Positions 1 through 64,000 of a DNA stretch of 64,000 bases are shown here, in pieces. The DNA is taken from assembly GCF_019679455.1 (NCBI RefSeq), contig NZ_JAIEZQ010000002.1, forward strand, positions 124,001 through 188,000, given 5' to 3'. The position numbers were made by a program, and so were the translations under genes. Below the pieces are notes generated by a model, which was not told where the DNA came from, did not search any database, and was given only the letters and a program-made list of their open reading frames with translations. This stretch comes from Nocardioides jiangsuensis. Its GTDB lineage: Bacteria; Actinomycetota; Actinomycetes; Propionibacteriales; Nocardioidaceae. Position 1 is the stretch's first letter. Every line of letters starts with the position of its first letter.

Positions 1-1030
1 CCCGGAACAGGGCCTTGGTCTGCTGCTCGTCGTGCAGCACCACGCTCTGCCCGTCGGGGGTGGTCCCGTAGCCGGCCTTGGGCACGGTCACGAAGGTGAC
101 GTCCTTCTCGTCCAGGGACCGGAGCGAGAGCGCGAGGCTCTGGATCTCGCTGTTGTCGAAGTCGGAGTCGACGGTCAGGTACTTCACGATCGCCTCGACG
201 GAGTTGGTCACCTTGAGCGGGTTGCTCGTGGTGCCGTTGGACAGCATCTTCTTCATGAACGAGCGCAGGAAGTTCTGCTGGCGCTTGATCCGGTCGAAGT
301 CGCCCTCCTCGAGGCCGTAGCGCATCCGCACGTACTGGAGCGCGCGCCGGCCCTCGAGCTCCTCGGTCCCGGCGTTCCACTGCACGTCCTGGGACGGGTC
401 GTAGATGTCCTCGGGGATGTAGACGGGGACCCCGCCGATCGCGGTGGTGAGCTCGCGGAAGCCCTCCCAGTCGATGATCGCGAGGTGGTCCATCCGCAGG
501 CCGGTGAAGTCCTCCATGGTCTGCACGTAGAGGGAGGGGCCGCCCTCGGAGAACGCCGCGTTGATCTTCGACCGGCCGACGCCGTCGATGTCGACGTAGG
601 TGTCGCGGGGGACCGAGACCAGGTAGGCCTTCTCCCGGTCGGCGGTGATGTGCAGGACCATGATGGTGTCGCTGCGGTGCGAGCCGGAGTCCCAGGCGCC
701 GTCGGCGACCGCCTGGGCGATCGAGGGGCCCTCCCCGGCGTCCGCGCCGGCGAGCAGGATGTTCATCGCGCCGTCGGTGGCCGCGCCGGCGCGCGCCGGC
801 CGGCGGTCCTCGTCGAGGTCGAGGGCGACCCGCTCGACGTTGCCGATCTGGTTGTTGAGGTACAGCACCCAGGAGCCGAGCGCGCCCACCAGCAGCGCGC
901 CGGCCGCGACGAGGCACACCGCCACGAGGTGGCGGCCGAACCAGGTCTGGTCGGCCATCCGGCGTCCGTGACCGCGGCCGTCGGCCACGGTGCTGAACCC
1001 CGGTGAGCTCTCGTTGTCGGTCCTGCTCAT
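1..1030 (-). CDS. LytR-CpsA-Psr (LCP) family cell-wall ligase, C-terminus cut by window edge
   Basis: LCP proteins transfer glycopolymers from lipid carriers to peptidoglycan on the outer face of the membrane. The 343 codons present begin with a short cytoplasmic tail. One membrane helix follows at about residues 34-56 (HLVAVCLVAAGALLVG...). The extracytoplasmic LCP domain carries the family signatures SHRSDTIMVLHI, VSVPRDTYVDI, KINAAFSEGG and the arginine-rich DFDRIKRQQNFLRSF, which bind the polyprenyl-pyrophosphate substrate. The ATG is preceded by GGGAG at a good distance. The reading frame runs off the left edge, so any C-terminal extension is unseen. Family assignment is firm; the polymer handled cannot be read from sequence. 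Confidence 0.93.
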   Translation of the reverse strand, partial: MSRTDNESSPGFSTVADGRGHGRRMADQTWFGRHLVAVCLVAAGALLVGALGSWVLYLNNQIGNVERVALDLDEDRRPARAGAATDGAMNILLAGADAGEGPSIAQAVADGAWDSGSHRSDTIMVLHITADREKAYLVSVPRDTYVDIDGVGRSKINAAFSEGGPSLYVQTMEDFTGLRMDHLAIIDWEGFRELTTAIGGVPVYIPEDIYDPSQDVQWNAGTEELEGRRALQYVRMRYGLEEGDFDRIKRQQNFLRSFMKKMLSNGTTSNPLKVTNSVEAIVKYLTVDSDFDNSEIQSLALSLRSLDEKDVTFVTVPKAGYGTTPDGQSVVLHDEQQTKALFR

Positions 1031-1163
1031 CGGTCTCCCAGGTCGCTGTCGCGTCGAGTCGCCGTGCGCGGTGCACGCGTCCCGCACAGCGCGGGAAAGA
1101 CGGCATCTCACGCATGCTACGGAAATCGGGCCCATGGCTCGAATTCCGAGTCACATGCGTCAC

Positions 1164-1589
1164 TCACGTCTCCAGGATCACCGTGACCGGGCCGTCGTTC
1201 TGCAGGGAGAGCAGCATGTCCGCCCCGAAGACGCCGCGGGCCACGGTCGCGCCGAGCCGCTCGAGCTCAGCGCAGACGTCCTCGTAGACCGGCTCGGAGA
1301 CCGGTCCGGGCGCGGCGGCGTTCCAGGTCGGGCGGCGGCCCTTCCGGGCGTCGCCGTACAGGGTGAACTGGCTGACGACCAGGATCGGCGCGTCGACCTC
1401 GGAGGCGGAGCGCTCCTCGCGCAGGATCCGCAGCCCCCAGATCTTCCGGGCCATCCAGGACACCTGGTCGGGACCGTCGTCGTGGGTGACGCCGAGGAGT
1501 ACGACGAGCCCCGGACCGGGGAGCGAGCCGACGACCTTCCCGTCAACGGAGACAGATGCCTCAAGAACACGCTGAACAACGGCTCGCAT
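1164..1589 (-). CDS. dtd: D-aminoacyl-tRNA deacylase
   Basis: Hydrolyses D-aminoacyl-tRNAs (and Gly-tRNA-Ala), a chiral proofreading step in translation. The 141-residue length is typical of the family. Both active-site signatures are present: SQFTLYGD near residue 77 and, close to the C-terminus, NDGPVT in the place of the usual N-x-GPVT cross-subunit motif. The start MRAVVQRV is canonical and AGGAAG lies 8 bases upstream. It is divergent from the downstream beta-keto acid cleavage gene, so the two probably do not share a transcript. Confidence 0.96.
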
Positions 1590-1639
1590 CGGGAAATCTT
1601 CCTGTGTCGAGATCGACGGGCGGTGGGAAGTCTGACACG

Positions 1640-2530
1640 ATGACGCGCATGAGCGTGACCTCCGACCGCCCCGCCGCGCCGACCGCCGGCACCCCCAGGA
1701 CCCCCGGCAACCTGCTGGTCACCGTCGCCCCCACCGGCGCGGAGACGAGCAAGGACGACTGCCCGGCGCTGCCCACCACGCTCGAGGAGCTCGTCGAGAC
1801 CGCGCAGCGCTGCGAGGCCGCGGGCGCGGCGATGGTGCACGTGCACATCCGGGACGGGGAGCACCGGCCCACGCTCGACCTGGTCCGGCTCACCGAGACC
1901 GTCGACGCGCTGCACGCCGAGACCGACCTGGTGGTGCAGCTGTCCACCGGCGGCTCCGTGCACGACCCGCTCGAGAACCGGCTCAAGGTGCTCGACGCGC
2001 AGCCCGACTCGTGCTCGCTGACCATGGGCACCACCAACTTCGGCGACGACGTCTTCTTGAACCCGTGGCCGTTCGTCACCGACCTCTACCGGCTCTCCCA
2101 GGAGCGCGAGGTGGTCCCGGAGTTCGAGCTGTTCGACCTCGGCCACGTGCACGCGCTGCACCGGCTGCTCGACAAGCACGGGCTGCCCTTCGGCGGCCGG
2201 GTGCACGTGGACCTGGTGATGGGCGTGCCCGGCGGGATGCCCGGGACGGCGGACGCGCTGGTCGCCGCGGTGGCGGCCCTGCCCGACGCGGTCACCTCCT
2301 GGTCCGCGACCGGGATCGGCCGCTCCACGCTGCCGGTGGCGCTCGCCTCGCTGTCCAAGGGCGGTCACCTGCGCGTGGGGATGGAGGACGTGCTGACCCT
2401 GGCGAAGGGCGTCCCCGTCGAGCACAACGCCCAGCTCGTGGAGCGCGCCGTCCGGCTCGGGGCACTCGCGCAGCGCACGCCGATGTCGTGTGACGAAGCC
2501 CGCGACCTGCTCCAGATCAAACGCCGATAG
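1640..2530 (+). CDS. BKACE family (DUF849) beta-keto acid cleavage enzyme
   Basis: BKACE enzymes condense a beta-keto acid with acetyl-CoA and split it into acetoacetate and a new CoA ester, using a metal in a TIM barrel. The diagnostic metal-binding HVHIRDG lies near residue 60, and [13 protein letters not shown] and SWSATGIGR match other family blocks. The product is 296 residues, close to the usual 280-310. The ATG is chosen because GTGGGAAG lies just upstream; a second ATG three codons later is possible. The in-frame extension to 1556 overlaps the divergent dtd start and is rejected. Substrate (for example 3-keto-5-aminohexanoate in the lysine route) cannot be told from sequence. Confidence 0.85.
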
Positions 2531-2533
2531 ACT
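2528..2533 (+). promoter_or_regulatory. -10 box, leaderless start of the 33-residue peptide gene
   Basis: TAGACT lies 7 bases before the ATG and overlaps the stop codon of the upstream gene. No Shine-Dalgarno sequence is visible, so the transcript probably begins at the start codon. Confidence 0.55.
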
Positions 2534-2540
2534 CCGCGGC

Positions 2541-2642
2541 ATGGAAGCTGTGTTCATCGCGCTCATGGCGGCGGTCGTGCTGCTCAGTGGCTACGTGTCG
2601 GTGCTGGTCCTCTACAAGATGTTCAAGGCAGACAACTCCTAG
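2541..2642 (+). CDS. 33-residue single-span membrane peptide
   Basis: A 33-residue reading frame, MEAVFIALMAAVVLLSGYVS... ending YKMFKADNS. It is almost entirely one hydrophobic helix (residues 3-24) followed by a short basic tail, the layout of a small membrane-anchored peptide. It starts 10 bases after the BKACE stop and ends 3 bases before the nitrobindin ATG, so it sits tightly between two real genes. A TAGACT -10 box at the leaderless distance supports its start. No family recognised and no function proposed. It is short enough to be missed by automatic annotation. Confidence 0.6.
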   Translation: MEAVFIALMAAVVLLSGYVSVLVLYKMFKADNS

Positions 2643-2645
2643 GTC

Positions 2646-3140
2646 ATGGCCTTCGAACTCCCGGACAACCTGCACCCCGAGTGCGCCCCCGTCGCGTGGC
2701 TGCTCGGCACCTGGCGCGGCAACGGCCACGGTGACTACCCGACGATCGAGCCGTTCCAGTTCGGTCAGGAGGTCATCTTCACCCACGACGGCCGGCCGTT
2801 CTTCCACTACATGAGCCGGGCGTGGATCGTCGACGCCGAGGGCAACAAGGTCCGCGACGCCGCGATCGAGACCGGCTTCTTCCGGCCCAAGGCCGACGGC
2901 ACGCTCGAGGTCGTGATGACGCACAACACCGGCTTCGTGGAGATCTGGTACGGCCAGGCCGAGGGCGCCAAGGTCGAGATCGCCACCGACGCCGTCGCGC
3001 GCACGCAGACCGCCAAGGAGTACGTCGGCGGCCACCGGCTCTACGGGCTCGTCGAGGGCGACCTGCTGTGGGCCTACGACATGGCCGCCATGGGCCAGGA
3101 CCTCCAGCCCCACCTCTGGGGACGCCTCGTCCGCCAGTAA
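2646..3140 (+). CDS. Nitrobindin / THAP4-like heme-binding beta-barrel protein
   Basis: A 164-residue FABP-like beta-barrel of the DUF1794/nitrobindin family. These bind ferric heme in an open pocket, react with nitric oxide, and some isomerise peroxynitrite to nitrate. The N-terminal GTWRGNGHGDYPTIEPF is the hallmark GxWxGxGxG loop. The C-terminal LQPHLWGRLVRQ contains the conserved proximal histidine. Length matches mycobacterial homologues (about 160). It follows the small membrane peptide by 3 bases. Downstream lies a 22-base repeat array rather than an obvious hairpin terminator. Confidence 0.9.
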   Translation: MAFELPDNLHPECAPVAWLLGTWRGNGHGDYPTIEPFQFGQEVIFTHDGRPFFHYMSRAWIVDAEGNKVRDAAIETGFFRPKADGTLEVVMTHNTGFVEIWYGQAEGAKVEIATDAVARTQTAKEYVGGHRLYGLVEGDLLWAYDMAAMGQDLQPHLWGRLVRQ

Positions 3141-3148
3141 CCCCCCTC

Positions 3149-3236
3149 GTTGAGGCGTCACCCGTTCGGCGTTGAGGCGTCACCCGTGAGGCGTCGAGAC
3201 GTCAGTCGTACGGCGTTGAGACGTCAGTCGTACGGC
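3149..3236 (+). repeat. 22-bp tandem repeat array, locus A (4 units)
   Basis: Four contiguous units of exactly 22 bases between the converging nitrobindin and AGE-isomerase genes. Each unit reads GTTGAG(A/G)CGTCA followed by a variable pair, CGT, two variable bases and GGC. Units 1-2 carry GGCGTC at the centre and units 3-4 carry the palindrome GACGTC. The same unit occurs at three other intergenic loci in this window. No spacers separate units, so this is not a CRISPR. Confidence 0.9.
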
Positions 3237-3249
3237 GTCGACGGTGGTG

Positions 3250-4491
3250 TCACGTGTCCAGCAGGCCGTCACGCAGGGCCGCGGCGAACGTCGGCGCCAG
3301 GGGGAGCCGCGGGACGAGCGTGGCCTGGAGCGCGTGGTAGGTGTCCGGCTTCCCGTTCCACGTGACCCCGCTCGGCCGGTTCGAGGGGTCGAGCTCGTGC
3401 CGCCAGGACCCGAGGTCGTGGTCGAGGAACACCTCGCCGATGTGGTCCCAGAACGTCTCGTACCAGCGCGCGTACTCCGGTGACCCGGTCGCGGTGTGCA
3501 GCGCGGCCGCCGTCGCGGTCGCCTCGGCGGCCACCCAGTGCATCCGCTCGCGTACGACGGGCCGTCCCTCCCAGTCCACGGTGTAGACGAACCCGTCCGC
3601 CCCGTCGACCGCCCAGCCCTCGCGCACCGACGCCTCGAACAGCGACTCCGCGTGCGAGAGCAGCCACTCGGGCGCGGACGAGCCCAGCGCTGCGCGCAGG
3701 TACAGCGCCAGCCGGGCCCACTCCAGCCAGTGCCCGACGGTCGCGCCGTAGGGACGGAACGGGTCGGCCGGGGTGTCCCGGTTGTAGTCCAGGAGCGGCT
3801 GCCACGAGGTGTCGAAGTGCTCGGGCAGCCGCCACCGGTGCGCCGGCCCGAGGTCGTGCACGACCCGGGTCATGATCCGCAGGGCCCGCTCGAGCAGGTC
3901 GGGGCCGACGAGGTCGCGGTCACCGAGCGCGTCGTAGGCCGCGAGCAGCGCCTCGACGGTGTGCATGTTCGCGTTCACGCCGCGGTAGGGGTCGAGGTCC
4001 GAGAAGGCCTCGTCCCAGACGTCGACGACCATCCCGTGCTCGTCGTCCCAGAACCGGCCGAGCAGGACCCCGAGCGCCTCGTCGAGGAGCGCCGGGGCAC
4101 CCGGCCGGCCGGCGGAGGTGGCGCTCGCCGCGGCGAGCACCACGAACGCGTGCTGGTAGGCCTCCTTGTCCCGCTTCGCCGGACCGGAGGCGTCGACCGC
4201 GCCGTACCACCCGCCGTGCTCGGCGTCGCGGAACCTGCCGGCGAGGGCGGCGAGCCCGTGGTCGACCAACGGTCCGCAGCCCGGCCGGCCGAGCAGGTGG
4301 CCGAGCGCGAACACATGGGTCATCCGGCAGCTGATCCACAGCTCCACCGGCCGGTCCAGCATCGGCCGGCCGGCTACGTCGAGCCAGGCGAAGCCACCGG
4401 CCGGGTGCCGGGCCGCCGCCGAGAAGGAGAGCAGCCGGTCCCCCTCGGCCTCGAGCCAGCGGCCGTGCGCGGGTGAGGTCAGCCAGGCCAT
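3250..4491 (-). CDS. AGE-family sugar 2-epimerase/isomerase (mannose or sulfoquinovose isomerase type)
   Basis: An (alpha/alpha)6-barrel of the N-acylglucosamine 2-epimerase superfamily, 413 residues. Recognisable blocks are ELWISCRMTHVFALGHLLGRPG, GVNANMHTVEALLAAYDAL, HWVAAEATATAA, and KPDTYHALQATL near the C-terminus. The RMTH...A and NxNMHxxEA blocks resemble the mannose isomerase / YihS branch, which interconverts aldose and ketose, more than renin-binding-protein epimerases. It is last in the sugar operon, overlapping the GH130 gene by one base. With that phosphorylase, mannose to fructose conversion is the most economical role. Sulfoquinovose or another hexose remains possible. Confidence 0.85.
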   Translation of the reverse strand: MAWLTSPAHGRWLEAEGDRLLSFSAAARHPAGGFAWLDVAGRPMLDRPVELWISCRMTHVFALGHLLGRPGCGPLVDHGLAALAGRFRDAEHGGWYGAVDASGPAKRDKEAYQHAFVVLAAASATSAGRPGAPALLDEALGVLLGRFWDDEHGMVVDVWDEAFSDLDPYRGVNANMHTVEALLAAYDALGDRDLVGPDLLERALRIMTRVVHDLGPAHRWRLPEHFDTSWQPLLDYNRDTPADPFRPYGATVGHWLEWARLALYLRAALGSSAPEWLLSHAESLFEASVREGWAVDGADGFVYTVDWEGRPVVRERMHWVAAEATATAAALHTATGSPEYARWYETFWDHIGEVFLDHDLGSWRHELDPSNRPSGVTWNGKPDTYHALQATLVPRLPLAPTFAAALRDGLLDT

Positions 4492-5465
4492 CAGGACGCG
4501 CCCAGCTTGGAGTAGCGGTCACCGACCTTGTAGGTGGCCACACCGAGCGTCGAGTCGCTCTGCCCGTAGTAGGCGAACCAGGTGTCCCGGAAGTACACGA
4601 GGCCCTCGACGAAGGTGACGTTGGAGACCAGGCCGTGGGTGTCCTCGTGGGTGGTGGGCTCGAGCCAGGGCCGGTTCATCTGCGCCAGGATCGTGGCCGG
4701 GTCGGCGGGGTCGAACAGCAGCTGGCCGCAGGTGTAGCGGACCGTGCCGTCGTCGTTCTTCACCGCCGCGTTGTGCACCAGCAGGACCAGGCCGTTGTTG
4801 GTGAGGATCGGCTGCGGCCCGACCTCGACCAGGAACTCGCCGAACGTCCCCGGCGGGGTCGGCACCATCACCGGCTCGTCGTTGGAGCAGGGCGTCCAGT
4901 GGATCAGGTCGTCGGACCAGGCGTACCAGATCGAGCCCTCGCCGAAGTACATCAGGTACCGGCCGTCGATCGGCTCCGGCAGGATCCCGCCGGCCTTGCT
5001 CCACGGGGCGTCCTGGCCGTTGCCCTGCGGCAGGAAGGTGTTGAAGTCGGGGAACATCGGGCCGTGCTTGGTCCAGGTGTACAGGTCGGTCGAGGTGGCC
5101 AGGCACAGCAGCGCGGACTTCCGGTCCCAGCCGGAGTAGGTCATGTAGTAGGTGCCGTCGACCTCGGTGACCCGCGGGTCCTCGCAGCCGAACTCGTCGT
5201 AGTCCTCGCTGGGGGAGAGCACCGGGTCCGGGTGCCGGTCGAAGTGGATGCCGTCCTCGCTGGTGGCCAGCCCGACGTGCGACACGATGTCGTCGGCGTG
5301 CGCGCGGTAGAGCAGCACGACCTTGTCGTCCTTGACCACGGCGGCCGGGTTGTAGACGCTCGCGGACTCCCAGGTGTCTCCCTGCGGGCGCAGGATCGGG
5401 TTCTGCGGGTAGGGCGTGAAGGGGCCGAGCGGGAACTCTGCGTGGGGGGTGGCGTGTGCGGACAT
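4491..5465 (-). CDS. GH130-family glycoside phosphorylase (mannoside type)
   Basis: A five-bladed propeller enzyme of family GH130. Most members split beta-mannosides with phosphate, giving mannose 1-phosphate; a few hydrolyse. Matching signatures are NPILRPQGD, SVYNPAAVVKDDKVVLLYRAH, SHVGLATSEDGIHFDR, GCEDPRVTEVDGTYYMTYSGWD and YYGQSDSTLGVA. The ED pair in GCEDPR carries the usual catalytic aspartate. There is no signal peptide, so it acts on imported sugar. The ATG follows GAGGAG closely. Between it and the upstream secreted hydrolase gene lies a 16-base tandem repeat. Exact linkage specificity is not determined. Confidence 0.88.
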   Translation of the reverse strand: MSAHATPHAEFPLGPFTPYPQNPILRPQGDTWESASVYNPAAVVKDDKVVLLYRAHADDIVSHVGLATSEDGIHFDRHPDPVLSPSEDYDEFGCEDPRVTEVDGTYYMTYSGWDRKSALLCLATSTDLYTWTKHGPMFPDFNTFLPQGNGQDAPWSKAGGILPEPIDGRYLMYFGEGSIWYAWSDDLIHWTPCSNDEPVMVPTPPGTFGEFLVEVGPQPILTNNGLVLLVHNAAVKNDDGTVRYTCGQLLFDPADPATILAQMNRPWLEPTTHEDTHGLVSNVTFVEGLVYFRDTWFAYYGQSDSTLGVATYKVGDRYSKLGAS

Positions 5466-5480
5466 GTCTCCTCGTTCGTT

Positions 5481-5560
5481 GTCGTGCGTTCAGGGGGTCG
5501 TGCGTTCAGGGGGTCGTGCGTTCAGGGGGTCGTGCGTTCAGGGGGTCGTGCGTTCAGGGG
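5481..5560. repeat. Five tandem copies of a 16-bp unit
   Basis: The unit GTCGTGCGTTCAGGGG is repeated five times without interruption or mismatch in the 101-base gap between two genes of the sugar operon. Perfect identity suggests recent expansion, as in a VNTR. It would be transcribed within the operon message. Confidence 0.95.
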
Positions 5561-5566
5561 GTGTGG

Positions 5567-7612
5567 TCAGCGTCGGACGATGGCGAAGCCTCCGGCGGGG
5601 ACGGTGACCGGGACGGTCCGGGCGGGGGAGAGGTGTACGTCGACGCGGTTGCCCTGCCCGTCGTACGCCTCGATGCGCGCGGGGCCGGAGCCGGGGACCC
5701 GCACGTGAGCGCGCTCGGCCTTCTCCGACGCGCTCGACAGCAGCGCGGTGCCGTGGTCGTCGCCGCCCAGGACCAGGTGCGAGACCAGCGGCTCGAGCAT
5801 CACCGCGTCCAACCGGGCCGAGCCGCCGGAGGTGGCCGCGGTCAGCTGCGTGGCGTCGTCGGGGAGCGCGCCCGGCAGGGTGACCGGCAGCAGCGCACCG
5901 GGAGCGGGCGAGTCGCCCTGCGCGCCGACGTCACCCGAGGCCGCCCGACCGAGGACCCGGTCCCCGGCACGGAACGTCGTGACCGCCTCGCTGCCGGGGG
6001 TCAGGTCGAGCACCGGCAGCACCAGCGACCGCGGCAGCCCCGCCAGGTCGAGGCGGGCCGACGAGCCGGGCCCGAGGCCGGCGTAGCCGGTGCCGCCGAA
6101 CAGCGACTCCCCGGTCCACAGCGACCCGGGTGCCACCGCGGACGCGTCGCCGGACAGCGCGGCATCCTCGGCCTGCAGCGTGGTGGTGCCGACCCGGTCG
6201 GTGATCGTCGCGGTCCGGGCGCGCTCGGCGACCGCCGGGTGGGCGTCGAGGGCGAGCATCGACAGCAGTCCGTGGATGGTGGACTCGGCGCCGGAGTTCG
6301 GGTTGACCGTGCCGTCGCCGCTGATCCCGTCGAAGGTGCGTCCGGTCTCGGGGTCGTACATCGCGACCCCGGCCGGGTTCGCCCCGAAGTACCAGGCGGC
6401 GACGATCCCGGCGAGCCCGGTGGCGGCGTCGACGGTCCCGGGCGAGGCGTCGGCGGTGGCCAGCAGCGACTGGAGCCGGGAGTCGGCGCCGTAGGCGATC
6501 TGCGAGCGGTCCCCGCGGGTCGGCATCCGGCCGTTGTCGGGACCGCCCGAGGTCAGCAGCCACGGGTCGAACGTGAACGAGTCGGTCGCGGCGGGCGAGG
6601 CGAGCGCGCGGTCGTCGAGCGCGACCGAGGCGCGGGCCAGCGCGGCGGGCATCTGCGAGCCCCAGCCGTGCCACAGCGACCGGGACAGGGCCCAGGGCCG
6701 GACGGCGCCGAACGGCCAGGACCGTGCGTCGCCGCCACCGAGAGCGGCGATCCCCTCGGCGAGCCGGCCGAGCACCTGCCGCGCCCGGGCGGAGCCCCCG
6801 GCGGACTGGTAGGCGGCCAGGCCCAGCACTGCCTCGGCGGAGGCGTCGGCACCGTCGGCGATCAGCCAGGCGGGGGTCCGCTCGCCGTCGATGGTCAGGT
6901 GCTCGCCGTACCGGTCCAGCACCTGCCGGTCCACGGCGTCGACGGCCAGCTCCAGCCGGTCGCGGAGGAACCCGGCGAACGCGGGGTCCTCCTCGGCGAA
7001 CGCGGCGTATCCCTCGCCCAGCGCCCAGATGGTGCGGGCCAGCCAGTAGGAGGCGTCGCTGTCGGAGGGGTCGGGGTACTCGACCGGCTCGGCGCTCGGG
7101 TTGAGCGTCCCGTCGGGCTGCATCCACAGCACCACGTTGCCGGCGTTCGGCCCGCTGGCGGTCTGCAGGTAGGTCACCCCACGCAGCAGGTCGTAGGCCG
7201 CCTCCCGGCTCGCGGGGTCACCGGTCTGCTGCCAGTGCCGCAGGTAGACCACGGCGGCGCGGGTGATGTCGTCGGCGTTGAACGCGCCCTGGCCCCACGT
7301 GTCGGTGGCCTCGTCGTAGCTGCCGCCGCCCACGGGGCGGTAGGAGCCGTCGCCGTTCGGCTCGGCGTAGGTCCACAGGACCCCGACCTCGGGCTCCTCC
7401 TCGAGGCGGTACGTCGTGTGCCCCTCCTGCGCCGGAGGCGCGACGGAGACGCTGAGCCAGTCCAGGTGGTCCAGGTTGGTCAGCGCGGCCGAGGCGGCAG
7501 CCGGTTCGGCCGAGGCGGGGGCGCCGGTCACCAGCCCGGGAGTCACCGCGAGTGAGGTGACGAGGGCGGCGAACGCGACACCGGCCCGGCGCGCGAAGCG
7601 GGTGGGTCTCAT
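5567..7612 (-). CDS. Secreted (alpha/alpha)-toroid glycoside hydrolase-like protein
   Basis: A 681-residue exported protein. A Sec-type signal (MRPTRFARRAG, hydrophobic stretch, then ASAEP) is followed by helical-hairpin segments such as NADDITRAAVVYLRHWQQTGD and DASYWLARTIWALGEGYAAF, typical of six-hairpin glycosidases. From about residue 460 the sequence turns into a beta-rich region (TTLQAEDAALSGD onward) like a carbohydrate-binding module. The start ATG overlaps the upstream permease stop by four bases, implying translational coupling. The 97-codon upstream extension in this frame lies inside the permease gene and is rejected. No family number can be assigned with certainty. The operon context suggests it trims the polysaccharide outside the cell. 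Confidence 0.7.
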   Translation of the reverse strand: MRPTRFARRAGVAFAALVTSLAVTPGLVTGAPASAEPAAASAALTNLDHLDWLSVSVAPPAQEGHTTYRLEEEPEVGVLWTYAEPNGDGSYRPVGGGSYDEATDTWGQGAFNADDITRAAVVYLRHWQQTGDPASREAAYDLLRGVTYLQTASGPNAGNVVLWMQPDGTLNPSAEPVEYPDPSDSDASYWLARTIWALGEGYAAFAEEDPAFAGFLRDRLELAVDAVDRQVLDRYGEHLTIDGERTPAWLIADGADASAEAVLGLAAYQSAGGSARARQVLGRLAEGIAALGGGDARSWPFGAVRPWALSRSLWHGWGSQMPAALARASVALDDRALASPAATDSFTFDPWLLTSGGPDNGRMPTRGDRSQIAYGADSRLQSLLATADASPGTVDAATGLAGIVAAWYFGANPAGVAMYDPETGRTFDGISGDGTVNPNSGAESTIHGLLSMLALDAHPAVAERARTATITDRVGTTTLQAEDAALSGDASAVAPGSLWTGESLFGGTGYAGLGPGSSARLDLAGLPRSLVLPVLDLTPGSEAVTTFRAGDRVLGRAASGDVGAQGDSPAPGALLPVTLPGALPDDATQLTAATSGGSARLDAVMLEPLVSHLVLGGDDHGTALLSSASEKAERAHVRVPGSGPARIEAYDGQGNRVDVHLSPARTVPVTVPAGGFAIVRR

Positions 7613-8433
7613 CCTTTGACTCCTGATCCGAGGTCGGAGGCGGTGAAGTGCTTCTGGAAGGCGACGAAGAGTGCGACCGCGGGTGCGGCGAGCACGACCG
7701 CCCCGGCCAGGATCGCGCCGTAGGGGTTCGCGGCGCGGCCGGCCATGTTGTCGATGAAGTTGGCCAGGGACACCGCCAGGGGTTGCATGTCGGCCTCCTT
7801 GGTGACCAGGAACGGCCAGAGGAACTCGTTCCACGGTCCGATGAAGGTCAGCAGGGTGGCGGTGAGCAGGGCGGGCTTGACCAGGGGCAGGGCCACCGAC
7901 CACAGGACCCGGAGCTCGCCGGCGCCGTCGAGCCGGGCCGCGGAGAACAGCTCCTCGGGCAGCTGCAGGAAGAACTGCCGGAACACGAACACCGCGGTGG
8001 AGTTGATCGCGAACGGCAGGATCATCCCGAGGTAGGAGTCGGCGAGGCCGTAGCTGCGCACGATCATCACGTAGATCGGGATGATCAGCAGCTGGAACGG
8101 GATGATCTGCACCAGCAGCATCACCGCGAACAGGGTGCCCCGGCCGCGGAAGTGCAGCCGGGCCAGCGCGTAGCCGGCGAGCACGCCGAACACGATCGTG
8201 CCGAGGATGACCCCGCCGGTGAAGATGCCGGAGTTGACCAGCGACTGCACCAGGTTCACCCGGTCGTTGATCGCCGCGTAGTTGTCCAGGGTGAGCCCGC
8301 CGCTGGGGACGGCGCCGCGCAGCGAGGTGTCCGGCGACTCCTGCAGCGAGCCGACCACCATGTAGTAGAAGGGGAAGACGAAGAACAGTGCCCCCGCGAA
8401 CAGGGTCAGGTACCTCAGCCAGCTGCGTGCCAT
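7609..8433 (-). CDS. Carbohydrate ABC transporter permease, MalG type
   Basis: A 274-residue inner-membrane permease with six predicted helices. The EAA loop that contacts the ATPase is LPEELFSAARLDGAGELRVLWSVALPLVKPAL. It pairs with the MalF-type permease immediately upstream (one base between stop and start) and the lipoprotein binding protein. No ATPase gene lies in the operon, so a shared MsiK/MsmK-type ATPase encoded elsewhere is likely, as is usual in actinobacteria. Substrate by context: a mannose-containing or related oligosaccharide. Confidence 0.93.
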   Translation of the reverse strand: MARSWLRYLTLFAGALFFVFPFYYMVVGSLQESPDTSLRGAVPSGGLTLDNYAAINDRVNLVQSLVNSGIFTGGVILGTIVFGVLAGYALARLHFRGRGTLFAVMLLVQIIPFQLLIIPIYVMIVRSYGLADSYLGMILPFAINSTAVFVFRQFFLQLPEELFSAARLDGAGELRVLWSVALPLVKPALLTATLLTFIGPWNEFLWPFLVTKEADMQPLAVSLANFIDNMAGRAANPYGAILAGAVVLAAPAVALFVAFQKHFTASDLGSGVKG

Positions 8434-8434
8434 G

Positions 8435-9400
8435 TCAGTCCTTCTCCAAGAGCTTCTTGTTCACCAGTGAGATCGCGAGCACGCCGAGCACCAGCAGCAC
8501 GCCGATCGCGGCGGCCGTGTCGGGGCTGCCCTGCTCGATGCCCTTCTGGTACATCACCAGCACCGGGGAGGTGGAGGCGCCGTTCGGGCCGCCGCCGTTG
8601 GTGAGCAGGTAGGGCTCGGTGAACAGGTTCGCGCCGGTGATGGTGGACAGGATCACCACGAGCGCGGTGGCCGGCCGGACCCCGGGCACGGTCACGTGCC
8701 AGAACGAGCGGAACCGCGAGGCGCCGTCGGTGGCGGCGGACTCGTAGAGCTCCTTCGGCACGTTCTGCAGCGCGGCCAGGTAGAGCAGCACGAAGAACCC
8801 GAGCTGCTTCCAGGTGACGAAGACCGCGATCACCGGCATCGCCAGCGCGCTGTTGACCAGCCACGACGGGTCCGGTGCCAGCGGGCCGAGCGCCTCGTTG
8901 ACCATGCCGTCCTGGGCGAACAGGAACAGCCACACCGCGACCAGCGCGACGCTCGCCGTCACGTAGGGCACGTAGTAGGCGACCCGCAGCAACGCCCGCC
9001 CGCGGACCGCGCCGTTGAGCGCGGTGGCCAGCAGCAGGGACAGGACGACGGTCAGCGGCACGTTGATGACGAGGAACTCAGCGACGTTGACGAACGACTC
9101 GCGCACCGCCGGGTCGCCGAGCACGGCCGTGTAGTTGTCGAGCCCGACGAACGGCCGCTCGACGGTCGCACCCGGGGCGGCGAAGAAGTAGTCGTGGAAG
9201 CTGATCCACACCGCGAGCCCGAGCGGGTAGGCGAAGACCGCTGCCAGGAACAGCGCGTACGGCGCCGCGAAGACGATCCCGAGGGGCTGGCGGCCCAGGA
9301 GGACCGCCAGCCGGGGGCGTGCGGACGGCGGAGGTGTCGGCTCCGCGCCCTCGCCGGGACGCGAGCCTGGGCGCGGGGCCGTGCTCGTGTCGATGCTCAT
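8435..9400 (-). CDS. Carbohydrate ABC transporter permease, MalF type
   Basis: A 321-residue permease. It has a proline-rich cytoplasmic N-terminus (about 35 residues), then helices beginning GIVFAAPYALFLAAVFAYPLGLAVW. The EAA motif is VPKELYESAATDGASRFRSFWHVTVPGVRP, followed by NLFTEPYLLTNGGGP, a block common to sugar permeases. It is the second transporter gene, 15 bases after the binding-protein stop, and forms the heterodimeric channel with the MalG-type partner. Confidence 0.93.
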   Translation of the reverse strand: MSIDTSTAPRPGSRPGEGAEPTPPPSARPRLAVLLGRQPLGIVFAAPYALFLAAVFAYPLGLAVWISFHDYFFAAPGATVERPFVGLDNYTAVLGDPAVRESFVNVAEFLVINVPLTVVLSLLLATALNGAVRGRALLRVAYYVPYVTASVALVAVWLFLFAQDGMVNEALGPLAPDPSWLVNSALAMPVIAVFVTWKQLGFFVLLYLAALQNVPKELYESAATDGASRFRSFWHVTVPGVRPATALVVILSTITGANLFTEPYLLTNGGGPNGASTSPVLVMYQKGIEQGSPDTAAAIGVLLVLGVLAISLVNKKLLEKD

Positions 9401-9415
9401 CTCAGGTCACCCGGG

Positions 9416-10702
9416 TCAGGACTGGCCGGCGAGGTCGGTCGCCTCGTCGGCGGCCTTGGTCAGCGCCTCGTCGACCGGGGTCTCCCCGAAGATCACCGAC
9501 GAGGAGTACTGGTCGCGGAAGGCCTGCCAGATCGCGATCGAGTTCGGCACGTTCGGCACCTCGACGGTGCGGGCGGCCTGGTCGGCGAAGGTCTCGTACT
9601 CGGGGTTCTGCTCGAAGTACTCCGGGTAGGTGCCCTGCAGGTCCTGACGCAGGGGCATCTGGCCGGTCGCCTCCAGCAGCTTGCCGTCCTGCTCCTCGCT
9701 GGTGGCGAACTCGAGCACGTCCCAGGCGGTCTTCTGGTTGTCGCAGGCGGAGTAGAGGCCGATGTTCTTGGCGTCGGAGAAGGTGTAGGTCTCCTCCGGC
9801 GCGGTGCCGGCCGAGGTGGGCACCGGGACCGCACCCCACTCGATCGACTCGCCGTAGACCGAGATCGCCCACGGGCCGACGATGGCCATCGCGGCCTTCT
9901 GGTCGGCGAACGAGTCGCCGTTGTAGGCCTCCTTCGGCGACAGGCCCTCGGAGTACATCGTGGACCAGAGGTCGGCGACCTTCTGGCCCTCCGCGGAGTC
10001 GAAGGTGGCCTTGCCGTCCTCGACGAGCTGCTGACCCCCGGTCTCGGCCGCGAACAGCGGGTAGAAGTCGAACCAGGACTGGAAGAACTCGCTGGTGGGC
10101 GCGGGCCAGATCGCGGCCTGCGCGGCCCCGCTGTCGACCAGCTTGCGGCTGGTCTCGAGGAACTCCTCGTGCGAGCCCAGCGGCGGGTTCTCCGGGTCGA
10201 GGCCGGCCTTCGCGAAGAGCTTCTTGTTGTAGAAGATCATCACCGGGTTCGACTTCCACGGGATCTGGTAGTACTGCCCGTCCGGCGACTGGTACTGCTC
10301 GGCGACGTCGCCGCTCCGCTCCTCGATGTAGTCGGTGGCGCCGTCGAAGGCGTCCAGGGCGACCAGGCCGCCCTGCTTCTGGAACTGCGGTACGGCGGCC
10401 GGCGAGGTGTTGAACACGAGGCACGGAGCGTTGCCCGCGGTGATCGCGGCGCCGATGACCTCCTCGGACGTCTTGCCCGCCGGGATCTCCTGGGCGGTGA
10501 CCTTCTCGTCGGGGTGCTCGGAGTTCCACGCCTTGACCATCGCCTGGCCCCAGGAGATCTCCTCGGGGTTGTTCGACAGCCACACCTTGATCGGGCCACG
10601 GGAGCCCTGGGCTTCCGCTGCGTCGCCGGATCCGCCGCCGCAGGCGGCGGTCATCCCGAGCGCGAGCATGGTGAGCGTCGCGGTCACGGCCTTGGGTCTC
10701 AT
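9416..10702 (-). CDS. Sugar-binding lipoprotein of ABC transporter
   Basis: A family-1 extracellular solute-binding protein of 428 residues that captures sugar for the adjacent permeases. MRPKAVTATLTMLALGMTAAC is a lipoprotein signal with a lipobox ending at Cys21, followed by a flexible GGGSGDAAEAQG linker. The start is fixed by GGAGC 7 bases upstream of the ATG; the in-frame extension with extra histidines has no ribosome site. Blocks such as FADQKAAMAIVGPWAI and AYNGDSFADQKAA are typical of the class. It is first of the structural genes after the LacI regulator. Confidence 0.94.
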   Translation of the reverse strand: MRPKAVTATLTMLALGMTAACGGGSGDAAEAQGSRGPIKVWLSNNPEEISWGQAMVKAWNSEHPDEKVTAQEIPAGKTSEEVIGAAITAGNAPCLVFNTSPAAVPQFQKQGGLVALDAFDGATDYIEERSGDVAEQYQSPDGQYYQIPWKSNPVMIFYNKKLFAKAGLDPENPPLGSHEEFLETSRKLVDSGAAQAAIWPAPTSEFFQSWFDFYPLFAAETGGQQLVEDGKATFDSAEGQKVADLWSTMYSEGLSPKEAYNGDSFADQKAAMAIVGPWAISVYGESIEWGAVPVPTSAGTAPEETYTFSDAKNIGLYSACDNQKTAWDVLEFATSEEQDGKLLEATGQMPLRQDLQGTYPEYFEQNPEYETFADQAARTVEVPNVPNSIAIWQAFRDQYSSSVIFGETPVDEALTKAADEATDLAGQS

Positions 10703-10772
10703 GGTGGTGCTCCGTTTCGTGTGGTGCCGGGGATGGGGTGGGTGCACGGGGTGGTCGGGGGGTGAGGCGGGG

Positions 10773-11792
10773 TCAGGACGGGGCGGGCCCGGTCGAGCCG
10801 CGCACGACCAGCCGGGGCGGGTCGAGCTCGGTGGGGGCGGGGTCGCGGCCGTCGACGAGCGCGAGCAGCCTCTCCGCGGCGGCGCGGCCCCAGTCGAGGA
10901 CGTTGGTGCTGACCGTGGTCAGGCCGGGCTGGACGTGAGCGGCGAGCTCGGTGTCGTCGAAGCCCGTGATCGAGAGCCGGCCGGGCACGTCGACGCCGCG
11001 GCCGGTGGCGACGGACAGGCCGGCCATCGCCATGAGGTCGTTGGCGTAGACGATCGCGGTCGGCGGCTCGGGCAGGTCGAGCAGGCGGCGGGTGGCGGAG
11101 GCCCCCTCCTCGGCGGAGAAGTCCGCCTCCGCGAACGGCCCCTCCGGCAGCCCGGCCTCGCGCATCGCACGCGACCAGGCGTCCCGGCGGGACTGGCCGT
11201 GGACCATCGCGGTCGGTCCGGAGACGTGCGCGATCCGGGTGTGTCCGAGCCCGACCAGGTGCTCCACGGCCGCGGCGACCCCGGGGCCGTCGTCGACGCC
11301 GACCGCGGGCCAGAACGGCTCGCCGAGGGCCGGGCCGATGATCACGGCGGGCAGGCCGAGCTCGGCCAGCAGCGCCGGGCGGGTGTCGTCGACGTGCAGG
11401 TCGGTGACGAAGACCCCGTCGACGCGGCCCTCCTCGGCGAGGCGACGGTAGCTGCGGAGCTCGTGGTCGTGCTCGGGGACCACCTGGAGCAGCAGGGCGT
11501 AGCCGCTCTCGGACAGCACGCTCTCCAGGCCGGCGATGAACGAGGGGAAGAACGGGTCCGCGCGCAGCGTCTCCGGCGGACGTGCCATGACCAGACCGAC
11601 CGCGAACGAGCGGGACACCGACAGTGCCCGGGCCCGGGAGTTCGGGGTCCAGCCCAGCTCGCGGGCCACGGCCAGGATCCGCTCGCGGGTCTCGGTGGCG
11701 AGGCCGGGGCGGTTGTTGAGCGCGAAGGAGACGGCGCCCTTCGACACGCCCGCGGCACGGGCGACGTCGTTGATCGTGGGTCGGGGGGTCAC
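10773..11792 (-). CDS. LacI-family repressor of the sugar operon
   Basis: A 339-residue regulator: an N-terminal helix-turn-helix (TINDVARAAGVSKGAVSFALN), the hinge NSRARALSVSRS, then a periplasmic-binding-protein-like effector domain ending VVRGSTGP. The start is set at a GTG 7 bases after the -10 hexamer TTAGGT of a strong promoter, implying a leaderless message. A GTG three codons further upstream would overlap that -10 box. It heads the operon containing the importer and the three carbohydrate enzymes, 70 bases before the binding-protein gene. Autoregulation and control of the whole operon follow from the operator position. Confidence 0.92.
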   Translation of the reverse strand: MTPRPTINDVARAAGVSKGAVSFALNNRPGLATETRERILAVARELGWTPNSRARALSVSRSFAVGLVMARPPETLRADPFFPSFIAGLESVLSESGYALLLQVVPEHDHELRSYRRLAEEGRVDGVFVTDLHVDDTRPALLAELGLPAVIIGPALGEPFWPAVGVDDGPGVAAAVEHLVGLGHTRIAHVSGPTAMVHGQSRRDAWSRAMREAGLPEGPFAEADFSAEEGASATRRLLDLPEPPTAIVYANDLMAMAGLSVATGRGVDVPGRLSITGFDDTELAAHVQPGLTTVSTNVLDWGRAAAERLLALVDGRDPAPTELDPPRLVVRGSTGPAPS

Positions 11793-11799
11793 AAAAGCC

Positions 11800-11829
11800 A
11801 CCTAAACCGGTTTAGTGACCACCTGTCAA
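11800..11829 (-). promoter_or_regulatory. Promoter of the sugar operon (TTGACA-N18-TTAGGT)
   Basis: On the minus strand a perfect -35 TTGACA (11829-11824) is followed after 18 bases by TTAGGT (11805-11800), 7 bases before the repressor GTG. The operator palindrome covers part of the spacer and the -10 box. Confidence 0.75.
11802..11815. promoter_or_regulatory. LacI-type operator palindrome
   Basis: CTAAACCGGTTTAG is a perfect 14-base palindrome with the central CG typical of LacI-family operators. It sits over the -10 region of the repressor-operon promoter, so binding would block RNA polymerase. Confidence 0.8.
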
Positions 11830-11839
11830 GGGTCGGGGT

Positions 11840-11879
11840 GTAACCGGGGCCACAGCACCTCGGCGTAACCGGGGTCACA
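11840..11879. repeat. Two direct repeats upstream of the propeller gene
   Basis: GTAACCGGGGCCACA (11840-11854) and GTAACCGGGGTCACA (11865-11879) differ by one base and are 25 bases apart. They lie between the divergent LacI and propeller genes and could be a tandem regulator site. No regulator is known for them. Confidence 0.6.
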
Positions 11880-11926
11880 TCCCGGCGTTGAAGGGGCGGG
11901 TCCTTTCCGCCGATCAGGGAGCTTTC

Positions 11927-13231
11927 ATGCGTGGTAGAGCCGTTCTCGTCGCCGTCCTCGCCATGGCGGCGGCCGCGTCCGCCGTACCTGCTGTCGAGGC
12001 GGAGACGTCGCGTCGAACGGTCCAGACCACCTCGGCCACCGCGGCGGTCCGGGACGTCATGTTCGTGGGCAACAACTGGGACGGCACCGCCACGGTCGTC
12101 GACGCGCACACGCACCGGAAGATCAAGACGATCGACACGATCCCCGACGCGGACGCGCGGATGCGCGAGATCGTCGCGGACCCGGCCCGGCTCGGGTTCT
12201 TCCTGGCGATCCAGCAGGCGATCGGCGAGGGCCACAACCAGTACACCGACGACATGTTCACCACGCACGACGGCCGGCTGGTCGCGGTGAGCCGGCCCAG
12301 CTTCGCCGACGTGGTGGGCATCGACCTCGCCACGAACCGGATCCGCTGGCGCTTCCCGATGGAGGGCTACCGCGCCGACCACATGGGCGTCTCGCCGGAC
12401 GGCCGCCGGCTCCTGGTCAGCGACTCGACGGCCAACAAGGTGCACGAGCTCGACCTGGCCACCGGCCGGAAGCTGCGGGAGTTTCCGAGCGGTGACACCC
12501 CGCACGAGAACACCTACACCGCCGACGGCGAGCGGATCTTCCACGCCAGCATCGGCCGGGTCTACACGCCGACCGACCGGGGCGGCCTCGAGGGCGACAC
12601 CAGCAAGGGCAGGCGCTACCTGCAGATCGTCCGCAACGACGACTTCGAGATCCTCCGGCGCTGGGACATGGGCAAGGAGCTCGCCGAGGCCGGCTACCCG
12701 GACATGAGCTCGGCGGTCCGCCCGATGGCCGTCGCGCCCGACGAGCGGTTCGTCTACCTCCAGGTCTCCTTCCACCACGGCTTCGTCGAGTTCGACACCC
12801 GCGCCCGCGACCGCCGGCGCACCTACCCCGGCGAGCCGCTGCGCGGGAAGGTGCGCCGCGTCGCCTACCTGCCCGACCGGACCGGCGGGCTGCCGCGCGA
12901 GCAGTACGTGCTCGACTCCGCGCACCACGGGCTGGCGATGAACGCGGCCGGCACGAAGCTCTGCGCGGCCGGGACGATGTCGGACTACGCCGCGATCGTG
13001 AGCCGCGAGACGTTCCGCCGCCGGGTCGTCGCGGTCGGCCCGAAGCCGTACTGGTCGACCAACGGCCCCGACGGCGACGAGTGCTGGGTCTCGGTCAGCG
13101 GCAACGACACCGTGGTGGTGCTCGACTACCGCACCGCCGAGCGCCTCCGCACGCTCCGGGTCGGCGACCACCCGCAGCGGGTCCGGGCCGGGTACGTCGA
13201 CCGCGACATCGTCCGCGCCTGGAGGTCGTAG
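11927..13231 (+). CDS. Secreted beta-propeller (YVTN-like) protein
   Basis: A 434-residue exported protein. The signal peptide is MRGRAVLVAVLAMAAAASAVPAVEAE. The ATG is preceded by AGGGAG, which fixes the start; an upstream in-frame ATG lacks one. The mature part has repeated short strands with DGRRLLVSDSTANKVHELDLATG, AVAPDERFVYLQVSF and VSVSGNDTVVVLDYRTAERL, the pattern of YVTN/lactonase-like seven-bladed propellers. No catalytic residues can be assigned. It is divergent from the sugar operon and followed 20 bases later by the Fur-family gene. Confidence 0.8.
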   Translation: MRGRAVLVAVLAMAAAASAVPAVEAETSRRTVQTTSATAAVRDVMFVGNNWDGTATVVDAHTHRKIKTIDTIPDADARMREIVADPARLGFFLAIQQAIGEGHNQYTDDMFTTHDGRLVAVSRPSFADVVGIDLATNRIRWRFPMEGYRADHMGVSPDGRRLLVSDSTANKVHELDLATGRKLREFPSGDTPHENTYTADGERIFHASIGRVYTPTDRGGLEGDTSKGRRYLQIVRNDDFEILRRWDMGKELAEAGYPDMSSAVRPMAVAPDERFVYLQVSFHHGFVEFDTRARDRRRTYPGEPLRGKVRRVAYLPDRTGGLPREQYVLDSAHHGLAMNAAGTKLCAAGTMSDYAAIVSRETFRRRVVAVGPKPYWSTNGPDGDECWVSVSGNDTVVVLDYRTAERLRTLRVGDHPQRVRAGYVDRDIVRAWRS

Positions 13232-13238
13232 CCGCACC

Positions 13239-13244
13239 TAGACT
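13239..13244 (+). promoter_or_regulatory. -10 box, leaderless start of the Fur-family gene
   Basis: TAGACT lies 7 bases before the ATG with no Shine-Dalgarno sequence, giving the regulator its own leaderless transcript. Confidence 0.55.
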
Positions 13245-13251
13245 CGGACCC

Positions 13252-13668
13252 ATGGCCTCGCAGGACTGGCAGACCACGCTGCGCGCGAAGGGGTACCGGC
13301 TGACCCCGCAGCGCGAGCTGGTGCTGCGCGCGGTCGAGCGGCTCGGCCATGCGACCCCCGACGAGGTGCTCGGCGCGGTCCACGAGGAGTCCGCCGCGGT
13401 CAACATCTCCACGGTCTACCGGACCCTGGAGCTGCTGGAGGAGCTCGGCCTGGTCCGGCACGCGCACATCACCGACCGGGCGCCGACGTACCACTCGACC
13501 GCGACCCCGGACCACGTGCACCTGGTCTGCCGCAGCTGCGGCGAGGTCACCGAGGTGGCCCCGGAGATCATCGAGCCGATGACCGCGAAGCTCCTCGACA
13601 CCTATGGCTTCGTGACGGATGTCGGACACCTGACGATCTTCGGAGCCTGCCAAAACTGTGCAAGGTAG
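13252..13668 (+). CDS. Fur-family metalloregulator
   Basis: A 138-residue Fur-superfamily repressor. The winged helix covers residues 1-85 (GYRLTPQRELVLRAVERL, INISTVYRTLELLEELGLV-like recognition helix). The dimerisation domain has TPDHVHLVCRSCGEV and FGACQNC, two CxxC pairs that usually hold structural zinc. The metal sensed cannot be decided: the short form and the neighbourhood (nitrobindin, DsrE, YgfZ) resemble the Streptomyces region that encodes the nickel regulator Nur, but that is recollection and not proof. It starts from a TAGACT box 7 bases upstream, hence probably leaderless. Confidence 0.9.
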   Translation: MASQDWQTTLRAKGYRLTPQRELVLRAVERLGHATPDEVLGAVHEESAAVNISTVYRTLELLEELGLVRHAHITDRAPTYHSTATPDHVHLVCRSCGEVTEVAPEIIEPMTAKLLDTYGFVTDVGHLTIFGACQNCAR

Positions 13669-13671
13669 ATT
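13666..13671 (+). promoter_or_regulatory. -10 box, leaderless start of the GAF-ANTAR gene
   Basis: TAGATT lies 6 bases before the ATG and overlaps the stop codon of the Fur-family gene, separating the two transcripts. Confidence 0.55.
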
Positions 13672-13677
13672 CGGCGC

Positions 13678-14409
13678 ATGATCGACGACCAGTCACTGCT
13701 CGAGTCGGCGCGGCGCCTGTCCGAGGCCCTCGCCCCGGGTGACCTCGACGCCACGCTGACCCAGCTGACCGCCGCCGCGGTCGACCTGATCCCCGAGGTG
13801 GTCTATGCCAGCATCACCGTCCGTCACGGGGACGACCGGCTGGAGACCGTGGGTCCGACCCACCCGGCGCTGATCGAGCTCGACAAGGCGCAGTACACCT
13901 TCCACGAGGGCCCCTGCTACGACGCCGCGACCGACGAGACGCACGTGGTCAGCACGAACCTGTCCGAGGACCCGCGCTTCATGAAGTACGGCCCGGTCGC
14001 GGTCGAGGCCGGGATCCGCGCGCAGGCGGCGTTCCGGCTGTTCGACTCCCGGGAGTCCCAGGGGGCGCTGAACCTGTACGCGACCGAGGTCGGGGCGTTC
14101 GAGGACCTCGGCGGTACGGCGGCGCTGTTCAAGCACCAGGCGGCGGTGGCGATCTCCTACGCGCGCGAGGTCACCAACCTCAAGGAGGCGCTGGAGACCC
14201 GCAAGACGATCGGCCAGGCGATGGGGATCGTGATGGAGCGCTACCAACTCACCGACGACCGGGCCTTCGCGTTCCTCACCCGGCTCTCCCAGCAGCGCAA
14301 CGTCAAGCTCCGCCTGGTGGCGCAGGAGCTGATCGCGGCCAGCGACGAGCGCGGCAACGAGGAGCGGGACGACGAGGAGCCGTCGGCCCCCCAGGACGCC
14401 GCCGGGTAG
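13678..14409 (+). CDS. GAF and ANTAR domain RNA-binding antiterminator
   Basis: A 243-residue soluble regulator. The GAF sensor fold spans about residues 20-165 (HEGPCYDAATDETHVVSTNL, AAFRLFDSRESQGALNLYA). A C-terminal ANTAR three-helix domain follows at about 168-220 (KTIGQAMGIVMERYQLTDDRAF, QELIAAS). ANTAR domains bind paired hairpins in nascent RNA and block terminators. The tail is acidic. No sensor kinase or receiver domain is attached, so the signal enters through the GAF domain. It converges on the DsrE gene across a perfect palindrome. Its RNA targets are not evident nearby. Confidence 0.9.
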   Translation: MIDDQSLLESARRLSEALAPGDLDATLTQLTAAAVDLIPEVVYASITVRHGDDRLETVGPTHPALIELDKAQYTFHEGPCYDAATDETHVVSTNLSEDPRFMKYGPVAVEAGIRAQAAFRLFDSRESQGALNLYATEVGAFEDLGGTAALFKHQAAVAISYAREVTNLKEALETRKTIGQAMGIVMERYQLTDDRAFAFLTRLSQQRNVKLRLVAQELIAASDERGNEERDDEEPSAPQDAAG

Positions 14410-14429
14410 CCCACCCGCACGGGCCGACC

Positions 14430-14449
14430 GGGCTGGACCGGTCCAGCCC
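14430..14449. terminator. Bidirectional hairpin between converging genes
   Basis: GGGCTGGACC followed at once by its complement GGTCCAGCCC is a perfect 20-base palindrome between the stops of the GAF-ANTAR and DsrE genes. There is no T-run. Confidence 0.55.
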
Positions 14450-14468
14450 CCGGAGGCCGGCGGACGGC

Positions 14469-14831
14469 TCAGTAGACGAGCGCCTGGACGTCGTCCGCGA
14501 GCGCCTCCTCGACGAAGCTGGGCGCCCCCGCGATCCGGACCCCCTCGAGCACGTCGGCCTCCCCGATGTCGCGGCGGGCCGCGCACTGCGTGCACAGGGT
14601 CACCGTGCCGCCGGCCAGCACCGCGGCGAGCAGGTCCGCCAGCGGCGCGGCCAGCGGAAGCTCGAACTCCTCGGCCCGGCCCGGGACCGCGAACCACGCC
14701 GCCTCACCGGTGAGCCACAGGCTGACCTGCGCCCCGGTCGCGACCGCGGTGGAGGCCACGGTGAAGGCCTGGTTGCACCGCTCGGGCTCGTCCGCCCCGG
14801 CAGTGACCTTGATCAGCAGTCGCCTCGTCAC
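14469..14831 (-). CDS. DsrE/DsrF-like family protein
   Basis: A 120-residue small alpha/beta protein of the DsrE superfamily, whose better-known members relay sulfur on cysteines. The core reads LIKVTAGADEPERCNQAFTVAS, VSLWLTGEAAW, TLCTQCAARRDI and ends DDVQALVY. A cysteine pair in TLCTQC is where a sulfur-handling site would be expected. The start GTG gives the usual RRLLIKVTAG opening; the longer frame adds an arginine-rich leader with no ribosome site. The exact role is unknown in actinobacteria. Confidence 0.82.
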   Translation of the reverse strand: MTRRLLIKVTAGADEPERCNQAFTVASTAVATGAQVSLWLTGEAAWFAVPGRAEEFELPLAAPLADLLAAVLAGGTVTLCTQCAARRDIGEADVLEGVRIAGAPSFVEEALADDVQALVY

Positions 14832-14978
14832 GGGCGCCAGCCTACGGGCGCGGGAGCGGCACCGACGTACCAGACCGCCCACAAAGTAAAGAGATCACCG
14901 TGTTGGAGAGACGCCGGACCTCCTCTCGTAGGCTTGGTCCACGTCCACCGACGAGATCTGACGAGGGGGATGGCCCGC

Positions 14979-15338
14979 GTGACACTCGAGTCCGAGCAGA
15001 GGCCCTGGGGATCCTGGCACGTGATCGACGTGGCCGAGGGCTACAAGATCAAGCGCATCCACGTGAACCCGGGATGCCGCCTGTCGTACCAGACCCACGA
15101 GTACCGCTCCGAGCACTGGGTGGTGGTGTCCGGGAAGGCCACGTGCACGATCGACGACGTGGTCCTCGTCGTCGGTCCGGGGGAGTCCGTCGACGTCGAC
15201 CAGGGTGCCAAGCACCGGCTCGCCAACGACGGCAGCGAGGAGCTCGTGATCATCGAGGTCCAGCGCGGGGTCTACACCGGCGAGGACGACATCGTCCGGC
15301 TCGAGGACGACTACGGTCGCACCAAGGCCACGACCTGA
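14979..15338 (+). CDS. Cupin, mannose-6-phosphate isomerase type II-like
   Basis: A 119-residue single cupin barrel similar to the C-terminal domain of bifunctional mannose-1-phosphate guanylyltransferase / phosphomannose isomerase. The family blocks are RPWGSWHVIDVAEGYKIKRIHVNPG, RLSYQTHEYRSEHWVVVSG and the metal-binding QTHEYRSEHW histidines and glutamate. The GTG is chosen because GAGGGGG lies 9 bases upstream; an ATG three codons earlier abuts that site directly and is less likely. As a stand-alone domain it could isomerise mannose 6-phosphate or another phosphorylated sugar. Downstream YgfZ is separated by 52 bases and its own -10 box. Confidence 0.85.
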   Translation: MTLESEQRPWGSWHVIDVAEGYKIKRIHVNPGCRLSYQTHEYRSEHWVVVSGKATCTIDDVVLVVGPGESVDVDQGAKHRLANDGSEELVIIEVQRGVYTGEDDIVRLEDDYGRTKATT

Positions 15339-15378
15339 TCCTCGCCACCGGGCGCCGGGGACCCCACCTGCGCGCGGG

Positions 15379-15384
15379 TACGCT
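15379..15384 (+). promoter_or_regulatory. -10 box, leaderless start of ygfZ
   Basis: TACGCT lies exactly 6 bases before the GTG start, with no Shine-Dalgarno sequence. Confidence 0.55.
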
Positions 15385-15390
15385 GGCCGG

Positions 15391-16371
15391 GTGGCCGCAG
15401 CAGACTTCTCCTCGACGCCCAGCCCGCTCCTGCACCTGCCCGGGGCGGTGTCCGGCAACGGCATCGATGCGCCCGTGCCCGCGCACTACGGGTCGTTCAA
15501 CGGGGAGCAGCGCACGCTCGAGGCCGGGGACGGCTTCGTGGACCTCTCGCACCGCGGCGTCGTCCGCGTCACCGGTCCCGACCGGCTGACCTGGCTGCAC
15601 TCACTGACCACGCAGTACCTGGAGGGCCTGGCGCCGAACACCCCGACCGCGGCGCTCGTGCTCAGCCCACAGGGGCACGTCGAGCACGCGATGTACGGCG
15701 TCGACGACGGGGAGTCGTTCACCGCGCACGTCGAGCCCGGCCAGGCCACCGCGCTGGTGGAGTGGCTGGACCGGATGCGGTTCATGATGCGCGTCGAGGT
15801 CAGCGACGTCACCGAGGAGCTCGCGGTCACCTGGCGCCCGGCGGCCCGGATCGAGGGGGCGCCGTACTCCGGCTACACCTTCGTCCCGCGCGTGGACCTC
15901 GAGCGGTACGCCGCGGCGGCCGGTCCGGCCTGCGGGACGTGGGCCTTCGAGGCCCTGCGCATCGCCCGGGGCGAACCGCGCCTCGGCCTCGACACCGACC
16001 ACCGCACGATCCCCAACGAGGCCGGCTGGATCGGCACCGCGGTGCACCTGGACAAGGGCTGCTACCGCGGGCAGGAGACGGTGGCCCGCGTGCACACGCT
16101 CGGCCGCCCGCCCCGCCGGCTGACCCTGCTGCACCTCGACGGGTCCGACAACCGGCTGCCGGCGCAGGGCAGCGACCTGCTGCTGGGCGGCAAGGCGGTC
16201 GGCTTCGTCGGCACCTCCGCGCGGCACCACGAGCTCGGCCCGATCGCCCTGGGCATGGTCAAGCGCAACGTCGACCTCGGCGCCCAGCTGGAGGTCGACG
16301 GGCTGGCCGCGGCGCAGGAGGTGCTGGTCGACCCGGAGATCGGCCTGCACGTGCGTCCCTCACTGCGGTGA
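15391..16371 (+). CDS. ygfZ: YgfZ/GcvT-fold folate-binding Fe-S cluster assembly protein
   Basis: A 326-residue tetrahydrofolate-binding protein that supports maturation or repair of certain 4Fe-4S enzymes. The decisive signature is DKGCYRGQETVAR near residue 220, matching K-G-C-Y-x-G-Q-E. Upstream are VDLSHRGVVRVTGPDRLTWLHSL, typical of the aminomethyltransferase fold, and FEALRIARGEPRLGLDTD. The GTG start is placed by the TACGCT box 6 bases upstream. Its location near Fur, nitrobindin and DsrE genes fits a role in iron-sulfur or stress physiology. Confidence 0.92.
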   Translation: MAAADFSSTPSPLLHLPGAVSGNGIDAPVPAHYGSFNGEQRTLEAGDGFVDLSHRGVVRVTGPDRLTWLHSLTTQYLEGLAPNTPTAALVLSPQGHVEHAMYGVDDGESFTAHVEPGQATALVEWLDRMRFMMRVEVSDVTEELAVTWRPAARIEGAPYSGYTFVPRVDLERYAAAAGPACGTWAFEALRIARGEPRLGLDTDHRTIPNEAGWIGTAVHLDKGCYRGQETVARVHTLGRPPRRLTLLHLDGSDNRLPAQGSDLLLGGKAVGFVGTSARHHELGPIALGMVKRNVDLGAQLEVDGLAAAQEVLVDPEIGLHVRPSLR

Positions 16372-16425
16372 CCGACGTCTCGTGCGGACTTGCGCGAAGC
16401 GCCCACACCCGGACATAGCCTTCCC

Positions 16426-16431
16426 TAGCCT
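16426..16431 (+). promoter_or_regulatory. -10 box, leaderless start of the 81-residue membrane protein gene
   Basis: TAGCCT lies 6 bases before the ATG. It would also drive the coupled large HTH gene. Confidence 0.55.
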
Positions 16432-16437
16432 GGCCTG

Positions 16438-16683
16438 ATGCTCGTCGGACTCGTCCTGGTCGCCCTGGTGCTCGCGGCCTGGTGGCGCCGTCCGGTGCCG
16501 CTGGCCGCGCTCTCGGTGCTCTGGATGGTCGTGAACGAGCCGATGGAGGGGGCCATCCTCTTCTCCGTCACCGACACCCGCGGGCTCACCGCCGCCGACC
16601 TAACCGGACTGGCGGGTCTCGCACTGGCCGCCTCGCGACTTATGCTTCGCACATCCGGGTCGACGGGAGGTGGAGACACATGA
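16438..16683 (+). CDS. 81-residue small membrane protein
   Basis: Two hydrophobic segments, residues 1-15 (MLVGLVLVALVLAAW) and about 20-42, then a loop and a weaker hydrophobic stretch ending in GSTGGGDT. It looks like a small two- or three-span membrane protein with no recognised domain. Its stop overlaps the ATG of the 525-residue HTH protein by four bases, so the two are translationally coupled and may act together. The leaderless -10 box supports the start. Confidence 0.65.
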   Translation: MLVGLVLVALVLAAWWRRPVPLAALSVLWMVVNEPMEGAILFSVTDTRGLTAADLTGLAGLALAASRLMLRTSGSTGGGDT

Positions 16684-18257
16684 GCGGCGCACGTCGTCCC
16701 GGTCGCGTGCAGCGCATCGCGTACGACGACACCCCGCTCAACTCCACCCGGCCCGACATCGACGCCCGGATCGGCTGGCTGCTGGCGATGTCCCGGCTGC
16801 ACCACCCCGACCCGTCGTACGGCGACGGCCGGAAGTTCCTCACCGCCCTCGCCGACGCCGGATTCGTCACCAGCCGCAGCCTGGTCAGCCGCTGGGAGTC
16901 CGGCGAGATCCCGGTGTCCTACGAGGGGATGTCGGCCTACGAGCGGGCGCTCGGCCTGGAGCCGGGCCGGATCTCGTCGCTGACCGGGTACATCCGCTCG
17001 GCGATCCCCGGTGTGAAGACCAAGGTGATCCGGCCGCAGCTGGACCCGACCAGCCGGGAGTTCGCGCTGCGCCTCGACGAGCTGCTCGACCTCGCCGAGG
17101 ACGGGCAGGCCCTGGCCGTGGACTGGCAGGACCTCGGCTGGCACCTGGCCGCGGCGCCGCTGGTGCACCTGCGGGCGAGCACCTGGGAGACGATCGCACG
17201 GCGCTGCATCGCGACGCAGCCGCGGGCGATCAAGGTGCCCTACCGGCAGTACAACACCGCCGCGATGAACATCGCCTCGCTGGTCCGGGCCCAGGACTTC
17301 CTGGTGGACGCGATCGCGGAGTACCTCGCGAACCCCGACGTCCAGGTGATCATGAACCCGTTCGGGCTGCTCGACCGGCTGCCGACCCGGAAGTCGGCGC
17401 AGCTGGTGCTGGACATGGTCGAGAACCCGCCGACCGAGACCGCGCGGGCGCTGGCGATCTGGCTGGCCACCCAGAAGGTCGCGCGCGGCGACTTCTCCGA
17501 GGACGAGCGCAACCGGCTGGACATGACGGTGCTGCGGATGTGGCGGGCCAACCCGGTCAAGGCCGGCGACGACCTCGCGGAGCTGATCGCCTCGCTGCCG
17601 GAGGGGCTGCGCTCCACCCTCACCACGGCCGCGACGAAGGCCGGGCGCCGCAAGCTCGGGTACGTCGTCGAGCACGGCGAGGTGATGGTGGCCAGCAAGG
17701 CGAGGGCGATGGCCGCGGAGCTCGCGGAGGCCGCCCGGGCCCGGGTCCCGCAGGACCCGTCGTACGACGAGGACCGGATGCTCCAGCGGCTGATCCGGGA
17801 GTGCCTGTTCCACCGGGACTCCGAGCGCCGGCACCTGGCCTCGCTGCTGATCTCCGCCTCACCGTTCGGGGACGCGCTGACCGACGAGCTGCTCGGGCTG
17901 CTGACCAACCCGGTGGTGCCGCCGTGGGTGCGGGCCCGGGCCGCGACCGCCACCCGCTACCTCAGCAACGAGGTGCACCGGATGCGGATGCTCGCGTTCA
18001 TCGACGACCCCGACCCCGCCGTCGCGGTGCCGATCACGCAGGGGATCGGGCACCTGACGTTCACCGACTTCTCCGACCAGGCGCTGCGCTCGTCGCTGGG
18101 GTCGGAGTGGTCGCTGCGGGAGCGGGCGAAGACGTACGCGCTGGGGATGAGCGGCTCGCCGTGCCTGCCGGTGCTGCTGAAGTCGTCGACCACCCCGGAG
18201 TGGCAGCGTTCCGCCGCTCGCTGGTGGCTCGCGGGCGGCCCCGCGATCCGGGCCTGA
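16680..18257 (+). CDS. Large HTH protein with helical-repeat C-terminus, function unknown
   Basis: A 525-residue protein. Residues about 25-95 form an XRE-like helix-turn-helix (KFLTALADAGFVTSRSLVSRWESGEIPVSYEGMSAYERAL). The rest is helix-rich, with segments such as RRHLASLLISASPFGDALTDELLGLL, VPPWVRARAATATRYL and DDPDPAVAVPITQGIGHL that read like HEAT or Armadillo repeats. No enzymatic motif or membrane segment is visible. It is coupled to the small membrane protein and lies 31 bases before the UDP-glucose dehydrogenase gene, which has its own promoter. A DNA-binding protein with a protein-interaction scaffold is the most that can be inferred. Confidence 0.75.
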   Translation: MSGARRPGRVQRIAYDDTPLNSTRPDIDARIGWLLAMSRLHHPDPSYGDGRKFLTALADAGFVTSRSLVSRWESGEIPVSYEGMSAYERALGLEPGRISSLTGYIRSAIPGVKTKVIRPQLDPTSREFALRLDELLDLAEDGQALAVDWQDLGWHLAAAPLVHLRASTWETIARRCIATQPRAIKVPYRQYNTAAMNIASLVRAQDFLVDAIAEYLANPDVQVIMNPFGLLDRLPTRKSAQLVLDMVENPPTETARALAIWLATQKVARGDFSEDERNRLDMTVLRMWRANPVKAGDDLAELIASLPEGLRSTLTTAATKAGRRKLGYVVEHGEVMVASKARAMAAELAEAARARVPQDPSYDEDRMLQRLIRECLFHRDSERRHLASLLISASPFGDALTDELLGLLTNPVVPPWVRARAATATRYLSNEVHRMRMLAFIDDPDPAVAVPITQGIGHLTFTDFSDQALRSSLGSEWSLRERAKTYALGMSGSPCLPVLLKSSTTPEWQRSAARWWLAGGPAIRA

Positions 18258-18276
18258 ACCGCCCGTTATCGCTTGA

Positions 18277-18282
18277 TAGCGT
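18277..18282 (+). promoter_or_regulatory. -10 box, leaderless start of ugd
   Basis: TAGCGT lies 6 bases before the GTG. An inverted repeat, TATCGC and GCGATA 10 bases apart, brackets it and could be an operator. Confidence 0.5.
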
Positions 18283-18288
18283 GCGATA

Positions 18289-19602
18289 GTGCGCATTTCA
18301 GTCATCGGTTGCGGTTATTTGGGGACTGTCCATGCGGCCTGCATGGCGACGCTCGGCCACGAGGTGATCGGCTACGACGTCGACACCCACAAGGTCGCGG
18401 CGCTCTCACGGGGTGAGGCTCCCTTCTTCGAACCCGGCCTGCCGGAGCTGCTGCAGGAGCTCGCGCCCACCAACCGGCTCACCTTCACCGACTCCGTCGC
18501 CGACGTTCAGGGCGCCGACGTGCACTTCGTCTGCGTCGGCACGCCGCAGAAGGCGGGCGAGAACGCGGCCGACATGACGTACGTCGACACCGCGATGGCC
18601 GACCTGCTCAAGGTGGTCGAGCCGGGCCAGGTCGTGGCCGGGAAGTCCACCGTCCCGGTGGGCACGGCCGAGCGTCTCGCGGCGCAGCTGGCCGCGGAGG
18701 TGCCGGAGGCCACCCTGGTGTGGAACCCGGAGTTCCTCCGCGAGGGCTTCGCGGTCAAGGACACGCTGCACCCGGACCGGCTCGTCTACGGGCTCCCCGA
18801 GGGCGCGGCCGGTGAGTCCGCCAAGGAGCTGCTGAACACCGTCTACGCCGCGCCGCTGGCGGAGGGCACCCCGCTGGTCGAGACGGACTACGCGACAGCC
18901 CAGCTGGTCAAGGTGGCCGCGAACTCCTTCCTGGCCACGAAGATCTCCTTCATCAACGCCATGGCCGAGCTGTGTGAGTCCACCGGCGCGGACGTGGTGC
19001 GCCTGGCCGACGCGATCGGGCACGACGAGCGCATCGGGCGCCGGTTCCTGAACGCGGGGCTCGGCTTCGGCGGCGGGTGCCTGCCCAAGGACATCCGCGC
19101 GTTCATGGCGCGCGCCGGCGAGCTGGGCGTCGACCAGGCGTTGACGTTCCTGCGCGAGGTCGACTCGATCAACCTGCGCCGCCGGGTCCGGATGGTCGAC
19201 CTCGCGCGCGAGGTGTGCGGCGGGTCGATCGTGGGGCGTCGGATCGCGATCCTGGGGGCGGCGTTCAAGCCGAACAGCGACGACGTCCGGGACTCCCCGG
19301 CGCTGAGCGTCGCGGCGCAGATGCAGCTGCAGGGCGCCGACGTCGTGGTCACCGACCCGCAGGCGATCCCGAACGCCCGCCGGAAGTGGCCGGACCTGAA
19401 GTTCGCCGACAGCGCCGAGAAGGCGGTCGAGGGCGCCGAGCTGGTGCTGCTGCTCACCGAGTGGCCGGAGTACGTCGGCCTCGACCCCGCCGCACTCTCG
19501 ACGCTGGTCAGCGGGCGGCGGATGCTGGACGGTCGGAACGCGCTGGACCCGGCAGCCTGGCGTGCGGCCGGCTGGACCTACCGCGCCCTCGGCCGGCCGT
19601 AG
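18289..19602 (+). CDS. ugd: UDP-glucose 6-dehydrogenase
   Basis: Oxidises UDP-glucose twice with NAD to UDP-glucuronate, a precursor of acidic surface polysaccharides. The 437 residues show the N-terminal Rossmann fold (ISVIGCGYLGTVHAACMATLGH), VVAGKSTVPVGT, the middle domain NPEFLREGFAVKDTLHPDRLVYG, the catalytic cysteine block GLGFGGGCLPKDIRAF, and a C-terminal Rossmann domain (AILGAAFKPNSDDVRDSP). The GTG is placed by the TAGCGT box 6 bases before it. It converges on cysN across a hairpin terminator. Confidence 0.95.
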   Translation: MRISVIGCGYLGTVHAACMATLGHEVIGYDVDTHKVAALSRGEAPFFEPGLPELLQELAPTNRLTFTDSVADVQGADVHFVCVGTPQKAGENAADMTYVDTAMADLLKVVEPGQVVAGKSTVPVGTAERLAAQLAAEVPEATLVWNPEFLREGFAVKDTLHPDRLVYGLPEGAAGESAKELLNTVYAAPLAEGTPLVETDYATAQLVKVAANSFLATKISFINAMAELCESTGADVVRLADAIGHDERIGRRFLNAGLGFGGGCLPKDIRAFMARAGELGVDQALTFLREVDSINLRRRVRMVDLAREVCGGSIVGRRIAILGAAFKPNSDDVRDSPALSVAAQMQLQGADVVVTDPQAIPNARRKWPDLKFADSAEKAVEGAELVLLLTEWPEYVGLDPAALSTLVSGRRMLDGRNALDPAAWRAAGWTYRALGRP

Positions 19603-19735
19603 GGCTGCAGGTCGGGGTACCGCGACCGTGTTCTACCGGGTGCTGGAGGCTGAGTAAGGGCAGGCGCCTGCTCTCATCGAGTTTCGCCCCTCGGGACCGG
19701 GTATGTGATGTCCTCGTCTCTTCGCACATGCACAA

Positions 19736-19766
19736 GACCCGGCCCCCCCATTCGGGGAGCCGGGTC
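19736..19766. terminator. Bidirectional terminator between ugd and cysN
   Basis: Arms GACCCGGC and GCCGGGTC, extended by a C-run facing a G-run after one mismatch, form a strong stem with a short ATT-containing loop. It lies 18 bases beyond the cysN stop. Confidence 0.75.
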
Positions 19767-19784
19767 CGGAGCCTGCGCCTGGTA

Positions 19785-21035
19785 CTAGCTGGCGTTGTTG
19801 ATCATGCCGGCGCCGACGGTCACGCCGGTCGCCTCGTCGATCAGGATGAACGAGCCCGTCGTGCGGTTCTTGCTGTACGGGTCGCACAGGAGCGGGACCG
19901 TCGTGCGCAGCTGCACACGGCCGATCTCGTTGAGCGCGAGCTCCTTGGTGTCCTGGTCGCGGTGCAGCGAGTTGACGTCCAAGCGGTACTGGATGTCCTT
20001 GATCAGCGCCCGGCCCGTGCGGGTCGTGTGCTTGATCGCGAGCTTCTGCCGGGGCTTGAGCGGCTCGTTGGTCATCCAGCAGATCATCGCGTCGATGTCC
20101 TGGCTGGGTTTCGGGGCGTTCTGCGGGCGGCAGATCATGTCGCCGCGCGAGACGTCCACGTCGTCCTCGAGGCGCACCGTCACCGACATGGGCGGGTAGG
20201 CCTCGGTGATCTCCTTGTCGAACAGGTCGATCCCGGCGATCTTCGAGGTCATGCCGCTCGGCAGGACGAGCACGTCGTCACCGGGCTTGAGCACGCCACC
20301 GGCCACCTGGCCGGCGTAGCCGCGGTAGTCGTGGAACTCGTCGGACTTCGGCCGGACGACGTACTGCACCGGGAACCGGGCGTCGACGAGGTCGCGGTCG
20401 GAGGCGACGTGCACGTGCTCGAGGTGGTGCATGAGCGACGAGCCGTCGTACCAGGGCATGTGCTCGGAGCGCGTGACGACGTTGTCACCCTTGAGCGCCG
20501 AGATCGGGATGATCTCGAGGTCAGGGATGTTCAGCTTCGTCGCGAACGCCGTGAACTCCTCGTGGATCCTGTCGTAGACGGCCTGGTCGTAGTCGACGAG
20601 GTCCATCTTGTTGACCGCGAGCACCAGGTGCGGGACCCGGAGCAGCGAGAGGATCACCGCGTGCCGGCGGGACTGCTCGGTGAGGCCCTGGCGGGCGTCG
20701 ACGAGCACCAGGCCGAGGTCGGCGGTGGAGGCGCCGGTGACCATGTTGCGGGTGTACTGCACGTGGCCGGGGGTGTCCGCGATGATGAACTTGCGGGTCG
20801 GCGTCGCGAAGTAGCGGTAGGCCACGTCGATCGTGATGCCCTGCTCACGCTCGGAGCGGAGGCCGTCCGTCAGCAGCGCGAGGTCGGTGTAGTCGTAGCC
20901 ACGTGACTTCGACGTCGTCTCCACGGCCTCGAGCTGGTCCTCGAAGATCGCCTTGGAGTCGAGCAGCAGGCGACCGATGAGGGTCGACTTGCCGTCGTCG
21001 ACGGAGCCGGCGGTTGCAAACCGGAGAAGATCCAT
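19785..21035 (-). CDS. cysN: Sulfate adenylyltransferase large subunit (GTPase)
   Basis: The GTPase subunit of ATP sulfurylase; GTP hydrolysis drives formation of adenosine 5-phosphosulfate from sulfate and ATP. The 416 residues show G1 GSVDDGKSTLIGRLL, G2 region EREQGITIDVAYRYF, G3 DTPGHVQYTRNM, G4 NKMDLV and G5 ISALKGDN, then two EF-Tu-like barrels. It is a stand-alone CysN without a fused CysC; the kinase is separate at the head of this cluster. The start overlaps the cysD stop by one base. Confidence 0.96.
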   Translation of the reverse strand: MDLLRFATAGSVDDGKSTLIGRLLLDSKAIFEDQLEAVETTSKSRGYDYTDLALLTDGLRSEREQGITIDVAYRYFATPTRKFIIADTPGHVQYTRNMVTGASTADLGLVLVDARQGLTEQSRRHAVILSLLRVPHLVLAVNKMDLVDYDQAVYDRIHEEFTAFATKLNIPDLEIIPISALKGDNVVTRSEHMPWYDGSSLMHHLEHVHVASDRDLVDARFPVQYVVRPKSDEFHDYRGYAGQVAGGVLKPGDDVLVLPSGMTSKIAGIDLFDKEITEAYPPMSVTVRLEDDVDVSRGDMICRPQNAPKPSQDIDAMICWMTNEPLKPRQKLAIKHTTRTGRALIKDIQYRLDVNSLHRDQDTKELALNEIGRVQLRTTVPLLCDPYSKNRTTGSFILIDEATGVTVGAGMINNAS

Positions 21036-21949
21036 CAGAAGTAGCCCTCACGCTTCCGGTCTTCCATGGCGGCTTCGGAGAACCGGTCGTCGCCACGGGT
21101 CGCGCCACGCTCGGTGACCCGGGCGATCGCGATCTCGTCGATGATTTCAGGGATGGTCGCCGCCTCGGACTCGACGCAACCGGTCAGGGTCAGGTCGCCG
21201 ACGGTGCGGAAGCGCACGGTGCGCTCCTCGACGGTCTCCCCGGACTTGGTCGGGTTGTGCTCGCTCTCGGAGAGCAGCATCCCGTCGCGCTCGAAGACAC
21301 GACGCCGGTGCGAGAAGTAGATGTTGGGGATCTCGATCCCCTCACGCCCGATGTAGTGCCAGATGTCGAGCTCGGTCCAGTTCGACAGCGGGAAGATCCG
21401 CATGTGCTCGCCGCCGTGGATGCGGCCGTTGTAGAGCGACCACAGCTCGGGGCGCTGCATCTTCGGGTCCCACTGGCCGAAGTCGTCGCGGTGGGAGTAG
21501 ACGCGCTCCTTGGCGCGGGCCTTCTCCTCGTCGCGGCGACCGCCACCGAAGGCGGCGGTGAAGCCCTCCTCCTCGATGGCGTTCAGCAGGGTGCCGATCT
21601 GCAGGCGGTTGCGGCTGGTCTTGCCGTCGTCGACGACGACGCCGTTCTTGATGGCGTCCTCGACCGAGGCGACGATCAGACGGACGCCCAGACGGTTGAC
21701 CCAGTTGTCCCGGGTCTCGAGGACCTCGGGGAAGTCGTAGCCGGTGTCGACCTGGAGCACGGGGAAGGGGATCTTCGCCGGGTAGAACGCCTTCTCTGCA
21801 AGGCGCATCATCACGATCGAGTCCTTGCCGCCGGAGAACATCAGCACCGGCTTCTCGAACTCTGCCGCGACCTCACGGAAGATGTGGATCGACTCCGCCT
21901 CCAGCTCGTCGAGCTGGCTCAGGCGGTAGTCCGCATGGGTTTCGGTCAT
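21035..21949 (-). CDS. cysD: Sulfate adenylyltransferase small subunit
   Basis: The catalytic PP-loop subunit of ATP sulfurylase, 304 residues. Its PP-loop motif is VLMFSGGKDSIVMMRLAEKAF, followed by family blocks FPVLQVDTGYDFPEVLETRD, AAFGGGRRDEEKARAKERVYS, NWTELDIWHYIGREGIEIP and the C-terminal KREGYF. The gap upstream contains GAGAGG near the start and a possible -10 TACGAT about 45 bases upstream, so cysDN may have its own promoter apart from cysC-safE. Confidence 0.96.
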   Translation of the reverse strand: MTETHADYRLSQLDELEAESIHIFREVAAEFEKPVLMFSGGKDSIVMMRLAEKAFYPAKIPFPVLQVDTGYDFPEVLETRDNWVNRLGVRLIVASVEDAIKNGVVVDDGKTSRNRLQIGTLLNAIEEEGFTAAFGGGRRDEEKARAKERVYSHRDDFGQWDPKMQRPELWSLYNGRIHGGEHMRIFPLSNWTELDIWHYIGREGIEIPNIYFSHRRRVFERDGMLLSESEHNPTKSGETVEERTVRFRTVGDLTLTGCVESEAATIPEIIDEIAIARVTERGATRGDDRFSEAAMEDRKREGYF

Positions 21950-22080
21950 CGGTTGATTCAGACCTCTCTTCGGAAACAGCCGTCATCGTACCCATTTCGA
22001 GCCTGACCCTCACTTCCGCCCGCTGGGTGTCAGGCCGGTCACAGGACCGGGCCTCGGGCGGCGGGTGTGCAGGCGGGCCG

Positions 22081-23088
22081 CTAGGTGTCGGCCCTGTCCC
22101 GTGCGCGCTCCGCCGCGGGGCGGTCGGGCGAGCCGTTCGGACCCGCCGGCGGGGCGGGCGTGGACGTGGAGCCGGACAGGGGCGTGGGCAGGCTGTCGAA
22201 GGCCGGGAGCCCGCGGGTCTGCCGCGCGACGCCCCAGGCGAGCGGCCCGAGGATGAGCAGGCCCGCGCCGATGATGCCGACGTACTCCGGGGGCACGCCG
22301 AGCATGCCCAGGCCGGTCAGCGTCAGCACGATCACGATGCCGCGGCGTACGACGGACTGGGAGACCCAGTGCGCGAGCTTCGACCCGAGGAACGTGCCCG
22401 GGGTGCCGCCCACGATCAGCGGGATCAGTACCGCCCAGTCGACGCCGCTGACCAGCACGTGGCTGATCGCCGCCGAGAGCACCAGCGGCACGGCCTGGAC
22501 CAGGTCGGTGCCGACCAGGCGCACCGCGGAGAGCGTGGGGTAGAGCAGCAGCAGCGCCACCATGATCAGCGAGCCGGAGCCCACCGAGGTGATGCCGACC
22601 AGCAGGCCGCCGACCGCGCCGACGAAGAAGGTGGGGAGCGGCCGGACCGGGGGGTCCTCCTGCGAGAGCGTGCCGCCGTCGGTGACGATGCGCAGGTTGA
22701 GGTACATCCGCACGGTGTACGTCGCGGCGGTGAACAGCAGCGCGACGCCGATCGCGGTCTTCACGAAGCTGTCCTGCTCGGTCTCCCCGCCGAACGCGCG
22801 GATGATGAACGCGCCCGCGAAAGCGGTGGGGACCGAGCCGAGCATCAGCCAGCCGGCGAGCTTGAGGTTGGGCGACCCGGAGCGCCAGTGCACGCCCGCG
22901 CCGACCGACTTGTTCACCGAGGCCGCCACCAGGTCGTTGGCGACCGCGGCGGTGGGGGAGACCCCCAGGAAGATCAGTGCCGGCGTCATCAGCGCGCCGC
23001 CGCCCATGCCGGTCAGGCCGACGACGATGCCGACCAGGAAGCTCACCACCAGCAGCGACAGGGTCGCCATGGTCACGATCTCGCTCAC
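22081..23088 (-). CDS. TauE/SafE-family membrane transporter
   Basis: A 335-residue sulfite/organosulfonate exporter-type protein (DUF81) with about eight helices in two halves. Each half carries a glycine-rich block: VGLTGMGGGALMTPALIFLGVSP and VGITSVGSGSLIMVALLLLYP. The hydrophilic proline-rich tail (about 40 residues) is cytoplasmic and unusual in length. Its ATG lies within the end of cysC (4-base overlap), tying it to sulfate assimilation. It may import sulfate or export sulfite; direction is unresolved. Confidence 0.88.
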   Translation of the reverse strand: MSEIVTMATLSLLVVSFLVGIVVGLTGMGGGALMTPALIFLGVSPTAAVANDLVAASVNKSVGAGVHWRSGSPNLKLAGWLMLGSVPTAFAGAFIIRAFGGETEQDSFVKTAIGVALLFTAATYTVRMYLNLRIVTDGGTLSQEDPPVRPLPTFFVGAVGGLLVGITSVGSGSLIMVALLLLYPTLSAVRLVGTDLVQAVPLVLSAAISHVLVSGVDWAVLIPLIVGGTPGTFLGSKLAHWVSQSVVRRGIVIVLTLTGLGMLGVPPEYVGIIGAGLLILGPLAWGVARQTRGLPAFDSLPTPLSGSTSTPAPPAGPNGSPDRPAAERARDRADT

Positions 23089-24398
23089 TGCTGCACTCCC
23101 GGGTTGGTCTGGACAGGTCCGGACGGGCTCGCGGCCGGCGTCAGGTACCCCCGCTCATACAACACCGTCAGGACGTCGGCGAGCGCGTCATCGATGGTGC
23201 GTCCCGTCGTGTCGACGCGGACGGTCGCGTCCTCGGGCTCCTCGTAGGGGGAGGAGATGCCGGTGAACTCGGGGATCTCGCCGCGGCGGGCCTTGGCGTA
23301 GAGCCCCTTGCGGTCGCGCCGCTCGCACTCCTCGAGCGGGGTGGCCACGTGCACGAGCACGAACGCGCCGCCGGCCTCCTCGGCCATCGCGCGGACCTGC
23401 TTGCGGGTCGCGTCGAACGGTGCGATCGGGCTGCAGATCGCGGCGCCGCCGTGCCGGCTGATCTCGGCGGCCACCCAGCCGATCCGGCGGATGTTGGTCT
23501 CCCGGTCCTCCTTGGAGAACGTGAGGCCCTCCGACAGGTTCCGCCGTACGACGTCGCCGTCGAGGCTGGTCACGGTGCGCTCCCCGGCCTCGAGGATCAC
23601 GTCGTGCAGGGCGCGGGCCAGCGTGGACTTGCCGCTGCCGGAGAGCCCGGTGAAGAACAGGACCAGGCCCTGCTCCAGCGGGCCGGGCTGGTCGACGTCG
23701 ACGATCGCGGCCACGTCGTCGTGCAGCTCGCCCTCGCCGGTGACCGCGACCACCTCGCCGGGGGCGTAGGCGTCCACGACCCGCTGCCCGAGCGCGTGGT
23801 CGAGGGTCGCGTCGCCGCGGGAGGCGAGCGGGACCGCGACCACGTGCGCGTCGCGCAGGTGGCCGGCCGCCGCGAGCGTGGCCCGGACCAGACCAGTGGC
23901 CGACAGGCCCTCGGGGGTGCCGGTGCCGACGAGCGCGAGCAGGACGACGGTGCGGCCCTCGGACGCCTTCTCGACCCGGTCCAGGTCGGCGTCGGTCAGC
24001 GGCCCCGCGACGGGGACGGTCACCGCGTCGGCGCCGTACCGCTCGTGCACCTGGGTCGGCGAGAGGTAGAGGCGGCGGAACGCGCCGAACTCGTTGTGCG
24101 TGATCGGGGTGACGTCGCCGGCCAGGCCGACGAGGCCGTCCTCGCCCGTGTCGTACGTCGACGCCACGGCCACGGTGGCGAGCGGGACCCCCTCCGGGTC
24201 GACCAGCTCGACGGTGCCGGCAGCGGAGGCCGCCCCGGCCACGGCGGCGGGGACCCGCAGCGTCACCAGGCCGCCGGGGCCCTCGAAGCCGGTGAGCGGG
24301 GCGAGCGCACCGTGGGTGAGCAGCTCGAGGTCGTCGAGCTCGCGCGGCGACGGAGCGTGCTGCGGTACGGCTGGGGCGTTCGTGTTCGATTCGGGCAC
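23085..24398 (-). CDS. cysC: Adenylylsulfate kinase fused to a degenerate ATP-sulfurylase-like domain
   Basis: The C-terminal 190 residues are APS kinase, making PAPS from adenylyl sulfate and ATP. Walker A GLSGSGKST is at residues 251-259, then SLDGDVVRRNLSEGLTFSKEDR, RRIGWVAAEISRHGG and VDTTGRTIDDALADV. The first 230 residues resemble the N-terminal and part of the central domain of single-chain ATP sulfurylases (LDDLELLTHGALAPLTGF, FRRLYLSPTQV) but lack the catalytic QxRNP and HxGH motifs, so that part is probably structural or regulatory. The GTG start is 28 bases from the divergent asparaginase gene. It heads the sulfate cluster. Confidence 0.88.
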   Translation of the reverse strand: MPESNTNAPAVPQHAPSPRELDDLELLTHGALAPLTGFEGPGGLVTLRVPAAVAGAASAAGTVELVDPEGVPLATVAVASTYDTGEDGLVGLAGDVTPITHNEFGAFRRLYLSPTQVHERYGADAVTVPVAGPLTDADLDRVEKASEGRTVVLLALVGTGTPEGLSATGLVRATLAAAGHLRDAHVVAVPLASRGDATLDHALGQRVVDAYAPGEVVAVTGEGELHDDVAAIVDVDQPGPLEQGLVLFFTGLSGSGKSTLARALHDVILEAGERTVTSLDGDVVRRNLSEGLTFSKEDRETNIRRIGWVAAEISRHGGAAICSPIAPFDATRKQVRAMAEEAGGAFVLVHVATPLEECERRDRKGLYAKARRGEIPEFTGISSPYEEPEDATVRVDTTGRTIDDALADVLTVLYERGYLTPAASPSGPVQTNPGVQQ

Positions 24399-24414
24399 CC
24401 GCCAATCGTGCCAT

Positions 24415-24420
24415 TACAGT
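24415..24420 (+). promoter_or_regulatory. -10 box, leaderless start of the asparaginase gene
   Basis: TACAGT lies exactly 6 bases before the ATG within the 28-base divergent gap to cysC. Confidence 0.55.
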
Positions 24421-24426
24421 CGCGGC

Positions 24427-25386
24427 ATGCCTGCACCAGTCGTCGTGGCCGAAATCGTCCGCTCGGGATTCGTGGAGGGCCACCACTACGGCTCGCTGGT
24501 CGCGCTCGCGGCCGACGGCTCGGTGGAGTGGTCCGTCGGCGACGCCGAGTCGCAGATCTTCCCGCGCTCCTGCAACAAGCCCGTCCAGGCCGTCGCGATG
24601 CTGCGCGCCGGGCTCGAGCTCGACGGCGAGCTGCTCGCGCTCGCGGCCGCATCGCACTCGGGGGAGACCTTCCACCTCGAGGGCGTCCGCCGCATCCTGG
24701 ACGGTGCCGGTCTGGACGAGTCCGCGCTGCAGACACCTCCGGACTACCCGATCGACGACGCCGCCCGCGACGACTACATCCGAGCCGGCGGGGTCAAGGC
24801 GCCGATCACCATGAACTGCTCGGGCAAGCACGCCGCGATGCTGGCCACCTGCGTCGTCAACGGCTGGGACACCGCGACGTACCTCCAGCCCGACCACCCG
24901 CTCCAGGTCGTCATCGCCGAGACGTTCGCCGAGCTCACCGGGGAGCCGGTGAAGATGGCCGCGGTCGACGGCTGCGGGGCGCCGCTGCTCTCCACGTCGC
25001 TGGTCGGGCTGGCGCGCGCCTTCCGCACGCTCTCCGTCGCGACCGACGGCCCCGAGCGCCGGGTCGCCGACGCCTACCGGACGCACCCCGAGTACGCCTC
25101 CGGCTCCCGTCGCGACGAGGCCCGCCTGCTCCGCGCCGTCCCCGGGGCGATCGGCAAGGCCGGTGCCGAGTCCTGCTACGCGGTCGGCCTGCCCGACGGG
25201 CGCGCGGTCGCGCTCAAGACCGACGACGGCGCGCCCCGGGCGCGTCCGGTGCTGATGGCGGAGGCGCTGCGCCGCCTCGGCGTCGGGGAGATGCCGGGCG
25301 TGGACGCGGCCGCGCTCGACGAGACCGGCACGGTCGAGCTGCTCGGTGGGGGACGCCCCGTGGGGCTCGTCCGCGCCGCATTCTAG
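24427..25386 (+). CDS. L-asparaginase II family (Rhizobium AnsA type)
   Basis: A 319-residue cytoplasmic enzyme of the PF06089 family, related to the Rhizobium etli thermolabile asparaginase and to serine-dependent amidohydrolases rather than to the classical E. coli enzymes. Signatures are SGFVEGHHYGSLVAL near the N-terminus, FPRSCNKPVQAVAML, AAASHSGE, and MNCSGKHAAMLATC, which holds the Ser-Lys catalytic pair. VDGCGAP follows. It deamidates asparagine to aspartate and ammonia. It is divergent from cysC and its start follows a leaderless -10 box. Confidence 0.9.
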   Translation: MPAPVVVAEIVRSGFVEGHHYGSLVALAADGSVEWSVGDAESQIFPRSCNKPVQAVAMLRAGLELDGELLALAAASHSGETFHLEGVRRILDGAGLDESALQTPPDYPIDDAARDDYIRAGGVKAPITMNCSGKHAAMLATCVVNGWDTATYLQPDHPLQVVIAETFAELTGEPVKMAAVDGCGAPLLSTSLVGLARAFRTLSVATDGPERRVADAYRTHPEYASGSRRDEARLLRAVPGAIGKAGAESCYAVGLPDGRAVALKTDDGAPRARPVLMAEALRRLGVGEMPGVDAAALDETGTVELLGGGRPVGLVRAAF

Positions 25387-25556
25387 AGACGCCGGACAGG
25401 GCCGGCGTCCCTGTGACAGGCCGGTCGCTGGGTGATCCCGGGGCTAACCCAGCAAGCACTCAAACGCGTGTAAACCCCTTGTGAAATCTTACGATTGTGG
25501 GCTGCTTCACGTCCCTAGGCCTTGCCTTTGCTTGCAAGAGTTAGCACGATGGGGGT

Positions 25557-26003
25557 ATGGCCAAGTCGAAGGTCGGCAAGACCGTCGAGAACCTCGGTGA
25601 CTACCTCCGGGAGCAGCGCGTCAGCGCCCAGCTCTCGCTGCGGCAGCTCGCCGAGCAGACCGGCGTGTCCAACCCGTACCTGAGCCAGATCGAGCGCGGG
25701 CTGCGCCGGCCCTCCGCGGAGGTGCTCCAGCAGCTCGCGAAGGCGCTGCGTGTCTCGGCGGAGACGCTCTACGTCCGGGCCGGGATCCTCGACCCAGACG
25801 AGGACGGCGTCCGATCCGTCGAGCTGGCGATCCTCGCCGACTCGGCTCTGACCGAGCGGCAGAAGCAGTCGCTGCTCGACGTGTACCAGTCCTTCCGAGC
25901 GTCGAACCAGGCGTCCGCCCCTGTCGGGGGCGAGGAGGCCGGTCCGGGGGAACAGGACCCCGGCAACCGCACCACCGACACCAGCACCGACACCCCCGGC
26001 TGA
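25557..26003 (+). CDS. XRE-family regulator (Rv0474-like)
   Basis: A 148-residue DNA-binding protein. The helix-turn-helix is at residues 14-70 (LGDYLREQRVSAQLSLRQLAEQTGVSNPYLSQIERGLRRPSAEVL, then ALRVSAETLY). A short helical segment (ALTERQKQSLLDVYQSFR) and an unstructured, acidic, threonine-rich tail follow. Gene order XRE, HbhA-like, DUF2516 matches mycobacterial Rv0474-Rv0476, which supports orthology. It begins the cluster and is 26 bases before the HbhA-like gene, probably in one transcript. Upstream, CTTGC and GCAAG form a small inverted repeat near a possible promoter. Confidence 0.9.
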   Translation: MAKSKVGKTVENLGDYLREQRVSAQLSLRQLAEQTGVSNPYLSQIERGLRRPSAEVLQQLAKALRVSAETLYVRAGILDPDEDGVRSVELAILADSALTERQKQSLLDVYQSFRASNQASAPVGGEEAGPGEQDPGNRTTDTSTDTPG

Positions 26004-26029
26004 GGCCGGGACAACCCAGGAGGTAACTC

Positions 26030-26749
26030 ATGGCTGTCAAGATCGATGCCACCCGTCCGCTCTACGCCGTCGTCGGCGCCGGCGACCTCGCCGTCGAGCT
26101 CGCCCGCACCGCCGCCAACGACGTGACCTCGCGCTTCGCGAAGGTCGAGCTCCAGCCCAAGGCGCTGCGCGACCAGGCCCGCACCGTGGTCTCCACCCGC
26201 ATCGACGTCCTCGCCGAGGACGCCAAGGGCGCGCAGGCCAAGGTCGAGAGCCGGCTCGCCGAGCTCCAGGCCGACGCCAAGACGCTGCCGTCCAAGGTGG
26301 AGTCCTACGTCAACGAGGCCGTCGCCGAGGCGAACGAGACCTACGGCGACCTCGCCGCCCGCGGCAAGGAGCTGGTGAGCCGGATCCGTGGCCAGCAGGC
26401 CACCAAGGACGCGAAGGCCGCGGTCAAGAGCACCGCGACCCGCGCCAAGACCGCCAAGACGCAGACCACCAAGTCCGCGAAGTCGGCCGCCGGCACCGCC
26501 AAGCAGTCCGCCGCGGAGACCGCCGGCACCGCCAAGAAGTCCGCCGCGGAGACCGCCGACACCGCCAAGAAGTCCGCCGCGGAGACCGCCGACACCGCCA
26601 AGAAGTCCGCCTCGACCACCAAGGCGGCCGCGAAGAAGACCGGTGCCACGGCCAAGAGCGGGACCAAGTCGACCACCACGGCGGCGAAGAAGACCGCGAC
26701 GACCGGCACCCAGGCCGCCAAGGACGCCGCCGAGAAGCTCGGCGACTGA
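26030..26749 (+). CDS. HbhA-like lysine/alanine-rich coiled-coil protein
   Basis: A 239-residue homologue of mycobacterial heparin-binding hemagglutinin. Residues 1-125 are predicted amphipathic helix and coiled coil (YAVVGAGDLAVELARTAANDV, VESRLAELQADAKTLPSKVESYV). The C-terminal third is Lys/Ala/Thr-rich with the 11-residue repeat KKSAAETADTA, resembling the heparin-binding lysine tail of HbhA and also histone H1-like tails. No signal peptide is present, as in HbhA. The start has AGGAGG upstream. In a soil-type actinobacterium its partner may be membrane lipids, nucleic acid or glycans, not host cells. Confidence 0.85.
   Translation: MAVKIDATRPLYAVVGAGDLAVELARTAANDVTSRFAKVELQPKALRDQARTVVSTRIDVLAEDAKGAQAKVESRLAELQADAKTLPSKVESYVNEAVAEANETYGDLAARGKELVSRIRGQQATKDAKAAVKSTATRAKTAKTQTTKSAKSAAGTAKQSAAETAGTAKKSAAETADTAKKSAAETADTAKKSASTTKAAAKKTGATAKSGTKSTTTAAKKTATTGTQAAKDAAEKLGD
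26501..26611 (+). repeat. 33-bp in-frame tandem repeat in the HbhA-like gene
   Basis: Three full units of 33 bases and a partial fourth encode KKSAAETADTA-type repeats. Copies 2 and 3 are identical, a signature of slippage-driven length change in the lysine tail. Confidence 0.85.
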
Positions 26750-26831
26750 AAAGATCCGGCCCGTGCCGGGGCGCCGGACGACGGTCAGCCGACCCTGTTC
26801 TGACCGCGCGGGACGCCCCACCGAGCGACAC

Positions 26832-26870
26832 CGACGAGGCCCCCGCCTTCAGAAGGCGGGGGCCTCGTCG
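26832..26870. terminator. Strong hairpin terminator after the HbhA-like gene
   Basis: Two perfectly complementary 18-base arms (26832-26849 and 26853-26870, beginning CGACGAGGCCCCCGCC) around a 3-base loop, then TGTT. This is one of the most stable stems in the window. Confidence 0.85.
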
Positions 26871-26880
26871 TGTTCGCGGC

Positions 26881-26886
26881 TACCCT
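26881..26886 (+). promoter_or_regulatory. -10 box before the DUF2516 gene
   Basis: TACCCT lies 6 bases before the GTG. The intervening GGGAGG resembles a ribosome site but abuts the start, so leaderless initiation is more likely. Confidence 0.5.
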
Positions 26887-26892
26887 GGGAGG

Positions 26893-27183
26893 GTGCTGAC
26901 CGTGTTCGACATCCAGAACGTCATCCTCCTCGCCGCGTCGCTGGCCCTCTTCGCCGTCGAGGGGTGGGCGTTCGTCGACGCGCTCACCCACCGGCCCGAC
27001 GCGTACGTCGCCGCCGACAAGCAGACCAAGACCATGTGGCTGGTCATCCTCGGCGTCGCGCTCGGCGCGCACATGCTGATCGCGAGTCCCATCCAGCTGC
27101 TCAACATCGCCGGGGCCATCGCCTCGCTGGTGTACCTCGCCGACGTACGCCCCGCGCTGCGCGCGCTCACCCGCCGCAGGTAG
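26893..27183 (+). CDS. DUF2516 family membrane protein (Rv0476-like)
   Basis: A 96-residue membrane protein with three hydrophobic segments: residues 5-28 (FDIQNVILLAASLALFAVEGWAF), 48-66 and 72-86, and a basic C-terminus RPALRALTRRR. This length and pattern match the actinobacterial DUF2516 family, whose gene follows hbhA in mycobacteria. A strong terminator and its own -10 box separate it from the HbhA-like gene here. Function is unknown. Confidence 0.88.
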   Translation: MLTVFDIQNVILLAASLALFAVEGWAFVDALTHRPDAYVAADKQTKTMWLVILGVALGAHMLIASPIQLLNIAGAIASLVYLADVRPALRALTRRR

Positions 27184-27238
27184 CCGTCGCCGGATCCTCC
27201 GCCGGTTTGGATCGACCCGTTTCCGGAAACTTGGGCGC

Positions 27239-28276
27239 ATGGCCAGGCTGCGCACCGTCTCCCCGAACGCGACGGGATGGTCGCGCCGCCGCTCGGGGCG
27301 GGGGTTCGTCTACCTCGACGCCGACGGGGAGCGGCTCGGCAAGGAGGACAGCGTCCGCTGCAAGGACCTCGTGATCCCTCCCGCCTGGGAGGACGTCTGG
27401 ATCTGCCCGCACCGCAACGGCCACATCCAGGCCGTCGGGATCGACGCCGCGGGGCGCCGTCAGTACCTCTACCACCCGCAGTGGCGGGTCGGGCGGGACC
27501 GGATGAAGTTCGACCGGGTCGCCGAGGTCGCGCGACAGCTGCCCAAGGCGCGGGCGGGCATCCTCGAGCACATCGCGCTCGACGGGATGCCCGTGGAACG
27601 GGCGGCCGCGACCGCCGTACGCCTGCTCGACCTCGGCTACTTCCGGATCGGCAGCGACTCCTACGCGGACAGCAACGGCAGCTTCGGGCTGATCACGCTG
27701 GAGAAGCGGCACGTGCGGCGCTCGCGCGACCGGCTGGTGTTCTGCTTCGTCGGCAAGTCAGGCGTCGAGCACTGCATCGAGATCGACGACCCGCTCGCCG
27801 TGGCCGCGGTGGAGACCATGCGGCGCCGGCGCGGCGGCGGGGACCGGTTGCTGGCCTACAAGGACGCCCGGCTGTGGACCCCGGTGGACGCGGTCACCGT
27901 CAACGACTACCTGCGGGACGCGACCGGGGCGGAGATCACCGCGAAGGACTTCCGCACCTGGCACGCCACGGTGCTCGCCGCCGCGTCGCTGGCGGTCAGC
28001 GACGAGCCCGGCACCACGAAGGCGTCGCGGGCCCGGGCGGTACGCCGCGCGATGGTGGAGGTCTCCGACTACCTCGGCAACACCCCGACGGTCGCCCGCG
28101 CGTCGTACGTCGACCCGCGGGTGCTGGATCTCTACGAGGACGGGACCACGATCGCGTCGGCGGCCGGCCGCACCTACGACACCGACGAGGAGCGGCAGGT
28201 CGCTCTGGAGCGGGCCGTGCTCCGGATGCTCTCGCAGGCTCCCGCGGCCCGTGAGCGCGCCGCCCGCGCGTCGTAG
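27239..28276 (+). CDS. DNA topoisomerase IB (poxvirus-like)
   Basis: A 345-residue type IB topoisomerase that relaxes supercoils through a 3-phosphotyrosyl intermediate. Residues 1-90 are the N-terminal clamp (GRGFVYLDADGERLGKED, VIPPAWEDVWICPHRNGHIQA). The catalytic domain follows with RIGSDSYADSNGSFGLITLEKRHV and KDFRTWHATV. The nucleophile is Tyr290 in ARASYVDPRV. The bacterial family is patchily distributed and often involved in stress or transfer-related DNA handling. The macrodomain gene follows 9 bases later from its own -10 box. Confidence 0.93.
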   Translation: MARLRTVSPNATGWSRRRSGRGFVYLDADGERLGKEDSVRCKDLVIPPAWEDVWICPHRNGHIQAVGIDAAGRRQYLYHPQWRVGRDRMKFDRVAEVARQLPKARAGILEHIALDGMPVERAAATAVRLLDLGYFRIGSDSYADSNGSFGLITLEKRHVRRSRDRLVFCFVGKSGVEHCIEIDDPLAVAAVETMRRRRGGGDRLLAYKDARLWTPVDAVTVNDYLRDATGAEITAKDFRTWHATVLAAASLAVSDEPGTTKASRARAVRRAMVEVSDYLGNTPTVARASYVDPRVLDLYEDGTTIASAAGRTYDTDEERQVALERAVLRMLSQAPAARERAARAS

Positions 28277-28279
28277 GGT
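28274..28279 (+). promoter_or_regulatory. -10 box, leaderless start of the macrodomain gene
   Basis: TAGGGT lies exactly 6 bases before the ATG and overlaps the topoisomerase stop codon. Confidence 0.55.
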
Positions 28280-28285
28280 CGGCGC

Positions 28286-28783
28286 ATGGACCTGAATGTC
28301 GTCGAAGGTGACATCACCCGCCAGGACGTGGACGCGGTCGTGAACGCCGCCAACCGCCGGATGCGCGGGGGCGGCGGGGTCGACGGGGCCATCCACGCCG
28401 CCGGTGGGCCGGCCGTCCTCGAGGACTGCCGCGCCCGCTTCCCGGACGGCCTCGCCACCGGGCAGGCCGGATGGACCACCGCCGGGCGGATGCCCGCCCG
28501 CTGGGTGATCCACGTGGTGGGCCCCAACTACAGCGCGGGGGAGCGGGACCGCGGGCTGCTCGTCTCCTGCTACAGCAACGCGCTGCGGGTCGCCGACGAG
28601 CTCGGCGCGGCCACCGTCGCGTTCCCCCTTGTCTCCGCCGGGATCTACGGCTGGCCCCGGGCCGACGCGATCCAGGTCGCCGTCGACACCCTGCGCTCGA
28701 CCCCTACCGAGGTGCGCGAGGCCCGCCTGGTCGCCTTCGGCGCACGCGCGTACGACGAGATCGCCGCCGTACTCCAGGGCTGA
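28286..28783 (+). CDS. Macrodomain ADP-ribose hydrolase / O-acetyl-ADP-ribose deacetylase
   Basis: A 165-residue single macrodomain. VEGDITRQDVDAVVNAANRRMRGGGGVDGAIHAAGG contains the adenosine-binding aspartate, the catalytic asparagine and the glycine loop of the MacroD/YmdB type. PLVSAGIYGWPRADA is the second ribose-contacting loop. Enzymes of this group remove ADP-ribose from acidic residues or deacetylate O-acetyl-ADP-ribose, the product of sirtuins; a SIR2-type gene lies at 40 kb. Substrate is not determined. Confidence 0.93.
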   Translation: MDLNVVEGDITRQDVDAVVNAANRRMRGGGGVDGAIHAAGGPAVLEDCRARFPDGLATGQAGWTTAGRMPARWVIHVVGPNYSAGERDRGLLVSCYSNALRVADELGAATVAFPLVSAGIYGWPRADAIQVAVDTLRSTPTEVREARLVAFGARAYDEIAAVLQG

Positions 28784-29059
28784 GACCCCCTCCGACCCGC
28801 TGAAACCGCCCGTCGGCGTGTCGCTACCGCGCGTTTCGGGACAGCCTGGGGCGAGGGGTGCCGGATGCCTATATCCGCCATGTCCGGCATCCGCAAGGTT
28901 ATGCCTGATTTTTTACCCACAAGCCTCAGTAGAGGGGTTCACCACCCCTCCAAAACCGGCGTAGCGTCCGAGACCTGAGCCGGTACAGGTATCCCCAATC
29001 CGGCACACGTCACATTCGAGTCGGCGCTGGGGGCGCCGGCGGGGGAAGAAGGAATCGTC
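28784..29059. other. Intergenic region, possible structured leader
   Basis: 276 bases without a gene. It contains an imperfect hairpin (CGGATGCC at about 28862 pairing with GGCATCCG at about 28893) and then a GATTTTTTACCC tract, which could end the macrodomain transcript. Further on lie GAGGGGTTCACCACCCCTC, a compact 7-base stem, and G-rich sequence before the next ribosome site. I could not match it to a known riboswitch. Confidence 0.4.
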
Positions 29060-30067
29060 ATGGTGAGACCCATGCTTGGTCGAGCGCGCCCAATTTCGGT
29101 CGCAGCCTCGCTCGCGGTGGTCCTGTTCACGCTCGGTGCTGTGAGTCCGTCGTACGCGGACCCCGGCAACGGCAAGGGACAGGACGAAGCGGCAGCTGCC
29201 TCCGAGGACGCCTCGAATTCAGAGAGCGACACAGGAAAGTCCGAGGAGTCCAGCGGGGCGGTCAAGCAGGCGGAGACCGCTTCCGAGGCTGGGTCGGACT
29301 CCAACGGAGGGGGGAGTGACACCGCGGCCGAGAAGTCCGACGGCAAGGCGGGTGGCTCCAAGAGCGACGACAGCGGCGCCAGCGACAGCGGCAGCAGCGA
29401 CAGCAGCAACGGCGGTGGCAGCTCCAACGGCACCTCCGGTGACGAGGACGAGCCGCAGCCGATCAGCAACGCCGACGCGAACGACGGCGGCGCCAACGGC
29501 CAGTGCCCCGACGGTCCGTACTGCTCGACCCGCGACGGGTCGGAGTCGGAGAACGGCAACGGGGACGGCAAGGCCGTCGGCAAGCCCTGCGCCGGCTGCG
29601 TCGGCAAGGCCGACAACAAGAACCCCAAGGGTCAGCTGCCCAACGGCAAGGACCACAACAAGGGGTACGAGTGCGACAAGAACAAGGGTGTCGGCAAGGG
29701 CAACCCGGCCCACACCACCTGCGAGGAAGAGGAAGAGGAGGAGCAGCCGCCTCCGGGTGAGGAGCAGCCCCCGCCGGGTGAGGAGCAGCCGCCGCCGGGT
29801 GAGGAGCAGCCGCCGGGTGAGGAGGAGCAGCCCCCGCCGGGTGAGGAGCAGCCGCCCGCTCCGGGCGAGGTCGAGCAGCCTCCGCCCCCGGGTGAGGTCC
29901 TGGGCGTCGAGCTGCCGAGGCCGCCGGCACAGGTTCTCCCTGCGCAGGGTGTCCTCCCGGCCGCCGGGTCGAGCAACGCGATGGGTGTCGCCGGAGTCGG
30001 TGGACTGCTGATGGTGCTCGCCGGTGCCGCGACGTTGCTGATGCAGCGCAGGCTCAGGCGGGACTGA
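29060..30067 (+). CDS. Low-complexity secreted surface protein with NPAHT-type cysteine motif and C-terminal anchor
   Basis: A 335-residue exported protein. Signal peptide: MVRPMLGRARPISVAASLAVVLFTLGAVSPSYA. Next comes about 110 residues rich in Ser, Gly, Asp and Glu. A cysteine module spans about 150-222: CPDGPYC, KPCAGCVGKADNKNPKGQLP, GYECDKNKGVG and GNPAHTTC, a pattern I recall from other actinobacterial surface proteins. A poly-Glu and PPPGEEQ repeat follows. The end is LPAAGSSNAMGVAGVGGLLMVLAGAATLL plus MQRRLRRD, a hydrophobic span and basic tail. LPAAG is not a classical sortase site, so membrane or sortase anchoring stays open. AAGGA lies upstream of the ATG. Confidence 0.75.
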   Translation: MVRPMLGRARPISVAASLAVVLFTLGAVSPSYADPGNGKGQDEAAAASEDASNSESDTGKSEESSGAVKQAETASEAGSDSNGGGSDTAAEKSDGKAGGSKSDDSGASDSGSSDSSNGGGSSNGTSGDEDEPQPISNADANDGGANGQCPDGPYCSTRDGSESENGNGDGKAVGKPCAGCVGKADNKNPKGQLPNGKDHNKGYECDKNKGVGKGNPAHTTCEEEEEEEQPPPGEEQPPPGEEQPPPGEEQPPGEEEQPPPGEEQPPAPGEVEQPPPPGEVLGVELPRPPAQVLPAQGVLPAAGSSNAMGVAGVGGLLMVLAGAATLLMQRRLRRD

Positions 30068-30097
30068 CAGCGCGACTGACAGCGCGACTGACAGGGA

Positions 30098-30135
30098 GAC
30101 GGCGGGGGTCGTGGGCAACCACGGCCCCCGCCGTC
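30098..30135. terminator. Bidirectional hairpin between converging genes
   Basis: GACGGCGGGGGTCGTGG pairs with CCACGGCCCCCGCCGTC around GCAA, a 17-base stem with one G-U wobble and a GNRA-like loop, just before the converging SDR gene. Confidence 0.85.
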
Positions 30136-30155
30136 GTGCGCGTCCGGGGAGTGGG

Positions 30156-30914
30156 TCAGCGCGGCGCCATGCGCAGCGCGCCGTCCATCCGGATGACCTC
30201 GCCGTTGAGGTAGTCGTGGTCGATGATCGCGAGCGCGAGCTGGGCGTACTCGTCGGGGCGGCCGAGCCGCTGCGGGAACGGGATCCCGGCCGCCAGCGCG
30301 GCACGGAACTCCTCGCTGACCGTGGCGAGCATCGGAGTCTCGACGATGCCGGGGGCGATCGTGCACACCCGGATGCCGTACTGCGCGAGGTCCCGCGCGG
30401 CGGGCAGGGTGAGGCCGACGATCCCGCCCTTGGACGAGGCGTACGCGGCCTGGCCGACCTGCCCGTCGTACGCCGCGATCGAGGCGGTGTTGATGATGAC
30501 GCCCCGCTGGCCCTGCTCGTCGGCCTCGGTCTCGGCGATCTTCTCCGAGGCGAGCGCGAGCACGTTGAACGAGCCGACCAGGTTGACCTGGACCACCTTG
30601 GCGTAGAAGGCGAGGTCGTGGACGCCCTTCTTGCCGAGGATCCGCATCGACGGGCCGATGCCGGCGCAGTTGACGACCGTGCGCAGCGGCGCTCCCGAGC
30701 CGGCGGCGGTGGCGACGGCCGCGCGGACCTGCTCCTCGTCGGTCACGTCGGTCGCGACGTACTCCACGCCGTCGACCGCGGGTGCGGCCTCGACGGCCTG
30801 CGGCAGGTCGAACGCGAAGACCCTCGCGCCCTGCTTGACCAGGGCGGCGGCGGTGGCCGCACCGAGGCCGGAGGCGCCGCCGGTGACGATGGCGGCGGTG
30901 TTGACGAGCTGCAT
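30156..30914 (-). CDS. Short-chain dehydrogenase, 3-hydroxyacyl-CoA dehydrogenase type II-like
   Basis: A 252-residue SDR resembling human HSD17B10-type 3-hydroxyacyl-CoA dehydrogenases. NAD-binding: AAIVTGGASGLGAATAAALVKQGARVFAFDL. NVVNCAG-type block: VVNCAGIGPSMRILGK. Catalysis: Ser in INTASIAAYDGQVGQ and YASSKGG with the Tyr-Lys pair. PGIVETPMLATVSEEFRAALAAGIPFPQRLG is shared with this subfamily. It follows the acyl-CoA dehydrogenase gene with a one-base overlap, consistent with successive steps of beta-oxidation. Confidence 0.92.
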   Translation of the reverse strand: MQLVNTAAIVTGGASGLGAATAAALVKQGARVFAFDLPQAVEAAPAVDGVEYVATDVTDEEQVRAAVATAAGSGAPLRTVVNCAGIGPSMRILGKKGVHDLAFYAKVVQVNLVGSFNVLALASEKIAETEADEQGQRGVIINTASIAAYDGQVGQAAYASSKGGIVGLTLPAARDLAQYGIRVCTIAPGIVETPMLATVSEEFRAALAAGIPFPQRLGRPDEYAQLALAIIDHDYLNGEVIRMDGALRMAPR

Positions 30915-32092
30915 CAGCTGTTCTCCTTCGTGACCGAGACCGTGCCCCGGTCGTCCTTCGACAGCGCGCGGCCGATCACCATGCGCTGGATCTGGTTGGT
31001 GCCCTCGAAGATCTGCATGACCTTGGCCTCGCGCATGTAGCGCTCGACGGGGAAGTCGCGCGTGTAACCGTAGCCGCCGAGGACCTGGACGGCGTCGGTG
31101 GTCACCTTCATCGCGTTGTCGGTGGCGACCAGCTTCGCGACGCTGGCCTCGCGGCTGAACGGCAGCCCCTGGTCGCGGCGGCGGGCAGCGGCGAGCGTGG
31201 TGGCCCGGGCGGACTGTACGGCGGCCTCCATGTCGGCGAGCACGAAGGCGAGCCCCTGGTGCTCGATGATCGGCTTGCCGAAGGTCTCGCGCTCCTTGGC
31301 GTAGGCGATCGCGGTGTCGAGCGCGCCCTGGGCCAGGCCGGTGGCGACCGCGGCGATGCCGAGACGACCCGAGTCGAGCCCCTCGAGCGCGATCTTCAGG
31401 CCCTCGCCCTCCGCGCCGAGACGTCGCTCGACGGGGATGCGCACGCCCTCGAAGCGCATGGTGGCGGTCGCGGACCCGGTGAGGCCCATCTTCCGCTCCG
31501 GCGGGTCGGCGTACAGGCCGGGTGCGTCGGCCGGGACCAGGAAGCAGGAGATGCCGTTGCGGTCGTCGCTGGTGCGGGCCATCACCTTGTAGAAGTCGGC
31601 GTGCCCGCCGTGCGTGGTCCACGCCTTGGCGCCGTTGAGGACGTACTCGTCGCCGTCGCGCTTCGCGGTGGTGCGCATCGCGGCGGGGTCGGATCCCGCG
31701 TGCGCCTCCGACAGGCAGTAGGCGCCGAGCAGCTCGCCGCTCAGCATGTCGGGGAGCCAGCGCTGTTTCTGCTCCTCGGTGCCGCGGGTGAACAGGCCGA
31801 AGCAGGACAGCGCGTGCACGGACACGCCCACTCCCACGCTGGACCACACCGCGGCGATCTCCTCCAGGACCTGCAGGTAGACCTCGTACGGCTGACCCCC
31901 GCCGCCGTACTGCTCGGGGTAGGGGAGGCTGAGCAGGCCGGCCCGCCCGAGCGTGCGGAAGATGTCGCGGGGGAACGTCTCGGTGGCCTCGGCCCGGGCG
32001 ACCGGGGGAGCGAGCTCCTTGGTGACGAGCTCGCGGGTGAGGCCGATGAGGTCCGCGGCCTCCTGGGTGGGCATGACACGTGTGGCTGGCAA
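30914..32092 (-). CDS. Acyl-CoA dehydrogenase
   Basis: FAD-dependent alpha,beta-dehydrogenation of acyl-CoA, about 392 residues. Signatures: YCLSEAHAGSDPAAM, AKAWTTHGG, ERKMGLTGSATATMRFEGVRIP, RETFGKPIIEHQGLAFVLADM, QVLGGYGYTRDFPVERYMREAKVMQIFEGTNQIQR. The glutamate of IFEGTNQ is the usual catalytic base. A TTG start is chosen because AGAGGA lies 7 bases upstream; the ATG six codons later has no ribosome site. It is divergent from the TetR regulator across an operator-like palindrome and forms an operon with the SDR gene. Confidence 0.94.
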   Translation of the reverse strand: MPATRVMPTQEAADLIGLTRELVTKELAPPVARAEATETFPRDIFRTLGRAGLLSLPYPEQYGGGGQPYEVYLQVLEEIAAVWSSVGVGVSVHALSCFGLFTRGTEEQKQRWLPDMLSGELLGAYCLSEAHAGSDPAAMRTTAKRDGDEYVLNGAKAWTTHGGHADFYKVMARTSDDRNGISCFLVPADAPGLYADPPERKMGLTGSATATMRFEGVRIPVERRLGAEGEGLKIALEGLDSGRLGIAAVATGLAQGALDTAIAYAKERETFGKPIIEHQGLAFVLADMEAAVQSARATTLAAARRRDQGLPFSREASVAKLVATDNAMKVTTDAVQVLGGYGYTRDFPVERYMREAKVMQIFEGTNQIQRMVIGRALSKDDRGTVSVTKENS

Positions 32093-32129
32093 GGAACCGT
32101 CCTCTGCGATGTACTGAAGTGAGTACCAA

Positions 32130-32147
32130 AGTACCACCGCTGGTACT
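32130..32147. promoter_or_regulatory. TetR-type operator in the divergent gap
   Basis: AGTACCA and TGGTACT flank CCGC, an 18-base palindrome midway between the acyl-CoA dehydrogenase and TetR genes. It overlaps the -10 box TACTCT of the regulator, so the TetR protein could repress both directions. Confidence 0.65.
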
Positions 32148-32149
32148 CT
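32144..32149 (+). promoter_or_regulatory. -10 box, leaderless start of the TetR gene
   Basis: TACTCT lies 7 bases before the GTG start and shares bases with the operator palindrome. Confidence 0.5.
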
Positions 32150-32156
32150 CGATGCC

Positions 32157-32741
32157 GTGCCCCGTACTCCCGTGCTTCCCGAGAAGACGCGCCTGCGCCG
32201 TGAGGAGCTGCTGGCCGGGCTGCGGGAGCTGTTCCTGCGCGAGGGGTTCGCCGGGCTCGGCGTCGGCGAGCTCGCGGCCAGGCTCCGCTGCTCGCGTACG
32301 ACGTTGTACCTGGTCGCCCCGAGCAAGGAGCAGATCGTCGTGGCGACGGTGCGCTCCTACTTCAAGAACGCCGCGGAGCGGGTCGAGGCCCGGGTGGCCG
32401 CGTGCGACGAACCTGGCCTGCGCCTCGCGACGTACCTCGAGGCGGTCGCGAGCGAGCTGCAGCCGGCCTCCGAGGCGTTCTACACCGACCTCGCCGGGTT
32501 CGCCCCGGCCAACGAGGTGTACCAGGCGAACACCGGTTTCGCCGCCCAGCGGGTGCAGCAGCTCGTGGTGGAAGGCGTCGAAGCGGGGGCGCTGCGCCCG
32601 GTCAACGCGAGCTTCGTGGGTGCGGCCGTGGCGCAGGTGATGAGCGCGATCCAGACCGGTGAGATCGAGGCCGCCACCGGGCTCGCGGACGCCGAGGCCT
32701 ACCGGCAGCTCGCCGACCTCGTGCTGGCCGGCCTCGCCTGA
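32157..32741 (+). CDS. TetR-family regulator of acyl-CoA genes
   Basis: A 194-residue repressor. N-terminal HTH: RLRREELLAGLRELFLREGFAGLGVGELAARLRCSRTTLYLVAPSKEQI. The ligand-binding domain is helical (YLEAVASELQPASEAFYTDLAGFAP). It is divergent from the acyl-CoA dehydrogenase/SDR operon with a palindrome between them, so it likely senses an acyl-CoA. The GTG start follows a -10 hexamer by 7 bases. A long stem-loop ends the gene. Confidence 0.9.
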   Translation: MPRTPVLPEKTRLRREELLAGLRELFLREGFAGLGVGELAARLRCSRTTLYLVAPSKEQIVVATVRSYFKNAAERVEARVAACDEPGLRLATYLEAVASELQPASEAFYTDLAGFAPANEVYQANTGFAAQRVQQLVVEGVEAGALRPVNASFVGAAVAQVMSAIQTGEIEAATGLADAEAYRQLADLVLAGLA

Positions 32742-32750
32742 ACCGGACCG

Positions 32751-32836
32751 CCACTCGGACGTGCACTCGGCAGGGGTCGGGCCGGCTGTCGAGCGTGACC
32801 GGCCGGCCGGACCGGGTCGAGTGTCCGTCCGAGTGG
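32751..32836. terminator. Long stem-loop after the TetR gene
   Basis: CCACTCGGACGTGCACTCG (32751-32769) pairs with CGAGTGTCCGTCCGAGTGG (32818-32836), 18 of 19 positions, with a GC-rich inner loop that can fold further. The 16-base core recurs at the end of the next gene. Confidence 0.6.
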
Positions 32837-32886
32837 CTGTGGACGGCCGGTCGCTCGCCGCGGCCCGGTGCAGCAGAGTCGGGGCC

Positions 32887-33786
32887 GTGAAGGTCGAGCG
32901 GGTCCTGGAGCGGCTCGGTGGCGTGGCCGAGGCCGGTGTCCTGCAGCGGCTGACGTCGCGCCCCCGGGTGCGCACGGCGCTGGCCCGTGGCATGGTCGTC
33001 CGCGACGCCCGAGGGCGGTACGCCCTTCCCGGCGCCGACGAGGCGATCCGCGCGGCCAGCCGGCTCAGTGGCGTCCTGTGCCTCGACAGCGCGGCCCGGC
33101 ACCACGGCTGGAAGGTCAAGCACCAGCCGGTGTCACCCGCGGTGGCGGTGCCGCGCAACAGGAAGGTCGCGGCCGGGCGCCGTACGTCGGTGCGGCTGCT
33201 CTACCTCGACCTCGACCCCCGCGAGGTGGACGGACTCGCGACCGACCCCGTGCGCACGGTGATGGACTGCGCCGCCCGGCTGCCCTTCGACGAGGCGCTG
33301 ACGATCGCGGACTCGGCGTTGCGCGCCGGCGACCTGTCCCGGGCGCAGCTGCTCCGGGCCGCCGAGCGGGTGCCGGTGCGTCGCCGCGCTCGCTGCCTCC
33401 GCGTGGCGGAGCATGCGGACGGCCTCGCCGACAACCCGTTCGAGTCGGTGCTACGGGCGATCGCCCTCGACGTCCCCGGGCTGGAGGTGCGGGCGCAGGT
33501 GCGCGTGCGCGGCATCGGCCGCCCCGACCTCGTCGACCGCACGCTCGGTCTGGTCGTCGAGGCCGAGTCCTTCGAGTTCCACGGCACCCGGCGGCTGATG
33601 AAGCGCGACTGCGAGCGCTACAACACGTTCGCGGTCAACGGCTGGACGGTGGTCCGCTTCTCCTGGGAGCACGTGATGTTCGACCCCGGCTACGTGGCCG
33701 CCGTGCTCGAGGCGTCAGTCGGGCTGCTTCACGGACGACCGCTCGGACGTGCACTCGACGTGCGCGCGACCCGGCTCCCCGCCTGA
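32887..33786 (+). CDS. AbiEi-type antitoxin-like protein with DUF559 C-terminal domain
   Basis: A 299-residue protein. The N-terminal part (VERVLERLGGVAEAGVLQRLTSRPRVRTALARG to ALPGADEAIRAASRL) matches the winged-helix AbiEi antitoxin pattern of type IV toxin-antitoxin systems. Residues about 200-285 (NPFESVLRAIALDVPGLEV, GRPDLVDRTLGLVVEAESFEFHG, YNTFAVNGWTVVRFSWEHVMFDPG) form a DUF559, VSR-like nuclease fold with a D...E.x core. Such stand-alone proteins are frequent in Nocardioides-like genomes. No AbiEii nucleotidyltransferase toxin is adjacent, so a working toxin-antitoxin pair is unsupported. It converges on the acyl-CoA ligase with only 4 bases between stops. Confidence 0.75.
   Translation: MKVERVLERLGGVAEAGVLQRLTSRPRVRTALARGMVVRDARGRYALPGADEAIRAASRLSGVLCLDSAARHHGWKVKHQPVSPAVAVPRNRKVAAGRRTSVRLLYLDLDPREVDGLATDPVRTVMDCAARLPFDEALTIADSALRAGDLSRAQLLRAAERVPVRRRARCLRVAEHADGLADNPFESVLRAIALDVPGLEVRAQVRVRGIGRPDLVDRTLGLVVEAESFEFHGTRRLMKRDCERYNTFAVNGWTVVRFSWEHVMFDPGYVAAVLEASVGLLHGRPLGRALDVRATRLPA
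33742..33757. repeat. 16-bp direct repeat flanking the AbiEi-like gene
   Basis: CTCGGACGTGCACTCG here, inside the last codons of the AbiEi-like gene, is identical to 32754-32769 just upstream of that gene. A third, inverted copy with two changes is in the stem at 32818-32836. Confidence 0.8.
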
Positions 33787-33790
33787 GCCG

Positions 33791-35353
33791 TCAGGCAGAG
33801 GGGCCCGACTGCACGTCCGACCGGCGCAGGACGTGCTTCTGGATCTTGCCGGTCGACGTCTTCGGGAGGTCGCCGAACACCACGGCCTTCGGGGCCTTGA
33901 ACGACGCGAGCCGTTCCCGCACGTGCGCGATGATCGCCGCGGCGTCGGCGGTCGCACCCTCCCGGAGGACGACGTACGCCACCGGCACCTCGCCCCAGCG
34001 CTCGTCGGGCCGGCCGACCACGGCGCTCTCGACGACGTCGGGGTGGCTGTCGATCGCCCGCTCCACCTCGACCGAGGCGATGTTCTCCCCGCCGGAGATG
34101 ATGATGTCCTTGCTGCGGTCGCGGATCTCGACGTACCCGTCCGGGTGCATGACCGCGAGGTCCCCGGTGCGGAACCAGCCGCCCGCGTCGACGGCCGCGG
34201 TCGCCTTCTCGTCGCGGTAGTAGCCGAGCATCACGTCGTTGCCGCGGGCCGCGATCTCCCCGATCGTGGAGCCGTCGGCGGGTACGTCGTCGCCGGCCAG
34301 GTCGATCACGCGCAGCGGCTGCGCCACCACGTTGCCGACCCCCTGCCGCGCGCGCAGCACCGCCTTCTCCTCACCGGTCAGCGCGTCCCACTCCGAGTGC
34401 CACTCGTTGACCGCGACCGGCCCGAACGTCTCGGTGAGCCCGTAGAGGTGGGTGACCCGCATCCTCAGCTCGGCCATCCGGCTCAGCAGGGTCGGGCTCG
34501 GCGGCGCCCCGCCGGTGGTCACGTCGACCTGGTGGTCGAGGGGGTCGCCGTCCGCCTCGGGCGCGTTGGCGATCATCGTGAGCACGGTCGGCGCGGCGCT
34601 GTAGTGGGTGACCCCCTCGCCGCGCAGCAGCCGCCAGATCTCGGCCGGGTCCACCGCGCGCAGGCACACGTGCGTGCCGCCGGCCGCGGTCACCGCCCAC
34701 GGGAAGCACCAGCCGTCGCAGTGGAACATCGGCAGCGTCCACAGGTACCGGCTGTCGCTGGTCAGCCGGGTGTGGAAGGCCATCGCCAGCGCCTGGAGGA
34801 ACGCACCGCGGTGGTGGTACATCACGCCCTTCGGCGACCCGGTCGTCCCGCTCGTGTAGTTGATCGCGAGCAGGTCGCGCTCGTCCGCGAGGTCCTCCGG
34901 CTGCGGCTCCGCGGCGTCGAGGAGGGCGCCGTACTCGTCCTGCTCGTCCCCGGCGACGACCAGACGTGCGCCGCAGCGCTCCGCCACCTGCCGCGCGGTG
35001 TCCGCGAGCTCGTGGGTGGCGACGAGGACCGTGGCGCCGCTGTGCCCGACGATGAAGGTCAGCTCGTCGACCGAGAGCCGGATGTTGAGCGGCACCAGGA
35101 CCCCGCCGCGCAGCGGCACCCCGTGGTGCATCTCGAGCATCACGTGGCTGTTGGTGCACAGCGCCGCGACCCGGTCCCCGGGCCCGACGCCGAGACCGGC
35201 CAGCACGCCGGTGAGCCGCAGCGAGCGGTCGTGGAGCTCGGCGTAGGTGAACGTGCGGTCGCCGTCGACGACGGCCACCCGGTCACGGAACACGGTGGCG
35301 GAGCGCGCCAGGAACGACGTCGGGGTCAGCGGGGCGAAGGTGTACGCGGCCAT
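33791..35353 (-). CDS. Acyl-CoA synthetase (AMP-forming)
   Basis: A 520-residue ANL-superfamily ligase that activates a carboxylic acid to acyl-AMP and then acyl-CoA. P-loop: INYTSGTTGSPKGVMYHHRGAFLQAL. Further blocks: HLYGLTETFGP, GWFRTGDLAVMHPDGYVEIRDRSKDIIISGGENIASVEVE, and the catalytic lysine in KTSTGKIQK. PMFHCDGWCFPW is typical of the medium/long-chain FadD-like branch. It follows two exported-protein genes on the same strand with a 12-base gap. Substrate chain length cannot be told. Confidence 0.93.
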   Translation of the reverse strand: MAAYTFAPLTPTSFLARSATVFRDRVAVVDGDRTFTYAELHDRSLRLTGVLAGLGVGPGDRVAALCTNSHVMLEMHHGVPLRGGVLVPLNIRLSVDELTFIVGHSGATVLVATHELADTARQVAERCGARLVVAGDEQDEYGALLDAAEPQPEDLADERDLLAINYTSGTTGSPKGVMYHHRGAFLQALAMAFHTRLTSDSRYLWTLPMFHCDGWCFPWAVTAAGGTHVCLRAVDPAEIWRLLRGEGVTHYSAAPTVLTMIANAPEADGDPLDHQVDVTTGGAPPSPTLLSRMAELRMRVTHLYGLTETFGPVAVNEWHSEWDALTGEEKAVLRARQGVGNVVAQPLRVIDLAGDDVPADGSTIGEIAARGNDVMLGYYRDEKATAAVDAGGWFRTGDLAVMHPDGYVEIRDRSKDIIISGGENIASVEVERAIDSHPDVVESAVVGRPDERWGEVPVAYVVLREGATADAAAIIAHVRERLASFKAPKAVVFGDLPKTSTGKIQKHVLRRSDVQSGPSA

Positions 35354-35365
35354 GGCCGGCCCGGG

Positions 35366-36244
35366 TCAGCGCACGTCGGAGACGACGGCCTGGATCTCGC
35401 CCACCTGCAGCGGCACCGGGTCGGAGGTCGCGCTGACCTCGCCGGGCACGGTCACCTGGTTGCCGCCGGGGAGGGTGAACGAGACGGAGTACGTCGTGGT
35501 GACGGTCGCCTCGTAGGTGCCCCCGGTCGCGTAGGCGTGCTCGACCGCGCCCGGCGCGCCGACCTTCGCCCCCTGCTCGCCGGGGCCGCTGCCGGTCGCG
35601 CCGTCGCCGAAGTCCCACGTGAAGTCGGTGGGGGCGTAGCTGACCGGGATCGCGATGCCGAAGACCGAGACGGTGACCGTCTGGGCCTCGGAGTCGGCGT
35701 AGAAGTTGTTCGGCACGTTGACGTACGACTCGCCCTCGGGCTCGACCCCGATCTGCGACGGCGGCGCGAGCGACCTGGCCTGCTCCACCACGTCCTCGGT
35801 GGTCACCTCGGGCTCCTGGACGCCGGTCTCGGTGTCCCCGCCGACACAGCGGGTGCCCTGGTACTGCCACGGCTCGGTGGGCACGCCCTCCGCGCTCATC
35901 AGCCGCGTGTAGACGCGCATGTTGATCTCGCCCTCGGCCCGGCAGGCCGCCAGCGCGCCCATGCACAGCGCGTCGTCGGACTCGGAGGGGCTGTTGGTCT
36001 GGCAGGCGGGGACCATCCGCTCCTGGGTCCACGGCTGCGGCGTGTAGTCGGTGTTGCCCACCGGCTGGGTGCCGCCGCCGTTGCTGCCGCCCTGGGGCCC
36101 GCCCGGGGAGGTGCCCTCGATGACGGTCTCGTCGTTGTCGGTGTTCTGCCCGCCGATGTCGATGTGCCCGTCGGCGAGGGCGGGGGCCGCGGTGCCGAAG
36201 AAGGCGGTCGCGGACAGGAGCAGGGTGGCTGCCAGGACTCTCAT
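35366..36244 (-). CDS. Exported protein with PKD-like domain
   Basis: A 292-residue secreted protein. Signal peptide: MRVLAATLLLSATAFFGTAAPALADG. A Gly/Asn/Thr-rich linker leads to a cysteine-containing middle region (MVPACQTNSPSESDDALCMGALAACRAEG, TRCVGGD). A C-terminal PKD-type immunoglobulin-like fold has TDFTWDFGDGATGSGPG and VEHAYATGGTYEATVTTTYSV. Four middle-region cysteines probably form disulfides. The start overlaps the stop of the upstream lipoprotein gene by one base, so the two are coupled. No binding partner is known. Confidence 0.8.
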   Translation of the reverse strand: MRVLAATLLLSATAFFGTAAPALADGHIDIGGQNTDNDETVIEGTSPGGPQGGSNGGGTQPVGNTDYTPQPWTQERMVPACQTNSPSESDDALCMGALAACRAEGEINMRVYTRLMSAEGVPTEPWQYQGTRCVGGDTETGVQEPEVTTEDVVEQARSLAPPSQIGVEPEGESYVNVPNNFYADSEAQTVTVSVFGIAIPVSYAPTDFTWDFGDGATGSGPGEQGAKVGAPGAVEHAYATGGTYEATVTTTYSVSFTLPGGNQVTVPGEVSATSDPVPLQVGEIQAVVSDVR

Positions 36245-36822
36245 CAGTTCTCCGCGTACCTGAGGTTGAAGATCTCCCAGTGGCTGCCCCGCCACTGCAT
36301 GCCGATCTCCATGAAGAGATCCTCGGGCCCCACCGAGCCGACCGACTTCCCGGCCTCGTCGTACTCGGTGAGCTTCGGGCGGGTGAAGGCGATGCCGGCG
36401 ACCCAGGTGTCCGTGGACCGGTCCAGGAGCGTGGCGCCGGTGATCTCGACGTCGCTCGCGAGCAGCTGCCGGTGGCCCTTGGCCGCGGTCTCCTCGATCG
36501 AGTCCTGGATGGAGGCGCAGTTGGTGCAGCTCTCGTCGTCGTCGAGGGCCATCAGCGACGAGGCGTCGCCCTGCTGGTTGGCGTACCAGACCGACTCCAC
36601 GACGTGCCGGCCGAACTCGACCGCGCTCTCGGGGGTCTTCTTGTCCTTCGGGCGGGCCGGCTCGGTGCTCATCGCGTCGTCGGGGAGGTCCGGGGAGGCC
36701 GACGCCGTGGGGCTCGCCGGGGTCTCCGAGGACTCGGTGGCGGAGCTGTCGTCCGAGCAGCCGCTCAGTGGGAGCGCGCTCACCAGCACGGTGGCCGCGG
36801 CCAGACTGCCTCTGATGGACAC
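36244..36822 (-). CDS. DUF6318-like lipoprotein
   Basis: A 192-residue lipoprotein. The signal VSIRGSLAAATVLVSALPLSGC ends in a lipobox; a Ser/Thr/Pro-rich spacer follows. The conserved domain has TPESAVEFGRHVVESVWYANQQGD, the paired cysteines SCTNCASIQDSI and EIGMQWRGSHWEIFNLRYAEN, which I associate with the actinobacterial DUF6318 family. GTG is the start because AAGGGGGA lies 5 bases upstream; the ATG 13 codons earlier lacks one. A sigma-70-like promoter lies about 60 bases upstream. Function unknown. Confidence 0.78.
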   Translation of the reverse strand: MSIRGSLAAATVLVSALPLSGCSDDSSATESSETPASPTASASPDLPDDAMSTEPARPKDKKTPESAVEFGRHVVESVWYANQQGDASSLMALDDDESCTNCASIQDSIEETAAKGHRQLLASDVEITGATLLDRSTDTWVAGIAFTRPKLTEYDEAGKSVGSVGPEDLFMEIGMQWRGSHWEIFNLRYAEN

Positions 36823-36880
36823 AGAGGTCCCCCTTGTGATGGTCCGAGAGCTACGCGGCATCTGTCACGACGCCGCCGCC

Positions 36881-36910
36881 ACTATAACGAGCCCGGACGC
36901 GGGCGGTCAC
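36881..36910 (-). promoter_or_regulatory. Promoter of the DUF6318-PKD-acyl-CoA ligase operon
   Basis: On the minus strand GTGACC (36910-36905), 18 bases, then TATAGT (36886-36881). The -10 is near consensus, the -35 matches four of six positions. Confidence 0.55.
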
Positions 36911-36913
36911 GCG

Positions 36914-36950
36914 CCGAGAGGCCGGGCCCGTGGTGGGCCCGGCCTCTCGG
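36914..36950. terminator. Hairpin terminator after typA
   Basis: CCGAGAGGCCGGGCCC and GGGCCCGGCCTCTCGG are perfectly complementary 16-base arms around GTGGT, between typA and the promoter of the next minus-strand operon. Confidence 0.85.
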
Positions 36951-37004
36951 TGGCGGTGCTGGGGGTGCGGGTACGGCGAGCGCGGTCGCCGCGGGTCGCG
37001 CCGG

Positions 37005-38879
37005 CTACTTGCGGCCGCGGGCGGCGCGGCCGCGGGTGTTGGCGTCCAGGATCACCTTGCGGATCCGGATCGCGTCGGGGGTGACCTCGACGCACTCGTC
37101 CTCGCGGCAGAACTCCAGCGACTGCTCGAGGGAGAGCTTGCGCGGCGGCACGAGCTTCTCGAACTCGTCGGCGTTCGACCGCACGTTGGTCTGCTTCTTC
37201 TCCTTGGTGATGTTGACGTCCATGTCGTCGGCGCGGGAGTTCTCGCCGACGATCATGCCCTCGTACACCTCGGTGGTGGGCTCCACGAAGAGCACGCCGC
37301 GCTCCTGGAGGCTGGTCATCGCGTACGACGTGGCCGCACCGGTGCGGTCCGCGACGAGCGAGCCGGAGGCGCGGGTACGCAGCTCGCCGGCCCACGGCTC
37401 GTAGCCCTCGAACACGTGGTGCGCGATGCCGGTGCCGCGGGTGTCGGTGAGGAACTCGGTGCGGAAGCCGATCAGGCCGCGGGCGGGGACCAGGAACTCC
37501 ATGCGGACCCAGCCGGTGCCGTGGTTGGTCATCTGCTCCATGCGGCCCTTGCGGACGGCGAGGAGCTGGGTGATCGTGCCGAGGTACTCCTCGGGCGCGT
37601 CGATGGTCAGCCGCTCGACGGGCTCGTGCAGCTTGCCGTTGATCTCCCGGGTGACCACCTGCGGCTTGCCGACGGTGAGCTCGTAGCCCTCGCGCCGCAT
37701 CTGCTCGACGAGGATCGCCAGCGCCAGCTCGCCACGGCCCTGGACCTCCCAGGCGTCGGGACGCTCGGTCGGGACGACCTTGATCGACACGTTGCCGATG
37801 AGCTCGCGGTCCAGGCGGTCCTTGACCAGGCGCGCGGTGACCTTCGAGCCCTTGACCCGGCCGGCCAGGGGGGAGGTGTTGGTGCCGATCGTCATCGAGA
37901 TGGCCGGCTCGTCGACGGTGATCAGCGGCAGCGCGACCGGGCTCTCGGCGTCCGCGAGGGTCTCGCCGATCATGATCTCGGGGATGCCCGCGATCGCGAC
38001 GATGTCGCCGGGGCCGGCCTGCTCGCCGGGCTTGCGCTCGAGCGCCTCGGTGACGAGCAGCTCGGTGATCTTCACGTTCTGGGTCGACCCGTCGCGCTTC
38101 ATCCAGGCGACGGTCTTGCCCTTCTTCAGCTCGCCCTCGTGCACGCGGACCAGCGCGAGCCGGCCCAGGAACGGGCTGGCGTCGAGGTTGGTGACGTGGG
38201 CCTGGAGCGGGGCGCCCTCGGTGTACTGCGGCGCGGGGATCGTGTCGATGATCGTCTTGAAGAGGTCCTCGAGGTCCTCCTTGTCGGGGAGGCCGCCGTT
38301 CTCGGGCATCTCCACCGATGCGCGGCCGGCCTTCGCCGACGCGTAGACGACCGGGAAGTCGAGCGCGTCCTGGCTGTGCGACTCGTCGAGCAGGTCCATG
38401 AACAGCTCGTAGGTCTCGTCGACGACCTCGGTGATCCGCGAGTCGGGGCGGTCGACCTTGTTCACCACGAGGACCACCGGCATGTTGCGGTTCAGCGCCT
38501 TGCGGAGGACGAACCGGGTCTGCGGCAGCGGGCCCTCGGAGGCGTCCACGAGCAGCACGATGCCGTCGACCATCGACAGGCCGCGCTCGACCTCGCCACC
38601 GAAGTCGGCGTGGCCGGGGGTGTCGATGATGTTGATGACCATCTCCTCGCCCTCGGCCGCCGGGCCCTTGTAGTGCACGGCGGTGTTCTTGGCGAGGATC
38701 GTGATGCCCTTCTCGCGCTCGAGCTCACCGGAGTCCATGGCGCGCTCGTCGACGTGCTGGTGCTCGCCGAAAGCGCCGGCCTGGTGCAGCATCGCGTCCA
38801 CGAGGGTCGTCTTGCCGTGGTCGACGTGCGCCACGATGGCGACGTTCCTGAGGTCCTTGCGGGAGATCTTCTCGGACAT
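37005..38879 (-). CDS. typA: Translational GTPase TypA/BipA
   Basis: A 624-residue ribosome-associated GTPase that aids assembly of the 50S subunit and stress or cold tolerance. G domain: [18 protein letters not shown] at residues 14-31, [41 protein letters not shown] and ASAKAG. EF-G-like domains II, III and V follow ([19 protein letters not shown]), and the TypA-specific C-terminal domain ends [18 protein letters not shown]. The length and order match the family. It is monocistronic between a terminator and the divergent aldo/keto reductase. Confidence 0.96.
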
Positions 38880-39100
38880 ACGGGTGCCGTTGTTCGCTTT
38901 CGAGTTGAGGTCTGCGGAGGTCGTGCGCTCTGGCCGCGGTCGCAGCCACAGAGGGATGACGTTGCAGAGAGACCCCCGGAGTCTATCGGCGGAGACGGTC
39001 CGGGCCGAATCGTCGTACGGCGGCCGCCCGCCCGTCGTACGGCGCCCGCTCCTCCCGTGGTACGGCGGCGGCCGACCGGGCCTGCTGCAGGATGGGACGC

Positions 39101-40078
39101 ATGGACTACGTGAAGCTCGGCCGCACCGGCCTCGAGGTCTCCCGGCTCAGCCTTGGCTGCATGACCTACGGCGACCCCGCCCGCGGCACCCACGCCTGGA
39201 CGCTGTCCGAGGAGGAGAGCCTGCCGCTGCTCAAGCAGGCCGTGGACCTCGGCATCAACTTCTTCGACACCGCCAACGTCTACTCCGACGGGTCGAGCGA
39301 GGAGATCGTCGGACGGGCGCTGAAGCAGCACACGCGCCGCGACGAGGTGGTGATCGCGACCAAGGTGCACGGGGCGATGAACGCGGGCCGTCCGAACGGC
39401 GCCGGCCTGTCGCGCAAGGCGATCATGGCCGAGATCGACAACAGCCTGCGCCGGCTCGGCACCGACTACGTCGATCTGTACCAGATCCACCGCTGGGACC
39501 CGACCACGCCGATCGAGGAGACGCTCGAGGCGCTGCACGACGTGGTGAAGGCCGGCAAGGCGCGCTACCTCGGGGCGTCGTCGATGTACGCCTGGCAGTT
39601 CTCCAAGGCCCTCTACCTCGCCGACCTCAACGGCTGGACCCGGTTCGTGTCGATGCAGGACCACTACAACCTGCTGCACCGCGAGGAGGAGCGGGAGATG
39701 CACCCGCTCTGCGAGGACCAGGACGTCGCGGTGCTGCCGTGGAGCCCGCTCGCGCGCGGAAGGCTGACCCGCGACTGGGACGAGTCGACCGCCCGCTCGG
39801 AGACCGACGAGTTCGGCAAGCGGCTCTACGCCTCCTCCGGCGACAAGCAGGTCGTCGAGCAGGTGGCCACGATCGCCGAGGCCCGCGGGGTCTCCCGGGC
39901 CCAGGTCGCGCTGGCCTGGGTCGCGTCCAAGCCGGTCGTCTGCGCGCCGATCGTCGGGGCGCGCACGCCGAAGCACCTCACCGACGCGGTGGCGGCGCTG
40001 GACCTCGAGCTGACCGAGGACGAGGTCGCGCGGCTCGAAGAGCCCTACGTCACGCAGCCGGTGGCCGGGTTCCGGTGA
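39101..40078 (+). CDS. Aldo/keto reductase
   Basis: A 325-residue NADPH-dependent TIM-barrel oxidoreductase. It has [21 protein letters not shown] (catalytic Asp and Tyr), [10 protein letters not shown] (catalytic Lys), [13 protein letters not shown] (catalytic His), and the C-terminal cofactor block [19 protein letters not shown]. It resembles the YajO/IolS group, some of which act on sugars or methylglyoxal. ATG codes for [16 protein letters not shown]; the three codons upstream add nothing to the family alignment. It overlaps the sirtuin gene by four bases, so the two are translationally coupled. Confidence 0.92.
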
Positions 40079-40863
40079 GCCCCGCCGCCGAGGTGGAGGC
40101 GCTCGCCTCGCTCATCGCGGGGTCGTCCCGGGTCACCGCGTTCACCGGCGCGGGCATCTCCACGGAGTCGGGGATCCCGGACTTCCGCTCGCCCAGCGGC
40201 GTGTGGACCCGGTACGACCCGCGCGACTTCACCTTCGACCGGTACGTCGACTCGGCGGAGGTCCGCGCGAGCTCGTGGGCGATGCGGCGGGAGTTCTTCG
40301 CGCTCGCCGTGGAGCCCAACGCGGCCCACCGCGCCCTCGCCCGGATCGAGGAGTCCGGTCGCGGCGGGGCCGTGGTCACCCAGAACATCGACGGCCTGCA
40401 CCAGGCGGCCGGCTCCACGCACGTGGTGGAGATCCACGGCACCGCGCGCACCGTGATGTGCATCGGCCACGCGCCGCGACGGGGCGCCCCCGCGGGCTGC
40501 GGCTTCACGGCGCCGTACACCTGGGCCTTCGCGCAGGTCGACGCCGGCGTCGCCGACCCGCCGTGCCCGGAGTGCGGGGGCCTGGTGAAGTCGGCGACGG
40601 TGTCGTTCGGGCAGCTGCTGTTCCCGGGCGTCGTCGAGGAGGCGCTCGCGCTCGCGGCCGGCTCCGACCGGGTGGTCGCGGTCGGCTCGTCGCTCCAGGT
40701 GTACCCCGCCGCGGACGTCCCGGTGGCCGCGGTGCGCCACGGCGCCCGGCTGGCGATCGTCAACGACGAGCCCACGCCGCTCGACCGCATCGCCGACGTC
40801 GTGGTCCGCGGGCGCGCGGGCGACGTGCTGCCGGCCGCCGTCGAGGCGGCCCTCACCGCGTGA
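40075..40863 (+). CDS. SIR2-family NAD-dependent protein deacylase
   Basis: A 262-residue sirtuin. NAD site: [23 protein letters not shown]. Catalytic [13 protein letters not shown] and [11 protein letters not shown] (His). The zinc site uses one cysteine in CIGHAP, one in AGCGF and CPECGG, an unusual spacing with 15 residues inserted between the first pair. [13 protein letters not shown] completes the Rossmann fold. There is no Tyr-x-x-Arg pair typical of desuccinylases that I can see, so deacetylase is the default. The GTG start overlaps the upstream stop (GTGA). Confidence 0.92.
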
Positions 40864-40869
40864 GCACGC

Positions 40870-41019
40870 TCAGAGGTCGACGCCGCCGGTCAGGTGACGG
40901 TCGTGGTCCTGGCCGCTCTCGTACCCCTCCAGGTGGCGGCCCACCGGGCGACGCCACGACCTCCACTCGAGGAGCGCCAGCACCAGGACGAAGGCCACGG
41001 CCACCAGGAACCACCACAT
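40870..41019 (-). CDS. 49-residue small membrane protein
   Basis: MWWFLVAVAFVLVLALLEW is one membrane helix, followed by a basic then acidic tail (RSWRRPVGRHLEGYESGQDHDRH...). GGGGAGG lies 7 bases before the ATG, an ideal ribosome site, which makes this a credible gene. It converges on the sirtuin gene with a 6-base gap and is divergent from the enoyl-CoA hydratase gene. No family recognised. Confidence 0.65.
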   Translation of the reverse strand: MWWFLVAVAFVLVLALLEWRSWRRPVGRHLEGYESGQDHDRHLTGGVDL

Positions 41020-41114
41020 GTGCCCGCCTCCCCGAAAGATGCTGTGCCCACGACGGTACGCGCGCGGTGACGGCGTGGGCATGACCCGGCCGGGCCAGCC
41101 CGTCGGTGCGCTCG

Positions 41115-41120
41115 TAGCCT
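41115..41120 (+). promoter_or_regulatory. -10 box, leaderless start of the enoyl-CoA hydratase gene
   Basis: TAGCCT lies 7 bases before the ATG with no Shine-Dalgarno sequence. Confidence 0.5.
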
Positions 41121-41127
41121 CTCGGCC

Positions 41128-41976
41128 ATGACGGAGCGCGTGGACGGCACGGACGAGGCGGACCTGCTCGAGGAGCACGGCGAGCGGCACCTGGCGGACG
41201 GCGCCGTGCTGCTGCGCCGTACCGGCTCGAGGCTCGAGGTCGTCTTCAACCGGCCGGAACGGCACAACGCCTTCACCAGCGCCACCTACGAGGCGTTGCT
41301 TGCGGTGTGCGCGGGGCTCGCGGACCGCCCTGACGTCCGCACCGTCGTCTTCCGCGGCGCGGGCGGGCGCGCCTTCGCGGCCGGCAACGAGATCTCGGAG
41401 TTCGTCTCGCTGACCGAGGGCGCCGACGGGGTCGCCTACGAGGCGAAGGTCGGCCGGGTGCTGCGGGCGGTCGCCGAGCTGCCGCAGGTGACCCTCGCCG
41501 CGGTCGACGGGATCTGCGTGGGCGGCGGACTGGCGGTGGCCACGCACTGCGACCTGCGGGTCTGCTCCGAGGGGTCGCGGTTCGGCTACCCGATCGCGCG
41601 CACCCTCGGCAACGCCCTGTCGGCGTTCATCGTCTACCGCTGCGCCGCGGTCTTCGGCGAGTCGCTGACCCGGGAGATGCTGCTGACCTCACGGCTGGTC
41701 ACCGCCGAGCGGGCGTACGCCGTCGGCGCGGTGATGGCGGTGCTCCCCTCCGAGGAGCTCAACGCCGAGGTGGACCGGGTCGTCGACGGGATCGAGGCCG
41801 CCGCGCCGCTCACCCTCGCCGCGACGAAGGAGCAGCTGCTGCGCCGCTCCGACGCGATCGAGGCGTCGCCGGCCGACGACCTGGTCCGGCTCGACAAGGT
41901 CTACGGCAGCGCGGACTTCCGGGAGGGCGTGCGCGCCTTCCTGGCGAAGGAGAAGCCCCGGTTCGGGCGCCTGTGA
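41128..41976 (+). CDS. Enoyl-CoA hydratase/isomerase family protein
   Basis: A 282-residue crotonase-fold protein. The N-terminal 25 residues are acidic and atypical. The core has VFNRPERHNAFTSATYEALL, FRGAGGRAFAAGNEISEF (oxyanion hole FAAGNEI) and VDGICVGGGLAVATHCDLRVCSE. The usual catalytic Glu positions are not both evident, so hydratase, isomerase or another crotonase activity is open. It stands alone with its own -10 box and no beta-oxidation partner next to it. Confidence 0.88.
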   Translation: MTERVDGTDEADLLEEHGERHLADGAVLLRRTGSRLEVVFNRPERHNAFTSATYEALLAVCAGLADRPDVRTVVFRGAGGRAFAAGNEISEFVSLTEGADGVAYEAKVGRVLRAVAELPQVTLAAVDGICVGGGLAVATHCDLRVCSEGSRFGYPIARTLGNALSAFIVYRCAAVFGESLTREMLLTSRLVTAERAYAVGAVMAVLPSEELNAEVDRVVDGIEAAAPLTLAATKEQLLRRSDAIEASPADDLVRLDKVYGSADFREGVRAFLAKEKPRFGRL

Positions 41977-42095
41977 CTCCTGAGGCCCGCTGAGGCCACC
42001 GGGACAGGGTGTTTGCTGCGGGGGGCGCCGGGTACGTCCGGGCTGTTCAGCTTCAGCAGGCAGGCTGAGCGCCACTCAGCACGTCAGGAGCACAC

Positions 42096-42992
42096 ATGGA
42101 CATCGGAGCAAGCTTCAACCGGGCATGGGAAGGGTTCTTCGGGTTCCTCCCGAACCTTCTCGGCTTCATCCTGCTCATCGTCATCGGGTACGTCGTCGCC
42201 AAGATCGTCGGCAAGGCAGTGCAGAAGCTGCTCGAGAAGGCCGGCCTGGACCGCAAGCTGCACGAGTCGGACGCCAACCGCTACGTCGAGATGGTCATGG
42301 CCGGTGCGAAGCCGTCCCGGGGCATCGGCCGCGTGGTGTTCTGGCTGATCCTCGCGTTCTTCGTCTTCACCGCGGTCGGGGCGCTCGGCATCCCGGCGCT
42401 CACCGTCTTCATGAACGACGTCCTCGCCTACCTGCCGAACATCATCGCCGCGATCGTGATCTTCGTGGTCGCCGCCGTCCTCGCGGGCGCGGTCGCCGCC
42501 GGTGTCACCCGGGTCATGGGCGACACCCCCACCGGCAAGATCGTCGCCTCGATCCTCCCGGCACTGGTCATGGTGATCGCCATGTTCATGATCCTCGAGC
42601 AGCTGAAGATCGCCGAGGAGATCGTCCGCATCGCGTTCGCCGCGACCATGGGCGCCCTCGCCCTCGGCCTGGCGCTCGCCTTCGGTCTCGGTGGCCGTCC
42701 GGTCGCCCAGCGCATGCTCGAGGACGCCTACCGCAAGGGCCAGGAGCACAAGGACCAGGTCAAGCACGACTTCGCGACCGGTCGTGACCGCGCCGAGCAG
42801 GACGCGCACTCCGTGCGCGCGTCGGCCGGCGGCTCGTCGTACGACGCGGGCTACGGCTCGGGCTCGACCTCCGGCTCCGGCTCGACGTACGGCTCGAGCT
42901 CGACCTACGGGTCGACCGACCCCGGGTACGACGACCCGGCCCGGACCCAGCAGTGGTCCGCGCCGGAGGGCAACCCCGACCAGCGCTACTGA
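42096..42992 (+). CDS. CmpX-like membrane protein (conserved TM helix, MscS-related)
   Basis: A 298-residue membrane protein with five hydrophobic segments at about residues 18-38, 75-95, 108-135, 148-170 and 178-198. It carries the PF05552 pattern (FLPNLLGFILLIVIGYVVAKIVGKAVQKLLEKAGLD, then YLPNIIAAIVIFVVAAVLAG). These proteins relate to the membrane part of small mechanosensitive channels but lack the MscS beta domain. The hydrophilic tail is charged and then Ser/Tyr/Gly-rich (GSGSTYGSSSTYGS), possibly phosphorylated or disordered. CAGGAG precedes the ATG. A hairpin terminator follows. Confidence 0.85.
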   Translation: MDIGASFNRAWEGFFGFLPNLLGFILLIVIGYVVAKIVGKAVQKLLEKAGLDRKLHESDANRYVEMVMAGAKPSRGIGRVVFWLILAFFVFTAVGALGIPALTVFMNDVLAYLPNIIAAIVIFVVAAVLAGAVAAGVTRVMGDTPTGKIVASILPALVMVIAMFMILEQLKIAEEIVRIAFAATMGALALGLALAFGLGGRPVAQRMLEDAYRKGQEHKDQVKHDFATGRDRAEQDAHSVRASAGGSSYDAGYGSGSTSGSGSTYGSSSTYGSTDPGYDDPARTQQWSAPEGNPDQRY

Positions 42993-43007
42993 GCGTTCGG
43001 CCATGAT

Positions 43008-43038
43008 GGAGGCGTCCCGGTTCGTCCGGGGCGCCTCC
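43008..43038. terminator. Hairpin terminator after the CmpX-like gene
   Basis: GGAGGCGTCCCGG pairs with CCGGGGCGCCTCC around TTCGT, a 13-base stem with one G-U wobble, followed by GTCTGTGTTGTGT. Confidence 0.8.
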
Positions 43039-43131
43039 GTCTGTGTTGTGTGCGGCCGCTGTGCTGCGGGGCGGCCGATCGCGGTCGACGGGCCCGCCCG
43101 GTTTGTCGGTGTCGAACGATAGGTGTGGAGC

Positions 43132-44514
43132 ATGAGCAGCTGTCACTTCGTCCCCCCGTACCTCCTCGACGCGATCGCGTCCGCCCACGTCGACGCCGAC
43201 CTGGCCCGCTGCGGCCACGCCACGCTCGCCGTCGACGAGGGGCTGCGGTCGCGGAGGCTCACCCCGCCGCCGATGGTCGAGGGCGTCCCGCAGAGGGTGA
43301 CACTCGCGGAGGAGGACGCCTGGACGGTCCACACCGCGGCCAACGGCTCCGAGCTGCCGGGATCCCCGGTGCGCTCGGCGGGGGAGCCGGTCTCCGGTGA
43401 CGCCGCGGTCGACGAGGCCTACGCCGGCGTCGAGGCGTCGGTGGCGCTGTTCGCCGAGGTGTTCGGCCGCACCTCCTACGACGGCAGGGGCGCGCCGGTC
43501 ATCGCGACCGTGCACTACGAGCGCAACTACGACAACGCCTTCTGGGACGGCCGCCAGCTCGTGCTCGGCGACGGCGACGGGCGGGTCTTCGACCGCTTCA
43601 CGAAGCCGGTCGAGGTCCTCGCGCACGAGTTCGTGCACGCGGTCACCCAGTACACCGCAGGGCTCGCCTACCGGGGCGAGCCCGGTGCGCTGAACGAGTC
43701 CATGTCGGACGTCTTCGCCGCCTGCGTCAAGCAGCGGCTGCGGGGGCAGACCGCCGCGGAGGCCGACTGGCTGATCGGCGAGGGGCTGTTCCTGCCCGTT
43801 GTGGCGGCGCGCGGGCTGCGGTCCATGGCCGCCCCCGGCACCGCCTACGAGGACCCGGTGATCGGCCGTGACCCCCAGGTCGGCCACATGGCGTCGTACG
43901 TCGACACCACAGAGGACAACGGCGGGGTGCACCTCAACTCCGGCATCCCCAACCGTGCCTTCCACCTCGTCGCGACCCGACTCGGCGGGTACTCCTGGGA
44001 GCGGGCCGGCCGACTCTGGTTCGACGCGCTCACCTCGTCCGCGGTCGGCCCGGACGCCGGGTTCGCGGAGTTCGCCCGTGCCACCGTCGCGGCCGCCGGC
44101 GACGACCGCGGGCTGCGCGACGTGGTGGGGCGGGCCTGGGTGGAGGTCGGTGTGCTGGAGCCTGCGGCCGCCGGGGGAGCGGCCGGCGCCCCCGCTGGTG
44201 CCGGGGCCGAGGGTGGCGTCGGCGCTGCGGGTGGCGAGGCCGGTGCGGAGGAGGTCGTCGAGGTGACCCGCTCCGGAGGGTTCGCCGGGCGGACCGTGCA
44301 CGCCGCGGTGTCCACGACCGGGGAGGACCCGCGGGCGGCGGAGGTGCGTGCGCTGGTCTCCCGGATCGACCTCGGTGCGGTGCGCCCGAGCCCGCCGCAG
44401 CCGGACCGGTACGTCTACTCGTTCGCCGTCGGGCACGCCGTGGTCCGGGTGCCCGAGCAGGACCTCACCCCGGACCTGTCCCGGCTGGCCGCGCTGGTGC
44501 TCGACGACCTCTGA
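43132..44514 (+). CDS. M4 (protealysin-like) metallopeptidase fused to an emfourin-like inhibitor domain
   Basis: A 460-residue protein with no signal peptide. Residues 1-50 resemble the short protealysin propeptide (SSCHFVPPYLLDAIA). The catalytic domain has the zinc motif AHEFVHAVTQYTAG (His165, Glu166, His169), the third ligand in NESMSDVFA and the transition-state histidine in DNGGVHLNSGIPNRAF. After an Ala/Gly-rich linker (about 340-372), residues 374-460 (VVEVTRSGGFAGRTVHAAVS to LAALVLDDL) look like emfourin, the M4 inhibitor usually encoded as a separate downstream gene. Carrying both on one chain implies self-inhibition until cleavage. It converges on an SDR gene with 11 bases between stops. 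Confidence 0.85.
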   Translation: MSSCHFVPPYLLDAIASAHVDADLARCGHATLAVDEGLRSRRLTPPPMVEGVPQRVTLAEEDAWTVHTAANGSELPGSPVRSAGEPVSGDAAVDEAYAGVEASVALFAEVFGRTSYDGRGAPVIATVHYERNYDNAFWDGRQLVLGDGDGRVFDRFTKPVEVLAHEFVHAVTQYTAGLAYRGEPGALNESMSDVFAACVKQRLRGQTAAEADWLIGEGLFLPVVAARGLRSMAAPGTAYEDPVIGRDPQVGHMASYVDTTEDNGGVHLNSGIPNRAFHLVATRLGGYSWERAGRLWFDALTSSAVGPDAGFAEFARATVAAAGDDRGLRDVVGRAWVEVGVLEPAAAGGAAGAPAGAGAEGGVGAAGGEAGAEEVVEVTRSGGFAGRTVHAAVSTTGEDPRAAEVRALVSRIDLGAVRPSPPQPDRYVYSFAVGHAVVRVPEQDLTPDLSRLAALVLDDL

Positions 44515-44525
44515 GCGACCGGGTT

Positions 44526-45275
44526 TCAGTCGAAGACGCGGTGCACCTTGTGCTGCGCGGCCTGGGCGCGCGGGCGGATCACCAGCTCGTCGACGTTCAC
44601 GTGCGGCGGCCGGGTGACCACCCAGCCGATCGCGTCGGCGATGTCCTCGGCGACCAGCGGCTCGGCGACACCGGCGTAGACCGCGTCGTACTTCTCCTGG
44701 TCACCGCCGAAACGCTTGAGCGAGAACTCCTCGGTCTTCACCATGCCCGGCGCGATCTCGCTGACCCGCACCGGCTGGTCGTAGAGCTCGAGGCGCAGCG
44801 TCTCGGTCACCACCTGGGTGCCGTGCTTCGCGGCGGTGTAGCCGGCGCCGCCCTCGTAGGCGATCCGCCCGGCGGTCGAGCCGACGTTGACGATGGTGCC
44901 GGCGCCGCTGGCGACGAGCGCGGGGAGCAGCGCCTTGGTCACGTTCAGCACGCCGATGACGTTGACCTCGTACATCGCCCGCCAGTCCTGGGGGTCGGCC
45001 TGCGCCACGGGGTCTGACCCGACGGCGCCGCCGGCGTTGTTGACGAGCACGTCGAGCCGCTCGCCGACCCGCTCCGCGAGCGCGGCCACGTCCTCGGTCG
45101 AGGTCACGTCGCAGCGCACCGCCGTACCCCCGATCTCCGAGGCGAGCGCCTCGACCCGGTCCGCACGCCTCGCGGCGCAGAACACGTGGAACCCCTCGGC
45201 GGCGAGGCGGCGGGCGGTGGCCTCACCGATCCCGCTGCTGGCTCCGGTGACGACGGCGACCTTGTTCGATGGCAT
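44526..45275 (-). CDS. Short-chain dehydrogenase/reductase
   Basis: A 249-residue classical SDR. NADP-type nucleotide site: VAVVTGASSGIGEATARRLAAEG with CAARRADRV after strand 2, favouring NADP. NNAGG block: LVNNAGGAVGSDPVAQAD. Active site: Ser in IVNVGSTAGRIAYEGGAGY and YTAAKHG. EIAPGMVKTEEFSLKRFGGD follows. It resembles serine/3-hydroxy-acid dehydrogenases (YdfG type). Substrate unknown. Confidence 0.9.
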   Translation of the reverse strand: MPSNKVAVVTGASSGIGEATARRLAAEGFHVFCAARRADRVEALASEIGGTAVRCDVTSTEDVAALAERVGERLDVLVNNAGGAVGSDPVAQADPQDWRAMYEVNVIGVLNVTKALLPALVASGAGTIVNVGSTAGRIAYEGGAGYTAAKHGTQVVTETLRLELYDQPVRVSEIAPGMVKTEEFSLKRFGGDQEKYDAVYAGVAEPLVAEDIADAIGWVVTRPPHVNVDELVIRPRAQAAQHKVHRVFD

Positions 45276-45371
45276 GGCGCCGATTCTCCCACCGCGCGCC
45301 AAGGTCGCCCAGAGCGGTGTGAACCGGGACTCGTTGACCGAGGACGGGGTGGAAGGGGCACACTGCTCCCC

Positions 45372-45797
45372 ATGAACCCGAGCAGAGTCGCGTCCCTGGC
45401 TGCCCTGGTGGGCGGCGTGAGCTGGTCGGTGGCTGCCCTGCTGGCGTGGGGCGACACCACCGTCGAGGCCGGTCCGGCCGGCCTCCTGGTCTGGTTCGGC
45501 GCCGCTGCGCTGGTGGTGTCCCTGGGGGCGGCCGGGTACGCGCTCGTCGCGACCGCCCCGGTCTGGCTGCGGGCGCTGGTGTCCGTGGCGACCCCGGTGC
45601 TGGTGGCGATGGTCTGGACCCTGGTCGCCGACGCTCTCGGGGCCGAGTACCTGTCCGCGCTGGTCGGCGCGCTCCTCGCGCTCGCGAGCGGGGCCCTCGG
45701 CCTGCGTCGGGGCCGGTCCGCGGCTCCGGTCGAGCCCGCCCCGGTGCGCGGTCGCCGCGCCGACCGCGGGAGCCGCGGAGCGCGCGCCGCCCGCTGA
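45372..45797 (+). CDS. Small four-span membrane protein
   Basis: A 141-residue protein with four hydrophobic segments (about residues 7-25, 36-60, 66-86, 90-110) and an Arg-rich cytoplasmic tail RGRRADRGSRGARAAR. No domain recognised. Divergent from the SDR gene. The ATG lies after CTCCCC with no clear ribosome site. It precedes the iron-regulated fusion gene but is separated by 181 bases and a distinct promoter. Confidence 0.7.
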   Translation: MNPSRVASLAALVGGVSWSVAALLAWGDTTVEAGPAGLLVWFGAAALVVSLGAAGYALVATAPVWLRALVSVATPVLVAMVWTLVADALGAEYLSALVGALLALASGALGLRRGRSAAPVEPAPVRGRRADRGSRGARAAR

Positions 45798-45820
45798 CAC
45801 CCGCGTCGCGCGGGGGGAGG

Positions 45821-45883
45821 GGCGCTGTCGGCGGGCGCCCGAGTCGTCGCAGCGGCCGAGGGCGCTGCCGGCGGGCGCCCGGG
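45821..45883. repeat. Imperfect 23-bp direct repeat, 40-bp period
   Basis: CGCTGTCGGCGGGCGCCCGA at 45821 and CGCTGCCGGCGGGCGCCCGG at 45861 differ at two positions and are exactly 40 bases apart, upstream of the iron-box promoter. Role unknown. Confidence 0.7.
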
Positions 45884-45942
45884 TCCGGTGCGCAGGTGGC
45901 CTGGACCGGTCCCGCCGCTCGGCGCTCGTGCCCGAGCTCACT

Positions 45943-45972
45943 TTGGCATAGGTAAGCCTTGCCTAATATGCT
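45943..45972 (+). promoter_or_regulatory. Promoter of the adenylation-acyltransferase fusion gene
   Basis: TTGGCA, 18 bases, TATGCT, then 6 bases to the GTG start. Both hexamers are close to consensus and the spacer is filled by the iron box. Confidence 0.75.
45948..45966. promoter_or_regulatory. IdeR/DtxR-type iron box
   Basis: ATAGGTAAGCCTTGCCTAA closely matches the consensus TTAGGTTAGCCTAACCTAA (15 of 19 positions by hand) and is itself nearly palindromic. It lies between the -35 and -10 hexamers, where a bound iron-regulator would repress transcription when iron is plentiful. Confidence 0.8.
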
Positions 45973-45978
45973 CGGCCG

Positions 45979-48702
45979 GTGCGACCCGTGCAGGCCGACC
46001 TCTCGGTGCCCTTCGTCGCCCGGCTGGCCTCCCACGGTGACCGGGCCGCGCTCGTGACCCCCGCGGGCACGGTCACCTACTCCGAGCTCGCCGCGCGGGT
46101 CGCCGACGTCGCCGACCGGCTCGGCCCCACCCGCCGGCTCGTCCTGGTCGCGGGCGCCAACGAGGTCGACCCGATCGTCACCTACCTCGCCGCCCTCTCC
46201 GCCGGCCACCCGGTGATCCTCGTGCCCGGCGACAACCCCGGGAACCTCGCCGCCGTCCGGGACGCCTACGACCCCGACGTGGTCCACGACGCCGCCGGCC
46301 TGGTCGAGCGGCGTGACGGCACCGCCCACGAGCTGCACCCGTCGCTGGCGCTGCTGCTCTCCACGTCCGGGTCCACCGGGTCCCCGAAGCTGGTCCGGCT
46401 GTCCGCGGAGAACGTCGAGGCCAACGCGGCCGCGATCGCGAGCTACCTCGGGATCCGACCCGAGGACGTCGCGGCGACCACGCTGCCCATGCACTACTGC
46501 TACGGGCTCTCGGTGATCAACAGCCACCTCCTCGCGGGCGCCTCCCTGCTGCTCACCTCGCTGTCGGTGGTCGACGCCTGCTTCTGGGAGCAGTTCCGCA
46601 CCCACCGGGCCACGACCCTGGCCGGCGTGCCGTACACCTTCGACATGCTCGACCGGGTCGGCTTCGCGGACATGGACCTGCCCTCGCTGCGCTACGTCAC
46701 CCAGGCCGGCGGCCGGCTCGCGCCGGGGCGGGTGCGCCGCTACGCCGAGCTCGGCCGGCGGCGCGGCTGGGACCTGTTCGTGATGTACGGGCAGACCGAG
46801 GCCACCGCGCGGATGGCCTACCTGCCGCCCGACCTCGCACTCCGGTCGCCGTCCGCGATCGGCGTCCCCGTTCCCGGCGGCTCGTTCAGCCTCGAGCCGC
46901 TGCCGGAGATGCCGCTCGCGCGCGACGGTGCCGTGGACGTCGGCGAGCTCGTGTACGACGGGCCCAACGTGATGCTCGGGTACGCCGAGACGCCGGCCGA
47001 CCTCGCGCTCGGACGGGTGGTCGCCTCGCTGCGGACCGGCGACGTCGCCCGTCGTACCGCCGACGGCCTGTACGAGGTGATCGGCCGGCGCAGCCGGTTC
47101 GCGAAGGTGTTCGGGCTGCGGATCGACCTCGACGAGGTGGAGCGGGTGTACGCCGACGAGGGCGTCGTGGCCTGCTGCGCCGACGGCGACGACCGGCTGG
47201 TCCTGGCCGTGTCCACGCAGGCCGCCCCGGTCGACCCCGACCGGGTCGCGGCGATCGCGAAGGCGCACTTCGGGCTGCCGCGGGGCGCCGTCGAGCTGTG
47301 CGCGGTGCCCGAGGTACCGCGGCTGCCCAACGGCAAGCCCGACCACCGCGGCATCGTGGCGCTCGCGGCGCACCGCCCGCCGACTGCCGCGAGCCCGGGC
47401 TCCTCGGCGGGCGCCGACGCGGCCGGTCTCCGCGCGCTGTACGGCGGCGTGCTGAACCGCTCCGAGGTCGCCGACGACGACACGTTCGTGACCCTCGAGG
47501 GCGACTCGCTGTCCTACGTGGAGATGTCGCTCCGGCTGGAGGAGGCCCTCGGTCACCTCCCCGCCGGCTGGCACGTCACGCCGATCGGGGAGCTGGCGCG
47601 GGCCGCGGCGGACGCGCGGGCCGCGGCGGATGCTCGGGCCGCCGGTCCCGGACCGGGCCGTCGGACCGGGCTCCTGGGCCCGGTCGGCCGACGGCTGTCG
47701 GGTCGCGCCGGACGGCTCCGCTCGCTGGAGGCCAACGTCGCGCTCCGCGCCCTGGCGATCGTGATGATCGTGGGCTCGCACGCCAACCTGTTCGTGCTGC
47801 TCGGCGGCGCGCACGTGCTGCTCGGGGTGGCCGGGTTCAACTTCGGCCGCTTCCACCTGACCACGGCGCCGCGACGCGACCGGGTGCGGCACCTGCGCAC
47901 GAGCGTCGCCCGGGTGGCCGTGCCGTCGGCGGTCTGGATCGGCCTGGTCGCCGCGTTCACGCCCGGGTACTCGTGGACCAACCCGCTGCTGCTCAACGGG
48001 GTGCTCGGCCCGCGGGCGTGGACCGAGCCCGCGTGGCACTACTGGTTCATCGAGGCGCTCGTCTACACGCTGCTCGCCCTGACCCTGATGATGGCGCTGC
48101 CGCTGGTCGACCGCGCCGAGCGCCGCTGGCCGTTCTGGCTGCCGATGATGCTGGCCGGGCTCGGGCTGCTCACCCGGTACGAGGTCGTCACCGTGATGGG
48201 CGGCGACGTCATCCACCGCGCGAACGTGGCGTTCTGGCTGTTCGCGCTGGGCTGGGCCACGGTCAAGGCGACCGCACCCTGGCAGCGCGTGCTGGTCTCG
48301 GCGTCCGTGCTGGTGACCGTCCCCGGGTTCTTCGACGACCCCGCCCGCGACGCCCTGGTCGCGGCCGGCCTGCTCGCGCTGGTGTGGGTCCGTGCCCTGC
48401 GGGTGCCGGCCTGGGCCGCCCGTGCGGCGGGGGTGCTGGCGAGCGCGTCCCTCTACATCTACCTCGCGCACTGGCAGATCTACCCGCACCTCGAGGACCG
48501 GTTCCCGCTGCTCGCCACGGTCCTCGCCCTGCTCGGCGGGATCGTGCTCTGGCAGGTGGCCGAGCGCGCGACGGACCGGCTGGCGCCGTACCTGGGCCGC
48601 GCCCGTGGGCTGCTCCGCCGCCGGGCGGGTGCCGTACGCCGGGCGGCACGGCGCCGTACGCCGGGGCCGATTGAGCCGGTCCGGAACCGGGTAACCGGGT
48701 AG
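45979..48702 (+). CDS. Iron-regulated three-domain protein: adenylation, carrier protein, membrane acyltransferase
   Basis: A 907-residue fusion. Residues 1-475 are an ANL adenylation domain (LLLSTSGSTGSPKLVRLS at about 125, FVMYGQTEATARMAYLP, LRTGDVARRTADGLYEVIGRRSRFAKVFGLRIDLDEVE, and LPNGKPDHRG with the catalytic lysine). Residues about 480-545 are a carrier domain with phosphopantetheine site Ser510 in LEGDSLSYVEMSLRLEEAL. Residues about 580-880 form roughly ten membrane helices of an acyltransferase-3-like domain (VALRALAIVMIVGSHANLF, WHYWFIEALVYTLLALTLM, LASASLYIYLAHWQIYPHL). It would activate an acid, hold it as a thioester and transfer it at the membrane. The iron box in its promoter suggests a siderophore or iron-starvation product. 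Confidence 0.82.
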   Translation: MRPVQADLSVPFVARLASHGDRAALVTPAGTVTYSELAARVADVADRLGPTRRLVLVAGANEVDPIVTYLAALSAGHPVILVPGDNPGNLAAVRDAYDPDVVHDAAGLVERRDGTAHELHPSLALLLSTSGSTGSPKLVRLSAENVEANAAAIASYLGIRPEDVAATTLPMHYCYGLSVINSHLLAGASLLLTSLSVVDACFWEQFRTHRATTLAGVPYTFDMLDRVGFADMDLPSLRYVTQAGGRLAPGRVRRYAELGRRRGWDLFVMYGQTEATARMAYLPPDLALRSPSAIGVPVPGGSFSLEPLPEMPLARDGAVDVGELVYDGPNVMLGYAETPADLALGRVVASLRTGDVARRTADGLYEVIGRRSRFAKVFGLRIDLDEVERVYADEGVVACCADGDDRLVLAVSTQAAPVDPDRVAAIAKAHFGLPRGAVELCAVPEVPRLPNGKPDHRGIVALAAHRPPTAASPGSSAGADAAGLRALYGGVLNRSEVADDDTFVTLEGDSLSYVEMSLRLEEALGHLPAGWHVTPIGELARAAADARAAADARAAGPGPGRRTGLLGPVGRRLSGRAGRLRSLEANVALRALAIVMIVGSHANLFVLLGGAHVLLGVAGFNFGRFHLTTAPRRDRVRHLRTSVARVAVPSAVWIGLVAAFTPGYSWTNPLLLNGVLGPRAWTEPAWHYWFIEALVYTLLALTLMMALPLVDRAERRWPFWLPMMLAGLGLLTRYEVVTVMGGDVIHRANVAFWLFALGWATVKATAPWQRVLVSASVLVTVPGFFDDPARDALVAAGLLALVWVRALRVPAWAARAAGVLASASLYIYLAHWQIYPHLEDRFPLLATVLALLGGIVLWQVAERATDRLAPYLGRARGLLRRRAGAVRRAARRRTPGPIEPVRNRVTG

Positions 48703-48747
48703 TCGGTGAAATAAGAACCTCTCACCGATGGTTGCACCGTCGGAGGT

Positions 48748-50055
48748 ATGCCCATCTTGGAAGCCGCACCCATGCACGCGCCGCGCCCGCTTCACGGCCG
48801 GGTCGCCATGATCAGCCTGCACACGTCCCCGCTCGACCAGCCCGGCACGGGCGACGCCGGCGGGATGAACGTCTACGTGATCGAGCTGGCCAAGCGCCTC
48901 GCCGCCCGCAACGTCGCGGTGGAGATCTACACGCGTGCCACGTCCTCGCACCTGCCGCCGGTCGTCGAGGCCGTGCCCGGTGTCCACGTGCACCACGTCC
49001 ACGCCGGCCCGTTCGAGGGGCTGAGCAAGAGTGAGCTGCCCGGTCAGCTGTGCACGTTCGCGCGGGAGGTGCTGCGCGCCGAGGCCGGTCACGAGCAGGG
49101 CTGGTACGACCTCGTGCACAGCCACTACTGGCTCTCCGGCCAGGTCGGCGCGCTCGTGCGCGACCGGTGGAGCGTGCCGCTCGCGCACTCGATGCACACG
49201 ATGGCGAAGGTCAAGAACGCCGCGCTCGCGATCGGGGACACCCCCGAGCCGATGGCGCGGGTGATCGGCGAGGAGCAGGTGGTCGAGGCCTCCGACATGC
49301 TCATCGCGAACACCGACATCGAGGCCAAGCAGCTGGTCAACCTGTACGACGCCGACCCGACGAGGGTCGAGGTGGTGCACCCGGGCGTGGACCTCGACGT
49401 GTTCCGGCCGGTCGGCCAGGCCGCGGCGCGGGGCCGGCTCGGGCTGCCCGCCGACGCGCACGTGGTGATGTTCGCCGGGCGCATCCAGCCGCTCAAGGCT
49501 CCCGACGTGCTGCTGCACGCGGTGTCGGTGCTGCTCGAGCGCGACCCGTCCCTGCGCCGCAACCTGGTGGTCCCCGTGGTCGGCGGCCCCTCCGGCACCG
49601 GCCTCGAGCACCCCGAGTCGCTCGCGCAGCTCGCCGCCGCCCTCGGCCTCGACGACGTGGTGCGCTTCGTGCCGCCGGTCGCGCAGTCCACGCTGGTCGA
49701 CTGGTACGCCGCGGCGAGCGTGGTCGTGGTGCCGTCGTACAACGAGTCGTTCGGCCTGGTCGCCGTGGAGGCACAGGCCACCGGCACCCCGGTCGTGGCC
49801 GCGGCCGTGGGCGGGCTGCCGACCGTGGTCCGCGACGGCGTGTCCGGCCTGCTCGTCGAGGGGCACGACCCCGCCGACTACGCCCGGTCGATCGAGCGGG
49901 TGCTCGGCGCCCCGGCCTACCGCGCGCGGCTGTCCCGCGGCGCGGTCGAGCAGGCCGCGAGCTTCGCCTGGGAGCGCACCGCCGACCGCACGCTCGACGT
50001 GTACCGGCAGGCCAGCACGGCGATGCGGCTAGACCTCGAGGGGAGCCGGGCATGA
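48748..50055 (+). CDS. mshA: D-inositol-3-phosphate glycosyltransferase, mycothiol biosynthesis
   Basis: Joins N-acetylglucosamine from UDP-GlcNAc to inositol 3-phosphate, the first committed step of mycothiol synthesis. The 435-residue GT-B enzyme shows [85 protein letters not shown] and the EX7E-type motif [23 protein letters not shown]. The annotated ATG has GGAGG directly adjacent; a second ATG eight codons on has GGAAG at better spacing and could be the true start. Its stop overlaps the YbjN gene (ATGA). Confidence 0.95.
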
Positions 50056-50621
50056 CCGAGGCCGCAGGGCGCACGGGCACCGAAGGCCGCGGGACCGACC
50101 GCGCGGAGGCGGCGCAGACCCTCCGCGAGGTGTTCGACGCCCACGAGCTGGAGTGGAAGGAGATCGAGGACGGGGTCTTCACCGTCGTCCTCCCCGGCGA
50201 GAAGAAGCTGCAGACGCCGTGCCGCTTCGACGTCGGCTCACACGCGCTCGGGGTGCACGCGTTCGTCGCCCGCCGACCCGACGAGAACCACGAACGCGTC
50301 TACCGCTGGCTGCTCGAGCGGAACCTCAAGATGTACGGCGTCGCCTTCGCCGTGGACCACATGGGCGACATCTACCTCGACGGTCGGCTGCCGCTGTCCT
50401 CGGTGACGCCGGAGGAGATGGACCGGCTGCTCGGCGCGGTGCTGTCCTACGCCGACGAGTCGTTCAACACGATCCTCGAGCTCGGGTTCGCGACGTCGAT
50501 CCGCAAGGAGTGGGCCTGGCGCAAGGCGCGCGGGGAGTCCACGAAGAACCTCGAGGCCTTCCGCGGCTGGCTCGAGAAGGACGAGGACCCCTCGCCCGCG
50601 TCCCCCTCCACCCCCCGTTGA
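50052..50621 (+). CDS. YbjN domain protein
   Basis: A 189-residue cytoplasmic protein with a YbjN/type III chaperone-like fold ([88 protein letters not shown]). The ATG overlaps the mshA stop by four bases. Mycobacteria carry the same mshA-YbjN order before gpm, senX3 and regX3, so synteny is conserved. Its stop codon TGA lies inside the first unit of a 22-base repeat array. Role unknown; YbjN proteins are linked to stress or motility in enterobacteria. Confidence 0.88.
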
Positions 50622-50785
50622 GAGGTCACTCGTTCGGCGTTCAAGCGTCACTCGTGAGGCGTCGAGGCGTCAGTCGTTCCGGTCCGGGCGGTGGCGACGG
50701 CCGCTGACGCCGTACGGCGGCCGCACGACTGACCTCTCAACGGCGCACGACTGACCTCTCAACGCCGCACGACTGACCTCTCAAC
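50617..50785. repeat. 22-bp repeat array, locus B (3 forward + 3 inverted units)
   Basis: Three forward units (50617-50682) and three inverted units (50720-50785), each exactly 22 bases, separated by 37 bases. The outer ends form a perfect 16-base inverted repeat (CCCCGTTGAGAGGTCA with its complement). It sits between the converging YbjN and regX3 genes, so the transcript can fold into a long stem. Unit 1 overlaps the YbjN stop codon. Here the centre reads GAGGTC in four of six units. Confidence 0.9.
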
Positions 50786-50796
50786 GGGGGTGGGGG

Positions 50797-51474
50797 TCAG
50801 ACCTCGAACTTGTAGCCGAGGCCGCGCACCGTGACGAGGTAGGTCGGCTGCGCCGGGTCCGGCTCGATCTTCGCCCGCAGCCGCTTCACGTGCACGTCGA
50901 GCGTCTTCGTGTCGCCCACGTAGTCCGAGCCCCAGACCCGGTCGATGAGCTGGCCGCGGGTCAGCACCCGCCCCGTGTTCCGCAGGAACATCTCGAGCAG
51001 CTCGAACTCCTTCAGCGGCAGCTTGGTGTCCGTGCCACCGACCGAGACGACGTGCCGTTCGACGTCCATCCGCACCGGCCCGGCCTCGAGCGTCGGCGGC
51101 GCCAGGTCCGGCTCGATGCCGCGCCGCAGCACCGCCCGGATCCGGGCCACGAGCTCGCGCGGGCTGTAGGGCTTGGTGACGTAGTCGTCGGCGCCGAGCT
51201 CGAGCCCGACCACCTTGTCCACCTCGCTGTCCTTGGCGCTGACCATGATCACCGGGACGTTCGACGACTGCCGGATCTGCCGGCACACCTCGGTCCCCGG
51301 CATCCCGGGCAGCATCAGGTCGAGCAGCACGATGTCCGCACCCGCCCGGTCGAACTCGGCGATCGCATCCGGACCGGTGGCGGCGATCCCGACCTCGAAC
51401 CCTTCCTTGCGGAGCATGTAGGCGAGTGCGTCGCTGTAGCTCTCTTCATCCTCGACGACGAGTACGCGGGTCAA
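50797..51474 (-). CDS. regX3: Response regulator RegX3/PhoP type
   Basis: A 225-residue OmpR-family regulator of phosphate starvation. Receiver: TRVLVVEDEESYSDALAYMLRKEGF with phospho-acceptor Asp52 in IVLLDLMLPGMPG, and the switch lysine in VTKPYSPREL. The winged-helix domain has LKEFELLEMFLRNTGRVLTRGQLIDRVWG and VHVKRLRAKIEPDP. The start overlaps the senX3 stop by four bases. Together with senX3 and the divergent phoU this matches the mycobacterial Pho system. Confidence 0.95.
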   Translation of the reverse strand: MTRVLVVEDEESYSDALAYMLRKEGFEVGIAATGPDAIAEFDRAGADIVLLDLMLPGMPGTEVCRQIRQSSNVPVIMVSAKDSEVDKVVGLELGADDYVTKPYSPRELVARIRAVLRRGIEPDLAPPTLEAGPVRMDVERHVVSVGGTDTKLPLKEFELLEMFLRNTGRVLTRGQLIDRVWGSDYVGDTKTLDVHVKRLRAKIEPDPAQPTYLVTVRGLGYKFEV

Positions 51475-52628
51475 GGGGTGGCCTCCTGGCTCGTGGTGGG
51501 ACGTTCATGGTGGGTACGACGGGGGAGGGAGAGGGTGAACGAGGACCCCTGTCCCTCGACGGACCAGACCCGGACCTCACCGCCGTGCGACGCCGCGACG
51601 TGCTTGACGATGGAGAGCCCGAGGCCGGTGCCCCCGGTGGAGCGGTGGCGGGCCGGGTCGACCCGGTAGAACCGTTCGAAGATCCGGTCGAGCTCGCCGG
51701 CGGGGATGCCGATGCCCTGGTCGGTGACGGTGATCTCCACCATCATGTCGGCCTCCTTCGCGCCGACCACGACTTTCGAGCGCTCGGGGGAGTAGGCGAT
51801 CGCGTTGGCGACCAGGTTGCCGACCGCGACCGCGATCTGGCCGGCGCTGCCCAGCACCTCGAGCCCGGGCTCGCCGTCGTGCACGACCTTGATCTGCTTG
51901 GCCTGCGCGTCGATCGCGGAGGTGTCGACCGCCCGCTCGATGATCTCGTCGACCTTGACCGCCGCGGGCTCCTCGAGCGGGTCGTCGCCCTGCAGCCGGG
52001 ACAGCTCGATGATCTGCTGGACGAGCCGGGACAGCCGCTCGCTCTCGGTCTGCATCCGTCCGGCGAACCGCTCGACGGCCTCGGGGTCGCCGGACGCCTC
52101 CAGCACCGCCTCGGCGAGCAGGTTGATCGCGCCGACCGGGGTCTTCAGCTCGTGGGAGACGTTCGCGACGAAGTCCCGCCGGATCGCCTCGACACGGCGC
52201 TCGCGGGTGCGGTCCTCGACGAGCGCCAGGACCAGCCGCGAGCTCAGCGGCGCGACCCGCGCGGTGACGTGGATCGGCTGCGACATCCGGCCCCGCGACA
52301 GCACGAACTCGGTCTCGCGGATCTGCCCGTCGCGCCGTACCTGCCGGACCAGCTCGGCGAGCTCCTCGACCGCGAGGGCGTTGTCGCGGACCAGGCCGAG
52401 GGCGTACGCCGGCGCGGAGGCCTTGAGCACCTCGTCGTTCTCGTCGACGACCAGGGCGCTGCTGCGCAGCACGCTGAGCACGGTCGCCACGCCCGCCGGA
52501 ACGGCAGGGGAGGAGTGCTCGGCGATCCGCCGCTGCTGGTCCTCGCTGATCCGCCACGCGAGCACGACGCCACCTCCGAGCACCGCACCGAGCAGCGCGA
52601 AGAGGAGGGCCTGGGTCGTCTGGTCCAC
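51471..52628 (-). CDS. senX3: Phosphate-sensing histidine kinase SenX3 type
   Basis: A 385-residue kinase. Residues about 7-25 are one membrane helix (ALLFALLGAVLGGGVVLAW). A PAS-like domain lies at 45-140 (VLSVLRSSALVVDENDEVL). The DHp box is RRDFVANVSHELKTPVGAINLL with His159, and the ATPase domain has the N box (NLVANAIAYSP), VTDQGIGIPAGELDRIFERFYRV and GGTGLGLSIVKHVAASHGG. It has only one clear span and no large extracellular loop, so it likely senses through PhoU and Pst components. The GTG start lies 6 bases after a TACGAT -10 box. Confidence 0.95.
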   Translation of the reverse strand: MDQTTQALLFALLGAVLGGGVVLAWRISEDQQRRIAEHSSPAVPAGVATVLSVLRSSALVVDENDEVLKASAPAYALGLVRDNALAVEELAELVRQVRRDGQIRETEFVLSRGRMSQPIHVTARVAPLSSRLVLALVEDRTRERRVEAIRRDFVANVSHELKTPVGAINLLAEAVLEASGDPEAVERFAGRMQTESERLSRLVQQIIELSRLQGDDPLEEPAAVKVDEIIERAVDTSAIDAQAKQIKVVHDGEPGLEVLGSAGQIAVAVGNLVANAIAYSPERSKVVVGAKEADMMVEITVTDQGIGIPAGELDRIFERFYRVDPARHRSTGGTGLGLSIVKHVAASHGGEVRVWSVEGQGSSFTLSLPRRTHHERPTTSQEATP

Positions 52629-52634
52629 ACGCTG

Positions 52635-52640
52635 ATCGTA
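52635..52640 (-). promoter_or_regulatory. -10 box, leaderless start of senX3-regX3
   Basis: On the minus strand TACGAT is followed by exactly 6 bases and the GTG. Confidence 0.55.
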
Positions 52641-52701
52641 CGCAGACGCTCACCCCCCGTTCGTCCACGCAGGACGCCGCGACCGGCCAGTTTCGGCATC
52701 T

Positions 52702-52723
52702 GTTCACCTCTAGTTCATGGCGC
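52702..52723 (+). promoter_or_regulatory. PHO-box-like direct repeat
   Basis: GTTCACCTCTA then GTTCATGGCGC: two 11-base direct repeats beginning GTTCA, matching the actinobacterial PhoP/RegX3 site. Centred about 44 bases before the inferred phoU start, it could activate phoU and influence senX3. Confidence 0.7.
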
Positions 52724-52749
52724 ATCCCCAACTGGACACCCGTACTTAC

Positions 52750-52755
52750 TACGGT
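52750..52755 (+). promoter_or_regulatory. -10 box of phoU
   Basis: TACGGT is followed by GGGGGC and the ATG. The G-run could also act as a weak ribosome site. Confidence 0.5.
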
Positions 52756-52761
52756 GGGGGC

Positions 52762-53418
52762 ATGCGTGATGTGTACTACGACCAGCTGGACGGGATCATC
52801 GACGAGCTCGTGACGATGACCCACCAGGTCCAAAGCGCCGTACGGCGCGCGTCCCAGGCCCTGCTCGAGGGCGACGCGGAGGTGGCGGAGGACGTCATCT
52901 CCCGCGACGCCGAGATCGACGCCGAGCGCGAACGGATCGAGGAGAGGAGCTTCGAGCTGCTCGCGCTCCAGCAGCCCGTGGCCGGGGACCTGCGCATGCT
53001 CGTCGCCGCGCTGCGGATGGTCGCCGACCTCGAGCGGATGGGCGACCTGTCCGTCCACGTCGCCAAGGTGGCGCGGCTGCGCGTGCCCGGCACCGCCGTC
53101 CCCGAGGCGATGGTGCCGACCATCGCGCGGATGGCCGAGGTGGCCCAGGACATGGTCGGCAAGGTCGCCGACATCATCGCCGAGCGCGACGTCGACGCCG
53201 CCTACGCGCTCGAGCAGGCCGACGAGGAGATGGACTCGCTGCGCAGCTCGTCGTTCCGGAAGATGCTCGGCGACGACTGGGAGCACGGCGTCGAGCCGGC
53301 CGTCGACATCGCCCTGCTCGGCCGCTACTACGAGCGCATCGCCGACCACGCGGTCTCGCTCGCACGCCGGGTGGTGTACCTGGTCACCGGCCAGAACCCG
53401 CACATGCTCGACGCCTGA
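52762..53418 (+). CDS. phoU: Phosphate signalling protein PhoU
   Basis: A 218-residue helical-bundle protein that couples the phosphate importer to the sensor kinase. It has the two PhoU repeats, with metal-binding motifs ERMGDLSVHVAKVARL near residue 92 and ERIADHAVSLARRVVYL near residue 193, both of the E(R/K)(I/M)(G/A)D type. The start MRDVYYDQLDGIIDELVTM is canonical and 15 codons inside the longest reading frame. It is divergent from senX3-regX3 with a PHO-box-like site between. Confidence 0.95.
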   Translation: MRDVYYDQLDGIIDELVTMTHQVQSAVRRASQALLEGDAEVAEDVISRDAEIDAERERIEERSFELLALQQPVAGDLRMLVAALRMVADLERMGDLSVHVAKVARLRVPGTAVPEAMVPTIARMAEVAQDMVGKVADIIAERDVDAAYALEQADEEMDSLRSSSFRKMLGDDWEHGVEPAVDIALLGRYYERIADHAVSLARRVVYLVTGQNPHMLDA

Positions 53419-53467
53419 GCCTTTCGAGATGGCCACGGGCCGCCCGGCGCTTTGCCATAGTGGACGC

Positions 53468-54244
53468 ATGGCATCCGCCGGGCAGCTCACCTCGACGTCG
53501 TCGCTCGACCTCGTCGAGGAGTTCGCCACGGCCGCGGAGCGGTTCGCCGTCGACGTCGCCGCGAGCGACCTCGCGGCGTCCGTCCCGGCCTGCCCCGGCT
53601 GGTCGACGTACGACCTGCTCGTCCACCTCGGCAACACGCATGCCTGGGCGGCGACCATCGTGGAGACCGGCCGCAGCGCCCCCACCCAGAACGACGAGCC
53701 CGCCTTCCACCAGCCGCGGGTGGCGAGCGCGTGGTACGCCGGCAAGGCGGAGGACCTGTACGAGGTGCTGCGCGCGGCCGACCTCACCGAGGACTGCTGG
53801 AACTTCGCCGGCGTCCACACCACCAAGGCGTTCTGGGCCCGGCGGCAGACCCACGAGACGCTGGTCCACCTGGTCGACCTGGCCCAGGCCAACGGGTTCG
53901 CGGTCGACGACCTGCTGCGCCCCGACCTGTGCACCGACGGTGTCGCCGAGGTGCTCGAGGTGTTCCTCCCGCGGATGCGCCGGCGCGGGTACGTCGCCGA
54001 GCTGACCGCCCCGCTGACGATCCGCACGCTCGACACCGACCACGTCTGGACGCTCACCCCGCGCCACGACGGCCCGCCGTTCGTCGCGGTGCGCAGCGAG
54101 CCCGGCGCCGACCTCGTCGAGGGGAACGCCGTCGACCTGCTCCGGCTGCTGTGGAAGCGCGCCCCCGCCGACCACCCCGGGGTGTCCTACGTCGGGAACC
54201 GGGACCGGATCGCCGCCTTCCTCGAGAGCAGGCTGACCGCATGA
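53468..54244 (+). CDS. Mycothiol-dependent maleylpyruvate isomerase family (DinB-like) protein
   Basis: A 258-residue DinB/MDMPI-fold protein. The N-terminal four-helix bundle has VPACPGWSTYDLLVHLGNTHAWAATIV, with the conserved GW and the first metal histidine (HLGNTH). WARRQTHETLVHLVDLAQA supplies further histidines of the zinc site. The C-terminal domain is typical of MDMPI_C. Members use mycothiol for isomerisation or conjugation, in keeping with mshA 5 kb away. Its ATG follows CATAGT by 6 bases. It overlaps ldh by four bases. Confidence 0.85.
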   Translation: MASAGQLTSTSSLDLVEEFATAAERFAVDVAASDLAASVPACPGWSTYDLLVHLGNTHAWAATIVETGRSAPTQNDEPAFHQPRVASAWYAGKAEDLYEVLRAADLTEDCWNFAGVHTTKAFWARRQTHETLVHLVDLAQANGFAVDDLLRPDLCTDGVAEVLEVFLPRMRRRGYVAELTAPLTIRTLDTDHVWTLTPRHDGPPFVAVRSEPGADLVEGNAVDLLRLLWKRAPADHPGVSYVGNRDRIAAFLESRLTA

Positions 54245-55176
54245 AGATCGGACTCGTGGGAGCGGGGTCGGTCGGCGCGACCATCGCCTACGCCTGCCAG
54301 ATCCGCGGCGTCGCGCAGACGATCGCGATCTACGACATCGACCCGAAGAAGACCCGGGCCGAGGTGCTCGACCTCAACCACGGCCTGCAGTTCACGCCGG
54401 TCGCCTCGGTCATCGGCAGCGACGACATCGAGGTGCTCCGCGACTCCGACGTCATCGTCACCACCGCCGGCGCGAAGCAGAGGCCGGGCCAGACCCGGAT
54501 GGACCTCGCCGCCACCAACGTCGCGATGATGCAGTCGCTGATGAAGCAGTGCATGAGCGTCGCGCCCGACGCGCTGCACCTCGTCGTCACCAACCCGTGC
54601 GACGTGGTCACCTACGCCGCGCTCAAGGCCAGCGGCCTCCCACCGAGCCGGGTTTTCGGCTCCGGGACCGTCCTGGACTCCTCGCGGTTCCGGTACCTGC
54701 TCGCGCAGCACGCCGGGGTCGCCGTGCAGAACGTCCACGGCTACGTGCTCGGGGAGCACGGCGACTCCGAGATCGCGATCTGGTCCCGCGCGAACATCGG
54801 CATGGTCCCCATCGACGAGTACGTCGGCGCCAGCGGCGTCGCGCTCGACGAGACCGGCAAGCGGGAGATCTTCGACCAGGTCGTGAACGCCGCCTACGAG
54901 ATCATCGAGGGCAAGGGCGCCACCTGGTACGCCGTCGGGCTCGCCGTCACGCGCATCGTCGAGGCGGTCCTGCACGACGAGAGCCGGGTGCTTCCCGTGA
55001 GCACCTACCTCGAGGACTACAAGGGGATCAGCGACGTGTGCCTCTCCGTGCCGTGCGTGGTGAACCGCAACGGCGTGGAGCGGATCCTCGACGTACCGAT
55101 GTCCGACGCCGAGCTCGGCGGCCTGCGCGCGTCAGCGGACCAGGTGCGCGGCGTCGCGCGAGCCCTCGGCCTCTGA
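54241..55176 (+). CDS. ldh: L-lactate dehydrogenase
   Basis: A 311-residue NAD-dependent enzyme interconverting pyruvate and lactate. NAD fold: KIGLVGAGSVGATIAYACQIRG with Asp in AIYDIDPKK. Substrate loop: GAKQRPGQTRMDLAATN, where Gln at the specificity position favours lactate over malate. Catalytic pair: VVTNPCDVVTYAAL region and GEHGDSEIAIWS with the active-site histidine. FGSGTVLDSSRFRYLLAQ completes the match. It is translationally coupled to the DinB-like gene and converges on gpmA across a perfect palindrome. Confidence 0.95.
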   Translation: MKIGLVGAGSVGATIAYACQIRGVAQTIAIYDIDPKKTRAEVLDLNHGLQFTPVASVIGSDDIEVLRDSDVIVTTAGAKQRPGQTRMDLAATNVAMMQSLMKQCMSVAPDALHLVVTNPCDVVTYAALKASGLPPSRVFGSGTVLDSSRFRYLLAQHAGVAVQNVHGYVLGEHGDSEIAIWSRANIGMVPIDEYVGASGVALDETGKREIFDQVVNAAYEIIEGKGATWYAVGLAVTRIVEAVLHDESRVLPVSTYLEDYKGISDVCLSVPCVVNRNGVERILDVPMSDAELGGLRASADQVRGVARALGL

Positions 55177-55233
55177 CCTGCCGCGTCCGGCGGGCCACAA
55201 CCGTTCACGTGCGTCGTACGGGCCCAGCAGAAA

Positions 55234-55269
55234 GGGGCCGTAGCCGTTCACGTGAACGGCTACGGCCCC
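55234..55269. terminator. 36-bp perfect palindrome, bidirectional terminator
   Basis: Two perfect 18-base arms (GGGGCCGTAGCCGTTCAC and its complement) meet with no intervening base, between the converging ldh and gpmA genes. The arm end CCGTTCACGTG recurs 42 bases upstream at 55201. Confidence 0.85.
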
Positions 55270-55296
55270 GACGCGGCTGGCGGGCGCGCCCCGGGG

Positions 55297-56055
55297 TCAG
55301 CGGCCCTGGGCGGCGACGGCCTTGATCGCGTCGGCGGCGGCCTCGGGGTCGAGGTACTGGCCGCCCTGCTTCAGCGGGCGCATGTGCGCGTCGAGCTCGT
55401 AGACGAGCGGGATCCCGGTGGGGATGTTGAGCCCGACCACGGCCTCCTCGGACATCCCGTCGAGGTGCTTCACGAGTGCGCGGAGCGAGTTGCCGTGCGC
55501 CGCGACGCAGACCGTGCTGCCCGCGCGCAGGTCGGGCACGATCGCGTCGTACCAGTAGGGGAGCATCCGCTCGACCACGTCGGCGAGGCACTCGGTGCGC
55601 GGGACGATCTCGTCGGGGAGGTCGGCGTACCGCGGGTCACCGATCTGCGACCACGCGTCGTCGTCGGCGATCCGCGGGGGCGGGGTGTCGTAGGAGCGGC
55701 GCCAGAGCATGAACTGCTCCTCGCCGTACTCCTCGAGCGTGGCCTTCTTGTCCTTGCCCTGCAGCGCGCCGTAGTGCCGCTCGTTGAGGCGCCACGACCG
55801 CTTGACCGGGATCCAGTGCCGCTCGGACTCGTCGAGCGCGAGCTGCGCGGTGGTGATCGCGCGGCGCAGCACCGAGGTGTGCAGCACGTCGGGCAGCAGC
55901 CCGGCCTCGGCCATCAGCGTCCCGCCGCGGATCGCCTCGTCGCGGCCCTTCTCGGTGAGGGGTACGTCGACCCAGCCGGTGAAGAGGTTCTTGGCGTTCC
56001 AGTCGCTCTCGCCGTGGCGGAGCAGGACCAGGGTGTACGGCGCCTCAGCAGTCAT
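55297..56055 (-). CDS. gpmA: 2,3-bisphosphoglycerate-dependent phosphoglycerate mutase
   Basis: Interconverts 3- and 2-phosphoglycerate in glycolysis. The 252 residues have the phosphohistidine motif [43 protein letters not shown] and [19 protein letters not shown] with the second catalytic histidine. A 34-codon longer reading frame is rejected because TAGGGT lies 7 bases before the chosen ATG and the family begins here. Mycobacteria place gpm between the mshA region and senX3; here it is on the far side of phoU and ldh. Confidence 0.96.
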
Positions 56056-56062
56056 GCCCGAC

Positions 56063-56068
56063 ACCCTA
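56063..56068 (-). promoter_or_regulatory. -10 box, leaderless start of gpmA
   Basis: On the minus strand TAGGGT lies 7 bases before the ATG. Confidence 0.5.
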
Positions 56069-56200
56069 TCGGGGGAGGCTCCGGGGCTCGATGCCTCTCG
56101 GCCCGCGAGAAGCGACGCGCGGCGACCCGGCCCGGACAGCGCGGCGGCGGGCACCGGACGTCGTCGCCCGGTACCCGCCGCAGCGGCTCCCCCTTCGGGG

Positions 56201-56854
56201 TCAGAGGCCCAGGTTCAGCGCACCCAGGATCTGGTTCAGCAGGCCGGTGAGCTGCGTGAGCAGCCCCTCGAGCGGGCTGGCCGGGTCGAGCAGGCCGGCC
56301 ACCGCGCAGAGCAGGTTGCCGAGCAGGTTGCCCGCACCGGACTGCGCGACGATGTCGAGCACGACCTGGTCGAGGTGCACCTGGAGACCGAGCAGGTCGA
56401 GGTCCAGGGGGCCGAGCACCAGGTTCAGGATGTCGCAGGCGCCGGCGGCCGCGGCCCCGGGCATGCCCTTGCCACCGAGCGGCAGCGCGCCGTCCGGGGT
56501 GTTGACCTCCTGCACGGTGAGCGTGCGGACGGCGCTGAACGTCTCCGGCGCACCCTTGCCGCGGATCACGCCGTCGATGACACCCTCGACGGCGAGCGCG
56601 CCGTCCTGCTCCACGAACTTCATCGGCGTGAACGTCCCACTGACCCTCCGCCCGTCAGAGGTCGTTCCGGAGATGGCCGAGCGCAGCGTGCCCTGGTCGC
56701 TCTTGGCGACGACGGCCGAGCCGGTCTTGTTCGCGGTCGCGGAGCGTCCCGCGGTGGCGGACGTCGGCGCGACGAACACCATCGCGAGCGCCAGCAGCGC
56801 CGCCACCCCTACCGCCCAGGGCCCCTTGCGGGACGCCCTCCCGAGATCAGACAT
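56201..56854 (-). CDS. Secreted protein with leucine-rich [10 protein letters not shown] domain, function unknown
   Basis: A 217-residue exported protein. The signal peptide runs through about residue 35 ([25 protein letters not shown]). The middle is beta-rich ([24 protein letters not shown]). The C-terminal part [19 protein letters not shown], then [37 protein letters not shown], is very leucine-rich with two cysteines and recurs widely in actinobacterial secreted proteins, sometimes mislabelled as ABC transporter components. GGAGGGAG precedes the ATG. No function is known. Confidence 0.78.
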
Positions 56855-57020
56855 GGTTCTCCCTCCTTGCCCCCGGACCCGTTCCGGGGAGCCTGAGGAG
56901 TCGTGCCCCAACCCACAAACGCACAAACGGGGTCGACTATGAGCATGTCGGATACTTCCGGTACGTCGGAGTTGCCTGGTCGTGCCGGGGAGGAAACCGG
57001 CCGCCCTGCCCGGGAACGCG

Positions 57021-57054
57021 ACGACGCCCCGGGCGGATCGGCCCGGGGCGTCGT
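57021..57054. terminator. Hairpin terminator after the LpqE-like gene
   Basis: ACGACGCCCCGGGC pairs perfectly with GCCCGGGGCGTCGT around GGATCG, 23 bases beyond the minus-strand stop. Confidence 0.85.
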
Positions 57055-57076
57055 GGTGATTCTGGGGGAGCGGCGG

Positions 57077-57604
57077 CTACTCGGCCGGGGTCGGCTCCTC
57101 GGTGGGGGTCTCCCCGGCGGTCGGCTCCTCGGACGGCACGGGGATCTCGGCGTAGTCGCCGCGGCGGGCGACGACCGGGACCTCGACGGTCACGCTCTCG
57201 GCGTTCTGGAACGAGAAGGTCAGCTCGACGAACTGGCCGGGAGCGATGCTCTCGCCCTCGACGCCGATCTCCTCCTCGGCGAGCTGCACGAGCTCGGTGC
57301 CGGGCACCTCGACGGAACCCGCGGAGCTCACCGTCACGGACGCGTCCGGGCCGGAGCCCGCGATCTCGGTGAGCGCGTCGTCCTCCTGCTGGTTGTTCAC
57401 CAGCGCGGCGACGACGGTGCCGCTGCCCTCGGCGCCGGAGACGACCAGCGCGTGCAGCACGTCGACGTCACCGTCGCGGTCGTTGACGCCGACGCTCGGG
57501 GTGTAGACCTGGTCGGTGGGGTAGTTGAAGCCACACGAGGCCAGGGCGGGAGCCGTGAGCACGACGGCTGCTGCGGCGAGGCTGCGACGAAGAGTCACGT
57601 TCAC
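57077..57604 (-). CDS. LpqE-like lipoprotein
   Basis: A 175-residue lipoprotein with signal RRSLAAAAVVLTAPALASC (lipobox at Cys24) followed by GFNYPTDQVYTP. The mature domain is a beta-sandwich (VLHALVVSGAEGSGTVVAALVNNQ, PGQFVELTFSFQNAESVTVEVPVV) of the kind found in mycobacterial LpqE, whose gene is also next to carD. It distantly resembles PCu(A)C copper chaperones, but I see no His-Met copper motif. The tail is Pro/Glu/Thr-rich. A strong terminator follows. Confidence 0.75.
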   Translation of the reverse strand: MNVTLRRSLAAAAVVLTAPALASCGFNYPTDQVYTPSVGVNDRDGDVDVLHALVVSGAEGSGTVVAALVNNQQEDDALTEIAGSGPDASVTVSSAGSVEVPGTELVQLAEEEIGVEGESIAPGQFVELTFSFQNAESVTVEVPVVARRGDYAEIPVPSEEPTAGETPTEEPTPAE

Positions 57605-57680
57605 GACTGAGGTTCCTCTCGGGGCGCGCGGGGTGCGGTGGCGCGCGGTTCGGCCTGCAAAACAGGCAGGAGTCTATCGG

Positions 57681-58397
57681 TCACTGACCCAGGCCGACGG
57701 TCAGGGCGGCCGTGACGATGCCCGCACTCACCAGCGCCGTCCAGATCACGCTGACCAGCAGCAGCTTGGGGGCGCCGGTCCGCAGGGCGATCCGTAGCGG
57801 CAGGTGTCGGACGCCGGTCTCCTTGTCCTGCACGAGGTCGGGGAGCACGGTCAGGAAGTGCACCCCGATGCCGAGCAGGGCCGCCAGGACGGTCATCGCG
57901 ATGGTGGGCGGGCTCCCGTGCATGCCACCGCCGAGGCCGCCGTACGACAGGAAGGCGGGGAGCAGGCCGAAGGAGACGGCGTACGGCAGCCAGGAGAGCG
58001 CGGTCCTCTTGAGCCAGAGGTGGTAGAGCCAGACCGACCCGACGGCGGTGAGGTGCGCGACGCCGGCGTAGGTGCCGTTGGCCACCGAGAGCGGCACCAG
58101 CAGGAGTACGACGACCGCGATCGCGAAGGTGACCGTGCCGGGGTCGACCCAGCCGAGCGCGACGGGCCTGTCGAGGCGGCCGGCCTGCTTGTCGCGGTGC
58201 CGGTCCAGGACGTCGTCGAGCCAGCCGACGGTGACCTGTCCGGACAGGACCGTGGCCGCGACGAGGAGGCACTCGAGGGCCGGTCGCCCGGACAAACCGG
58301 CCGCAAGCGTGACAACCGCCGTCATGGCGGCGGCGGAGACCGGGTGGGCGGCCAGGACGAGCGAGATGGTCTGCCCCCGAGGCTTCCTGTACTTCAT
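57681..58397 (-). CDS. UbiA-family prenyltransferase
   Basis: A 238-residue integral membrane enzyme with about seven helices, shorter than typical members (280-300). The first Asp-rich motif is GWLDDVLDRHRDKQAGRLDRP and the second is LPDLVQDKETGVRHLP, which bind the Mg-diphosphate of the prenyl donor. The acceptor (a quinone precursor, heme or other ring) cannot be inferred, and no partner genes are adjacent. Upstream it is divergent from carD. Confidence 0.88.
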   Translation of the reverse strand: MKYRKPRGQTISLVLAAHPVSAAAMTAVVTLAAGLSGRPALECLLVAATVLSGQVTVGWLDDVLDRHRDKQAGRLDRPVALGWVDPGTVTFAIAVVVLLLVPLSVANGTYAGVAHLTAVGSVWLYHLWLKRTALSWLPYAVSFGLLPAFLSYGGLGGGMHGSPPTIAMTVLAALLGIGVHFLTVLPDLVQDKETGVRHLPLRIALRTGAPKLLLVSVIWTALVSAGIVTAALTVGLGQ

Positions 58398-58632
58398 GCT
58401 CCGCAGTATCGGTCAGGTTGAGCAGGAGCGGCGACATCTGCCCGGTTTCCACAGGCGGTTCGGCCTCTCCGGAGCGCTCGCCCGAGGGTGGGGGCGGGGA
58501 ACCGCGGAACGTCGCAAGGCACATGAATCCGGCATCTGTCAAGCCCCGATTTGGCCTCTGACCTGCGCAAACGTCTCTGGGACCGCTCGCGGGACGTGTT
58601 AGACTACTCACCTAGGAAGGGGTACTTGGCAC
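58398..58632. other. 235-bp divergent gap between the UbiA and carD genes
   Basis: No gene seen. It holds the carD promoter. GATACT on the minus strand 7 bases before the UbiA ATG may be its -10 box. Confidence 0.4.
58600..58605 (+). promoter_or_regulatory. -10 box of carD
   Basis: TAGACT within GTGTTAGACTACT, 27 bases before the ATG, with AGGAAGGGG as ribosome site between, so this gene has a leader. No good -35 is evident. Confidence 0.55.
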
Positions 58633-59118
58633 ATGACATTTACCGTCGGCGAAACGGTTGTTTATCCAAATCACGGGGCCGCAGTAATCGAGGACATCGA
58701 GACCCGCCAGATCAAGGGTGAGGACAGGCAGTACCTCGTACTGCGCATCGTCGCCCAGCAGGACCTGGTCGTTCGAGTCCCCGCCTGCAACCTGGACCTC
58801 GTGGGTGTTCGGGACGTGGTGGACAAGGAGGGTCTGGATCGAGTCTTCGACGTCCTCCGCGCAGCACACACCGAGGAGCCGACCAACTGGTCGCGTCGGT
58901 ACAAGGCCAACCTGGAGAAGCTCCACTCCGGTGACGTGATGAAGGTGGCCGAGGTCGTCCGCGACCTGTGGCGCCGTGAGCGCGACCGCGGTCTCTCCGC
59001 CGGCGAGAAGCGGATGCTGGCCAAGGCTCGCCAGATCCTCGTCTCCGAGCTGGCGCTGGCCGAGCACACCAACGAGGACAAGGCCGAGGCCCTCCTCGAC
59101 GAGGTGCTCGCCTCGTAG
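58633..59118 (+). CDS. carD: Transcription factor CarD
   Basis: An RNA-polymerase-binding protein that stabilises the open complex, notably at rRNA promoters; essential in mycobacteria. The 161 residues match in length. The RNA-polymerase interaction domain is [21 protein letters not shown] through [17 protein letters not shown]. The helical DNA-binding domain has the conserved tryptophan in [19 protein letters not shown] and [35 protein letters not shown] classical terminator follows. Confidence 0.97.
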
Positions 59119-59133
59119 GCTCGTGAACCTCGC

Positions 59134-59168
59134 AAAGACCCCCTGGCCGTGATGGCCGGGGGGTCTTT
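59134..59168. terminator. Terminator after carD
   Basis: AAAGACCCCC and GGGGGTCTTT enclose an inner GGCC stem and GTGAT loop, then TTTCGTGT. This is close to a textbook intrinsic terminator. Confidence 0.9.
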
Positions 59169-59249
59169 CGTGTCTCCGGGGTGCGGGCGGGAGGCAGCCG
59201 GGGCCTGGTCGGGCTGTTGCCCGGGGACCGGGTCTGGTGTGATGAGCCG

Positions 59250-59879
59250 GTGACCGACCCCGACAACCTCGACCGCCTCGACGACGAGGACGACCTGGAC
59301 GACCTGGACGACCTGGACGACCTGGACCGGCCCCGGGCCCTGGGCGAGGTGCCGACGACGGGGCGGGGCGGTCTGCCCTTCGCGCTGCTGCACGGCGAGG
59401 CCCTGGTGACCATCGCGTCGTGGGCGCTCGGCGACGCCGGTGTGGACCTGCTCGACTTCACCGCGACCTGGCCACAGGTGCGCGAGGTCGGGCAGCCGCT
59501 GGTGCTGCACGACCCGCTGTGCCCGCTGACCCCGGTCGGCTTCCTGCGCGAGGCGGTCCGCCGCTGCCGCGCTGAGGACGCGGTCGTGGTCGGCGTACGA
59601 CCGGTCACCGACACCATCAAGACCGTGGCCGGCGACGTCGTCGGCGAGACGGTGGACCGGGACTCGCTGCACACCGTGTGCTCGCCCGTCGTGCTCCCGG
59701 CCGCCGTGGTGGCGGCGCTGGAGGACTGGCCGGACCTCGACGACTTCGCGGCGCTGGTCACCACGCTGCGAGAGCGCTTCCCGGTCATGTTCCTGGAGGC
59801 GCCGGCGCTCGGGCGGCGGGTGGAGGACGAGTCGGCGGTCGCGCTGCTCACGGCGTTCGCGGAGGAGCAGGGCGCCTGA
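59250..59879 (+). CDS. Degenerate IspD-like nucleotidyltransferase-fold protein
   Basis: A 209-residue protein. Residues 1-30 are an acidic DDLDDLDDL repeat. The rest aligns with IspD in order: LVLHDPLCPLTPVGFL corresponds to the IspD block HDSARPLASPDLF, VVVGVRPVTDTIKTVAGDVVGETVDRDSLHTVCSPVVLPAAVV to the PVTDT...PQ segment. It lacks the N-terminal CTP-binding loop (AAGxGxRxG) of a working enzyme, and the catalytic lysine is not evident. A GTG start is chosen 6 bases after TGTGAT. It converges on the true ispD. Probably a catalytically inactive paralogue or partner. Confidence 0.65.
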   Translation: MTDPDNLDRLDDEDDLDDLDDLDDLDRPRALGEVPTTGRGGLPFALLHGEALVTIASWALGDAGVDLLDFTATWPQVREVGQPLVLHDPLCPLTPVGFLREAVRRCRAEDAVVVGVRPVTDTIKTVAGDVVGETVDRDSLHTVCSPVVLPAAVVAALEDWPDLDDFAALVTTLRERFPVMFLEAPALGRRVEDESAVALLTAFAEEQGA

Positions 59880-59898
59880 GCGGCCGGGACGCGGCGGG

Positions 59899-60621
59899 TC
59901 AGCGGGGAGCGCGGAGCAGCCGCTCGGCGAGCGCGACGTCCTCCGGGAACGTGATCTTCAGGTTGGTCGCCGGGCTCGGGACGCAGTGGATCGCGAGGTC
60001 GGTGTACCGCTCCACGCAGCTCGCGGTGTCGGTGCCGACGAAGCCGTCCCGCTCGGCCCGCCGGTAGGCGTCGAGCAGCGGCCGTGCCCGGAACGCCTGG
60101 GGTGTCTGCACGGCGACCGGGTGCACGGGGCGCGGCCCGCCGTCGCGGGGCACGAGCGCCGGCTGCTCGCGGACCGGGAGGGCGCCGCCGTACGACGCGG
60201 CCGCCTCCACCACGGCGCGGAACAGGTCCGGGCTCGCGAGCGGGCGGGCGCTGTCGTGGATGGCCACCACGTCGATCTCCCCGGCGTCGATCCGGGGGGC
60301 GAGGGCCTGCAGCGCGTTCCACTCCGAGCCGTGTCGGGTGTCCCCGCCGGGGACGACGACCTCGTGGCCGGTCAGGTGGCGTTGCACGACGCCACGGTCC
60401 GCCTCACGGACCACGACGACCACCGCGTCGACGTACTCCAGGTCGGCCGCCGCGCGCAGCGACCAGGTGAAGACCGGTGAGCCCGCGAGGGGGAGCAGGA
60501 CCTTGTTGGTGTCGGCGCCGACCCGGCGTCCCTCCCCGGCCGCGAGGACGACGACCGCCGCGCGCGGCGTACCCGCGTCCGCGCCGCTGCCCTCGACGCC
60601 TGCCGTCCTCTCGCCGCCCAC
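59899..60621 (-). CDS. ispD: 2-C-methyl-D-erythritol 4-phosphate cytidylyltransferase
   Basis: Third enzyme of the non-mevalonate isoprenoid pathway, making CDP-methylerythritol from MEP and CTP. Signatures: VVVLAAGEGRRVGADTNKVLLPLAGSPVFTWSL with the CTP loop and lysine, VVVPGGDTRHGSEWNALQAL, VAIHDSARPLASPDL, VAVQTPQAFRARPLLDAYRRA, GTDTASCVERY and NLKITFPEDVALAE. The GTG start is set 7 bases after TAGCGT; a GTG three codons earlier overlaps that box. carD-ispD proximity is conserved in actinobacteria, but ispF is absent here. Confidence 0.95.
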   Translation of the reverse strand: MGGERTAGVEGSGADAGTPRAAVVVLAAGEGRRVGADTNKVLLPLAGSPVFTWSLRAAADLEYVDAVVVVVREADRGVVQRHLTGHEVVVPGGDTRHGSEWNALQALAPRIDAGEIDVVAIHDSARPLASPDLFRAVVEAAASYGGALPVREQPALVPRDGGPRPVHPVAVQTPQAFRARPLLDAYRRAERDGFVGTDTASCVERYTDLAIHCVPSPATNLKITFPEDVALAERLLRAPR

Positions 60622-60628
60622 GGCGGTC

Positions 60629-60634
60629 ACGCTA
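60629..60634 (-). promoter_or_regulatory. -10 box, leaderless start of ispD
   Basis: On the minus strand TAGCGT lies 7 bases before the chosen GTG. Confidence 0.45.
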
Positions 60635-60647
60635 TCCCGTCCCCCTC

Positions 60648-60713
60648 GTTGAGGCGTCACTCGTGCGGCGTCGAGAGGTCACTCGTGCGGCGTCGAGGCG
60701 TCACTCGTGCGGG
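60648..60713 (+). repeat. 22-bp tandem repeat array, locus C (3 units)
   Basis: Three exact-length units in the divergent gap between ispD and narK, preceded by CCCCCTC as at locus A. Centres read GGCGTC, GAGGTC and GGCGTC, and all three carry CACTCGTGCGG. They lie directly upstream of the ispD -10 box and could be a regulatory site for it. Confidence 0.9.
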
Positions 60714-60816
60714 CGCTGTTGGGGCGCTGTGAGGAAGTGAGGAGAAGTTGACCTCCCGCGCACAAACGCCGAGGGCCTCCGAAACACCGGCTTCGTAGCG
60801 TCCTGCACAGAACGAC

Positions 60817-60859
60817 GGGGGCCCGACGGGCGCACAACGGCGTGCATCGTCGGGCTCCC
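60817..60859 (+). promoter_or_regulatory. Stable hairpin in the narK leader
   Basis: GGGGGCCCGACG pairs with CGTCGGGCTCCC (12 pairs including one G-U) around a 19-base loop that can form an inner GCAC/GTGC stem. It ends 27 bases before the ATG, just upstream of the GAGGAG ribosome site. No T-run follows. Confidence 0.5.
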
Positions 60860-60886
60860 TCCCGTGCCTGACCGAGGAGCCAGCCG

Positions 60887-62263
60887 ATGAGTGTGACCGA
60901 GACCCGGGACGTGGCGGAAGCGCCGAGCACGCCGGTACGACGTGGGGGCCGGTGGATCGAGCACTGGGAGCCCGAGAACGAGCAGTTCTGGGCCGGAGGC
61001 GGAAGCCGCGTTGCGCGGCGGAACCTGGTGTGGTCGATCCTCGCCGAGCACGTCGGCTTCTCGGTGTGGCTGCTGTGGAGCGCGGTCGTGGTGTACCTGC
61101 CGCAGGCCGGCTTCGACTTCTCGGTGAACCAGCTGTTCTGGCTGGTCGCGCTGCCCAACCTCGTCGGCGCGACGATGCGCTTCCCCTACACGTTCGCGGT
61201 CGCGAGGTTCGGCGGCCGCAACTGGACAGTGGTCAGTGCCCTGCTGCTGCTCCTCCCGCTGGCGCTGCTCGTGGCGTGCGTCAGCAACCCCGTGACGCCG
61301 TACGCCTTCTTCCTCGTCGCCGCCGCGAGCGCCGGGCTCGGGGGCGGCAACTTCGCGAGCAGCATGGCGAACATCTCCTACTTCTACCCGGACGCGAAGA
61401 AGGGCGCCGCGCTCGGCATCAACGCCGCGGGCGGCAACATCGGCGTCTCCACCGTGCAGCTCGTCGTGCCCGCGATCGTCGGGATCTCGGTCTTCGGCGC
61501 CGCGAGCGCGGTCAACCTGGAGAACATCGCGCTCGTGTGGGTGCCGCTGTCGCTCCTCGCCGCGGCCGGCGCGTGGTTCTGCATGGACAACCTCGTCAGC
61601 GCGAAGTCGCCGATGGCCGACCAGCTCAAGGCCGCGGGCAGGCCGCAGACGTGGGTGATGTCGATGCTGTACGTCGGGACGTTCGGCTCGTTCATCGGGT
61701 ACGGCGCCGCGATGCCGCTGCTCATGAAGACGCAGTTCCCGGACGTGACCGGCGTGTACTACGCGTTCCTCGGGGCGCTCGTCGGGTCGGCGTTCCGGCC
61801 CCTCGGCGGATGGCTCGCGGACCGGACCGGTGGCGCGCGGATCAGCGCCGTGGTGTTCGTCGGCATGGGCCTCGGCGTGGTCGGCGTAATCGCCGCGGTG
61901 CGCGCCGGGTCGTTCCCGCTGTTCCTCGTCGGGTTCCTCGCGCTCTTCGCGCTGAGCGGGATCGGCAACGGGTCGACGTACCGGATGATCCCCGCGATCT
62001 TCCGCAGCCAGACCGCGGACGGCGCGGCCGCCCGTCGTCACGGCGCGGCGGCGCTCGGCCTGATCTCGGCGATCGGTGCGTACGGCGGTTTCCTGGTGCC
62101 GCGCGCCTTCGGGGTCTCGGTGGAGCGCACCGGAGGTATCGAGGCGGCGCTGGTCGGGTTCATCGGGTTCTACGTGCTCTGCACCGCGGTGACCTGGTGG
62201 TGCTATCTGCGCAGCCGGGTGCTGACGCAGCGCGTGCCGAGTCTTGCGCACGCCCGGGTCTGA
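60887..62263 (+). CDS. narK: NarK-type nitrate/nitrite transporter
   Basis: A 458-residue major facilitator with 12 helices. A 45-residue hydrophilic N-terminus (HWEPENEQFWAGGGSRVARRNL) is common in the NarK2-like group. Nitrate signatures occur as AGLGGGNFASSMANISYFYP with KKGAALGINAAGGNIGVS in helix 5, and GIGNGSTYRMIPAIF in the second half. The substrate arginines lie in MRFPYTF and FRPLGGW. GAGGAG precedes the ATG. It feeds nitrate to the reductase encoded next; the stop codon touches a 22-base repeat array. Confidence 0.94.
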   Translation: MSVTETRDVAEAPSTPVRRGGRWIEHWEPENEQFWAGGGSRVARRNLVWSILAEHVGFSVWLLWSAVVVYLPQAGFDFSVNQLFWLVALPNLVGATMRFPYTFAVARFGGRNWTVVSALLLLLPLALLVACVSNPVTPYAFFLVAAASAGLGGGNFASSMANISYFYPDAKKGAALGINAAGGNIGVSTVQLVVPAIVGISVFGAASAVNLENIALVWVPLSLLAAAGAWFCMDNLVSAKSPMADQLKAAGRPQTWVMSMLYVGTFGSFIGYGAAMPLLMKTQFPDVTGVYYAFLGALVGSAFRPLGGWLADRTGGARISAVVFVGMGLGVVGVIAAVRAGSFPLFLVGFLALFALSGIGNGSTYRMIPAIFRSQTADGAAARRHGAAALGLISAIGAYGGFLVPRAFGVSVERTGGIEAALVGFIGFYVLCTAVTWWCYLRSRVLTQRVPSLAHARV

Positions 62264-62372
62264 CCGAACGACTGACGTCTCGACGCCGACGGACTGACGT
62301 CTCAACACCGCACGACTGACGTCTGAACGCCGAACGAGTGACGTCTCAACACCGAACGACTGACGTCTCAAC
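62263..62372 (-). repeat. 22-bp tandem repeat array, locus D (5 inverted units)
   Basis: Five contiguous units in inverted orientation, all with the GACGTC centre (ACTGACGTCTCAAC form). The array starts at the last base of the narK stop codon and ends 17 bases before the next ATG, directly abutting the ribosome site. It is the longest array in the window. Confidence 0.92.
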
Positions 62373-62389
62373 GAGAGAGGGGAGGGGAC

Positions 62390-64000
62390 ATGGTGGAGCA
62401 GGTCGAGGGGACACGTACGCACTGCCCGTACTGCTCGCTCCAGTGCGGCATGCAGCTGCACCGCCGGGGTCGCGAGACGACCGTCGCCGCGTGGGAGGAG
62501 TTCCCCACCAACCAGGGCGCGATGTGCCGCAAGGGCTGGACGTCGACCGCGCTGCTGCGTGACCGCGAGCGGATCACCACGCCGCTGGTCCGGGACCCCG
62601 CGACCGGGACGTTCCGGGCCGCGGAGTGGGACGAGGCGCTCGACCTGGTCGCCTCCCGGCTCGCCGACCTCCAGCGCCGGCACGGCCACGACGCGGTGGC
62701 GGTGTTCGGCGGGGGCGGGCTGACCAACGAGAAGGCCTACTCGCTCGGCAAGTTCGCCCGGGTCGCGCTGCGCACCAGCCAGGTCGACTACAACGGCCGG
62801 TGGTGCATGTCGTCGGCCGCGTCGGCGGGGACGCGCGCCTTCGGCCTCGACCGCGGCCTCCCGTTCCCGCTCCGCGACATCGAGCACACCGACGTACTCG
62901 TCCTCGTCGGGTCCAACCTCGCCGAGACCATGCCGCCGGCGGCCCGGCACCTCGACGCGCTGCGCCGCAACGGCGGCAAGGTCGTCGTGGTCGACCCGCG
63001 ACGTACGGCGACCGCCGACCGCGCCGACGTGGTGCTGCAGCCCGTCCCCGGCACCGACCTGGCCCTCGCCCGCGGCGTGCTGCACGCGGTGGTCGCCGGA
63101 GGCTGGGTCGACCAGGCGTACGTCGACGCGCGGACCACCGGCTTCGAGCAGGTGCGGCGCGACGTGGCCACGGCCTGGCCGGAGCTGACCGAGCGGGTCA
63201 CCGGCGTCGCCGCCGACGACGTGCGCGCGCTCGCCCGGATGCTCGGCGAGGCCGAGAACGTCATCGTGCTCACCGCCCGCGGCGCCGAGCAGCACGCCCA
63301 GGGGTCGGACACCGTCCTGGCCTGGGTCAACGTCGCGCTCGCCCTGGGCCAGTGCGGGAAGTTGCTGTCGGGCTACGGCTGCCTCACCGGCCAGGGCAAC
63401 GGCCAGGGCGGCCGCGAGCACGGCCAGAAGGCCGACCAGCTCCCCGGCTACCGCAGCATCGAGGACCCCGCCGCCCGCGAGCACGTCGCCGGGGTGTGGG
63501 GCGTCGACCCTGCTGGCCTTCCCGGCCGGGGCCGCTCCGCCTACGAGCTGCTCGACGCGATCGGCGCCGACGGCGGACCGAAGGGGCTCTTGGTCTTCGG
63601 CTCCAACATCGTCGTCTCCGCGCCCAACGCGCACCACGTCTCGGGCCGCCTCGACGCGCTCGAGCTGCTGGTCGTCGCGGACTTCGTGATGTCCGAGACC
63701 GCGGCTCGCGCCGACGTGGTGCTGCCGGTCACCCAGTGGGCCGAGGAGACCGGCACCATGACCAACCTCGAGGGCCGGGTGATCCTGCGCCGCCGGGCCG
63801 TCTCCCCTCCTCAAGGGGTGCGCAGCGACCTCGAGGTCCTGGCCGGGTTGGCCGGGCGGCTCGGCGCGCCGGCCGGCTTCGACACCGACCCCGAGCGGGT
63901 CTTCGACGAGCTCCGCCGGGCCTCGGCCGGGGGCCCCGCCGACTACGCCGGGATCAGCTATGCGCGGATCACCGACGAGCACGGCGTCTTCTGGCCCTGC
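62390..64000 (+). CDS. Assimilatory nitrate reductase, catalytic molybdopterin subunit, C-terminus cut by window edge
   Basis: A molybdopterin-guanine-dinucleotide oxidoreductase that reduces nitrate to nitrite in the cytoplasm. 537 codons are present. The N-terminal 4Fe-4S cluster uses THCPYCSLQCGM (Cys12, 15, 19) and GAMCRKGW (fourth Cys). Then come YNGRWCMSSAASAGTRAFG (cysteine near the Mo site), VVVVDPRRTATADRAD, LTGQGNGQGGREHGQKADQLPGYR, and VMSETAARADVVLPVTQWAEETGTMTN. The opening THCPYCSLQC is typical of the NarB/NasC assimilatory group, and narK lies just upstream. GGAGGGG precedes the ATG. Any C-terminal ferredoxin or flavin domain lies beyond the window. Confidence 0.9.
   Translation, partial: MVEQVEGTRTHCPYCSLQCGMQLHRRGRETTVAAWEEFPTNQGAMCRKGWTSTALLRDRERITTPLVRDPATGTFRAAEWDEALDLVASRLADLQRRHGHDAVAVFGGGGLTNEKAYSLGKFARVALRTSQVDYNGRWCMSSAASAGTRAFGLDRGLPFPLRDIEHTDVLVLVGSNLAETMPPAARHLDALRRNGGKVVVVDPRRTATADRADVVLQPVPGTDLALARGVLHAVVAGGWVDQAYVDARTTGFEQVRRDVATAWPELTERVTGVAADDVRALARMLGEAENVIVLTARGAEQHAQGSDTVLAWVNVALALGQCGKLLSGYGCLTGQGNGQGGREHGQKADQLPGYRSIEDPAAREHVAGVWGVDPAGLPGRGRSAYELLDAIGADGGPKGLLVFGSNIVVSAPNAHHVSGRLDALELLVVADFVMSETAARADVVLPVTQWAEETGTMTNLEGRVILRRRAVSPPQGVRSDLEVLAGLAGRLGAPAGFDTDPERVFDELRRASAGGPADYAGISYARITDEHGVFWPC

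Follow-up and report, generated by a model that had tools for sequence, protein, structure and literature searches.

A protealysin-type M4 protease and an emfourin domain in one chain, under a DNA-damage-type promoter in Nocardioides jiangsuensis

The closest described system is the protealysin/emfourin (M4in) pair of Serratia proteamaculans, in which a short-propeptide intracellular M4 protease is accompanied by an emfourin-family inhibitor encoded by a separate gene of the same operon (available portion of PMC9505478). The same portion reports that protealysin cuts RecA and FtsZ, and that Serratia cells with an emfourin deletion contain less FtsZ (PMC9505478). A second point of comparison is the mycobacterial PafBC (RecA-NDp) regulon, for which the promoter consensus is tTGTCRgtg-8nt-TannnT (excerpts of PMC5656591). 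This regulon is switched on by DNA damage, and RecA is later removed via the Pup-proteasome (excerpts of PMC8223512). The accessible parts of the PafBC literature searched mention no protealysin-type protease. A search for literature joining PafBC and thermolysin found none, and PMC9505478 was the only paper found that joins protealysin and DNA damage.

We analyzed a stretch of 64,000 nucleotides (64 kb) from the genome of Nocardioides jiangsuensis, referred to as the window. An uninterrupted ORF at 43132-44514 on the + strand, running from ATG to TGA, encodes 460 aa plus stop; an in-frame GTG is also present at 43123. In the ORF list, the preceding ORF on this strand extends to 42992, and the large ORF that follows on the 3' side is on the opposite strand. 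In contrast to S. proteamaculans, where the inhibitor is a separate gene, a single ORF was found here: the emfourin is the C-terminal domain of the protease, and the gene follows a PafBC-type promoter. Protealysin and emfourin are combined here in one chain whose gene has a DNA-damage-type promoter. The literature searched, whose accessible part did not extend to the emfourin papers of 2021 and 2023, yielded no account of this fusion or of its control by PafBC.

The M4 catalytic domain comprises residues 58-342 (43303-44157, +) and was delimited through Pfam (PF01447, 1.7e-23; PF02868, 2.5e-45) and matches to thermolysin and to the protealysin precursor 2vqx, which was the closest solved structure (E 6.5e-94). 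For the comparison of protease sequences, we used 40 of the 41 distinct fused ORFs (L122 was excluded because its start was wrongly set, and L003 is partial) and 21 of the 75 split proteases, selected for diversity. The HEFVH motif (residues 165-169, 43624-43638, +), with the zinc ligands H165 and H169 and the catalytic E166, was constant in 39/39 fused and 21/21 split rows that have residues there, as was the third zinc ligand, E189 (43696-43698, +). The catalytic histidine H267 (43930-43932, +), which we take to be the equivalent of thermolysin H231, was constant in 40/40 fused and 21/21 split rows. Together with Y180, D262, N135, and A136, whose roles, like those of the preceding five residues, are presumed from thermolysin, these positions are all present in the window protein and constant in every covering row. 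The original prediction that all catalytic residues are retained thus holds throughout the fused and split rows that cover them.

Residues 1-57 (43132-43302, +) form the propeptide and its junction, with the boundary chosen from the AF2 model. The protealysin propeptide model of Pfam (PF16485) scored 13.6, below its threshold of 28.1. Residues 3-342 of the AF2 model superposed on residues 6-341 of 2vqx, propeptide included (Z 48.0, rmsd 1.4, 319 residues). Because the model superposes on 2vqx over residues 3-342, the propeptide is predicted to be seated as in the protealysin zymogen, in agreement with the short protealysin-type propeptide that had been proposed. The chain starts with MSSCHFVPPYLL; a PP(L/Y)-type short propeptide motif was found in this start, with the PP at residues 8-9 in the comparison of N-termini. 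As claimed earlier, no signal peptide was visible by eye at this chain start, and the protease is probably cytoplasmic.

The N-termini also revealed a conserved cysteine (31/41 fused and 64/75 split proteases) that precedes the PP motif by exactly four residues; by eye, none of 15 enterobacterial starts has a Cys at that position. In the window protein, this is Cys4 of the propeptide (43141-43143, +), and it could possibly serve the zinc site as a cysteine switch.

The emfourin domain comprises residues 375-460 (44254-44511, +; block pLDDT 88-97). PF20242 (Emfourin) matched residues 378-454 (E 2.8e-9); the score of 37.7 bits exceeds the family cut-off of 27, and the match reached 41.4 bits in a scan of the whole genome. 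In a profile-profile comparison with hhalign, 13 fused domains matched 15 enterobacterial emfourins with E 8.8e-6 and probability 83. The enterobacterial set used 15 of 18 loci (L145, L148, and L149 were excluded), and the split set comprised 27 selected from 80 rows. The residues G382, G383, and D425 (the latter at 44404-44406, +) are present in 40/40 fused and 27/27 split rows, and all enterobacterial emfourins compared (15/15) share this GG and this Asp. The inhibitor loop G382-G383-F384 (44275-44283, +) has a hydrophobic residue (F, L, I, V, or M) at position 384 in all 67 rows. NMR work on emfourin (Bozin, 2023) reportedly led to the proposal that an Asp binds the zinc and a hydrophobic loop occupies the substrate sites; D425 would correspond to this zinc-ligand Asp, and we propose that it faces the zinc. 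The original prediction had recognized an emfourin-like domain from its first residues, VTRSGGFAG; the profile matches and the conserved G382, G383, and D425 extend this identification beyond that segment.

The family search reported no second emfourin in the genome of the window, but this search can miss members: run over 58 genomes it missed the window's own domain, which was found when the genome was run alone. Absences in family-profile scans were therefore discounted as evidence. In fold searches, the solved emfourin 6zyg was absent among the best 50 of 158 and the best 50 of 184 Foldseek matches, and among the 50 VIA rows listed, although those lists include weak matches to unrelated, non-M4 proteins such as Mago nashi and Dmd. 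We consider the missing 6zyg to speak mildly against an easy fold match, and did not take it as absence of the fold. A profile of the actinobacterial emfourins found no relative in the PDB (best E 0.41); 6zyg was retrieved from the PDB with the enterobacterial query only.

The modest emfourin score of the window protein (37.7 or 41.4 bits, compared to 67-86 bits in 16 of 17 matching enterobacterial genomes) would agree with a C-terminal domain that no longer inhibits and now serves as a module for binding a substrate or partner. We consider this very improbable: every one of the 40 fused rows retains G382, G383, the hydrophobic residue at 384, and D425, and conservation of E442 is stricter in the fused domains (40/40) than in the split ones (17/27).

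The survey of fused and split arrangements that had been called for was carried out. Within the window's family, 110 of the 149 sampled genomes match the fused alignment in some form. Counted by eye, 51 of the 149 align across both domains without a stop; two further rows (G272 and G007) contain a stop in the alignment, yet proved to be single ORFs on reading. Twenty-two other rows with at least 300 bits end short of the inhibitor or have a stop before it (by eye). With three partial rows excluded from the tally, the fused form is the more common in the family (53 rows versus 22). A class-level scan had a match in 186 of 394 genomes, and a scan of species genomes returned at least 588 relatives, of which the best 80 were taken. 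The 131 loci gave 132 rows, some of them from duplicate loci: 46 fused, 74 split, 10 with an emfourin and no M4 gene in the locus, and two with an M4 gene and no emfourin. After removal of identical proteins, 41 fused and 75 M4-only ORFs remained.

Going by record titles, fused forms were found in Nocardioidaceae, Propionibacteriaceae, Promicromonosporaceae, Intrasporangiaceae, and Cellulomonadaceae; some Micrococcales have the fusion. Since it occurs in many genomes, the fusion is neither an assembly artifact nor due to chance, and the placement of protease and emfourin on one chain is confirmed. The original statement that the inhibitor is separate in known systems agrees with the available portion of PMC9505478; it does not extend to the window's family or to those Micrococcales, where the fused form occurs and, in the family, is common. 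In Streptomyces, Arthrobacter, Actinocorallia, and Chloroflexi, the same two domains are encoded in the same order by adjacent genes, as two chains.

These split pairs bear on the possibility that the fusion chiefly fixes a 1:1 stoichiometry and provides immunity, i.e., that a translationally coupled pair was joined and still acts as the split pair does, with a tether that has no special regulatory function. The split homologs are adjacent, and some (L012, L014, L038, L056, and L082) have overlapping ATGA/GTGA junctions. On a tree built from 60 protease domains (39 fused and 21 split, one partial row having been dropped), six switches between the fused and the split state are needed, at least three of them forced by well-supported branches; the two forms therefore interconvert. 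The prevalence of the fused form in the window's family (53 versus 22 rows) argues against this explanation, as does the modeling described below, and we regard it as rather less likely than a regulatory tether.

Several features of the split loci were observed in addition. In many Streptomyces (e.g., L037, L039-L046, and L124-L131), the gap between the protease stop and the emfourin start is a near-constant 24 nt, and a TAGACA-like hexamer is often found just 5' of the emfourin ATG in this gap, where the inhibitor gene might have a promoter of its own. In-frame alignments through both domains with one stop raised the possibility of stop-codon readthrough in Streptomyces. This was rejected: the gap contains a start codon, the spacers are variable, and in many relatives the two parts do not share a frame. 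Emfourin genes without a protealysin-type gene in the 3-kb locus were found at L004-L009, L011, L019, and L021, mostly from another family of the same order.

A motif that corresponds to the PafBC/RecA-NDp promoter recurs upstream of many of the fused genes. In the window, the site TTGTCGGTG-TCGAACGA-TAGGTG is located at 43103-43125 (+), i.e., TTGTCGGTG-N8-TAGGTG, and was also recovered by the genome scan. Its hexamer (43120-43125) ends 6 nt before the ATG, and this short gap suggests a leaderless transcript. It is the sole site in the 64 kb with one mismatch to the consensus, the mismatch being the last base of the hexamer (TAGGTG versus TANNNT). Five more sites have two mismatches, and 1.22 sites were expected altogether.

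Among 57 fused genes, the window's included, 21 have a site matching at least 10 of the 12 motif positions, where about 0.3 were expected from a null rate of 0.0059, and 31 have a site matching at least 9 (null rate 0.0404); the remaining 26 score below 9/12. The null was taken from 150-nt windows of the same loci, and the homologs counted are kin rather than independent draws. In 25 of the 31 fused genes that reach at least 9, a start codon (any start codon was counted) is located exactly 6 nt past the motif. A fixed spacing next to a variable spacer sequence is the pattern expected of a retained promoter. The split pairs differ in that most non-fused homologs (76/89) score below 9/12; 13/89 reach 9 and 8/89 reach 10. 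Some split pairs do carry the motif: 12/12 sites are present 5' of the protease in the Arthrobacter pairs L075, L097, and L101, and a 10/12 site in Curtobacterium L089.

Across the genome (3.97 Mb), the core TGTCRGTG-N8-TA was found at 16 sites and the reversed pattern at 0, and at 15 of the 16 sites an ORF starts within about 12 nt of the core (L180 is the one without). These ORFs encode SbcD (above the TIGR00619 cut-off), a dGTPase (dgt, above the NF002829 cut-off), a LysM protein (above the Pfam cut-off and below that of the YneA model), two glyoxalase-like proteins, two ABC ATPases (one above and one below the DrrA cut-off), and seven mutually related DUF222-like proteins (L175, L177, L178, L181, L182, L186, and L187, on G000:C1 and C2), three of which were scanned with Pfam: one was named DUF222, and two gave no family. 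The fifteenth is the fused protease itself. The LysM gene is about 1 kb from a LexA-like ORF (by eye) that reads in the opposite direction, with an SDR-like ORF between them. One of the glyoxalase-like genes, L183, is located directly 3' of another M4 protease match (G000:C2:1036621-1037517).

A 10/12 site also precedes recA, with 62 nt rather than 6 nt between its hexamer and the ATG as read here. Two WYL genes are neighbors and adjoin ORFs that by eye resemble TatA and TatC; Pup is encoded about 5 kb from them, and the genome has a third WYL gene at another place. Assigned by genomic context, the WYL pair has the appearance expected of a PafBC locus. The genome thus resembles the mycobacterial PafBC regulon in its promoter consensus, its WYL pair with nearby Pup, and the sites at recA and repair-type genes; it differs from the accessible descriptions of that regulon in the inclusion of a protealysin-type protease. 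From the promoter site and its genomic company, the fused protease gene is probably DNA-damage-inducible.

The catalytic and emfourin domains are joined by an Ala/Gly-rich flexible linker (residues 343-374, 44158-44253, +), recognized by its composition and by a pLDDT below 50 at residues 352-370. In 40 fused rows, the linker is 4-79 aa long and 77% A, G, P, S, or T, and contains no F, Y, W, M, K, or C. The original prediction held that cutting of this linker frees the inhibitor, with a burst of protease activity directed against competitors or used for regulated lysis. The linker should be accessible, since it is long, disordered, and variable, and Serratia protealysin and emfourin have been proposed to act as effector and immunity protein (available portion of PMC9505478). 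However, L, I, F, and M account for only 15 of 990 linker residues (1.5%), compared to 3.4% in 189 control windows matched for Ala/Gly/Pro/Ser/Thr content, and only 1 of 2000 random sets was as poor in these residues as the linkers. When V is also counted the gap is small (7.1% in linkers, 8.0% in controls). The propeptide junction, the expected cut site, contains 6.1% L, I, F, and M, its composition being unmatched to that of the linkers. This depletion speaks weakly against self-cleavage of the linker, which other proteases may still cut; the lack of any K in the linkers also counts against release by cutting. As to an attack on competitors, no secretion signal was seen, no delivery partner was recognized by eye in the ORF list between 38 and 50 kb, and the promoter evidence indicates a response to DNA damage. 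Nothing we examined indicates secretion or competition; we consider release by linker cutting for such purposes unlikely, and the proposed anti-competitor role found no support.

To the AF2 model of the whole chain (88-row alignment; pTM 0.78, mean pLDDT 91) we compared one from which residues 1-57 had been removed, using the same 88 sequences, trimmed and realigned. In the latter, the pTM rose to 0.91 and the mean pLDDT to 93.2. Rough pTM arithmetic suggests that the emfourin domain is placed loosely in the whole chain and tightly without the propeptide. In the simplest reading of this rise, the propeptide and the emfourin domain compete for one site, although a share of it could stem from the loss of the flexible propeptide junction. 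The models suggest that the inhibitor docks in cis only after the propeptide is lost, which would amount to two successive locks, with a putative contact surface between inhibitor and protease. The rise in pTM is consistent with docking in cis, which is the point of the modeling that argues against a fusion serving stoichiometry alone. Given the conserved inhibitor positions and the change in pTM, the fused chain is best interpreted as a latent enzyme that is inhibited in cis. To this extent the latent intracellular enzyme originally proposed stands, while its release through cleavage of the linker does not; the prediction is partly supported, its observation being confirmed and its interpretation half right.

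We consider it likely that the gene encodes an intracellular protealysin-type M4 protease that is induced by damage and doubly self-inhibited. Transcription would start from the PafBC-type promoter 6 nt before the ATG, where the site and its regulon context are observed and induction is the expected consequence. In the newly made chain, the short propeptide would shield the active site in the manner of the protealysin zymogen, judging from homology and the model, and would then be clipped, presumably by self-processing. The rise in AF2 confidence suggests that the emfourin domain could then swing over on the flexible linker and cap the active site of its own chain, where the conserved GGF loop and D425 are likely contacts. 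The enzyme would stay latent because its inhibitor is tethered 1:1. Displacement, unfolding, or degradation of the inhibitor might end this latency, as might competition by a substrate; self-cleavage of the linker would be the least likely route of release.

By analogy to protealysin, RecA and FtsZ are plausible targets, and the analogy suggests them as candidates for a latent protease made at the time of damage; cleavage of either would fit a checkpoint or a shut-down of the damage response. More tentatively, and with odds that we would put below even, the fused chain may be a dedicated proteolytic arm of the PafBC response: induced together with the repair genes, unlocked in two steps (the propeptide and the tethered emfourin cap), and cleaving RecA and/or FtsZ or similar proteins so that division arrest is timed or the response brought to an end, the tether serving as a built-in limiter.

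The one-chain form under a damage-type promoter provides a clear and testable context for when the enzyme is made, what silences it, and what it cuts. Natural fused and split pairs within one bacterial family offer material on how tethering an inhibitor alters a protease, and the PafBC regulon would gain a latent protease.
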